From the NCBI GenBank assembly GCA_015272515.1, contig JACYLN010000055.1:1-38101 (forward strand): a stretch of 38,101 bases of DNA, read 5' to 3'. This DNA is from Leptolyngbyaceae cyanobacterium C42_A2020_001. GTDB taxonomy: Bacteria > Cyanobacteriota > Cyanobacteriia > Leptolyngbyales > Leptolyngbyaceae. Shown in pieces: positions 1 through 38,101 of this stretch. The notes under the pieces were generated by a model. It ran no database searches, was not told the DNA's origin, and saw nothing but the letters and a program-made list of their open reading frames with translations. Numbering within the stretch: position 1 is the first letter of the stretch; each line of letters opens with the position of its first letter. The position numbers were made by a program, and so were the translations under genes.

Positions 1-54
1 ACCCCCGACATCAGGTTTTGGAGACCTGCGTTCTACCAACTGAACTAAGAGCGC
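1..54 (-). tRNA. trnW: tRNA-Trp (CCA), 3' part cut off by window edge
   Basis: Read on the minus strand, the segment gives the 5' acceptor arm (GCGCTCTT), the D arm, a 5-bp anticodon stem CAGGT/ACCTG around the loop CTCCAAA, and the variable region running into the T arm. The anticodon is CCA, hence tryptophan. The rest of the T arm and the 3' acceptor lie beyond base 1. Position downstream of nothing else here but next to rplS fits the usual cyanobacterial order rplS - trnW - secE - nusG - rplK; secE and nusG would be outside the window. Confidence 0.9.
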
Positions 55-65
55 ATACAAAACTA

Positions 66-92
66 ACCCCCTTAGTGTAACAGCTGAGGGGT
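66..92. other. imperfect hairpin between rplS and trnW
   Basis: Bases 66-75 (ACCCCCTTAG) and 84-92 (CTGAGGGGT) can pair imperfectly around a short loop. It lies just upstream of the tRNA on the minus strand. It may contribute to termination or processing between rplS and the tRNA; there is no clean T-run, so the role is open. Confidence 0.3.
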
Positions 93-96
93 CACA

Positions 97-131
97 AGTT
101 GCTAATCACACATGGACAAGGATTAGCAACT
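97..131 (-). terminator. hairpin downstream of rplS
   Basis: Perfect 11-bp inverted repeat AGTTGCTAATC (97-107) / GATTAGCAACT (121-131) with a 13-nt loop, starting 15 bases after the rplS stop on the minus strand. It is AT-rich and not followed by a strong T-run on the minus strand, so it may be a weak terminator or an RNA-stabilising or processing stem. Confidence 0.5.
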
Positions 132-146
132 AATTGCCACCCACCG

Positions 147-509
147 TTACAAAGCGCGATCAAACCGTTGCTTCAGACGGGTTGCCTTACCAACACGGTT
201 CCGCAGGTAGTATAGCTTCGCACGGCGAGCCTTACCTCGGCGCAACACTTTTATGCTTTCAATTCGAGGAGAGTGAAGTAAAAAGACCCGCTCAACACCG
301 ACTCCCTGAAAGACGCGTCGCACAGTGATGTTCTGGTTAATTCCAGAACCCCGCTTAGCAATCACAACCCCTTCATACGGCTGAGTCCGCTCTTTACCAC
401 CTTCTTGAATAATTACACCAACCTTAACGGTGTCGCCAACATAGATGATTGGCAAATTCGACTTCATCTGTTCCGCTTCAATTGAGCGGATGATTTCCTG
501 GGCGTTCAT
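147..509 (-). CDS. rplS: 50S ribosomal protein L19
   Basis: L19 sits at the 30S-50S interface of the ribosome. The 120-residue product has the full family length and the characteristic run of conserved blocks: an N-terminal helix (residues 1-15), the central beta segment with VGDTVKVGV and [12 protein letters not shown] (about residues 24-57), and the basic C-terminal [13 protein letters not shown] block followed by [11 protein letters not shown]. The ATG start at 509 gives [14 protein letters not shown], the expected N-terminus. It is followed by a hairpin and then tRNA-Trp on the same strand, the conserved cyanobacterial neighbourhood leading into secE/nusG. Nothing about the protein is unusual. 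Confidence 0.97.
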
Positions 510-687
510 GGCTCTGGTAAAAACTCACAGTCCTCAATAATAGCTTGGTCAGTGCGCTTAAGTCTAGATGAGGAGCAAATTTGCGATCGCAAAATCCCCC
601 TGCTAGGGATTGTAATTCCTGCTGTAATCGCCATACTGAGCGTTGTAAGCCTTAGAAAATGGATTGATCGCGGGGGAAATTTTCACG

Positions 688-1545
688 ATGAAGATCCGAT
701 TGATCTCTTTGCTTGGTTTTATGTTGATGACCGCAGTCACCCAAGCCTGTTCCAGTCCTCAAACACCGCAGGCGCAAATTCCAACAACCGCTTCTCCTGC
801 CGGAGTCTCATCCGATCAGGGAACATTGGTGATTCGGGCAAACGGGGAAGATTTTGTCCGACAGGGTTTTACATCCAAAGATGGTTGGAAAATCACCTTT
901 GATAATGTGTACGTTACGCTTGCAGCAGTGACTGCCTATCAAACCGAGCCTCCTTATGATGCCCAGGCAGATGCAGAACTCAAGGTAAAACAGCAAGTCA
1001 GCCTAGATCAGCCTCAAACAGTTGATTTGGCGGCAGGTGACGCAACTGCTGAGCCTGTTTTAGTGGGTGAGGTAACCGCTCCAGCGGGACGATACAACGC
1101 CCTTTCCTGGAAAATGCCAAAAGCAACCACTGGCGAGGCGAATGGCTACGCACTGATGCTCGTGGGCACGGCAACCAAAGGCGGGCAAAGCCTTCCCTTT
1201 GTGCTTAAGGTTGATGAAGAACTGGGTTATCAGTGTGGTGAGTTTGTGGGCGAACAGCGCAAAGGGACCTTGAAAGCAGGCGACAAAGCAGATTTAGAGG
1301 CGACCTTCCATTTCGATCATCTGTTTGGTGATGCCAAAACGCCGCCTACGGATGATTTGAATAAGCAGGCACTGGGTTTTCAACCTTTAGCAAATTTGGC
1401 AAAAGACGGCAAAGTGGATGTGGATGTGGCAACGCTGAAACAATCCTTGTCAGCCGAAGATTTTAGGAAATTTCAGGCGATTTTGCCGAGTTTGGGTCAT
1501 GTTGGGGAAGGTCACTGCAAGGAAACAACCCTGGCAAAAAACTGA
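688..1545 (+). CDS. putative periplasmic lipoprotein heading the Ni/Co ECF operon
   Basis: I do not recognise a named family. The 285-residue product begins with a basic-hydrophobic signal (MKIRLISLLGFMLMTAVTQAC); the Cys at about residue 21 follows an imperfect lipobox (T-Q-A-C), so a membrane-anchored lipoprotein is likely. The body is beta-rich. Two short stretches carry potential soft-metal ligands: HFDHLFGD (about residues 210-217) and, close to the C-terminus, GHVGEGHC. It is the first gene of a tight run with a NikL-like protein, cbiM, cbiQ and cbiO, and its stop is only 7 bases before the next start. A role in periplasmic capture of Ni2+ or Co2+ is therefore inferred from context. The ATG at 688 is preferred over an in-frame TTG at 664 because it starts the signal peptide directly. 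Confidence 0.8.
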   Translation: MKIRLISLLGFMLMTAVTQACSSPQTPQAQIPTTASPAGVSSDQGTLVIRANGEDFVRQGFTSKDGWKITFDNVYVTLAAVTAYQTEPPYDAQADAELKVKQQVSLDQPQTVDLAAGDATAEPVLVGEVTAPAGRYNALSWKMPKATTGEANGYALMLVGTATKGGQSLPFVLKVDEELGYQCGEFVGEQRKGTLKAGDKADLEATFHFDHLFGDAKTPPTDDLNKQALGFQPLANLAKDGKVDVDVATLKQSLSAEDFRKFQAILPSLGHVGEGHCKETTLAKN

Positions 1546-1552
1546 GGCAAGG

Positions 1553-2044
1553 ATGAGCAAACAGCAGATTCAATGGCGAAGGAGATGGCTCTCTCTGGGT
1601 GGTAGGTGGGCGTTGCCTGGGTTGTTGGGAGTCGCAATCATGGGGTTGGCGGAGCGATCGCTGGCGCATGGGGTGGTGATGCAATACCAGACCACTCAAG
1701 CCGTTTCTGTACAGGCAAAGTACGATTCGGGTGATCCATTTGCCAATGCCCAGGTAACCGTGTATGCGCCGGATAGCGATCAGCCCTGGTCAAAAGGGAC
1801 AACCGACAACAATGGGGTATTTACCTTTACGCCAGATGACTCGAAACCAGGTACCTGGCAGGTGAAGGTGCGATCAGCAGGGCATGGAGATGTTGCCAAT
1901 ATTCCGGTCAGTAGTGGAACCCAACAGTTAGCAACAGTTAGCGGTGGAAACGGGTACACTCCCTTGCAAAAAGGGGTGATGGCGGCATCAGTGATTTGGG
2001 GATGTGTGGGCACGGCATTGTTCTTTCTCAGGAGGAAGGCGTAG
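1553..2044 (+). CDS. NikL-like periplasmic/membrane accessory protein of the nickel/cobalt ECF transporter
   Basis: The 163-residue protein has a basic N-terminus and signal/TM segment (about residues 14-37) whose predicted cleavage after SLA would leave a mature protein starting with His (HGVVMQYQ). This is followed by a carboxypeptidase-regulatory-like beta domain (about 40-125, with NAQVTVYAPD and TTDNNGVFTFTPD), and a C-terminal membrane helix (about 139-160) ending in RRKA. This topology and the exposed N-terminal His match NikL proteins, which in nickel ECF systems take the place of CbiN next to the M component. The start at 1553 has a GAGGCAAGG ribosome-binding sequence. The stop codon directly abuts the cbiM ATG, indicating translational coupling. 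NikL assignment is from topology and context; substrate could be Ni or Co. Confidence 0.82.
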   Translation: MSKQQIQWRRRWLSLGGRWALPGLLGVAIMGLAERSLAHGVVMQYQTTQAVSVQAKYDSGDPFANAQVTVYAPDSDQPWSKGTTDNNGVFTFTPDDSKPGTWQVKVRSAGHGDVANIPVSSGTQQLATVSGGNGYTPLQKGVMAASVIWGCVGTALFFLRRKA

Positions 2045-2710
2045 ATGCACGTCCCAGATGGGATTTTGCCAGCCCAGATTTGTGTGGGTGGGTATGCGTT
2101 GACTGGGCTAACTGCCTGGTTGAGTTTACGAAAAATTAACCGCTGTCACGATCCGGCGCAGGGAGTTCCGAAAGCAGCATTGCTCACGGCAGCTTTTTTT
2201 GCAGCTTCCCTGCTCCATATTCCCGTGCCGCCTGCGAGTGTACATCTGGTGCTAAATGGCTTACTGGGGGTGATTCTTGGCTATTATGCGTTTCTAGCGA
2301 TTCTGGTAGGACTGTTTCTGCAAGCGATTATGTTTGGGCATGGTGGGCTGAGTACGCTAGGAGTCAATGCCCTGATTATGGGAATTCCGGCGTTAATCGC
2401 GTACTTTGTGTTTCAACTGCGCGATCGCGCTCCTAAACGATTGAATCAAAGATTGACGACGGGTTTTTTCGCCTTTTTGGCAGGGGCAAGTGGTACCGCT
2501 ATTTCAGCCCTGTTGTTCTACAGTTTGATGGTGCTCAATGTTCCGGCAGAAATGGATGTCATGGCGGAGCGGATTGCGGTGGCAGGGCTAACTGTTGCTC
2601 ACATTCCTCTGGTAATTCTAGAAGGGATTTTTACTGCTGTTCTGGTACTGTTCCTGGAGAAGGTGAAGCCCGAACTGTTGCGAAACACATGGTCAAAGGC
2701 ATCGTCATGA
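2045..2710 (+). CDS. cbiM: nickel/cobalt ECF transporter S-component CbiM/NikM
   Basis: CbiM/NikM is the integral membrane protein that binds Co2+ or Ni2+ and delivers it across the cytoplasmic membrane. The 221-residue product starts with MHVPDGILPAQ, the family hallmark in which the N-terminal Met and His2 form the metal site, so the start codon is fixed by function. Several hydrophobic helices follow, with the conserved AIMFGHGGLSTLGVNALIMG segment (about residues 96-115). It abuts the NikL-like gene with no gap and overlaps cbiQ by 4 bases (ATGA at 2707-2710). The NikL-type partner and absence of a CbiN gene hint at nickel as substrate, but sequence alone does not decide it. Confidence 0.95.
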   Translation: MHVPDGILPAQICVGGYALTGLTAWLSLRKINRCHDPAQGVPKAALLTAAFFAASLLHIPVPPASVHLVLNGLLGVILGYYAFLAILVGLFLQAIMFGHGGLSTLGVNALIMGIPALIAYFVFQLRDRAPKRLNQRLTTGFFAFLAGASGTAISALLFYSLMVLNVPAEMDVMAERIAVAGLTVAHIPLVILEGIFTAVLVLFLEKVKPELLRNTWSKASS

Positions 2711-3492
2711 AGCTTGATTTGGATGTCTACAGCCATCAACACTCGTGGATGCATCGCTGGGAGCCAAGATGCAAGCTGATTGGGCTGATGGGGGTGATCT
2801 TTGCTTTCGCCTTTGTGCAGGATTTGCGCTTGCTCGTTCCCATGCTGGTGGTTACGGCTAGTTTGTTTATGTCGTCTGGGTTGCCGCTTACCGTGTTAAC
2901 CCATCGCCTGCGCTATCCGGGTTTTTTCTTGCTGGGCATGGTGCTACTGTTGCCCTTTTTCGCGGGAGAAACGGTGATTTGGCAGTGGGGCAAGCTGTCG
3001 CTTTACCAGGAGGGCTGTTTAGCGACGATCTTGATTGCAGTGCGATTTGTCTCGATTTTGACGATCGCCCTGATTTTGGTTGCCTCCACTCCATTTCTGG
3101 CGTTGCTCAAGGCGTTGCGATCGCTGGGTCTTTCGCCGATTTTGACTGATATGCTGCTGCTTACCTATCGCTACCTGCACGACATTACAGAGAGTTTGAC
3201 CACGATGCGAACTGCCATGCGCCTGAGGGGGGGCGATCGTTCGCGTGCCCGCTTCCTCATCCCCGACTGGCGAACGTTTCGGCAAACGGCATCTCTGGCA
3301 GGAACGTTACTGATTCGCAGCTATGAGCAATCAGAACGAGTTTATAAAGCGATGCGCCTGCGCGGATATGGGCTGGCTCAGGGACAGACAAATCGGCAAG
3401 ATTGGCGTTCCATTCAGGTGAGCAATATCCTTGCTCTAGGCTTGAGTCTGGTTGTGGCAGGTGGATTTGTGCTGGCGGAAGTGTTGATTTAA
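2707..3492 (+). CDS. cbiQ: ECF transporter T-component CbiQ
   Basis: CbiQ/EcfT is the transmembrane coupling protein linking the metal-binding M component to the CbiO ATPase. The 261-residue product begins MKLDLDVYSHQHSWMHRWEPRCKL, typical of CbiQ, continues with about five membrane helices, and carries in its cytoplasmic part the two coupling helices with Ala-Arg-Gly type motifs: AMRLRGGDRS (about 171-180) and AMRLRGYG (about 216-223). The ATG at 2707 overlaps the cbiM stop as ATGA; a longer reading from 2689 would add six residues and is less likely. It is followed 7 bases later by cbiO. Confidence 0.95.
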   Translation: MKLDLDVYSHQHSWMHRWEPRCKLIGLMGVIFAFAFVQDLRLLVPMLVVTASLFMSSGLPLTVLTHRLRYPGFFLLGMVLLLPFFAGETVIWQWGKLSLYQEGCLATILIAVRFVSILTIALILVASTPFLALLKALRSLGLSPILTDMLLLTYRYLHDITESLTTMRTAMRLRGGDRSRARFLIPDWRTFRQTASLAGTLLIRSYEQSERVYKAMRLRGYGLAQGQTNRQDWRSIQVSNILALGLSLVVAGGFVLAEVLI

Positions 3493-3499
3493 GGACTTA

Positions 3500-4330
3500 G
3501 TGAAACGCGAGATGACACGCATGGAACAAGCGCTACAAGAACGGCAACCTATTTTGAAGCAGGAAGAAGCGAATCCCCCCGCGATCTCGATCTCTCACCT
3601 CAGCTTTTGCTATCCTGACTGCACCCATGCCATTTACGATCTCAATTTGCAGGTTCAGCCAGGAGAACGAGTTGGCATCGTTGGCGCAAATGGCTGCGGC
3701 AAAACCACCTTCTTCCTCTTACTTTGTGGCATCTTGACTCCTACGGCTGGAGAAATTTCGATTCTGGGCAAGCCGGTAATTCCTGGCGCGTTTGAAACCC
3801 GTGTGGGACTGGTGTTTCAAAATCCCGATGACCAACTGTTTTCTGCCTCCGTTTGGGAAGATGTGGCGTTTGGTCCGCGCAATCTGGGCTTGCCGCCGGA
3901 TGAGGTGGAGCAACGAGTCAACACGGCAATGACCCTAACTAATGTCGTGGATCTGGCGCAGCGTCCGCCCCATCATCTATCGGGTGGGCAGAAGAAGCGA
4001 GTGGCGATCGCAGGTGTGCTGGCAACCAACCCGGAAATTCTCCTGCTGGATGAACCTTCCGCCCAACTCGACCCCCGCTCTCGTCGGCAGTTGATTCGGT
4101 TGCTCGATTCTCTGCCCCAAACCCAACTGATCGCCACCCATGATCTGGATCTAGCGCTGGAACTCTGCGATCGCACCATCTTGTTCAGTGAGGGGCGAAT
4201 TATTTGCGACGGCGACACCTATGCCATCCTGGGCAACGCCGAACTGTTGGAGCAATACGCCCTGGAACTGCCCCTCAGCTACAGCCGCCCTTACTGTCAG
4301 TTAAATCATGCTCCCGATATGAACCGTTAA
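3500..4330 (+). CDS. cbiO: ECF transporter ATPase CbiO
   Basis: ATP-binding cassette subunit that powers Ni/Co uptake from the cytoplasmic face. All ABC motifs are present in the 276-residue product: Walker A GANGCGKTT (about residues 62-70), Q-loop VFQNPDDQ, signature LSGGQKKR, Walker B ILLLDEP followed by SAQLD, and the switch His in IATHDLD. An approximately 27-residue N-terminal extension precedes the ABC core. The GTG at 3500 has AAGGA four bases upstream; ATGs at 3512 and 3521 are alternative starts. It is the last gene of the Ni/Co operon, with 325 bases of non-coding sequence after it. Confidence 0.94.
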   Translation: MKREMTRMEQALQERQPILKQEEANPPAISISHLSFCYPDCTHAIYDLNLQVQPGERVGIVGANGCGKTTFFLLLCGILTPTAGEISILGKPVIPGAFETRVGLVFQNPDDQLFSASVWEDVAFGPRNLGLPPDEVEQRVNTAMTLTNVVDLAQRPPHHLSGGQKKRVAIAGVLATNPEILLLDEPSAQLDPRSRRQLIRLLDSLPQTQLIATHDLDLALELCDRTILFSEGRIICDGDTYAILGNAELLEQYALELPLSYSRPYCQLNHAPDMNR

Positions 4331-4655
4331 GGGATGGATTGAAACAGAGCCTGTACCATTGAGATTCGTTGTCAGAGAAGCCTGAGCGGTCTTAAATCCA
4401 GTTCTAAAAAAGCCCGTTTACTAACCTGATTAATTCTTCTGTCTCTGCGATCGCCCCATCTCTTCTTCCCTATCTCTTATTTCCCTGAAGCAAGAATTAT
4501 TAACCCATCTCCGTTACACGAATTTTTGACCAGTGGATTAGAGTAGATTTCGGGATCAAAATTACCCACCATTCTGAATGGGTCGCTCTACTGAGATCCG
4601 TCGTGTTCCCATTCTCAATGCTTGCACTCTTCGTCACACTGCCTGTATTTGCTCT
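4331..4655. other. intergenic spacer, cbiO to M16 peptidase
   Basis: No convincing gene or RNA. The only structure I see is a bulged hairpin at 4565-4584 (ACCCACCATTC/GAATGGGT) in the region before the peptidase start, and one HIP1-like GCGATCGC near 4448. There is no clear terminator behind cbiO. The peptidase promoter probably lies here. Confidence 0.5.
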
Positions 4656-7496
4656 ATGACTCCGTTTCATCGCTTTCGGCGCTTTCATTTCTTCACTCTG
4701 CTCGTCACTGGTTTTCTAACCGTCATCCTGGTTGCGATCGCGCCCGCCATTTCGCAAACCCTGTTACCAGCCTTTGCCGCACAACTAACTCAGACACCTA
4801 CCCAGCCAACAAAAACAACACCAAAACCCGCTACGCTTGCTTTAACCAAAGGAGTTGAGAAAACCGTTTTAGACAACGGATTGACGGTATTGACGAAACA
4901 GGTAGACACTGCGCCTGTGGTGAGTGTGCAAGTGTGGTATCGCATCGGTTCTCGGAATGAGGCTCCAGGCGTGAATGGGATTGCACACCAACTTGAGCAC
5001 CTGATGTTTAAAGGAACAAAAGACCGCCCGATCCAGTTTGGACGGTTCTTTAGTGCGTTGGGTAGTGAGTCGAATGCATTCACTAGTTATGACATGACAG
5101 CGTATTTTGGCACGGTGGAGCAAGACAAACTAGAAGCATTGCTGGTGCTGGAAGCCGATCGCATGAAAAACTCCATCATTGATGAAAGCGCGTTGACCAG
5201 CGAGAAACGAGTGGTGATCTCCGAGTTGCAGGGGTATGAAAACAGCCCAAGTTATCGGTTAGGACGAGCTGTGATGCAATCGGTATTTCCCGACAACCCT
5301 TATGGATTGCCCGTAGGCGGAACCAAAGCGGATGTGGAGAAATTTACCGTTGATCAAGTGCGGTATTACTACGATACCTACTACCGTCCTGATAATGCGG
5401 TGTTGGTTGTTGTCGGCAACTTCAAACCCGATGAAACGAAGAAGCTAATTCAAGATACGTTTGGCAAAATTCCCAAAGTAACTAAGCCTTTACCGTCAAA
5501 AGCGCCCATTTCTGCACCAACGAAGCCAACACCCCGCCCCGCCTCGCGATCGCCCATCATCATGCGCGAACCTGGAAGCGCTGCCTTACTCAACGCCGTG
5601 TATCCCCTGCCGGATGTGCTACATCCTGATGTGCCTGCCCTCCAGCTAATGGACTACATTCTGTCGGGTGGACGTAGTTCTCGTTTATATCAGGCATTGG
5701 TCGAAACTGGGCTAGCAAGTGATGCCGGTGGTTACGCTGCCAACTTGATTGGAGGGGGCTGGTACGACTTCTCGATTACAGCCGCTCCAGGGAAAGAGTT
5801 GAAAGCCATTGATGCCGTTTTGCAGCAGGTTGTGGCAGAACTACGAGAGAAGGGTATTACGGCTGAAGAGTTGGCACGGGCAAAAGCTCAACTGCGGGCA
5901 TCGATCACGCTGCGTAACCGGGATATCAGCAGTCAGGCAATTCAACTTGGAGACGACTTCACCTCAACAGGGGATTACCAGTTTACCGATCAGCTTCTGA
6001 GCCGAATTACTCAAGTTGCGGCGGCAGATATTCAACGTGTGGCGCGTACTTATCTGACACCTGCTAACCGAACGGTAGGATTTTTTGAACCTACGGCTCC
6101 TAATGGCAAAGCCGGAGCCACACCCGGTAACTTTGCTCAAACTGCTGAAAAATTCAGTCCAGGTGCGCCCGTTGATCCAGCCGAGATTGCCAAATATCTG
6201 CCTGAGATCAAATCCAATAGTCAACAATTTTCTGCCCAAACCCTTCCCGAAAAGTTAACGCTGAAAAATGGAATGGAGGTTCTGTTGTTGCGCGATCGCA
6301 GCACGCCCACCGTGACGCTGAGTGGATTTGTGGCAGCGGGGTCTATTTACGATCAACCTCAGACCGCCGGGCTAGCGAGTTTAACGGCGGATAATTTGCT
6401 GAACGGCACCAAAACGCAGGATGCACTGGCGATCGCCAAAACTTTGGAAAATCGTGGAGCCGATCTGCAATTTGGCGCAACACGAGAAGGGGTGAGTATT
6501 TCAGGGGAAGCGCTCGCCGCCGATTTGCCAACGCTGGTTCAAGTTCTGGCAGATACGTTGCAACATTCCAACTTCCCCGAAAAAGAGCTAGAACTGAGTC
6601 GTCAGCAGGCAATCACTGCACTCAAGCAAGATTTAGACAATCCTGCCCGCGTGGCGCGACGCGCCTTTCAGCAAGCGGTTTATCCCGAAAATCACCCCTT
6701 TCATGTGCTACCTACAGAAGCCAGCCTCAAAGCCATTACGCGCAATGATGTGTTGAATTTCTACAAGCAGCAGTACAGTCCAGAGTCAACGATTCTGGTG
6801 TTGGTAGGAGATTTTGACCCGGTTGGTGTGCGAAACCTGTTAACGAAAGAATTTGGTAACTGGCAGGTGACAGACCAAAGCCCCAATATTACCTTCCCAA
6901 CCGTGCCTCTCCCCGATCACACCGTTCGTTTGAATCCCGTCCTTCCTGGCAAAACCCAGTCCATCACGTTCATGGGCTACAACGGCATTGATCGTCAAGA
7001 TCCCCGTTTTTATGCCGTTCAGGTGCTGAATCAAATTCTGGGGGGCGATACGCTTTCGAGTCGCTTAGGAACTGAGATTCGCGATCGCCTGGGATTGACT
7101 TACGGTATCTACAGTCTGTTTCAGGCGGGCAAAACGCCAGGACCTTTCCTCGTGTATATGCAAACCGCCCCGGAAGATGCGGAACGCGCAATCTCTAGCA
7201 CTATTAGCCTGCTGCAACAGGTGCGGCAACAAGGAGTTACTACGGCTGAGGTTGCTGCGGCTAAGCGATCGCTCACTAGCGTTTATTCAGTAGAGTTAGC
7301 CTCACCCACCGATCTGGCAAGTACGATTTTGATGAATGCCGTTTATGGGTTGGGTGAGCGCGAAATTCGTCAGTACATCTCTAAAATTGAGGCAGTCACC
7401 CCAGCTCAGGTTAGTCAGGCGATTCAAGAACTGCTCCATCCCGCAAACCTGGTGATTGTCACCGCTGGCCCCTCCCCATCCACTTCCCAAAAATAA
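4656..7496 (+). CDS. secreted M16 family zinc metallopeptidase (pitrilysin-like), two-repeat form
   Basis: A 946-residue exported peptidase. An N-terminal signal (about residues 1-43, ending AFAA) precedes two homologous M16 halves. The first half has the inverted zinc motif HQLEH at residues 111-115, with the usual following acidic segment (LEADRM...SEKRVVISELQ). The second half (from about residue 525, LTLKNGMEVLLLRD) keeps the fold signature, but its equivalent site reads AGLASLTADNLLNGT with no HxxEH, so it is the non-catalytic partner half, as expected in this family. The conserved GLTYGIYS segment near the C-terminus is present. M16 enzymes degrade peptides; the substrate is unknown. 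The ATG at 4656 starts the signal peptide directly; an upstream in-frame ATG at 4578 would put 26 residues in front of it. A cupredoxin gene follows after 11 bases and is probably co-transcribed. Confidence 0.93.
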   Translation: MTPFHRFRRFHFFTLLVTGFLTVILVAIAPAISQTLLPAFAAQLTQTPTQPTKTTPKPATLALTKGVEKTVLDNGLTVLTKQVDTAPVVSVQVWYRIGSRNEAPGVNGIAHQLEHLMFKGTKDRPIQFGRFFSALGSESNAFTSYDMTAYFGTVEQDKLEALLVLEADRMKNSIIDESALTSEKRVVISELQGYENSPSYRLGRAVMQSVFPDNPYGLPVGGTKADVEKFTVDQVRYYYDTYYRPDNAVLVVVGNFKPDETKKLIQDTFGKIPKVTKPLPSKAPISAPTKPTPRPASRSPIIMREPGSAALLNAVYPLPDVLHPDVPALQLMDYILSGGRSSRLYQALVETGLASDAGGYAANLIGGGWYDFSITAAPGKELKAIDAVLQQVVAELREKGITAEELARAKAQLRASITLRNRDISSQAIQLGDDFTSTGDYQFTDQLLSRITQVAAADIQRVARTYLTPANRTVGFFEPTAPNGKAGATPGNFAQTAEKFSPGAPVDPAEIAKYLPEIKSNSQQFSAQTLPEKLTLKNGMEVLLLRDRSTPTVTLSGFVAAGSIYDQPQTAGLASLTADNLLNGTKTQDALAIAKTLENRGADLQFGATREGVSISGEALAADLPTLVQVLADTLQHSNFPEKELELSRQQAITALKQDLDNPARVARRAFQQAVYPENHPFHVLPTEASLKAITRNDVLNFYKQQYSPESTILVLVGDFDPVGVRNLLTKEFGNWQVTDQSPNITFPTVPLPDHTVRLNPVLPGKTQSITFMGYNGIDRQDPRFYAVQVLNQILGGDTLSSRLGTEIRDRLGLTYGIYSLFQAGKTPGPFLVYMQTAPEDAERAISSTISLLQQVRQQGVTTAEVAAAKRSLTSVYSVELASPTDLASTILMNAVYGLGEREIRQYISKIEAVTPAQVSQAIQELLHPANLVIVTAGPSPSTSQK

Positions 7497-7507
7497 GGAG
7501 CCAAAAA

Positions 7508-7990
7508 ATGCCGCGATCGCAGCCATTTTTCCAGCGTGTGTTTAGTATCGTCTGCCTCATGGGATGCTTTGCCTGGGGTTGGGTAACACCTGCGATCGCA
7601 GCTCCCTCTGCGATCGACCTTTCTCGGCAACCCACAATCGAGATCAAAGTACACCTCGGTAATGCCAGCAACGAACTCAAGTTTGTGCCCGACACGATTG
7701 AGTTTGCCGCTGGGAAGCGTTACAAACTCGTGCTCGATAATCCCAGCAACAACAAACACTACTTCACCGCCAAAGACTTTGCAGATAACATCTGGTCGCA
7801 AAAAGTGGAAGCGGGCAACGTGGAAATTAAAGGCGCGATCCATGAATTAGAACTCAAACCCGGTGCTGTAGCAGATTGGGTGTTTGTCCCAGTTAAAGCT
7901 GGAACTTACGAGTTACACTGCTCCATTCCTGGACATGCCGAAGCCGGAATGATCGGAAAACTCGCGATCGCCCCAGCCAAGGCAACCTGA
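7508..7990 (+). CDS. secreted cupredoxin (type 1 copper protein) of unassigned family
   Basis: The 160-residue product has a signal peptide (about residues 1-32, ending AIAA) and a plastocyanin/azurin-like fold. A complete type 1 copper site is readable: His84 (NNKHYF), Cys138, His143 and Met148 in CSIPGHAEAGM, the C-x4-H-x4-M pattern. An insertion of about 30 residues between the first His and the C-terminal ligand loop (ADNIWSQKVEAGNVEIKG) sets it apart from plastocyanin. It should act as an electron carrier or copper binder in the periplasm or thylakoid lumen. It sits 11 bases after the M16 peptidase on the same strand, with AAGGAG overlapping the spacer, so an operon is likely. Its redox partner is not evident. 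Confidence 0.88.
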   Translation: MPRSQPFFQRVFSIVCLMGCFAWGWVTPAIAAPSAIDLSRQPTIEIKVHLGNASNELKFVPDTIEFAAGKRYKLVLDNPSNNKHYFTAKDFADNIWSQKVEAGNVEIKGAIHELELKPGAVADWVFVPVKAGTYELHCSIPGHAEAGMIGKLAIAPAKAT

Positions 7991-8329
7991 AGAATGGAGA
8001 GTGGGAAATTGAAGATTGGAGAGTGGGGATTGGTAATGGGTAATCACGCGATGTGCGACTTTCTTGAAGTTCCCTTCAATCCTGCATCTGCCCTCATCCT
8101 CAGCCCTTATCCCAACGTTGGGATAAGGGAGCCAGAAAGGATTCAAACTCCCTTCTCGCCCAGATTTGGGATGTGAGGGTGGGGATGTGAGGGCGAAATC
8201 GTTGCACATCGCGTCAATCTGCAATCTGCAATCCTCCCGCCTCCCCCTCCAGCAAGAATTAGGTTAATGTAAAGATCTGCAATTCTGCATTGCCGTCTCG
8301 ATTTGTCGGTCTTCATTCCTCCAACCACA
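7991..8329. other. intergenic spacer with interspersed repeat, upstream of map
   Basis: This stretch holds no gene that I can support; ORFs in it arise from low-complexity repeat sequence (runs such as GGAGAGTGGG, TGGTAATGGGTAATC). It contains the palindromic repeat described separately (8046-8214). The last 100 bases before the map start presumably hold its promoter. Confidence 0.6.
8046..8214. repeat. palindrome-centred interspersed repeat with inverted outer arms
   Basis: Outer arms ACGCGATGTGCGAC (8046-8059) and GTTGCACATCGCGT (8201-8214) are inverted repeats with 13 of 14 matches. Between them lies a perfect 26-base palindrome, CCCTTATCCCAAC/GTTGGGATAAGGG (8104-8129). On the right side is a near-tandem GGGATGTGAGGG duplication (about 8168-8193), partly complementary to the CCCTCATCCTCAGCCC stretch before the palindrome. 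The whole folds as a nested cruciform. Sequences of the type CCCTCATCC...CCC-palindrome-GGG are common intergenic repeats in filamentous cyanobacteria; a small non-autonomous element is plausible. Confidence 0.65.
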
Positions 8330-9154
8330 ATGAATATTTTGACCCAACTCCTCAACCAGCCAGCTCTTCCCGCACCTAAAAGGCAACGTCGCGGGGTAGA
8401 ACTTAAGTCCGCCCGTGAAATCGAGATTATGCGGCAGGCTTCTAGAATTGTGGCAACGGTGTTGAAGGAAATTTCAGAACTGGTTGAGCCAGGAATGACG
8501 ACAGCGGATCTGGATGCTCATGCCGAGAAGCGGATTCGTGAAATGGGCGCAACTCCTAGCTTTAAGGGCTATCACGGCTTTCCTGGCTCGATTTGTTCCT
8601 CAATCAACCATGAAGTCGTACACGGCATCCCCAACAAGCGCAAGGTGATTCGGGCGGGAGATGTGTTGAAGGTGGATACGGGCGCATATTTTGAAGGGTT
8701 TCATGGCGATTCTTGCATTACGATCGCCGTGGGAGAGGTAAAACCGGAAGCAGCTCGGCTCATTCGTGTGGCTGAAGAGGCACTTTACAAAGGGATTGAA
8801 CAAGTCAAAGCAGGCGCATTTTTGATGGATTTGGCAGGTGCGATCGAAGATCACGTTAAAGCCAATGGGTTTACAGTGGTGGAAGACTTTACCGGGCACG
8901 GAGTTGGGCGTAATTTGCACGAAGAACCGTCTGTCTTTAACTTCCGCACGCACTCCATGCCAAATGTCAAATTGCGAGCAGGGATGACGCTGGCGATCGA
9001 ACCGATTGTTAATGCTGGCTCAAAAATCACTCGGATTTTGGGCGATCGCTGGACCGCCGTCACTGTAGATAACTCTCTCTCAGCGCAGTTTGAACACACT
9101 GTTCTAGTCACTGAAACGGGCTACGAAATCTTGACCGATCGCACCAGCGTCTAG
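8330..9154 (+). CDS. map: type I methionine aminopeptidase
   Basis: Removes the initiator Met from new proteins. The 274-residue product has all metal ligands of the pita-bread fold: Asp116 (VDTGAY), Asp127 (HGDSC), His190 (TGHGVGR), Glu224 (AIEPIV) and Glu255 (FEHTV), plus the substrate-side His98 (VVHGIP). An N-terminal extension of about 27 residues ([22 protein letters not shown]) is typical of one of the cyanobacterial Map paralogues. The ATG at 8330 is preferred to a TTG at 8303. It is monocistronic: the next gene is convergent, ending 14 bases away. No terminator is obvious in the short gap. Confidence 0.95.
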
Positions 9155-9168
9155 CGCCTTTCCGGAGA

Positions 9169-10509
9169 TCAAGACCTGGACGCACGAAGATGCTGAGAAA
9201 ATTTCAGCGTGAAGGTAGTGCCCCGCCCCAGTTGGCTATCGACGGCGATTACGCCTTGCATTAGTTCAACTAAAGCTCGAACAATTGTTAACCCCAAGCC
9301 TGTGCCAGTATGTCGGCGAGTGGTTGTTTGGTTGACCTGCCAAAACTCCTGAAAAATTAGCTTCTGGTTGCTAGGGGCGATTCCGATACCCGTATCTTGA
9401 AACTTGATTTGAATCAGGTTGTCTGCGGGGGATGGGATAGCTAATGTGACGCTGCCTGTTTCGGTAAACTTGATGGCATTTGACAATAGATTTGTCAAAA
9501 CTTGGCGCAGTCGGTTGGGATCATTGGTAATCATGATGCTGGGTTGGGTCACCTGAAATTGCAATTTCAATGATTTTTGTTCTGCCAGGCTCTGTAATTC
9601 GTCAACGGTGGAAGCCGCTAGCTGAACCAGATCAAATAGTTCAAGTTGCAGTTCAATACTGTTGGCTTTGAGTTTAGAGAAGTCCAAAATTTCTTCGATC
9701 AAAAGCAGCAAGTGTTTGCCATTGCGGGCGATACTCTCAATCATGTGCGTCAGTTTAGGGTCATGTTGCTGATGAAAGTTACGCCGCAGCAGTTCAGAAA
9801 ATCCCAAAATCGCATTCATGGGAGTTCGTAGTTCATGGGAAATGGTCGCCATAAATTGACTTTTCAGGCGATCTGCTTCGAGCAACTGCGTATTTTCTAG
9901 CTGCACTTTGCGGAGTTGATGCTCAGCTTGTTTGCGGGCAGAAATGTCTCGCAGTAGCCAGCGCAGAGCGATCGCTTTACCGTTGCTATTTCGTACAGTT
10001 TCGACCGTAATAGCAGCATCAAATGTCTCCATATCCCGCCCACACAGAGGAATCTCCCATTCCTGGATGCGGTGAATGGTTGGCAGTTGACTCAAAACAG
10101 AGTGAAACAATTGCCGCTGCGATTCTGGTACAAATCTTCCCAGGGGTTTCCCAACCAGATAGGTTTGAGCAACGTTAAACAATGCCGCCGCTGTGCAGTT
10201 TCCTTCCTGCATAATACCATAAATATCAGTCACCACATACCCATCAGGCGCAAATTCAAACAGTTCTCGGTAGCGTTGCCGTTCATCCTCAATCACTTGT
10301 CGGGCAGCTAGCAGTGCCTGGTTTTGTTGGTGTAGTTCTTCCTCCGCTATCTGTAACCCTTCTAGTGCCAAGCGGAGTTCTTCTAAGCAAACGATGATCA
10401 AATGAGACTGTCGCCAGGGGAAATCACAGGCATTTTTATACAGTTCTTGAGTCCGCTGCTGAACGATGTGTAGATTTTGAGTAAATGTCGCCTGCTCATG
10501 ATTAGACAT
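9169..10509 (-). CDS. soluble PAS-domain sensor histidine kinase
   Basis: A cytoplasmic two-component sensor of 446 residues with no membrane segment. Order: helical/coiled-coil N-terminus (about 1-76), PAS domain (about 77-195, RELFEFAPDGYVVTD... to RDISARKQAE), a short linker helix, HisKA with the phospho-acceptor His225 in ATISHELRTPMNAILGF, then the HATPase domain with the N box (NLLSNAIKFT), G1 (DTGIGI) and G2 (GTGLGLTIV) motifs. The ligand sensed by the PAS domain cannot be read. No response regulator is adjacent, so its partner is an orphan elsewhere. GAGG eight bases before the ATG supports the start. Confidence 0.93.
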   Translation of the reverse strand: MSNHEQATFTQNLHIVQQRTQELYKNACDFPWRQSHLIIVCLEELRLALEGLQIAEEELHQQNQALLAARQVIEDERQRYRELFEFAPDGYVVTDIYGIMQEGNCTAAALFNVAQTYLVGKPLGRFVPESQRQLFHSVLSQLPTIHRIQEWEIPLCGRDMETFDAAITVETVRNSNGKAIALRWLLRDISARKQAEHQLRKVQLENTQLLEADRLKSQFMATISHELRTPMNAILGFSELLRRNFHQQHDPKLTHMIESIARNGKHLLLLIEEILDFSKLKANSIELQLELFDLVQLAASTVDELQSLAEQKSLKLQFQVTQPSIMITNDPNRLRQVLTNLLSNAIKFTETGSVTLAIPSPADNLIQIKFQDTGIGIAPSNQKLIFQEFWQVNQTTTRRHTGTGLGLTIVRALVELMQGVIAVDSQLGRGTTFTLKFSQHLRASRS

Positions 10510-11006
10510 AGCGATCGCCTCGTTCTTATTGCTTATCTTTTAAGCTGGTTGGTATATACACCAAAATGATGGGTCAGTTTTTACTAAAAGAAGCCTACCA
10601 CTTAGGTGAAAATTCAGTAACGTAAGGGGGATCTTAAGAAACAGTATTTAAGTCGAGTTCGTTAAATCCAGATCTCTCGACTCTATCCATGCCGTGCTGT
10701 TTCACGGCTTAACTAAGGTAGGAAGGTGCAATCATTTGTAGGGTGGGTTAGCGTAGCGTAACCCATGCGGGCGTTGGGTTTCGTGTCTCAACCCAACCTA
10801 CGTTGTTTTATATTTAATTTCGCCCAGCTACTTAATCTAAGTTCAATAATGGTTGAGTAGTAAAGCTAACATTAATAAGTTTTAGCTCCTATGTCTAAAG
10901 ATTGGAACTCCCCTAAATGAGGTATAAAGCATCCTCTAAAGGCAGAGTAAGAGCTTTGTCGTTGGGTTTATTCAAATAGAAATTGCTATTAAATCTTAGA
11001 ATTCTT
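10510..11006. other. 497-base spacer between histidine kinase and exonuclease
   Basis: I find no gene. It holds a small perfect hairpin, GCCGTG (10691-10696) / CACGGC (10703-10708), and the interspersed repeat at 10738-10801. Base composition is more AT-rich than the flanking genes. The promoter of the minus-strand histidine kinase should be in the left part. The right part lies downstream of the exonuclease gene and has no clear T-tailed terminator. Confidence 0.5.
10738..10801. repeat. interspersed inverted repeat (GTAGGGTGGGTT type)
   Basis: Outer arms GTAGGGTGGGTT (10738-10749) and AACCCAACCTAC (10790-10801) are inverted repeats with one mismatch. Nested inside is GGGTTAGCGTAGCGTAACCC (10745-10764) with 6-bp self-complementary ends. 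This family of short repeats is widespread in intergenic regions of cyanobacteria and may be a miniature non-autonomous element; the copy number in this genome cannot be judged from one window. Confidence 0.7.
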
Positions 11007-11771
11007 CTAAAATTTGTAAAGTTCTTGATGGACTCGTTCGATCTCGCAGCGTTGATACATTAGAGTTTGATAACGACCCACTAAACGCGGTTCTACTTTT
11101 GCATTTTTCAGCCAAGTTTTTGCTTGTTTGCTCGTGGTATTTAAGAGTGTTGCTGCATATTTTAAGGTGAGCCATTGTTGCCGAAATCGTGTTAATAAAA
11201 CGTCATCTGCTTCGGTTTGAATTTCAGTCAACAGGTGTTTGGCTAGCAGCCAGCAGGCTTGGGTATCGGCTGCGGCACGGTGCGATCGCCCCACATCAAA
11301 TCCAAAATGTTCTACTAAATTAGGCAAACTACGCGACGGTAGATCGGGGAGCATCAATCGTGCCAGCATCACTGTACAGAGTTGCTCATCCTCCGCTCGT
11401 GAGAACGGCACATCAATGTAATTAAACTCAGACTTCAAAAAACTGTAATCAAATGCCAAATTGTGCGCTGTCAAAATTCCGGCATTGACCAGTGGTAAAT
11501 AGTCGCGCCAAATATCTACTGAAAGCGGTGCGGTATTGACCATATCCTGCGTGATCCCCGTAAACCGAGTGATAGCTGGCGGAATGGGCACTTGCGGATT
11601 TACTAAATGGGTCTGCTGGTAATGAACTCCGTTTTCCAGGCTAGCTTGTAGCACGGAAATTTCGATTACCCGACTGAGTGGCGGACGATACCCAGTCGTC
11701 TCCACATCCACAACAGTGAGTGTTTCGTGGCTGAGGCGACGGTAGTAAGCCAAAAGCTCGGTTGATAACAC
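11007..11771 (-). CDS. DnaQ-like 3'-5' exonuclease
   Basis: A DEDDh-family exonuclease of about 254 residues. The catalytic set is visible: Asp and Glu of VVDVETTGY (ExoI), Asp in AHNLAFDYSFL (ExoII), and His with the final Asp in SHRAAADTQA (ExoIII). The exonuclease domain takes the first two thirds; the basic C-terminal third (from about residue 185, RFRQQWLTLKYAATLLNTTSKQAKTWL) looks like a helix-turn-helix-like nucleic-acid-binding tail. It could proofread DNA or trim RNA; it is not fused to a polymerase or helicase. The start is uncertain. GTG at 11771 gives MLSTELLAYYRRL, while a TTG at 11807 would add 12 residues. No operon partner is obvious. Confidence 0.85.
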   Translation of the reverse strand: MLSTELLAYYRRLSHETLTVVDVETTGYRPPLSRVIEISVLQASLENGVHYQQTHLVNPQVPIPPAITRFTGITQDMVNTAPLSVDIWRDYLPLVNAGILTAHNLAFDYSFLKSEFNYIDVPFSRAEDEQLCTVMLARLMLPDLPSRSLPNLVEHFGFDVGRSHRAAADTQACWLLAKHLLTEIQTEADDVLLTRFRQQWLTLKYAATLLNTTSKQAKTWLKNAKVEPRLVGRYQTLMYQRCEIERVHQELYKF

Positions 11772-11807
11772 AACGTTTAAGCCGAATGCCGAAGGAAAAA
11801 TTAGCAA

Positions 11808-11831
11808 AGGGCACCTGTAAGAAGATGCCCT
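11808..11831 (-). terminator. hairpin downstream of the DEAD-box helicase
   Basis: AGGGCA (11808-11813) and TGCCCT (11826-11831) form a 6-bp stem with a 12-nt loop between the helicase stop and the exonuclease start. On the minus strand the stem is followed by TTGC and, a few bases later, ATTTTT. It is a plausible but weak terminator separating the two genes. Confidence 0.4.
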
Positions 11832-11900
11832 AGAAAAGAATTCAATCGGGAGCAGGTCAGTTTTGCAAGTCTCTGCTCTCTCCCATCCCCAGCTTAGCGA

Positions 11901-13322
11901 TTACTGGCCGGAGTTGACTCCCCGTTTAACTGGTTTGGGTTTAGGACCAGAGTGCCCTCCCCTAGCCGAGTGAGTTTGAGGAGCGGGATCATCCCACTGA
12001 TCACCCGCTTCTTGAGCAGTTCTCATCCAGGCAGGACGGGTTTGATCGTAGGCCATCTGCAAGGCAGCCGCTGCGATCGCGTGAGGTTCATATTCCTCCG
12101 ACAGTTGCGCCACAATTGGCAAGAAGGATGCCATGCGTTCGCCTGCCAGTGCTTCCCGCAGGGAGGCTTGCAACTTCTCGATCTGTCGTGCTTCAATCTC
12201 AGCGCGAGTCGGAATCGAGGCGATCTCCAAACGTTGACGGATGTGATTCTCGATGTCTTTCAGCTTGCGCCGATCCAGTGAGTGGATCAGAGAAATCGCC
12301 GTTCCCTCTTTCCCAGCGCGTCCTGTCCGTCCAATGCGGTGGACATAGTTTTCCACACTGTCGGGCAGGTCGTAATTAATTACGTGGGTCAGGTCATCGA
12401 CGTGAATTCCTCGGGCGGCAATATCGGTGGCAACTACCCAGCGCACCTGTCGTTGCCGGAAGCGCAGCAGCAACCGTTCGCGCTGAGTTTGGCTAAGATC
12501 GCCGTGGTATTCATCCACACTGTGTCCAGCGGCTTGCAGTTGGCTGGTTAGCTCGGCAGCCGATTTCCGAGTCCGCACAAAGATGATTGCCGAATCGGGA
12601 TCTTCCAATTCCAAAATAGGCAGTAAGGCGCGGGCTTTTGTCCAACCACGAGGTACGAGGTAGGCAACCTGGTTAATCCGCGTTGGTGCGGCTTTGGGTT
12701 GCTCGATCGTGATTGTTACGGGCGATCGCAGGAACTTGGTCACCAACTTGCGAATCGAGGGATCCATCGTGGCGGAGAAGAATGCGGTTTGCCGCTCGGT
12801 GGGTGCCTGATTGAGGATCTTCTCAACATCCTGAATAAAGCCCATATTCAGCATTTCGTCGGCTTCATCCAACACCAACCAGTTGACCTGGTTCAGCTTC
12901 AAATCGCCGCGATTCAACAAATCCAGTACCCGACCTGGTGTGCCTACCACAATCTGAGCACCGCGCTGAAGCCGAGAAATTTGCGGATCGATCGCTTGCC
13001 CGCCATAAATCGTTAACACTCGTAAACGGCGATCGTCATTAAAACCGCGAATCGCTTGACCAACCTGCAACGCCAGTTCTCGCGTTGGCGTTAGGATTAA
13101 TGCCTGAACTGCTGGGGACTTGACATCGATCCGCTCCATGATGGGCAGCGAGAACGCGGCAGTTTTGCCAGTGCCAGTTTGCGCCTGACCCACCACATCC
13201 CGTCCGGAGAGAAGATGGGGGATTGCCTGCGCCTGAATTGGAGTGGGAGTCGTGAAGCCAATTTCTTCTAAGTAACGACTGCGAAGCTCAGAAAGTCCAA
13301 GACTATGAAACGAAAGAGTCAT
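11901..13322 (-). CDS. DEAD-box ATP-dependent RNA helicase (Crh-type)
   Basis: Unwinds RNA duplexes at ATP cost; cyanobacterial members of this group are linked to cold and redox responses. The 473-residue product shows Q motif (FTTPTPIQAQAIP), motif I AQTGTGKT, Ia PTRELA, GG, TPGR, motif II DEAD, motif III SAT, and in the second RecA domain IIFVRTR, ATDIAARG and HRIGRTGRAG. After the core (about residue 365) comes a helical extension and then a glycine/lysine/proline-rich tail (SARGGHSGPKPKPVKRG) suited to RNA contact. The ATG at 13322 is chosen over an upstream reading (13409) because AAGGAG stands six bases before it and the protein then begins MTLSFHSLGL. rimO lies upstream on the same strand, with a hairpin and T-runs between the two. 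Confidence 0.94.
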   Translation of the reverse strand: MTLSFHSLGLSELRSRYLEEIGFTTPTPIQAQAIPHLLSGRDVVGQAQTGTGKTAAFSLPIMERIDVKSPAVQALILTPTRELALQVGQAIRGFNDDRRLRVLTIYGGQAIDPQISRLQRGAQIVVGTPGRVLDLLNRGDLKLNQVNWLVLDEADEMLNMGFIQDVEKILNQAPTERQTAFFSATMDPSIRKLVTKFLRSPVTITIEQPKAAPTRINQVAYLVPRGWTKARALLPILELEDPDSAIIFVRTRKSAAELTSQLQAAGHSVDEYHGDLSQTQRERLLLRFRQRQVRWVVATDIAARGIHVDDLTHVINYDLPDSVENYVHRIGRTGRAGKEGTAISLIHSLDRRKLKDIENHIRQRLEIASIPTRAEIEARQIEKLQASLREALAGERMASFLPIVAQLSEEYEPHAIAAAALQMAYDQTRPAWMRTAQEAGDQWDDPAPQTHSARGGHSGPKPKPVKRGVNSGQ

Positions 13323-13338
13323 TGAATCTCCTTGAATA
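13323..13338 (-). promoter_or_regulatory. ribosome-binding site of the DEAD-box helicase
   Basis: On the minus strand the sequence reads ...CAAGGAGATTCAATG. The AAGGAG element is well placed and decides the ATG at 13322 over the longer in-frame reading. Confidence 0.75.
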
Positions 13339-13369
13339 GAAGGAAGTAAATAAAAAACACAAAAAACAC

Positions 13370-13402
13370 TCAAAAACCTATGAATCAGGTCAGCGCCTGA
13401 TT
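13370..13402 (-). terminator. hairpin plus T-runs between rimO and the helicase gene
   Basis: AATCAGG (13383-13389) / CCTGATT (13396-13402) form a perfect 7-bp stem with a 6-nt loop. On the minus strand the stem is followed after six bases by TTTTT, then TTTTTT runs. It lies after rimO and about 60 bases before the helicase start, so it could end rimO transcripts or act as an attenuator in the helicase leader. Confidence 0.5.
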
Positions 13403-13430
13403 GAGGCATTTAGCGATCGCAACGAATGAC

Positions 13431-14786
13431 TTAAGGAACCGTCATTGGTTGACCTTTCAGCAAATCTGTCACCGTTGCCACATGACCATAGAGGTCGTAA
13501 ACATCTGCGTCATCGATCACAACCGAGACCAGTGACCCCAAACGGGCTTCGCCAGAGAGATACACGAGTCCATCAACATCAGGGGAGAACCGAGCAGAGC
13601 GCCCAATCAATTCACCCGTGGCGGGGTTTTCTTGCTCAATTAATACATCTACAACCCTGCCAATTTCCTTGCGGTTCTGCTTCAAAGAAATTGGTTGCTG
13701 TACTTGCATCAAAGCATCTCTGCGAGCCTCCATAACAAGACTGGATAACTGGTTCGGTAAATCGTAAGCTGGAGTTCCCTCTTCGGGAGAGAACGTAAAC
13801 ACCCCGACATGGTCAAACTCGTGGCGTTGTACAAACTGAAGCAGATGTTCAAAGTGCTCCTCAGTTTCGCCCGGAAAACCCACAATAAACGTTGTTCGCA
13901 ACACAGCATCAGGAATGGCTTCTTTTAACCGCTCAATGATGCAATCGTTAACTTGTCCTTGCCAGGGACGATTCATTGCTCGCAACACTTCCGGATGGGA
14001 GTGCTGGAGGGGTAAATCCAAATAGGGCAAAACGTTTGGCGTGTCCTGAATGGCAGCAATGACATCAGATGTTAACCCGGTGGGGTAAGCATAATGCATC
14101 CGAATCCAGGGCACATCTACCTCACCTAGTGCCCGCAGCAGTTCCGCCAGCTTGGGCTTGCCGTAGAGGTCAATCCCGTAGTTGGTAGTGATCTGGGAGA
14201 TCAAAATGATTTCCTGAACACCTTCTGCTGCAAGCTGGTTGGCTTCTGCCACGATGGACTCAATGCTGCGCGATCGCTGCTTCCCCCGCAGATGAGGAAT
14301 AATGCAAAATGCACAGCGATAGTCACAGCCCTCAGCAATTCGCAGGTAAGCAATCCCCTCCGTAGTTGTGCGATAACGCGGTGTGGTTTCATCAGCGATG
14401 TAAGTCGGTTCTGGGGAAACCTCTTTCACCCGTTCTCCGGCTTCTGCTCGCTCAATCACGTCCACAATTTTGTGATAGTCACCCGTACCGACTAACGCCA
14501 CGGCTTCGGGAATTTCTTGCAGCAATTCATCTTGAAAGTGCTGCGCCATGCATCCCGTAATCACGATTTTCTTGTCACTCTCTGCCAGTTCTACCAACGT
14601 GCGAACGGATTCTTCGCGTGCGGACTGGATAAAGCTACACGTATTGACAATGACGTAATCAGCCAGTTCATCATTCGCACTAACTGCGTAGCCAGCCTCT
14701 GCTAGTAAACCCAGCATATGCTCTGTGTCAATCCGATTTTTCTCGCATCCAAGATGAGAAATGGCAATGCTCGGCTTATTGCCCAT
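13431..14786 (-). CDS. rimO: ribosomal protein S12 (aspartate) methylthiotransferase RimO
   Basis: Radical-SAM enzyme that methylthiolates a conserved aspartate of ribosomal protein S12. The 451-residue protein has the N-terminal MTTase domain with three cluster cysteines (Cys14 in HLGCEKNR, Cys50 in NTCSF, Cys79 in TGCMAQ), the radical-SAM domain with CDYRCAFC (Cys154, Cys158, Cys161), and a C-terminal TRAM domain (about residues 375-445). [16 protein letters not shown] at the N-terminus and [13 protein letters not shown] distinguish RimO from MiaB. It may share a transcript with the downstream helicase, though a terminator-like hairpin separates them. Confidence 0.96.
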
Positions 14787-15092
14787 GAATACCTAATTTG
14801 TCACTCGCTAAAGGTCTGTCGTCGTCAAGCTGTAGCGATCGCGAGTGCGACGGACTGATCCCCGCGCCTTAAACCCAGTAGCAGAAACCTGCTATGACTG
14901 CTGCCTAATGCAATCGCCCAGATAATCTCTTCGACTATAGTAGCGCATAATCCACAATATTACGATATTTTACAAACTAGTTTCGCTGAATGAATTCAAA
15001 ATCGCTGTGGAATTGATGGAACGACCACTCCCCAATGACGTTATGATTTGAACTATTGGACATTTAGCAGATGAGTCCGGCTTGAGAAACAC
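14787..15092. other. divergent promoter region of rimO and btpA
   Basis: No gene seen. Notable items are a perfect stem TAGCAG (14879-14884) / CTGCTA (14889-14894) with an AAAC loop, a 7-base inverted repeat CACTCGC (14802-14808) / GCGAGTG (14841-14847) close to the rimO start, and a -10-like TATAGT at 14936-14941. The part from 14950 to 15060 is AT-rich and probably carries the btpA promoter. Confidence 0.5.
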
Positions 15093-15944
15093 GTGGACTT
15101 AGTCAAGATTTTTAAAACTCCTAACCCAGTTATCGGTGTGGTACACCTATTACCACTGCCAACCTCTCCGCGTTGGGGAGGAAATTTGAAGACCGTCATC
15201 GATCGCGCCGAACAAGAAGCTGTCGCGCTAGCTTCAGGCGGAGTGGATGGCATCATTGTGGAAAACTTTTTTGATGCGCCGTTTACTAAGGATCACGTTG
15301 ATCCAGTTGTTGTCAGCGCCATGAGCCTGGTGGTGCAACGGCTGATGAGTATGGTGACGCTGCCTATTGGGATCAACGTGTTACGAAATGATGCTCACAG
15401 TGCGCTGGCGATCGCGACCTGCACCCACGCCCAATTTATTCGAGTCAACGTGCTGACAGGGGTAATGGCAACCGATCAAGGCTTGATTGAAGGACGCGCC
15501 CACGAACTGTTGCGCTATCGCCGGGAACTGGGTAGCGATGTCAAAATTTTTGCCGATGTGCTGGTCAAACACGCCCGTCCTTTAAGTGCACCGAACTTGA
15601 CGGTTGCCGTGCAAGACACGATTGAGCGTGGATTAGCCGACGCTGTAATTTTGTCGGGTTGGGCAACAGGTAGCCCTCCCAGCCTGGAAGATTTAGAGTT
15701 AGCAAAAGCCGCAGCGGAAGCAACTCCTGTCTTTATTGGCAGTGGCGCAAATTGGGAGAATATTTCTACCCTGATGCAGGCGGTAGACGGAGTAATCACG
15801 TGCAGTTCCTTGAAACGTCACGGGCGGCGCGATCAGCCAATTGATCCAATTCGGGTAAGCCGATTTGTGGAGGCGGCTCGTCGCAGCGCTACAGCGAAAG
15901 CAGAGGTGCAACCCAAGTCATCGTCTGTTAGTCTGCATTCCTGA
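15093..15944 (+). CDS. btpA: photosystem I biogenesis protein BtpA
   Basis: BtpA is a thylakoid-associated protein needed for stable accumulation of photosystem I reaction-centre proteins. The 283-residue product shows the family pattern: VIGVVHLLPLPTSPRW near the N-terminus, GGVDGIIVENFFDAPF, LPIGINVLRNDAHSALAIA, FIRVNVLTGVM and VFIGSGANWEN, a TIM-barrel-like series. Translation starts at GTG (15093), since an upstream ATG at 15071 runs into a stop after four codons. The stop codon overlaps the next gene's start (TGATG at 15942-15946), so btpA is translationally coupled to a secreted thioredoxin-like gene, and a VKOR gene follows. A link between PSI assembly and lumenal thiol chemistry is suggested by that order. 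Confidence 0.95.
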   Translation: MDLVKIFKTPNPVIGVVHLLPLPTSPRWGGNLKTVIDRAEQEAVALASGGVDGIIVENFFDAPFTKDHVDPVVVSAMSLVVQRLMSMVTLPIGINVLRNDAHSALAIATCTHAQFIRVNVLTGVMATDQGLIEGRAHELLRYRRELGSDVKIFADVLVKHARPLSAPNLTVAVQDTIERGLADAVILSGWATGSPPSLEDLELAKAAAEATPVFIGSGANWENISTLMQAVDGVITCSSLKRHGRRDQPIDPIRVSRFVEAARRSATAKAEVQPKSSSVSLHS

Positions 15945-16408
15945 TGTCACTGAATTCCAATATGATGAATTGCTCTATTCAACGATTTTGGCGGCTTCCC
16001 CTTCTCACGCTGGGGGCGATCGCCCTTGCAGGCTTTGGTGCTAACCCTGCCCACGCAGATCCGGGGAATGGTCTCCCTGTTAACCCAGCGTCCATCACGG
16101 TAGAACTTGCCAATAACAACTCGATTTCGGCGCTGGCAGCACACCTTAAGAAAACAGGCGCAAAAATGTATGGCGCTTATTGGTGTCCTTACTGCACACG
16201 CCAAATGGAGATGTTTGGTGCTGCTTTTCGTAGTATTGACTACGTAGAATGCGACCCCCGTGGCAAGAACCCCAGACCAGAGTTGTGTAAAGCAGCAAAG
16301 ATTCAGGGATATCCCACCTGGGAAATTAACGGGAAATTTTATCCTGGGGTGCAGTCGTTTGAGGAACTGGCAGAAGCCTCGAATTACAAAGGATCTCGCA
16401 AATTCTAG
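15944..16408 (+). CDS. secreted thioredoxin-like protein (CPYC), paralogous to the VKOR C-terminal domain
   Basis: A 154-residue exported protein. The signal peptide (about residues 1-38, ending AHA) is followed by a compact thioredoxin-like domain with the active site Cys81-Pro-Tyr-Cys84 in GAYWCPYCTRQ. The cis-proline region is GYPTWEINGKFYPG, and two further cysteines (YVECDPRGKNP and ELCKAAK) could form a second disulfide. The domain matches the C-terminal part of the next gene's product closely: GAKMYGAYWCP, GKNP, PTWEINGKFYPG and YKG are shared. It should work in the lumen or periplasm as a thiol oxidoreductase, probably passing electrons to a VKOR. It starts within the btpA stop codon. 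Confidence 0.9.
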   Translation: MSLNSNMMNCSIQRFWRLPLLTLGAIALAGFGANPAHADPGNGLPVNPASITVELANNNSISALAAHLKKTGAKMYGAYWCPYCTRQMEMFGAAFRSIDYVECDPRGKNPRPELCKAAKIQGYPTWEINGKFYPGVQSFEELAEASNYKGSRKF

Positions 16409-16555
16409 TGAAAGTTTGAGTTGCCGCGATCGCGCTTAGCCCGCCACAAGTTGACAAAAACTCACGGTTCAAACCGACAATCCCCTAAGCAGATGGGGCA
16501 CAATGGAACATGATTTCCTCAAATTGAGAAGATCTGTTGTGTAAGGGATGTAAGT
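16409..16555. promoter_or_regulatory. spacer before the VKOR gene, possible promoter
   Basis: A perfect -35-like TTGACA (16451-16456) is present, but no -10 box stands at 16-18 bases. CCCC (16482-16485) and GGGG near 16495 could form a short stem. It is possible that the VKOR gene has its own promoter here as well as read-through from btpA. Confidence 0.25.
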
Positions 16556-17533
16556 ATGTCTAGTCTTGTCAGTCGTCGTCGCAATATCCCCTGGATTCAC
16601 CGCTGGTCGCGTCCAATGATTGGGGCGATCGCGCTGCTCGGGGTTGCTAATACTGCTTATCTCACCATTAATAAGCTGGCAAAAGCGGCAACTGTTTGCC
16701 CAACCAGCGGCTGTGAACGAGTGTTAGAAAGTCCTTACGCAACAGTTTTTGGGCTTCCCCTGGCGTTGTTTGGCTTGGTGGCTTACCTGGCGATGGCAGC
16801 ATTTGCCCTCGGACCTTTGCTAATTAATCCAGAGAAAAATCGTCCGCTCCGCAACAGTCTGGAAAAAACTACCTGGTGGCTGCTGTTTTTTGGGGCAACC
16901 GCAATGACGATTTTCAGCGGTTACCTGATGTACATCATGTTTTCCCAGTTTGTCTCCAAGTTTGGGGCAGGGGGCATTTGCTACTACTGCATTGCGTCAG
17001 CGATCTTCGCGGTTGCCATGTTGGTGCTGACGTTGATTGGGCGCGATTGGGATGACGTGGGGCAATTGCTATTCACGGGGGCGATCGTGGCAGTGGTCAC
17101 CCTGGTTGGCACCCTCGCCATCTACGCTCCCATCAACAATGCGGCCACTCAACAGGTTGCGAGTGGTAATACAGGAATCCCAGTTGCGAATACGTCAGGT
17201 ACGGCTGAAATTGAGTTAGCAAAGCACCTGAAGCAGATTGGGGCGAAGATGTATGGCGCTTACTGGTGTCCCCATTGCCATGACCAGAAAGAACTATTTG
17301 GGAAGGAAGCAGCTCAGATTTATCCTTATATTGAGTGCGCTCCTGACGGCAAGAATCCGCAAACTGCGTTGTGTCAAGAAATTGCACCTAAAGCACAACA
17401 GCAAACGGGACAGCAGTTTGGCTTCCCCACTTGGGAAATCAATGGTAAGTTTTACCCTGGAACTCAAAGCTTGACTGATTTGGGTAGAATTTCCGGGTAC
17501 AAAGGTCCACAGAACTTTAAGAACGGAGCTTAA
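16556..17533 (+). CDS. vitamin K epoxide reductase-like protein fused to thioredoxin-like domain
   Basis: A membrane disulfide-forming enzyme. The VKOR domain (about residues 20-190) has several membrane helices, the loop cysteines Cys48 and Cys53 (TVCPTSGC), and the quinone-side pair Cys142-Tyr-Tyr-Cys145. The C-terminal soluble domain (about 215-325) is thioredoxin-like with Cys238-Pro-His-Cys241 and PTWEINGKFYPG. In known cyanobacterial and plant (LTO1) members the fused domain oxidises lumenal thiols and VKOR passes the electrons to quinone, supporting photosystem assembly. All expected cysteines are present, so the enzyme should be active. It lies 147 bases after the free-standing paralogous domain on the same strand. 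Confidence 0.94.
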   Translation: MSSLVSRRRNIPWIHRWSRPMIGAIALLGVANTAYLTINKLAKAATVCPTSGCERVLESPYATVFGLPLALFGLVAYLAMAAFALGPLLINPEKNRPLRNSLEKTTWWLLFFGATAMTIFSGYLMYIMFSQFVSKFGAGGICYYCIASAIFAVAMLVLTLIGRDWDDVGQLLFTGAIVAVVTLVGTLAIYAPINNAATQQVASGNTGIPVANTSGTAEIELAKHLKQIGAKMYGAYWCPHCHDQKELFGKEAAQIYPYIECAPDGKNPQTALCQEIAPKAQQQTGQQFGFPTWEINGKFYPGTQSLTDLGRISGYKGPQNFKNGA

Positions 17534-17565
17534 ACCACGTCCACTCGAAAACTAGAGGTTGCTCT

Positions 17566-17603
17566 AAGGAGAAGCTATGAGTTTGAACGTGGGCAAGGTT
17601 TAA
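17566..17603 (+). other. mini-ORF (8 codons) with strong ribosome-binding site
   Basis: AAGGAG (17566-17571) stands five bases before ATG (17577), which opens a reading frame of eight codons (MSLNVGKV) ending with TAA at 17601-17603. CTCCT at 17604-17608 right after the stop can pair with AGGAG. Either a leader-type regulatory peptide or the remains of a lost gene; expression is unproven. Confidence 0.3.
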
Positions 17604-17615
17604 CTCCTCGTTTGC

Positions 17616-17894
17616 TTAATCGACTCGCTCTAACTGCCAGAGAATTTGGTTGCCCTCGCGCCGCACACGCGATACTACCCAGTTGCGCCAAACCCAATGA
17701 TCGCCTCGGCTAGTCACAGCGCTGGCGTTGACATCCATTAGATCTGCTAGTTCGGCGCTGGTGATCAAATAACCTTTCTCTGCGACTTCGTCTGCAATGC
17801 GTAGTGCTTCCACCATGTTTCGCAGGTGAGCAACTTTCACCTCACGGGGAACGTTATCCAGGTCGGTTGATGCAGGGGGGTGAATATCCGTCAT
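17616..17894 (-). CDS. small conserved cyanobacterial protein, winged-helix-like
   Basis: A 92-residue soluble protein that looks like a conserved cyanobacterial family of unknown function. The middle portion (VAEKGYLITSAELADLMD and VNASAVTSRGDHWVWRNW, residues about 38-72) resembles a helix-turn-helix: a helix, a turn and a second helix starting NASAVTSR. The end (VSRVRREGNQILWQLERV) would be the wing. DNA or RNA binding is inferred from the fold pattern only. It lies 50 bases downstream of the broken histidine kinase on the same strand and converges on the VKOR gene. Confidence 0.8.
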   Translation of the reverse strand: MTDIHPPASTDLDNVPREVKVAHLRNMVEALRIADEVAEKGYLITSAELADLMDVNASAVTSRGDHWVWRNWVVSRVRREGNQILWQLERVD

Positions 17895-17944
17895 GGCTCA
17901 GGGAGGTAACTGGGCTATGACTTTGGATTGTATCGCTCCCAATC

Positions 17945-19887
17945 TTAGAATTGGGAAGTCGTGAGTGGGCGATCGCGATTCTTTGGAGACAACGCCATGC
18001 TGACTGGAATTTGAATGATGAACTCCGCTCCTTGTCCTGGTTCAGAAACGCATTCAAGCATCCCGTTGTGGCGTTCGGTAATGATTTGATAGCTGAGAGA
18101 CAGCCCCAGCCCTGTTCCCTTGCCTACGGGTTTAGTGGTGTAGAAGGGATCGAAAAGCCGTTGCCGAGTGGTTTCGCTCATGCCCGGTCCATTATCAGCA
18201 ATCCGAATGATGATGGTGTTTGCGGCTGTGAGTCCTGTACTGATTACGATTTTGGGTGATGGTTGACCTTGAAGGTGTGGAGGCGTGGTGGATTGAGCCG
18301 ATGTTACAGCCTGAGATTCGTGATTGCTCCACTGATCTTCTAAAGCGTCGATCGCGTTAGTCAGGATGTTCATAATTACCTGATTTAACTGACCGGCGTA
18401 GCATTCTACGAGGGGCAACTTGCCGTATTGCTTGACAACTTCAATTGCAAAACAGTTGGCGTTTGCTTTGAGGCGATGTTGCAAAATTAATAGTGTGCTG
18501 TCGATGCCCGCATGAATATCAACAAATTTTTTCTCCGCTTCATCCATGCGGGAAAAGGTGCGTAGCGACAACACAATTTCTCGAATGCGATCAGTTCCCA
18601 TTCGCATAGAGGCGAGAATTTTAGGTAAATCTTCTTCAATGAACGGCAGTTCGCTGTCCTAATTGCCGCTTGTAGGGTTGGGCTAACACTGATCGATTCT
18701 TTTTGGTACAGGCGAATGAGCGACAGCAGTTGTTGTGCGTAGTCTTGCAGATAATTCAGGTTGCCATGAATGAAGTTAATCGGATTGTTGACTTCATGAG
18801 CCACGCCTGCAACCAGTTGCCCCAGGCTTGACATTTTCTCACTTTGCACGAGTCGGAGCTGTGACTGTTGGAGTTGTTCCAGTGCACTCGATAATTCTGC
18901 TGTGCGCTCAGAGACTCGTTTTTCCAGGTTCTCATTGTTTTTCTTGAGTTGTGCTTGCTCTGCGGATTGAACTCGCCAGAGCATTACAATCATGGCAATG
19001 GTGAGTCCAGCTACGACCCCAGCAAGTATATCGAGGGACAGTAGGGGTGAGTCAATATTTTCGCGCGGGATTACCAGTGCCACTGACCAGTTCACCTCTT
19101 TGAGCGGCAGATAGGCAACATAATTCCAGTGTCCGTTGACCTGGGTGAGTTCAATTCCCTGTTGTTTGGCGACCATGCGTTCAGCGATCGCTGCGAGTGA
19201 CTTATCTGCCGCTTGCGAAAGTTTAGGAAATAACGCTGCTGGTGGACTGAGCGCCGTGAGTTCTGGGTGAATCGTGGCTTCTCCCCGAGAATTCAGCACA
19301 AAGGCATAGCTGCGATCGCCATAATTCAACTGTTCAATCACTTGGGCAACCCGATCAAGTTTTACCAGGGTTTGAATAGTACCCACGGGAGTGGCTGTAG
19401 CACTGAGATCTTGGCGAATTGGGGCAGTGATTGCCAGGGTCACACTGCGAGTGGAGGGGTTCATTGCTGGATCGCTAACAACCAGTTGCCTAGCCATCGC
19501 AGCTTGTAAGGAAGGATGATCCTGCACTCTGGAGAGTGTGCCTCCTGTCACGTGTTGCCAGCCATCGGGGGTGCTGATGGCGATCGCCGAAATATCGCTA
19601 AACCGCAGGATTTCTGTCTTTAAAGACGGCTCAGCCAGCCGCCAATTCATTGCTAAAACGCTGGGAGTGTTGGCTAATGTCTGGATATGAATTTTGAGAT
19701 TGGTTAGCCAACCGTCAATACTCAAAGCGCCCTGTTGCACTTCTAAAAACGCATTCTTCTTGAGGCTTTCTAAGGTGAGGTTACGAACGGCTTGGTAACT
19801 ATACCAGGTAGCTATACTCACGATCAGCGTGGTTCCTCCCAGCAATAGCCGCATCAACAGGTTTCGTTGGGGACGAGAAATTTTCAT
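17945..19887 (-). pseudogene. membrane sensor histidine kinase disrupted by a single frameshift
   Basis: Two reading frames on the minus strand together make one complete kinase of about 645 residues. Frame one (19887 to about 18660) has an N-terminal TM helix (about 12-33), a periplasmic double-Cache-like sensor (about 40-275), a second TM helix (about 285-305), a coiled coil, and HisKA with His364 in GVAHEVNNP. After residue 409 it runs out of frame. Frame two resumes with DSELPFIEEDLPKIL, continues through SLRTFSRMDEAEKKF, the N box (NILTNAIDALED), DNGPGM and GKGTGLGLSLS, and ends at 17945. The break lies at about 18655-18664, where the second frame has a TAG. A one-base loss explains it. 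The giant kinase at 27006 has the same DLEYIREDLPKL region intact. Either a true pseudogene or an assembly or sequencing error. It starts 32 bases after a solute-binding protein gene. Confidence 0.85.
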
Positions 19888-19919
19888 TTGTTAAAACTGT
19901 TGAAATTCAATTTCACACG

Positions 19920-20801
19920 TTATTGAATTGGGCGATCGCCGGGTAAGAGCGGTTGCGTCGGCAGATCGTTGAATGTCAACTTGAACCATTTTTGCTGGAG
20001 GCGCTTTAACTCCCCATTGTTGTGCTGCTGGGTCAAAAAACGATTCAGCAAATCGAGTAGTGCTTGATTCCCTTTTTTGACTGCCCACCCAGCGTAGGAT
20101 TTGCGGCTTACCCGTTCTCCGAGTTCAAAAATGGATGGTTTATCGTTCACTAAAACAGATAGCGACACGATGTTGTTGAGCACTGCATCTAAGCGCTGAT
20201 TCAGCAAATCTTGATAGGCTTCGGTGAAGTTGCGATATTGCTTAACGGCTCCCAAACTGCCGCCTGTTTGGGTGAGTCTGGCTTGCAGGTCGGGCACGGC
20301 GGCAAACGATAATCCCCCTTGCTGTGTGCCTAAGGTTTTCCTTGAAAGGTCTCGCACATGCTGAATCGATTGATCACCTTTCCGCTTGACGTAGGCAATG
20401 GTGGACTCAGAAATTGGCATGGTGAAGTCTAGCGATCGCGATCGCTCATCCGTGAAACCCACCGCAGTCAGTGCAACATCGTATTTACCGCTAGCAACTC
20501 CGGGCAACAGTCCCTGCCACGGCAAAATTTCCTGCCGGATCTCAAAGGGCACCAGCTTTCTGAAAGTGTCTAAAAGCTCATTGTCGAAGCCAACAGGCTT
20601 ACCGTTAACCAAAAACTCAAACGGCGGGTAATCATCTTCTGTAGCAACTAAAAGATACCCACGCTGATTAATCTGTGCTAATAATTCTCGGCTAACTTCT
20701 AGCCCAGATGTTGATTGAGATGGTTGAACGCAGCTATGGGTTGCAGACGCTAAAAGCATCCCCACACCTGCTTGCAAAAGCGATCGCCTACGAATGCCCA
20801 T
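19920..20801 (-). CDS. family 3 solute-binding lipoprotein (amino-acid type), next to a sensor kinase
   Basis: A 293-residue periplasmic binding protein. The N-terminus GIRRRSLLQAGVGMLLASA has a twin-arginine-like motif, and Cys24 (ATHSC) is a likely lipid anchor. The body has SBP family 3 features: DDYPPFEFLVNGKPVGFDNEL (split here over residues about 56-76), ALTAVGFTDERSRSLDFTMP, and the C-terminal lobe segment AGWAVKKGNQALLDLLN. Ligands of this family are mostly polar amino acids or opines. No permease or ATPase gene is adjacent. Instead a membrane histidine kinase with a periplasmic sensor domain follows after 32 bases, so a sensing role rather than transport is proposed. ccs1 lies 61 bases upstream on the same strand. 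Confidence 0.9.
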   Translation of the reverse strand: MGIRRRSLLQAGVGMLLASATHSCVQPSQSTSGLEVSRELLAQINQRGYLLVATEDDYPPFEFLVNGKPVGFDNELLDTFRKLVPFEIRQEILPWQGLLPGVASGKYDVALTAVGFTDERSRSLDFTMPISESTIAYVKRKGDQSIQHVRDLSRKTLGTQQGGLSFAAVPDLQARLTQTGGSLGAVKQYRNFTEAYQDLLNQRLDAVLNNIVSLSVLVNDKPSIFELGERVSRKSYAGWAVKKGNQALLDLLNRFLTQQHNNGELKRLQQKWFKLTFNDLPTQPLLPGDRPIQ

Positions 20802-20862
20802 ATTTCTGTCAGCTTGAACACACCTGCCTTCAGTGTTCCCTTAGGGCAAGGCAATGAAACAT

Positions 20863-22260
20863 TTATGACGGAATCGCCAGGACAGGCACATCAACGGGCT
20901 GAAGTCCTGCAAACTGGTCAAACAACTCAATCATCTCGCGCTCAAACGCAACCTGAGCACGATTGGTTCTCCCGCCCAGATAGCAGTGTCCATCGTGTTG
21001 CAAAACCCAAACCTGAGAATGAGAAACATAGCTCATCACAACCCCCAGCATCAGCAGCGCAAATCCTGCATATACCAGCGGAATTCCCGGATCGGCTTTG
21101 ATTTGTAAGCCAGTGCTGCCAATTAAATTCAGAACTTTGAGGGTAATGCCATTCACCTCGGTAGCCATGCCTGCTCGGACAGTTGATACTAGCTTCCCGG
21201 TCATGTCGTACACCAGGACCATGCCCTGCAAGTCTTTGGCAACGAGAGAAACGCCATCGCTCAGATCGGGCTTAGTGGGCATCCAGGTGCCCCACAGTTG
21301 TCCTTTGCCGCCTGTATCTAGGGGTGCCATTGGCAGTTGAAAAATGGGGCTATTGTTGAGCCGGACTTGAATTCCCGCGATCGCCCAATTTGCTTGGTAA
21401 AGCGTCACGCCTCGGTAGCGCAACGGCTCATTGACATGAATGGTTTTACGTTTAACTTCCTTGCCATCTTGATCTAGCACGGACATATCAGAGTAGAACT
21501 GGTCAATGTTGCCATCCGGCAGGTAATCGATCCAGAAGCGATTGACCTTGACTGACCAATCTTTAGGAAACTGCGGTGCGGCAAAGGGACCAGCATCGGT
21601 AATATTTTTGATTTGAAAGGTCTGCCCGCTGGGGATCATTTCTTGCGCCATAAAACCCGTCAGCGCGCCTCCAATGCCACCCAGTAGAATCACGAGAATA
21701 CCGACATGCACAACAATGGGACCGATGCGTCCCACAATACCTTTGTGCGCGTAGAGCGAGTTCTCTTGCCGAAAAATGCGGTAGCGGCGTTGTTCTAGTA
21801 GAGGAATGACTTGCTCGATGGAACCGCGATCGAATTCAGCGCTGAGGGCAAATTTTTGAAACTGACGGGGTTGGGTATAGAAGTTCCAGGTGCGGGAGAA
21901 CCAGCGCAGCGCTGGTAATTGGCGTTTGAAGGTACACGCTGTGAGGCTGGAGCCAAACAGAATCAGCAGCGCCAGAAACCACCAGGTGCGATACACATGG
22001 TCTAGTCCCAGAATCAGCAGCACTTTCCAGGTGAGGAAGCCAAACAGTGCCGGATTCTCTGGATAGTTTGCTTGATAAAATGCCAGGGTTTGGCCCTGCT
22101 CAATCACTGTGCCGGAGATGCTAAGTAGGGCAATGATCAGCAGAAGCGCGATCGCCAATCGCAAATCTGCCAAAAATGGAATCACCTCTCGCTTGAAGAA
22201 AACCTGTGGCGGGATGGCAATCCGGCTCAGTTTCGTTCCCAATTCATCCTTTGCAGTCAT
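20863..22260 (-). CDS. ccs1: cytochrome c biogenesis protein Ccs1/ResB
   Basis: Ccs1 works with CcsA in the system II pathway that delivers haem to apocytochromes c on the lumenal side. The 465-residue protein has three N-terminal membrane helices (about residues 28-50, 74-90, 92-108), the motif [16 protein letters not shown], a fourth helix ([17 protein letters not shown], about 178-200, with the conserved His), a large lumenal domain (about 205-395) and a last helix ([20 protein letters not shown]). Length and order match cyanobacterial Ccs1. The gene starts nine bases after ccdA ends, so ccdA-ccs1 is an operon; ccsA is not in the window. Confidence 0.95.
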
Positions 22261-22269
22261 TGCGTTTCC

Positions 22270-23004
22270 TCAAAAGCTGCTAATTCTCGACAGCAGCGAG
22301 AACATCCCAAACCCAATCAACAACACCCCACTGACAGGTGTAATCCATCCTGACCAGCGGCGGACTTCCAGCAATTTTTTAATCGATGCGGTAAAAGTGC
22401 CTGCCACGATAAGGGGTGCAACATACCCAGCCGTATAGGACAACAGCAACACCGCCCCCAATAGAGGATCTTGAGTGGCAGAAATCCATGCCAAAAGTGT
22501 TGCCAGCACTGGCGTACTACACGGCGATGCAACTAAGCCAAAGGTCAACCCCAGCAGATAAGCCTTCACACCCTCCGGTAATTCTTTTGAAATCCAGTCT
22601 AAGCCACCGTAAGACGGCAACCGAATTGGCAAAGCTTCCAACAGATTTAACCCCATCAAAATGGCAATTACGCTGACGATGATGGGTAAACCCAGCCCAA
22701 CTTGCCCATAGACCCGCCCAACCGCGGCAGCTAAAATGCCCATGCCGGCTAAGGTTGTGGCTAATCCTAAGGCAAACCAGGTTGACTGAATAGCCGCTTG
22801 CAGCCGAGTTTTGGTTTCATAGCCGCCCATATAGCCGATGGTGATGGGCAGCATGGACAGCATACAAGGGGTAAGGCTGGTGAACAGTCCGGCTAGAAAG
22901 ATAACTCCCACACTAATTGGGGTGAGGTGGGTAAGCTGGCTGGAAACCAAGCTATTCGCAAATTGGGCAAGTTGATAAAGTTGAGTTTGCAGAATTTCAA
23001 TCAT
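22270..23004 (-). CDS. ccdA: thiol:disulfide interchange protein CcdA
   Basis: CcdA carries reducing equivalents from cytoplasmic thioredoxin across the membrane to keep apocytochrome c haem-binding cysteines reduced. The 244-residue protein has about six hydrophobic helices and two cysteines in the expected symmetric places: FTSLTPCMLSMLPI (about residue 47) and LVASPCSTPVLATLL (about residue 161). It is followed by ccs1 after nine bases and preceded by ftsW with a gap of 50 bases, a gene order also common in other cyanobacteria. It works in the opposite redox direction to the VKOR gene 5 kb away. Confidence 0.95.
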   Translation of the reverse strand: MIEILQTQLYQLAQFANSLVSSQLTHLTPISVGVIFLAGLFTSLTPCMLSMLPITIGYMGGYETKTRLQAAIQSTWFALGLATTLAGMGILAAAVGRVYGQVGLGLPIIVSVIAILMGLNLLEALPIRLPSYGGLDWISKELPEGVKAYLLGLTFGLVASPCSTPVLATLLAWISATQDPLLGAVLLLSYTAGYVAPLIVAGTFTASIKKLLEVRRWSGWITPVSGVLLIGFGMFSLLSRISSF

Positions 23005-23054
23005 TCCTGATAAAGATGCGATCGCGTACAGTCGCCTTCTCTATCTTAATCAGC

Positions 23055-24281
23055 TCAGGTCGCACGACGGGGATATGGACGAACAGGATTCGGCGATCGC
23101 GAATTACCAACTCTACTACCACTGGATCTGCGATCGTCTAACTGCACCACTTTTGCCTCACTGCTTTCTCGGGCTACACGAATTAGCAATCCGGCTGAGA
23201 GCAAACTTGAAATCATTGAGCTACCGCCATAGCTCATAAATGGAAACGGCAAGCCCGTGGTTGGCAATACTCCAGTTGCCACACCAATATTCAGCAACGA
23301 TTGCCCAATTAGCAATACCATAATCCCGATCGCCACTAAGCGATGCACAGAATTTCTCGCCTTTAAGGCAACTCGTAACGCCAGCGTGGCATAGATAGCT
23401 AACAAAAATAGCAACACCAAACAGCCAATAAACCCAAATTCCTCGGCATACACCGCAAAGATGAAGTCGGTGTACTGAATGGGTAAATAAAACAATTTCT
23501 GCTGAGATAACCCAAACCCAGTGCCCATCAACCCGCCAGATGCCACTGCCAACAAACTTTGAATCAACTGGTAGCCGTTGCCGTGGGGATCTGCCCAGGC
23601 ATTCAGAAACGAGAGAATGCGCTTGAGTTGGTAAGACCGCAGGCTAACGCTCAATGCGGCAACCAGAAACCCCGCAAATGCTGTTGCTCCCAACTGGATA
23701 TAGGGCAAACCCGCTCCCAGAGCAATCAGCCACAACATCGTGCCGCACAGGGCTGCCGTACTCAGGTTCGGTTGCAGCAAAATACTGGCGACGACCAGCC
23801 CAAACACGCCCAACCAGGTGATCCGCGTTGCCCAACGTAAGCGATCCCACTGGGCAAAGATGCGGGCGCTTTGCAGCACTAAAAATGGCTTGATCAGTTC
23901 GGAGGGTTGCAGCGGAATCGGACCGATAAACAGCCAGCGCGAAGACCCATTTACCAGAATGCCGACTCCTGGTATCAGGGTGACGAGGATCATGGCAAGA
24001 ATGCCCAGCAAGAACCAATCGGCAAAGCCCAGAATAAACCGGATGGGTGTATGCACCAGCAGATTAAAGCCAACCAGCCCTACCAGAATCCAGAAAATTT
24101 GCAGCTTGAAATAGTACAGCCCATCGCCATGATCCGCATCGGCAATGACGTAGGAGGCAGAGAAGACCATCGCCAATCCAATGAACAACCAGACAAATGT
24201 GAGCCAGCGCAGAACTCTGGCTTCCATTGCCCAATCTTGAGCCGTCGTGTCGAAAAAAGGGATGAGTCGGCGGATATTCAC
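23055..24281 (-). CDS. ftsW: SEDS glycosyltransferase FtsW
   Basis: Peptidoglycan polymerase of the divisome, membrane embedded. The 408-residue protein has about ten membrane helices and SEDS family marks: NGSSRWLFIGPIPLQPSEL (about 111-129, with the PSE motif), QPNLSTAALCGTMLWL with a catalytic-type Asp replaced in this stretch by Asn/Leu context typical of some members, GLSQQKLFYLPIQYTDFIFAVYAEEFGF, and LPTTGLPFPFMSYGGSSM. The C-terminal tail (from about 370) is basic and rich in Arg/Ser/Pro, probably cytoplasmic. FtsW rather than RodA is favoured by the neighbourhood ftsW-ccdA-ccs1 and by the tail; a RodA assignment cannot be ruled out by eye. Confidence 0.88.
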   Translation of the reverse strand: MNIRRLIPFFDTTAQDWAMEARVLRWLTFVWLFIGLAMVFSASYVIADADHGDGLYYFKLQIFWILVGLVGFNLLVHTPIRFILGFADWFLLGILAMILVTLIPGVGILVNGSSRWLFIGPIPLQPSELIKPFLVLQSARIFAQWDRLRWATRITWLGVFGLVVASILLQPNLSTAALCGTMLWLIALGAGLPYIQLGATAFAGFLVAALSVSLRSYQLKRILSFLNAWADPHGNGYQLIQSLLAVASGGLMGTGFGLSQQKLFYLPIQYTDFIFAVYAEEFGFIGCLVLLFLLAIYATLALRVALKARNSVHRLVAIGIMVLLIGQSLLNIGVATGVLPTTGLPFPFMSYGGSSMISSLLSAGLLIRVARESSEAKVVQLDDRRSSGSRVGNSRSPNPVRPYPRRAT

Positions 24282-24403
24282 GGGTTAATGGAGAAACTGA
24301 GGAACTGACAAGGCACGAATGCCTAATCAGCACCCAAGTCTAAGGCAGCTTCTGCAAACACACAAGTGCTGATGGAAAGATCCCAAGTTTCTTAATGAAT
24401 TCA

Positions 24404-25276
24404 CTATGCTTGTGCTAAGGCGGGTTCGCGTTGAGTGGCGATCGCAGTTAATTCTTGCGGAGTTTCACAATACACTTCACAGGAATTGTTGGGGCTTTCA
24501 ATCAACTTCACCTTATACAACTGAGCACCAATTTGCTGGATGGGTGCTTGCAGCAAGTCGCGAATGTGAATGGCGATATTTTCTGCCGTTGGAACGACTT
24601 CCGCAAAGTAGGCAATATCTTTGTTCAAGAAGGTATGGTCAAACGGCTCCACCACCTGATCGTCTACGGCTTTTTGGAAGGCAACTAGATCGGCGATCAT
24701 GCCGGTACGAGGATCGATTTCGCCCTTGATTGTTACTTCCAGGTGGTAGTTGTGCCCATGACCGTTGGGACGGGCGCACTTGCCGTAGATTTCGCAGTTT
24801 TCTTCGTAGCTGAGGTCAGGGCGGGCGAGCCGATGGGCGGCACTGAAATGGGTACTGATGGTGAGGTAAGCTTCCATGTTGTTTCCGTAATAATCTGCCC
24901 AGAGTTCAGGATGTTCAAAAAGTTGAATGCGGGTGAGCGGCAGGTGAGGAGCGAGGCGATTCCAGATGGTATGGGCGATCGCTTCTGTTGTCGGGAGGGT
25001 TTGTTGAAACTCTTCCCATACGTCGTTGAGGTAGGAGAAATCAAGCTGGCTGGTGACTTCCTGCTTGATGACGCGCTTCACGTCAGATAGATTTAGCACC
25101 ATACCGTACTCATCTAAATCTCCCAACATCGACACGTACAAAACATAGTTATGACCATGTCCTGGAGCACGGGTGCAGGCACCAAATCGCGCAATGTTTT
25201 CGGCTTCACTCAGTTCTGGCAACCAGTAGCGATGACTGGCGGAAAACTGAGCGCGGCGATTAATGATGCATTTCAT
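24404..25276 (-). CDS. tandem 6-pyruvoyl-tetrahydropterin synthase/QueD-like protein
   Basis: A 290-residue polypeptide made of two PTPS-fold domains. N-domain (about 1-130): zinc ligands His15, His40, His42 (GHGHNY), Cys34 and Glu121 present, but the catalytic Asp-His pair reads Asp79-Phe80 (QLDFSYLND). C-domain (about 135-275): His148, His173, His175, Cys167, Asp213-His214 (FDHTFLNKD) and Glu260 are all present. Members make 6-carboxytetrahydropterin for queuosine or pyruvoyltetrahydropterin for pterins from dihydroneopterin triphosphate. I expect the C-domain to be catalytic and the N-domain to be structural or altered in activity. It is flanked by ftsW and an FeS protein gene on the same strand, with spacers of about 100 bases. 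No preQ1-type riboswitch is seen upstream. Confidence 0.9.
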   Translation of the reverse strand: MKCIINRRAQFSASHRYWLPELSEAENIARFGACTRAPGHGHNYVLYVSMLGDLDEYGMVLNLSDVKRVIKQEVTSQLDFSYLNDVWEEFQQTLPTTEAIAHTIWNRLAPHLPLTRIQLFEHPELWADYYGNNMEAYLTISTHFSAAHRLARPDLSYEENCEIYGKCARPNGHGHNYHLEVTIKGEIDPRTGMIADLVAFQKAVDDQVVEPFDHTFLNKDIAYFAEVVPTAENIAIHIRDLLQAPIQQIGAQLYKVKLIESPNNSCEVYCETPQELTAIATQREPALAQA

Positions 25277-25370
25277 AAAGGCATTGCCACAGAAAAGTGT
25301 GTAAAGTTCTGCAAAGCGATTCCAATCTCAGGATAAACCAAGTGGCTGCCAGCGTGGGATTGTTCTTAAC

Positions 25371-26708
25371 TCACTTTGCCTGACTGCGGATCATCTCAAT
25401 CAGCCCTTCAATTCCGTCTACGGGCAAAGCGATCGCGTTCAATTTACTTGCCAGGTCATTCAAACTCATGTCATCGAGGAAGGTGGGTGAGTCGTGTTTG
25501 AGCATCACGGTTGGAATCAGAACGGCATCGCCCACATCTCTCCCTTGCAACGCCTGGAGAATGTCTTGCCCAGTGATTAAGCCTGTAACGGAGATGTCCT
25601 GTCCCCAATACTGGCTGGCGATCGCCACCATTTCCACAGTCAACCCCTTGACCTGGTTCAATCGCTGCAAAATCGGCTGAAATGCTTGTTCCACAGCACT
25701 TCCCACAATCCAGGTATAGCGACGGGGCGAGGATAATTGTTTGGGCAACTTTTTCGCCGCTTTCTGAAACTCTTTCAAAAATTGCCGAATCGAGCCAACG
25801 CCATTACCAATCTGCGGATAGTCTTCGTAGTGAGATTCAGGGGGTAAGTCTTGCCCCGCAATCAAAAACCACTCATCGGCTAACCAGGCAAAGGTAGAGC
25901 CAAACTGCTGCCGAAATGTCGTTTGCAGCGCCTGTACTTGGGTAATCACTTCCTGCGCTTTCTCTCGCGTCACAGGCACTAACTCATCCTCCAGTGGGCG
26001 AAATCGTGTCAAGCCCACTGGTACCACGGCAACCGATGCCACGGCGGGAATCTCTGCCTGATGAAACTGAGATAAATCCATCAGGGTTTGTGTCAGATGT
26101 TCACCATCATTGATGCCAGGACAGACGACGACCTGGGCATGAATTTGCAGTTGACGCTCTTGAAACCATTGCAGGTGACTTAGCAATTGTCCAGCACGGG
26201 AATTTTTGAGCAGGCGAGTCCGAATATCCGGCTCAGTGGCGTGAACAGAAACATAAAGCGGCGATAACCGCATTTGCTCAATCCGCTCCCATTCACGCTG
26301 AGTTAGGTTAGTGAGCGTGAGGTAACTGCCATAGAGGAAGCTCAAGCGGTAGTCATCATCTTTGAGGTAAAGGCTATCGCGCTTGCCGGGTGGTTGCTGG
26401 TCGATAAAGCAAAAGGGGCAGCGATTATTGCACTGAATCAAGCCATCAAAGAGTGCCGTTGCAAATTCCAGCCCCAAATCATCATCGTAGTCTTTCTCGA
26501 TTTCGACGTGATGGGTTTTACCTTTGGTGTCCAATACTTCCAGTTCCAGCACTTCATCCGCACACAGAAAGCGATAGTCGATCAGATCACGGGGGCGTTG
26601 CCCGTTAATTGCCACTAAGCGATCGCCCGCCTCAAACCCAACTTCTGCCGCGATCGAATTGGGTTCTACAGCGGTAATCAACGCAGGTTGGATCGAAGCT
26701 TCGCTCAT
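25371..26708 (-). CDS. PDZ/radical-SAM-like FeS protein of the DUF512 family (cyanobacterial type)
   Basis: A 445-residue protein of a conserved, uncharacterised family described as a putative FeS-containing cyanobacterial oxidoreductase. It begins with a PDZ-like segment (about residues 8-70, ITAVEPNSIAAEVGFEAGD), then a cysteine triad Cys93-x3-Cys97-x2-Cys100 (CNNRCPFCF), which is the radical-SAM spacing, followed by a TIM-barrel-like region (LYVSVHATEPDIRTRLL, VVVCPGINDG) and a DUF512 C-terminal part (about 245-440, ending near FLDDMSLNDLA). No substrate is known. The ATG at 26708 is chosen; a GTG at 26726 would add six residues and has an AGAAGG element close by. It is divergent from the giant kinase gene. 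Confidence 0.9.
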   Translation of the reverse strand: MSEASIQPALITAVEPNSIAAEVGFEAGDRLVAINGQRPRDLIDYRFLCADEVLELEVLDTKGKTHHVEIEKDYDDDLGLEFATALFDGLIQCNNRCPFCFIDQQPPGKRDSLYLKDDDYRLSFLYGSYLTLTNLTQREWERIEQMRLSPLYVSVHATEPDIRTRLLKNSRAGQLLSHLQWFQERQLQIHAQVVVCPGINDGEHLTQTLMDLSQFHQAEIPAVASVAVVPVGLTRFRPLEDELVPVTREKAQEVITQVQALQTTFRQQFGSTFAWLADEWFLIAGQDLPPESHYEDYPQIGNGVGSIRQFLKEFQKAAKKLPKQLSSPRRYTWIVGSAVEQAFQPILQRLNQVKGLTVEMVAIASQYWGQDISVTGLITGQDILQALQGRDVGDAVLIPTVMLKHDSPTFLDDMSLNDLASKLNAIALPVDGIEGLIEMIRSQAK

Positions 26709-27005
26709 GGGTGAACAAACTGACACACCCTTCTAATCTATCGCTTTCACAAGCCAGGGGATTGAGAAGTTCTCATCAGCAAGCCCATCAAAGCTGTTGT
26801 GCGATCGCGGTAAACGAGGTTTACACCAATGGTTGCAGCACTGCCAGGCAAATAAGTCGTCAATGGCTTCCCAATTCTTGTCAATCCGTTATCGTACTGC
26901 TCTGTGACCTTGAATTCTGTAGAAGTTTATAGTGCGATCGCTAACCTCATAGGGAATTTTAGAGTTTATGAAATTGAATTGGGTTCACATCACTCACCCA
27001 CACCT
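26709..27005. promoter_or_regulatory. divergent intergenic region before the giant kinase
   Basis: A spacer of 297 bases between two divergent genes must hold both promoters. A HIP1-type GCGATCGC lies near 26804 and 26935. An in-frame GTG at 26904 would extend the kinase by 34 residues (through LIGNFRVYEIELGSHH), but the kinase domain begins well after the ATG at 27006. I see no clear operator or riboswitch. Confidence 0.4.
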
Positions 27006-30000
27006 ATGAAACCTGCTGTAAATACCTCTTTTCGTGCTCCTGCTGCGATCGCTGGCTATACCATTGTCGAACAACTGTATCTCGGTTCTCGAACGGTTGT
27101 ATACCGAGCCGTGCAAGCGAACTCGCAGCATCCAGTGGTGATTAAGGTGTTGCGGCGCGACTATCCAACCTTCAGCGAATTAGTTCAGTTTCGCAATCAG
27201 TACACGATCGCTAAAAATCTTAACATTCCAGGAATCGTTCAGCCGTTGAGTCTGGAATCTGTGGGCGGCGGCTATGCGCTGGTGATGGAAGATTGGGGTG
27301 GAGTGGCGTTGAGCAAGTACACGAAGCAACCGTTGTTAGATGGGACGCAGGTGTTAGCGATCGCCCTTCAACTCGCCGATATTCTCCACGATCTGAGTCA
27401 GTATCGCGTGGTGCATAAAGATCTCAAGCCTGCCAATATTCTGATTCATCCTGAGACGAAACAGGTCAAACTGATTGACTTCAGTATTGCCTCGCTGTTG
27501 CCCAAAGAAACCCAGGAGATTCAGAATCCTAACGGGCTGGAGGGAACCCTGGCTTATCTATCGCCAGAGCAGACCGGACGCATGAATCGGGGAATCGACT
27601 ATCGCAGCGATTTTTACTCATTAGGCGTAACGTTGTTTGAACTACTCACTGGACAGTTACCCTTCCAGTCTTCTGACCCGATGGAATTGGTGCATTGTCA
27701 CCTGGCACAACAGCCCCCTTCCGTGTGCGATGTCAATCCAGACTTACCCTTAATGCTGGGCGAGATCATCCGCAAACTCATGGCGAAGAATGCTGAGAAC
27801 CGCTACCAAAGTGCTTTAGGACTAAAGCACGACCTGATGAAATGTCAGGAAGAGTGGCACATCATGGGTAAACACGCCTGGTTTGAGTTGGGGCAGCGGG
27901 ATGTGTGCGATCGCTTCCTGATTCCGGAAAAACTCTACGGACGGGAGGCAGAGGTGCAAACCCTGCTGGAGGCATTTGGACGAGTCGCCAACGGTGCGTC
28001 TGAATTGCTGCTGGTGGCAGGCTTCTCAGGCATTGGCAAAACTGCTGTTGTAAACGAAGTGCATAAGCCGATCGTCCGCTGGAACGGTTACTTTATCAAG
28101 GGTAAGTATGACCAGTTTCAGCGCAATATTCCCTTTTCTGCCTTTGTCCAGGCGTTTCGCGACCTGATGGGACAATTGCTGAGTGAAAGTGATGAGCAAT
28201 TGGCGCAGTGGCAAGCCAAAATCCTGGCGGCGGTAGGCGAGAACGGGCACGTGTTGATTGAGGTGATTCCAGAACTGGAGCAGATCATCGGCAAGCAACC
28301 GCCCGCCCCCGAACTCTCTGGCAGTGAGGCTCAGAACCGCTTCAACTTGCTGTTTCAGAAGTTTGTCCAGGTGTTTGCTACCCCAGAGCATCCGTTAGTG
28401 ATCTTCCTTGATGACTTGCAGTGGGCTGATTCTGCGTCGCTCAACCTGATGCAACTGCTGATGAGTGGCAGCGATTGCGGCTATCTCTTCATTATTGGAG
28501 CATATCGGGATAACGAAGTGTTTGCGGCTCATCCCTTGATGCTGACGCTGAATGACATCCAAAAAAAACAGGCGATCGTCAACACGCTAACTCTAGCGCC
28601 CTTGAGCCAATCGGATATCAATCATCTAATTGCAGACACTCTCAGTTGTGCGCTCGATCTTGCCTTGCCGCTGACAGAGTTGGTGTATCAAAAAACCAAA
28701 GGCAATCCCTTTTTCACTACTCAGTTTCTCAAGGCGCTACACGAAGACAAGTTGATTACCTTTAATTGGGTAACAGGTTCCTGGCAGTGTGATGTAGCGC
28801 AGGTGCGATCGCTCTCCCTCACCGATGATGTTGTAGAGTTTATGGCGCTTCAGCTCCAGAAATTGCCTGCTGAAACCCAGCGGATGCTGAAGCTGGCTGC
28901 CTGTATCGGAGCGCAGTTCGATCTGGAAACCCTGACAATCGTTTCAGAACAATCACATGAAGAAACGGCTGCACAGCTATGGAAAGCCTTGCAGGAAGGG
29001 TTTATTTTGCCTACTAGCCAGGTTTACAAGTTTTATCAAGACTCGTCATTGGTTACTGGTCATTCGTCATTGGTAGAAAAACAAATAACGAATGACAACG
29101 GACACGTGACAGTTTCCTACAAGTTTTTACACGATCGAGTTCAACAGGCGGCCTACTCACTCATCCCAACAGCCCAGAAAAAAGCAGCCCACCTCAAAAT
29201 TGGACAATTACTGCTGCAAAACACTGCGTCTGAAGCCATTGAAACGAGCATTTTTGATATTGTCGGTCAGTTAAATCAGGGAATTGAAATCCTCACCGAG
29301 CAACCAGAAAAAACTGAAATCGCCCAACTCAATCTGGTCGCTGGGAGAAAAGCAAAAGTTTCTACTGCTTATAAAGCAGCCGCTGAGTACTTTGCGATAG
29401 GCGTTCAGTTGTTGCCCGAAAATGGCTGGGAAACTCACTATAAACTTACCTTTGGACTTTATCGAGAACAGGCAGAGTGCGAATATCTGACGGGTAACCT
29501 CAATGCAGCAGAGAATCTGTTTGATCTCGCATTGAATCAGGCTCAAGACAAGTTTGATAAAGCCGATATTTACGCCATCCAGATGTACTTAAAAATGACC
29601 CAGGGCGAAAATATCCAGGCTGGTTTTGAAGCTGGACTGAAAGGGCTGAGCATTATGGGAATGCATCTGCCGCTCACGGTTGAAGAACAGCAAGTTGCCA
29701 TTAATAGTGAACTAAAAGAAATTCGCACTAAACTTGAAGCGGCCAATCCTGCAGATTTGTTTAATCAACCTGAGATGACCGAACCGATTAAAAAGGTTTG
29801 CATGAGTCTTTTAGCGGATCTGTGGGCAGCAGCATACATGGGAGGACATCAATACCTTTCGCATCTCAGTATGCTGTTAATGGTTAACACCTCATTAACT
29901 CATGGCAATGCTGAAAGCTCTGGGTTTGCTTACTGCCTTTATGGAATGAGCCTGGCAAATCAAGGAGACTATCAAACAGCCTATGAGTTTGGCACGTTAG

Positions 30001-32918
30001 CCCTGAAGCTCGATCGCCATTTCAATAGCACCAAATTCATCTATAAGACCAACAACATTTTTGCTCACACGATCAATCCCTACAGCCAACCTTTGAAAAC
30101 GAACTTACCCGTATCCCGGCAATCTTATCAAACCAGCCAGGAGGGTGGAGATGTGGTGTTTGGTGTTTGGGCAGTTTCGTTTCTCATCTGGGCCATGTTG
30201 GTGAAGGGCGATCACCTGTCTGATGTGTATGCTGAAACAGAAAAGTATCTGAATTACGTGCAGCAGGTAAACGATGTCAATATGCTGTATGCGTTCACAT
30301 TACAGCGACAGTTTCTCTTAAACCTGCAAGACCCCTCTCAGCCCACCGATTTGCTGGATGATCAGAATCACAATGACCGGGATGAGTCCGGCATTCCCCA
30401 CATTGAGATCTGGCGACAAAAGAGGAATTTTGAGCATGGAATTAACTGGTATTGCTTCCTCAAACTACAACTCTCGTACCTGTATGGGCGATATGAGGAG
30501 GCGATCGCAGCCGCAAATGAGGCGGAGCCAACCCTGCCCTCTAATGCGGGCTTTTTCCCAATTATTCAATACTATTTCTACTACCCGCTGAGTTTGGCAG
30601 CCCTCTATCCCACTGCTAACTCAGCAGAGAAAAATCAGTATTGGAAGATTTTGCAACAGCATCAGCAGACGGTTAAAAAATGGGCCAATCATTGCCCAGA
30701 GAACTTTTTGCATCGGTATCTGTTGCTCTCGGCTGAAATGGCACGCCTGACTGGCAATTATGCAGAGGCGATCGAGGGGTACGATCGAGCGATCGCCGCC
30801 GCCAAAGCGAACGAATATATCCACGAAGCAGCCCTTGCTAACGAACTCGCCGCTAAGTTTTATCTCAATTGGGGCAAGGAACGGATTGCCCAAGACTATG
30901 TGATCGAAGCTTACTATGGGTATGCCCGCTGGGGAGCCAAAGCTAAAGTTGCTGACCTGGAAACCCGCTACCCGAAACTGTTGGCACCCATTCTGCAACA
31001 AACTCGCACGCCTCTCTCGGTTAACGAAACCGTCTTTGCTGCTGGAGCAGTAGTCTCCAGCAGTTCCTCTTCCAGCGTTTCCGATTCGCTGGATCTGGCG
31101 GCGATTCTCAAAGCGTCTCAAACCCTCTCCAGGGAAATAGAACTCGATAAATTTCTGGCATCGCTGCTTTGTATCGTCATGGAAGGTGCAGGAGCGAACA
31201 GATGTGTCCTGCTGCTGCTGCGAGACAATCACCTGCTAATCAAAGGGTCAATGATGGCGGGAGCAGAGCCAGTTGTCTTGCAGCAGCTTCCCATTGAAGA
31301 GAGCCAGAACATTCCCCTGAAGCTGATTTACAAGGTCAAGCATGACCAACAAACCGTCGTACTGGTCGATGCCAGTGCTGATCCAACTCTTGCCAACGAT
31401 CCGTATGTTGCTCGTCAGCAACCGAAGAGTATTTTGTGCAGCCCAATCTTGCATCAAGGCAAGTTGATGGGTATTTTATATCTCGAAAATAGTTCAGTAA
31501 TAGGGGCATTTACTGCCGATCGCGTTGAGTTGCTCAATCTGCTCTGTGCTCAAACCGCCATCTCGTTAGAAAATGCTCGACTGTATGAGCGATCTCAACA
31601 ATATGCCCAGAAGCTAGAGCAGTCACTACAGCAATTGCGGGCTAGCGAAACCCGGTTTCAGAAGCTTGCCAATAATGTACCGGGCTTGATTTATCAAATT
31701 CAGATTGAAGCTGATGGTTCTGCTTCCATTCCTTTTGTCAGTTCTGGTTGTCAAACGCTCTATGAGGTGTCTGCCGAGGATTTGATGTCTGGAAAATGCA
31801 GCCTGCGTGACTTTGAACATCCCGACGATCGAGTGGAGAATTTACAGGCAACGATCGAGTCGGCGCAAGCACTCACCCCATTTCATCATGAGTGGCGAAT
31901 TATTACTCCTAATGGGAATCTGAAGTGGGTCAAAGCGGCCTCTCAACCAGACTCGAGAGAAGATGGAAAGGTTGTTTGGGATGGAATATTGATTGATATT
32001 ACCGATCGCAAAATTGCTGAGCAAGCTTTGGAACAAAAGACCCAGGATTTAGAGAAGGCTTTGAAAGATTTACAAAACACTCAGTTACAGCTTGTGCAGA
32101 GTGAAAAGATGTCGGCATTGGGGAATCTGGTGGCAGGGGTAGCACACGAGATTAATAATCCGGTTGGCTTTATTGCAGGCAACTTACAGCCTGCCTTCGA
32201 TTACATTCGAGATGTTTTTGGGCTACTGGAGTTATATCAGCAGGAATGTCCCAATCCCAGTCCTCTGATTCAACAAAAAATGGACGCGATCGATCTAGAG
32301 TATATCCGGGAAGACCTGCCAAAGCTAATCGACTCGATGAAACTGGGGGTCGATCGCATCCGCAGCATTAGCACCAGTTTAAGAACCTTTTCCAGAGCCG
32401 ACAAAGACTACAAAGTATTGTTCAACCTTCATGAAGGCATCGAGAGCACGATTCTGATTCTCAAACACAGATTGAAGGCAAATGACGATCGCCCTGCGAT
32501 TGAAGTTGTCACGAATTATGGCAGTATTCCTGCACTCAAGTGTTTTCCTGGTCAACTCAATCAGGTATTTATGAACATCATGGCGAATGCGATCGATGTC
32601 TTTGATGAAGCAGCACAACAGGCAACATTCGCTCAGCTGCAGACCAAGCCTCAGACCATCACCATTCAAACGGCACTGACACCATCAAATGCGATCGAAA
32701 TTCGGATTAGCGACAACGGGAAAGGGATGTCACAGGAGGTTAAAGCAAGAATCTTTGACCATTTGTTTACGACAAAAGAAGTCGGGAAAGGAACAGGATT
32801 GGGATTGGCGATCGCGCGTCAAATTATCGTCGAAAAGCATGGAGGCAGCCTGGAGGTTCAGTCTGAGGTGGGTCAGGGTACTGAGTTCTGCATTCAGTTG
32901 CCGCTGATTGTTAAGTAG
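27006..32918 (+). CDS. giant Ser/Thr kinase - AAA ATPase - GAF - PAS - histidine kinase
   Basis: A 1970-residue cytoplasmic signalling protein of the trifunctional type common in filamentous cyanobacteria. Order: Ser/Thr kinase (about 15-280; Lys47 in VIKVLRR, HKDLKPAN at 137-144, metal motif DFS at 158-160 instead of DFG); AAA-type ATPase (about 310-660; Walker A GFSGIGKT, Lys345; Walker B VIFLDDLQW at 465-473); a helical TPR-like region (about 770-1330); serine-rich linker; GAF (about 1360-1525); coiled coil; PAS (about 1550-1670); HisKA with His1714 (GVAHEINNPVGF); HATPase with DNGKGM and GKGTGLGLAIA. An unusual insertion of about 24 residues derived from an interspersed repeat lies near residue 680. 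ATG at 27006 is preferred to GTG at 26904. No response regulator is adjacent. Confidence 0.93.
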   Translation: MKPAVNTSFRAPAAIAGYTIVEQLYLGSRTVVYRAVQANSQHPVVIKVLRRDYPTFSELVQFRNQYTIAKNLNIPGIVQPLSLESVGGGYALVMEDWGGVALSKYTKQPLLDGTQVLAIALQLADILHDLSQYRVVHKDLKPANILIHPETKQVKLIDFSIASLLPKETQEIQNPNGLEGTLAYLSPEQTGRMNRGIDYRSDFYSLGVTLFELLTGQLPFQSSDPMELVHCHLAQQPPSVCDVNPDLPLMLGEIIRKLMAKNAENRYQSALGLKHDLMKCQEEWHIMGKHAWFELGQRDVCDRFLIPEKLYGREAEVQTLLEAFGRVANGASELLLVAGFSGIGKTAVVNEVHKPIVRWNGYFIKGKYDQFQRNIPFSAFVQAFRDLMGQLLSESDEQLAQWQAKILAAVGENGHVLIEVIPELEQIIGKQPPAPELSGSEAQNRFNLLFQKFVQVFATPEHPLVIFLDDLQWADSASLNLMQLLMSGSDCGYLFIIGAYRDNEVFAAHPLMLTLNDIQKKQAIVNTLTLAPLSQSDINHLIADTLSCALDLALPLTELVYQKTKGNPFFTTQFLKALHEDKLITFNWVTGSWQCDVAQVRSLSLTDDVVEFMALQLQKLPAETQRMLKLAACIGAQFDLETLTIVSEQSHEETAAQLWKALQEGFILPTSQVYKFYQDSSLVTGHSSLVEKQITNDNGHVTVSYKFLHDRVQQAAYSLIPTAQKKAAHLKIGQLLLQNTASEAIETSIFDIVGQLNQGIEILTEQPEKTEIAQLNLVAGRKAKVSTAYKAAAEYFAIGVQLLPENGWETHYKLTFGLYREQAECEYLTGNLNAAENLFDLALNQAQDKFDKADIYAIQMYLKMTQGENIQAGFEAGLKGLSIMGMHLPLTVEEQQVAINSELKEIRTKLEAANPADLFNQPEMTEPIKKVCMSLLADLWAAAYMGGHQYLSHLSMLLMVNTSLTHGNAESSGFAYCLYGMSLANQGDYQTAYEFGTLALKLDRHFNSTKFIYKTNNIFAHTINPYSQPLKTNLPVSRQSYQTSQEGGDVVFGVWAVSFLIWAMLVKGDHLSDVYAETEKYLNYVQQVNDVNMLYAFTLQRQFLLNLQDPSQPTDLLDDQNHNDRDESGIPHIEIWRQKRNFEHGINWYCFLKLQLSYLYGRYEEAIAAANEAEPTLPSNAGFFPIIQYYFYYPLSLAALYPTANSAEKNQYWKILQQHQQTVKKWANHCPENFLHRYLLLSAEMARLTGNYAEAIEGYDRAIAAAKANEYIHEAALANELAAKFYLNWGKERIAQDYVIEAYYGYARWGAKAKVADLETRYPKLLAPILQQTRTPLSVNETVFAAGAVVSSSSSSSVSDSLDLAAILKASQTLSREIELDKFLASLLCIVMEGAGANRCVLLLLRDNHLLIKGSMMAGAEPVVLQQLPIEESQNIPLKLIYKVKHDQQTVVLVDASADPTLANDPYVARQQPKSILCSPILHQGKLMGILYLENSSVIGAFTADRVELLNLLCAQTAISLENARLYERSQQYAQKLEQSLQQLRASETRFQKLANNVPGLIYQIQIEADGSASIPFVSSGCQTLYEVSAEDLMSGKCSLRDFEHPDDRVENLQATIESAQALTPFHHEWRIITPNGNLKWVKAASQPDSREDGKVVWDGILIDITDRKIAEQALEQKTQDLEKALKDLQNTQLQLVQSEKMSALGNLVAGVAHEINNPVGFIAGNLQPAFDYIRDVFGLLELYQQECPNPSPLIQQKMDAIDLEYIREDLPKLIDSMKLGVDRIRSISTSLRTFSRADKDYKVLFNLHEGIESTILILKHRLKANDDRPAIEVVTNYGSIPALKCFPGQLNQVFMNIMANAIDVFDEAAQQATFAQLQTKPQTITIQTALTPSNAIEIRISDNGKGMSQEVKARIFDHLFTTKEVGKGTGLGLAIARQIIVEKHGGSLEVQSEVGQGTEFCIQLPLIVK
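29040..29110 (+). repeat. interspersed repeat hairpin inside the giant kinase coding region
   Basis: GTCATTCGTCATT (29059-29071) and AATAACGAATGAC (29084-29096) form an inverted repeat with one mismatch and a 12-base loop; GTCATTGG copies flank the left arm. The wording (GTCATT repeated, then AACGAATGACAACGGAC) is that of short intergenic repeats of filamentous cyanobacteria. Here it is translated in frame as SSLVTGHSSLVEKQITNDNG, between a conserved VYKFY segment and the conserved VSYKFLHDRVQQAAY segment. Confidence 0.7.
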
Positions 32919-33002
32919 CTGTGTCAGGTAGACAGAGTTTTGCGTGAGCGGTTTAAAGCGATCGCCACATCCACTATTTACGATGCGTCCCTCAATCGAC
33001 AA

Positions 33003-33923
33003 CTAACCGCCAACTGGTTTCCAGCCAGCGGTGATCGCGCCCAGAATTACTGCCCCAAAAGCTAGTCGGTACCAGACGAAGATCCAGGTGCTTTGGCGTT
33101 GCAGGTAGCGCAGCAACCAGGCGATGGAAAGGTAGGAAAAAATGAAGGTGGAAATAATGCCGATCAGGAGCGGAATTAAGCTCTCAATGTTGCCGATCGC
33201 TTTGGTGGATTGGTAAAGAGTCGCAATCGTCAGGGTAGGAATGCCAAGCAAGAATGAGAAGCGTGCGGCAGTGGTGCGCTGCAACCCCAAAAATAAGGCT
33301 GCGGTAAGGGTGGAACCGGAGCGAGACACCCCTGGAATCAGCGCTAAGGTTTGCCCCAAGCCGACGAGAACTCCATCCTTAATTTCCAGAGATTCAAAGC
33401 CCCGCTTGCGCGTCCCGATTTTTTCTGCCAAACCCAGCAACAGCGCCATGACAATCGACACGATCGCAATTACTAAAGGACTTTCGGGAATGAAATCTTT
33501 GAGCAGAAAGCCGATAATCAAAGCGGGCAGCGTCCCAACCGCAATGCCCACAAAAATCTTCCACTCTTCCCGGGTCCAATCTTTTTGCTGAAATGCCTGC
33601 CACGCTCCCGAAAAAATTTGTTGTAAATCAGACCAGAAGTACCACACCACCGCAATCACACTGCCGAACTGAATCGCGTCTACAAAGTACTTCTGTTGCT
33701 GCCAGCCAAACACATCTCGAAAGATAATCAGGTGCGCCGTGCTACTGATAGGCAAAAACTCAGTAATTCCCTGCACTAAGCCGAGAACCGCTGCCTGGAG
33801 CGATCCTTGTAAAACTCCCACTGTGGAGGAATTGGTAGATGCCTCTATAACAGTTAGTACAGGAACGTTGACTCCTTTGCAAGGGAGCCAACCAAGCATT
33901 TCTAAAGGGATAGGAAGAGGCAA
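33003..33923 (-). CDS. uppP: undecaprenyl-diphosphatase UppP/BacA
   Basis: Integral membrane enzyme that recycles undecaprenyl diphosphate to the monophosphate carrier for cell-wall synthesis. The 306-residue protein contains both signature regions: GITEFLPISSTAHL (about residues 52-65, with Glu and the SST) and PGVSRSGST (about 199-207, with the catalytic-site Arg). About eight membrane helices follow the family pattern. The N-terminus (MPLPIPLEMLGWLPCKGVN) is longer than usual by about 30 residues, so an internal start (GTG or TTG) is possible. It converges on the giant kinase gene (84-base gap without a clear terminator). Confidence 0.94.
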   Translation of the reverse strand: MPLPIPLEMLGWLPCKGVNVPVLTVIEASTNSSTVGVLQGSLQAAVLGLVQGITEFLPISSTAHLIIFRDVFGWQQQKYFVDAIQFGSVIAVVWYFWSDLQQIFSGAWQAFQQKDWTREEWKIFVGIAVGTLPALIIGFLLKDFIPESPLVIAIVSIVMALLLGLAEKIGTRKRGFESLEIKDGVLVGLGQTLALIPGVSRSGSTLTAALFLGLQRTTAARFSFLLGIPTLTIATLYQSTKAIGNIESLIPLLIGIISTFIFSYLSIAWLLRYLQRQSTWIFVWYRLAFGAVILGAITAGWKPVGG

Positions 33924-33926
33924 AGG

Positions 33927-33959
33927 TAGCTACTCCAGATGCGACATTTCTCGTAGCTA
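33927..33959. other. inverted repeat upstream of uppP
   Basis: TAGCTAC (33927-33933) and GTAGCTA (33953-33959) are perfect inverted repeats separated by 19 bases, directly before the uppP start (33923, minus strand). It could be an operator or a leader stem; the evidence is the symmetry and position only. Confidence 0.25.
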
Positions 33960-34000
33960 GTATGGCATCTGTTCATGGTTGGTTTGTCATCTATTCACGC

Positions 34001-34006
34001 TATAAT
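34001..34006 (+). promoter_or_regulatory. candidate -10 box upstream of the DUF3120 gene
   Basis: A perfect TATAAT occurs 100 bases before the DUF3120 start in an AT-rich stretch. The best -35 candidates are weak: TTGGTT at 33979-33984 with a 16-base spacer, or TTGTCA at 33984-33989 with an 11-base spacer. Immediately downstream is GCCCCCTGGGGGGA, a short GC-rich palindrome. Confidence 0.4.
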
Positions 34007-34105
34007 CATACGAGATGCCCCCTGGGGGGATTTCTAGACTTGATTGTTCTGTTAAATAAAGTAAAGTAAATAAGAAGTATTAACATTCATTCATACTTAA
34101 AGCCA

Positions 34106-34843
34106 TTGGTTTCCTACACGCCTGCTACTCCCTCAAGCTACGCTGCTGAGTCTACTGTTTATTCATCAGACGCTTCTGCGATCGCTTCACCAACGCAGTT
34201 GCCGGTTGAACAGCGTCATGCATGGATATTTGCCTCAGCACTATTTCTCGTGTCTGTTCCGGTGTTTGTTCAGGCTCCGCTGGTTCGCAACTTTCCCGTT
34301 TTCAGCCTGCTAATCACCGTTGGGTTTCTCATTTTGGCGCAGCGGTTAAATCAACAACCCCACACTCAGGTTTGGGGCGATTTGTTGGTTGGCTTTACAT
34401 GGACATGGGTGGCAGGGTCTGTGTATTGGGGATGGATGCGGTGGGAGCCGTTTTTGCACCTTCCTGTAGAATCCGTTGGACTGCCCTTTGCCTTTTGGGG
34501 CATTTGGAAAGGTAGGGGAAAGATTGGTAATTTCTTTTATTTGGGATCCTTACTGGGAACAGTTGTTACAGATATTTTCTTCTACCTGGTAGATTTGATT
34601 CCTTTTTGGCGCAAACTAATGGTGGTCGATGAAGCATCTGCACGACCAATCTTTCAGGGCGCGATCGCTCAAATTCAAACATCCTGGGGAATTAGCTGGG
34701 CTATTATACTAGCAAGCTTTCTTCTGGTCGTTGGAATGTTACCTCTCTGCTCTCAGAAATTACACTGGTGGGCATTCAGTGGTGCAGTTTTGAGTACCAT
34801 TTTGGTGGACGGTTTGTTCTGGCTGGCGGCATGTGCGGCTTAG
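34106..34843 (+). CDS. DUF3120 integral membrane protein
   Basis: A 245-residue membrane protein of the cyanobacterial DUF3120 family, function unknown. After a Ser/Ala/Thr-rich N-terminus (about 1-35) come about six hydrophobic helices. Recognisable family segments are SVPVFVQAPLVRNFP (about 50-64), GDLLVGFTWTWVAGSVYWGWMRWEPFLHLPVE (about 91-122 in two pieces), GIWKGRGKIGNFFYLGSL and DIFFYLVDLIPFWR. Start: an in-frame TAA at 34097-34099 leaves TTG at 34106 as the only start that keeps the whole N-terminus, so a TTG start is likely. It stands alone on the plus strand between uppP and the adenylate cyclase gene. Confidence 0.85.
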   Translation: MVSYTPATPSSYAAESTVYSSDASAIASPTQLPVEQRHAWIFASALFLVSVPVFVQAPLVRNFPVFSLLITVGFLILAQRLNQQPHTQVWGDLLVGFTWTWVAGSVYWGWMRWEPFLHLPVESVGLPFAFWGIWKGRGKIGNFFYLGSLLGTVVTDIFFYLVDLIPFWRKLMVVDEASARPIFQGAIAQIQTSWGISWAIILASFLLVVGMLPLCSQKLHWWAFSGAVLSTILVDGLFWLAACAA

Positions 34844-35005
34844 CCTTCTCAGAAGGTTCTTGAAATCTTAGATCAAGGCAAATCGTCATAGACTTGTTAG
34901 CCTGGAAGGGATTGGATTGAAAATCTTGAAGCAAGATTTTGATCTACTCACTTACACTGACCCTGATGGATATGTCAGGATGCATCATAGGGAGAATTAC
35001 ATTTC
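34844..35005. other. spacer between DUF3120 and the cyclase gene
   Basis: A short palindrome CCTTCTCAGAAGG (34844-34856) right after the DUF3120 stop, followed by TTCTTG, may act as a weak terminator. GGGAGA at 34990-34995 is the likely ribosome-binding site of the cyclase gene. Nothing else is seen. Confidence 0.35.
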
Positions 35006-36010
35006 TTGCAGTCTGTGGTGACCACCCAACCCGTCCCTCATCTCCTACTTCGGACTGATTCTGGCTATCGACGCTTGCTGCTGACCGGAAGCAATTGCTG
35101 GACGATCGGTCGCAGCGAGGATAACAACTTCGTATTGCCAGATCGGTGGATTTCGCGCAACCACGCCATGCTTCAGTTTATGGAGAATGGCGAATTTTAT
35201 TTGATTGATTTGGGCAGCCGCAATGGCTCGTTCGTGAACGATCGCCGGGTGAGTATTCCAGTGACGCTCAACAATGGCGATCGCCTGACCTTTGGGCAAA
35301 CCGAGCTGGAATTTTACTGTCCTGCTCCCAAACCTTCTGAAGAAGACGATCCAGAGAAACTTGAAGCAAAGGATTTTACAGCCACAGCGACCCTCCATAT
35401 TCGGCGCTTGATCTCGGTGTTGGTGGTTGATATTCGAAACTTCACCGTTCTGACACGGCAACTTGATGAAAAAGTGCTGTCTGAAATGATTGGCACTTGG
35501 TTTCGTCATGCGGGCGATATTATTCGTGAGCATGGAAGCTGGGTAGACAAATACATTGGCGATGCCGTGATGGCAGTGTGGATTCATGGCACTCAAGAGG
35601 TGAGCGATGATGAAATGCTGCGAATTATGAAAGCACTCAGCGCCATGCACAAGATGACTAGCGATTTATATAACCTGTATCCCTTGCCGTTTCCGTTGCG
35701 AATTGGCGCAGGAATTAACACTGGGTATGCGATGGTGGGCAATACTGGCAGCGGCGATCGCCCAGACTACACCGCGCTTGGCGATACCGTGAATGCCGCC
35801 TTTCGGTTGGAAACTTCCACCAAGCAAATTGGCAAAGACGTTGCCGTGGGTAAAACTACTTATCAATATTTAACAGAGATAGGAGCCAACGAAAACTTGT
35901 TTGGTCAGTACAGTGTCAACCTTAGAGGATATGATGCTCCTGCTCTTGCCTATGCCTGTTCATTCACTGACCTCGACACATTCTTAAAAAAGAAAGATAA
36001 CTTAGTGTAA
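35006..36010 (+). CDS. FHA domain - class III adenylate cyclase
   Basis: A soluble 334-residue cyclase that should make cAMP from ATP. The FHA domain (about 25-105) has WTIGRSEDN, the phosphothreonine-binding loop RWISRNHA, and DLGSRNGSFVND. The cyclase domain (about 135-325) has metal Asp142 (VVDIRNFT) and Asp186 (YIGDAV), base-selecting Lys182 (DKYIGD) and Thr256 (DYTALGD), and the transition-state Asn263 and Arg267 (TVNAAFRLE). Lys/Thr points to adenylate rather than guanylate specificity. FHA suggests recruitment to a Thr-phosphorylated partner, possibly a substrate of a Ser/Thr kinase. The first codon is uncertain: TTG 35006 or GTG at 35015 or 35018. Confidence 0.92.
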   Translation: MQSVVTTQPVPHLLLRTDSGYRRLLLTGSNCWTIGRSEDNNFVLPDRWISRNHAMLQFMENGEFYLIDLGSRNGSFVNDRRVSIPVTLNNGDRLTFGQTELEFYCPAPKPSEEDDPEKLEAKDFTATATLHIRRLISVLVVDIRNFTVLTRQLDEKVLSEMIGTWFRHAGDIIREHGSWVDKYIGDAVMAVWIHGTQEVSDDEMLRIMKALSAMHKMTSDLYNLYPLPFPLRIGAGINTGYAMVGNTGSGDRPDYTALGDTVNAAFRLETSTKQIGKDVAVGKTTYQYLTEIGANENLFGQYSVNLRGYDAPALAYACSFTDLDTFLKKKDNLV

Positions 36011-36263
36011 AGTTTTGTCTGGCTTTCTCATTCGCTTAGATCGGTGACAGGCTTTTCTTGTCGTTGATGGAACCATTTTCTTCCATAACTCTGTCGTTAG
36101 ATGGTGTTCAGGAAATGATAGTCTCTAATACAGCGATTCTCATTTGTGTAGGCAAATTCGTGCTTGTGTGCGATCGCCTGCGGCGCATTGCTTGACTCGT
36201 GTGAGAACGGTTGTAAACGCCATCTGTGAATTCCGTGGGATTGGTATGGGAGGTATAGATTTT

Positions 36264-36734
36264 ATGAAACGACTATTCTGCCTGTTGGCAACCCTAAGTC
36301 TGATGTTCAGCTTTTTGGGTTGGTCAGGATCTCAGAGCGCCCTGGCATCAAATCTGAGCATTCCAGCAGGACAGTTTGTGCCCCAACTGAACTGGCTGAA
36401 TGTTGCCTCTGCACCGACGTTGCTAGCAGCCACTGAGGGAGAGATTCGGGACGCTGTGAGCGCAAAACTGAGGACTGAATTTGGTCAGAAGCTAGATTTG
36501 AACAACACCAATATTCGTGCATTTAGAGAATATCGGGGGCTTTACCCAACGTTGGCAGGGATTTTAGTTAAAAATGCTCCCTATCAAAGTGTTGAAGATG
36601 TCCTTGATATTCCAGGCTTGACTGAGCGTCAGAAGGAGATTTTACGGGAGAATCTGGCGAACTTCACAGTAACGGATGTTGAATCTGCTTTGACTGAAGG
36701 GGATGACCGGATTAACAATGGCATCTACCGTTAA
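36264..36734 (+). CDS. psbU: photosystem II extrinsic protein PsbU
   Basis: PsbU (12 kDa) binds the lumenal face of photosystem II and stabilises the oxygen-evolving complex. The 156-residue precursor has a signal peptide ([17 protein letters not shown] to about ALAS) for lumenal export. The mature part has the family core with a helix-hairpin-helix-like pattern: [19 protein letters not shown] (about 90-108), [24 protein letters not shown] (split at about 109-132) and the C-terminal end [15 protein letters not shown] 36264 is chosen since it starts the signal; GGGAGG precedes it by about ten bases. A longer reading frame from 36144 has no function visible. A strong terminator follows at 36764. 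Confidence 0.95.
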
Positions 36735-36763
36735 ATCTGTTTGAACTACACCAACTCAACTAG

Positions 36764-36806
36764 AAATTGCTCGTAGTCCTAAATTGGGGCATCGAGCAAT
36801 TTTTAT
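36764..36806 (+). terminator. intrinsic terminator of psbU
   Basis: Perfect 10-bp inverted repeat AAATTGCTCG (36764-36773) / CGAGCAATTT (36793-36802) with a 19-base loop, leading straight into TTTTAT. It starts 30 bases after the psbU stop. This is the clearest T-tailed terminator in the window, and fits a highly transcribed single gene. Confidence 0.85.
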
Positions 36807-36880
36807 ATTGGATAACCAGTATAAATTTCAGAGGGCGTGAGTCAGGGGAATGGGTAATGGAGGATGAGGAGTAAGTGACG

Positions 36881-36889
36881 AAGGGAGGG
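36881..36889 (+). promoter_or_regulatory. ribosome-binding site of nadB
   Basis: AAGGGAGGG stands five bases before TTG (36895), the first codon after an in-frame TGA. The spacing and strength favour TTG as the nadB start over the GTG codons further in. Confidence 0.6.
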
Positions 36890-36894
36890 CATGA

Positions 36895-38101
36895 TTGATT
36901 TCTGGTCATTCTGAGTTATGTCCCGCAGCATTACCAACCCGTGTGGATGTGGTGGTGGTGGGGGCGGGTGCTGCTGGTTTGTATACGGCTCTCTGTTTAC
37001 CAAGTCACCTGGCGATCGCTCTCGTTACCAAAGAACCCCTGTCTTTGTCAGCGAGTGATTGGGCCCAGGGTGGAATTGCCGCAGTCATTGACCCGCAAGA
37101 CTCCCCCAGTTTGCATATTCAAGACACACTCAACGCTGGTGCAGGCTTGTGTGATCACGGAGCGGTCAAATTTTTGGTGGAACACGCGCCGGATTGTATT
37201 CAAGCTTTGGTGGATATGGGTGTGGGGTTTGATCGCCATGATGGCAAGTTGGCATTGACCCTGGAAGCGGCGCATTCTCGACGACGAGTGCTCCATGCCG
37301 CAGACACTACCGGACGAGCCGTAGTCAGCACGTTGGCAGCTCAGGTCCTTGCCCGCAACAATATTCAAGTAATTCAAGGTTTCACGCTGGATGTATGGAT
37401 GGATGAAGCGGGGCAGCGCTGCCTAGGGGTGAATGTGCTGTATGCCAATCAAATTGGTTGGATTCGAGCAGGCGCTGTGATTTTAGCGACGGGTGGTGGT
37501 GGACAGGTATTTGCTCGAACCACAAACCCGGCGTTAAGTACAGGAGATGGTGTAGCGATCGCCCATCGGGTTGGTGCGGTTTTGCGGGATTTGGAGTTTG
37601 TGCAGTTTCATCCTACTGCCCTGACCAAGCCTGGTGCTCCCCATTTTTTGATCAGCGAAGCGGTGCGGGGGGAGGGGGCCCATTTAGTGGACGCGATCGG
37701 GCATCGGTTTGCGTTTGATTATCACCCCGATGGTGAACTGGCTCCACGGGATGTGGTGAGTCGAGCTATTTTCAACCACCTACAAAAAATAGCTCCCGAC
37801 CCAGCAACAGCAACGGTCTGGCTTGATCTGCGTCCCATTCCGGCTGACCAGATTCAACGGCGATTTCCAAACATCATTCAAGTTTGTCAACACTGGGGCA
37901 TTAACGTTTTCCAGGAACCAATTCCCGTGGCTCCCGCTGCCCACTACTGGATGGGTGGAATTGTCACCGACTTGATGAATCGGACTGCGATCGCTGGCTT
38001 GTATGCCGTCGGCGAAACTGCTAGCACAGGCGTTCATGGTGCGAATCGCCTTGCCAGTAATTCCTTGTTGGAATGTCTTGTGTTTGGAGCGCAGTTTGCC
38101 C
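36895..38101 (+). CDS. nadB: L-aspartate oxidase NadB, 3' end beyond window
   Basis: FAD-dependent enzyme that oxidises aspartate to iminoaspartate in NAD synthesis. The frame stays open from TTG at 36895 to the right edge (about 402 codons). Motifs: dinucleotide-binding VVVVGAGAAGLYTAL (about 20-34), SASDWAQGGIAA, LEAAHSRRRVLHAADTTGRA, VILATGGGGQVFA, DLEFVQFHPTAL, EAVRGEGAHLVD, AAHYWMGGIVTD and VGETASTGVHGANRLASNS, all typical of NadB and of the succinate dehydrogenase flavoprotein superfamily. The Arg, His and Glu active-site residues are in place. The C-terminal helical domain lies outside. The gene has no ATG in frame near the start. Confidence 0.95.
   Translation, partial: MISGHSELCPAALPTRVDVVVVGAGAAGLYTALCLPSHLAIALVTKEPLSLSASDWAQGGIAAVIDPQDSPSLHIQDTLNAGAGLCDHGAVKFLVEHAPDCIQALVDMGVGFDRHDGKLALTLEAAHSRRRVLHAADTTGRAVVSTLAAQVLARNNIQVIQGFTLDVWMDEAGQRCLGVNVLYANQIGWIRAGAVILATGGGGQVFARTTNPALSTGDGVAIAHRVGAVLRDLEFVQFHPTALTKPGAPHFLISEAVRGEGAHLVDAIGHRFAFDYHPDGELAPRDVVSRAIFNHLQKIAPDPATATVWLDLRPIPADQIQRRFPNIIQVCQHWGINVFQEPIPVAPAAHYWMGGIVTDLMNRTAIAGLYAVGETASTGVHGANRLASNSLLECLVFGAQFA

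Follow-up and report, generated by a model that had tools for sequence, protein, structure and literature searches.

How does a heptamer hairpin of the kind that lies between the genes of filamentous cyanobacteria come to be translated within a conserved signalling protein, and at which point in the history of the gene did it arrive? The question is raised by a contig of Leptolyngbyaceae cyanobacterium C42_A2020_001 (38,101 nucleotides, analysed as a whole and called the window), in which such a hairpin is read in frame within a giant kinase gene. A preliminary description made from the letters alone had proposed that a mobile or amplifying repeat entered the coding sequence as a lone insertion of about 24 residues between two conserved segments, with its absence from orthologues as support. 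The founding papers on these heptamer repeats, known as STRR, are those of Mazel in 1990 and Elhai in 2008. Below, homologous loci are numbered with L (L036 being the window gene) and genomes with G (G000 being the genome of the window).

Results

The host gene and the hairpin element

The host gene (26904..32918, + strand, with an alternative ATG start at 27006) was delimited from the open reading frame list and Pfam domains. It is about 6 kb long and encodes a protein of 2004 residues of the HstK / cbSTKIII type, whose domain set comprises a Ser/Thr kinase, an AAA_16 ATPase, a TPR-like region, GAF, PAS and a histidine kinase. Pkinase (residues 53-310), GAF (1414-1555) and HATPase_c (1884-2001) all score above the Pfam cut-offs; HisKA and the TPR-like region score below them. 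The protein has the N-terminal Ser/Thr kinase with GAF and the C-terminal histidine kinase that define cbSTKIII / HstK, the name given to dual kinases of this architecture (PMC2176072). Protein searches of ten chosen genomes returned 10 to 22 paralogue matches per genome in nine of them and only 2 in the window genome. Two kinases of the sulfur bacterium Candidatus Parabeggiatoa sp. HSG14 (L073 and L126) are about 60% identical over the query and are placed among cyanobacterial sequences on the tree, which suggests a transfer of the kinase family.

The element occupies positions 29044-29110 of the window (about 67 bp) and consists of four heptamers followed by a spacer and then by a complementary arm, all described here on the + strand. 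Sequence reading and repeat search define the 5' arm (29045..29074; heptamers alone 29045-29072) as the in-register units GTCATTG, GTTACTG, GTCATTC and GTCATTG followed by GT. A spacer of 6 nt between the best arms (29075..29080, repeat search) leads to the 3' arm ACAAATAACGAATGAC (29081..29096; repeat search, fold and pattern search), which is complementary to the 5' arm and whose last 14 bases recur in a copy on contig C127 of the window genome. Outer, diverged 3' heptamers AACGGACACGTGAC (29097..29110; sequence reading and fold) pair in part with the outer 5' heptamer. The inverted repeat reported earlier at 29059-29071 / 29084-29096 exists, with 12 of 13 positions paired, and the repeat search places the best arms at 29059-29074 / 29081-29096 (16 nt, 88% complementary). 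The extent first given for it, 29040-29110, corresponds closely to the whole element, the diverged 3' heptamers running to about 29110. The RNA of this segment folds with -20.8 kcal/mol (z -2.67), and 3 of 200 shuffled sequences were equally stable. The window element therefore shows both the tandem 7-bp units and the hairpin-forming ability that characterise STRR.

As had been claimed, the element is in frame and free of stop codons within the ORF 26904-32918. Sequence reading and the translations of the units point to one codon in particular: GGA at 29100..29102 (+ strand) stands where the canonical heptamer AAATGAC would read TGA in the same frame. A 17-nt direct repeat (82%) on either side of the loop that holds the element might be taken for a target-site duplication, but both of its copies code for YKF, which may explain it, and like strands border the loops of element-free homologues. 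Neither a duplicated target site nor a clean empty site was seen; the element-free homologues have an unrelated loop at this place and not a gap.

Elsewhere in the window, a second small copy with the opposite arm order (AACGAATGAC, 10 nt, GTCATTGGTT) was found at 13421-13450, where the ORFs 11901-13409(-) and 13431-14786(-) meet. Its pattern, which was written from that very sequence, gave 1 match as compared with 0 in 100 shuffles.

The element resides in a variable loop

Homologues were collected by protein search from 58 relatives (46 with a match), from a collection with one genome per species for 84,980 species (top 80 loci) and from the ten chosen genomes. Loops could be read from 206 of 210 loci (L226, L228, L229 and L230 gave none), and removal of 16 duplicates left 190 unique homologues; 29 loci added later stand outside this count. 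In the alignment, a conserved YKFYQ strand (residues 708-712; 29025..29039, + strand) precedes a variable loop of 26 residues (713-738; 29040..29117, +) that holds the element, and a conserved YKFLHDR strand follows (739-745; 29118..29138, +). Counted from the ATG at 27006 and not from the GTG, the loop spans about residues 679-704, in agreement with the earlier placement around residue 680.

A loop between YKFYQ- and YKFLHDR-like strands is present in all 190 homologues and measures 8 to 61 residues, so that the site is not the gap-free junction into which a lone insertion had been envisaged but a place that varies in length in every homologue read. The window loop has 26 residues versus 14 in the nearest orthologue (L037, 80% identical), and the net gain over that orthologue is 12 residues instead of about 24.

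An AlphaFold2 model based on 37 sequences has a modest mean pLDDT of 68; the value drops below 50 at model residues 334-361, which lie between the strands 329-331 and 366-369. The best match in a Foldseek search of the PDB was Apaf-1 (E 8.5e-5), and a TPR-containing STAND protein ranked fifth (E 4.6e-4); sequence identities were 10-12% and the superpositions loose, the first five all having an rmsd above 10. Alignment and model indicate that the loop is probably the wing of a winged-helix subdomain between a STAND-like ATPase and the TPR region. The element probably has a small effect on the predicted protein, namely a longer, mainly disordered wing.

A dispersed, mainly intergenic repeat family

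Allowing at most one mismatch, the double heptamer GTCATTNGTCATTNG has 25 matches in the window genome versus 4 for the reversed-pattern control, from which about 4 of the 25 are expected by chance; a hairpin pattern has 11 matches versus 1 for its control. The matches fall at 21 distinct places including the window copy. Among the 20 others, 14 lie under no ORF of at least 90 aa, 4 at ORF starts and 2 inside ORFs. The latter two (L027 and L028) are one-mismatch matches, one ORF encoding a fatty acid desaturase and the other an FtsX-like permease, and we take both as chance matches. Of the 4 at ORF starts, one (L035) falls in the opening 29 codons of a permease ORF of 521 aa, ahead of its Pfam domain. 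Copies are thus dispersed and mainly intergenic in the host genome, as expected for STRR, though exact matches number only 6.

Exact matches to GTCATTNGTCATTNG, with overlapping registers counted, amount to 6 in the window genome, 4 in G002, 85 in G007, 202 in a Microcoleus host (G063) and 126 in a Richelia host (G064). Seven more hosts, six of them Nostocaceae and the seventh a Nostocales record, have 420 to 987 each, and the reversed controls gave 0 to 5 per genome. Other repeat words are distributed differently: TTCTGACTCCTG occurs 333 times in G059 and 40 times in the window genome, but 3 times in G058 and 4 times in G063, and ATTACCAATTACC 1235 times in G064 and 91 times in G063, but twice in G059. 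In Nostoc sp. KVJ20, none of 12 array places obtained from 30 fetched loci lies in the interior of an ORF. The earlier remark that GTCATT-type wording is typical of intergenic DNA is borne out by these relatives, which are mostly intergenic in both the window genome and Nostoc.

In the proposed search for further copies by nucleotide comparison, at E up to 0.001, the whole window genome contains no match beyond the query itself, and the dispersed relatives emerge from the pattern search; the copies are therefore members of a family and not near-identical repeats. Judged by these word counts and their controls, the element is a member of a dispersed, mainly intergenic family of GTCATTN heptamer hairpins of the STRR type.

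The same element in scattered homologues

Clear GTCATTN loops were found in L069, L070, L076, L078, L166, L170, L179 and L281, and decayed ones in L115, L172 and L282. These loops begin directly after YKFYQ, in the same orientation and phase as the window copy. GGA stands at the place equivalent to TGA in 10 of the 12 bearers (window gene included); the exceptions are L172, with no such codon at that place, and L282, with AGA. L069 moreover shares part of the spacer with the window element. Repeats of this kind can evidently enter coding sequence without breaking the ORF, as had been suggested, in the window gene and in several homologues. Additional short inserts that look like repeats, and which we take to be of the SDR type, are nested in frame inside the element in L078 (Nostoc sp. 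NMS4) and L069 (Nostoc sp. KVJ20).

Trees were built with the loop left out (74, 78 and 82 rows, picked by score plus named loci); they are quick searches, and recombination breaks their single-tree model. On the 74-row tree the window gene pairs with L037 (SH-aLRT 100), and the seven labelled bearers are scattered, with at least five changes forced by the starred branches and with the bearers L170 and L179 unlabelled. The bearer label requires 8 changes on the 78-row tree, which has 10 bearers, and 9 on the 82-row tree, which has 12. AU tests of a single bearer clade gave dlnL 953 and p 8.5e-41 for 7 of 74 rows (L170 and L179 unlabelled) and dlnL 1596 and p 5.7e-56 for all 12 bearers. A reduced set with one clear bearer per clade (4 of 61 rows), which leaves out other bearers, decayed copies and swapped sisters and for which bearers were chosen by loop sequence and sisters after the tree had been seen, gave dlnL 382 and p 1.5e-9, and with the window gene removed as well the remaining three bearers gave dlnL 158 and p 0.0014. 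Since the kinase genes of this family recombine, these values gauge conflict and not the number of insertions. A single origin followed by vertical descent was rejected by the loop-free trees and the AU tests, and on the loop-free tree the bearers are polyphyletic. Presence and conservation of the segment in the proteins of distant orthologues had been named as an observation that would refute the proposed insertion. This is seen in part: Nostoc homologues that are only distantly related have the same element-derived peptide, although its bearers are dispersed over the tree.

Mosaic flanks around the loop

The window gene and L037 diverge around the loop in a tract at 28937..29138 (+ strand), delimited by identity scans and segment tests, which we interpret as a tract of recombination. 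In 45-nt windows up to 240 nt from the loop, the two genes are 87-98% identical, but only 56-82% from about -120 to +45; at -105..-45 their identity is 65%, the lowest of 47 pairs whose distal flanks are 85-99% identical. The tract of L037 resembles L150, L095 and L116, GAEQ-type paralogues with a loop like its own, and the segments detected in L037 (-103..+20 with L150, -82..+11 with L095 and -103..+11 with L116) were each equalled in strength by 0 of 300 permutations. The same result (0/300) was obtained for the window gene with the heptamer donors L076, L070 and L166 and for L070 with L202 and L107. Weaker results came from L078 (13/300) and from L233 (19/300, with the segment away from the loop). 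All these tests cover 240 nt around the loop, and donors were picked after the identity scan. L069 and L233 are 89-98% identical in five flank blocks and have unrelated loops. Taken together, the mosaic tests support an exchange of loops between genes.

We had expected the dip in identity to be restricted to the loop, which was not borne out. In a gapped alignment of the whole fragments, the identity of L036 and L037 drops to 55-70% in four of the six 60-nt blocks that make up the stretch from -240 to -600; in the remainder it is mostly 83-98%. This second divergent stretch, about -240 to -600 upstream of the loop, involves no change in length and is probably another exchanged segment. Exchange or fast change in these genes thus goes beyond the loop and affects several segments, the loop being one.

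A recent lineage-specific insertion was first considered, since L037 is devoid of the element, and was dropped for two reasons. The loop and flanks of L037 match the GAEQ-type paralogues, so that L037 probably has no element because its loop was replaced, and L277, the next sister of the window gene and L037 (SH-aLRT 92), carries a possible decayed element, judged by eye. Absence from the orthologue, which the preliminary description would have counted in favour of an insertion, does not show a recent event here: the loop of L037 together with about 100 nt of its left flank looks replaced, and L277 may retain a decayed copy.

Heptamer arrays at other sites of the kinase family

Arrays of period 7 were scanned in 35-nt windows, with a minimum of 21 matches in 28 positions at a seven-base shift, and the strongest array outside the loop was kept for each homologue. 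Among the 190 homologues, 24 strong arrays were found, 9 in this loop and 15 elsewhere, with two homologues having both; codon-shuffled ORFs gave 0 of 570 with a strong array. The window copy itself scores below the threshold. The arrays outside the loop comprise 8 in a loop of the kinase C-lobe (about -1340 nt), another 5 in the linker that precedes the ATPase P-loop, and 2 at neither of these places.

Several loop peptides match the translations of heptamers of other families, namely GGGGACT as GDWGLGT (L221), CCCATCA as PITHHPS (L206), CCAATTA as PITNYQL (L087) and GGAGTCA as GVRSQES (L148). In-frame arrays in the C-lobe loop (HCHIAKxP...DIVMKLMAKN) were observed in L061, L085, L102, L122, L127, L179, L221 and L227, and this loop is an apparent second landing site in the family. 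L221 (Nostoc sp. KVJ20, G059:C36) carries two kinds of heptamer array, one in the C-lobe loop and one in the wing loop. The wing loop of L232 (G007:C2:1180000-1183000) contains a tandem minisatellite with LGDQNHPAP as the repeated unit, and the linker ahead of the ATPase in this homologue carries a heptamer array.

Discussion

We consider it most probable, at roughly two chances in three, that a tolerant loop took up an STRR-type hairpin on one or a few occasions, after which it was exchanged among paralogues by recombination. According to this scenario, deduced from sequence comparison, the hairpin would have landed in the wing loop in a stop-free orientation and phase, mostly with GGA replacing the expected TGA. 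It would have been tolerated there because the length of the wing appears to be unconstrained. Short-tract homologous recombination (gene conversion) could then have spread it to paralogues and strains and also removed it from them, aided by the conserved DNA that flanks the loop, with the loop as one of several exchanged segments.

The history could also have consisted of many separate entries, with hairpins inserting into the same loop again and again because it is a physical target or the sole place where insertions survive. The four unrelated heptamer families in the loops of L087, L148, L206 and L221, the recurrence of arrays at two other sites of the kinase family and the repeats nested within the heptamer loops of L069 and L078 all speak for repeated entry. 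However, the GTCATTN copies share position, orientation, phase, the GGA codon (10/12) and, in L069, part of the spacer, a combination not readily given by separate events, and their flanks are mosaic; we regard independent insertion of these copies as unlikely. A broader proposal, which we find distinctly improbable, would make the wing loop, the C-lobe loop and the linker between kinase and ATPase sites of diversification, into which filamentous cyanobacteria would feed intergenic heptamers and at which they would swap loop cassettes among paralogous kinases. If true, such sites would yield regulatory variety, as the hypervariable regions of NLR-like receptors do.

Capture with subsequent recombination has further to be weighed against readings in which the element is kept for what it does. 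A role in the mRNA, where the hairpin would slow ribosomes or protect the transcript at the boundary between ATPase and TPR region and the DNA or RNA form would be kept for that purpose, would suit the z of -2.67 of the window hairpin and the observation that 9 of 10 heptamer loops fold better than shuffled sequences (z -1.5 to -4.8), as compared with a median z of -0.48 in 74 other loops of like length. Inverted repeats fold well by origin alone, though, and some element-free loops fold equally well (L044, -5.6; L148, -5.3), although most do not; in L172 the hairpin is lost (z 0.1) and there is still no stop. We hold this role to be very unlikely. Least credible, to the point of being hardly tenable, is that SSLVxGH...QMTNDNGQMTVSYK is a selected motif of one kinase subfamily whose likeness to a repeat is incidental. 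The peptide does recur in frame in several homologues, but its bearers are not a single clade, and its sequence and hairpin match a family that has hundreds of matches in the same hosts and lies outside ORF interiors at the 12 places in KVJ20. Other repeat families occupy the same loop, and decayed and nested versions exist.

Filamentous cyanobacteria contain heptamer repeats in very large numbers, and the usual descriptions of them are of intergenic arrays; here such repeats have repeatedly been turned into protein sequence at recurrent sites of one signalling family, and the arrays appear to move among paralogues along with their flanks. The kinase loops therefore offer a natural experiment on non-coding repeats that become protein and a tractable place for the study of gene conversion. 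They also carry a warning, as a segment missing from the nearest orthologue can mean replacement and not the ancestral state.

Comparison with known systems

The window protein shares its domain architecture with the HstK / cbSTKIII dual kinases, but the kinase of the window has a repeat-bearing loop and the passages considered from PMC2176072 show none. No title or abstract opening on heptamer repeats in HstK-type kinases was found in the literature outside subscription papers, and the passages cited here contain no account of repeat capture by such kinases. STRR, described as 7-bp repeats that form hairpins between genes in Nostoc (PMC2670836), resemble the element in their 7-bp units, hairpin arrays and dispersed, intergenic occurrence, whereas the window array is part of the coding sequence of a protein loop and is found repeatedly within one gene family. 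In the P6b region of the Nostoc tRNA-Leu intron, heptamer blocks occupy a variable stem-loop and have been replaced time and again, each as a whole, in separate lineages (PMC4476775). There the loop is one of RNA, the motifs are TDNGATT and NNTGAGT, and the account given in that article reports no recombination in trnL, whereas here the loop is one of protein and its flanks are mosaic.

Rickettsia palindromic elements (RPE) are palindromic repeats translated in frame inside many genes (PMC10969869). They measure about 150 bp, encode a conserved family peptide and occur in many unrelated genes, whereas the window element comprises about 67 bp of heptamers and its type is seen in one kinase family, the sole family surveyed; only 2 other of the 21 places in the window genome and 0 of 12 in KVJ20 lie in ORF interiors. 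Within ORFs, TAACTGA heptamers of Beggiatoaceae and cyanobacteria are described only on the strand that is free of stops, where they mostly encode the ends of proteins or belong to hypothetical ones (PMC4679880). They share with the kinase loops the occurrence of heptamer arrays in ORFs where the strand is stop-free, but arrays of the window type differ in that they lie inside conserved multidomain kinases, at sites that recur.
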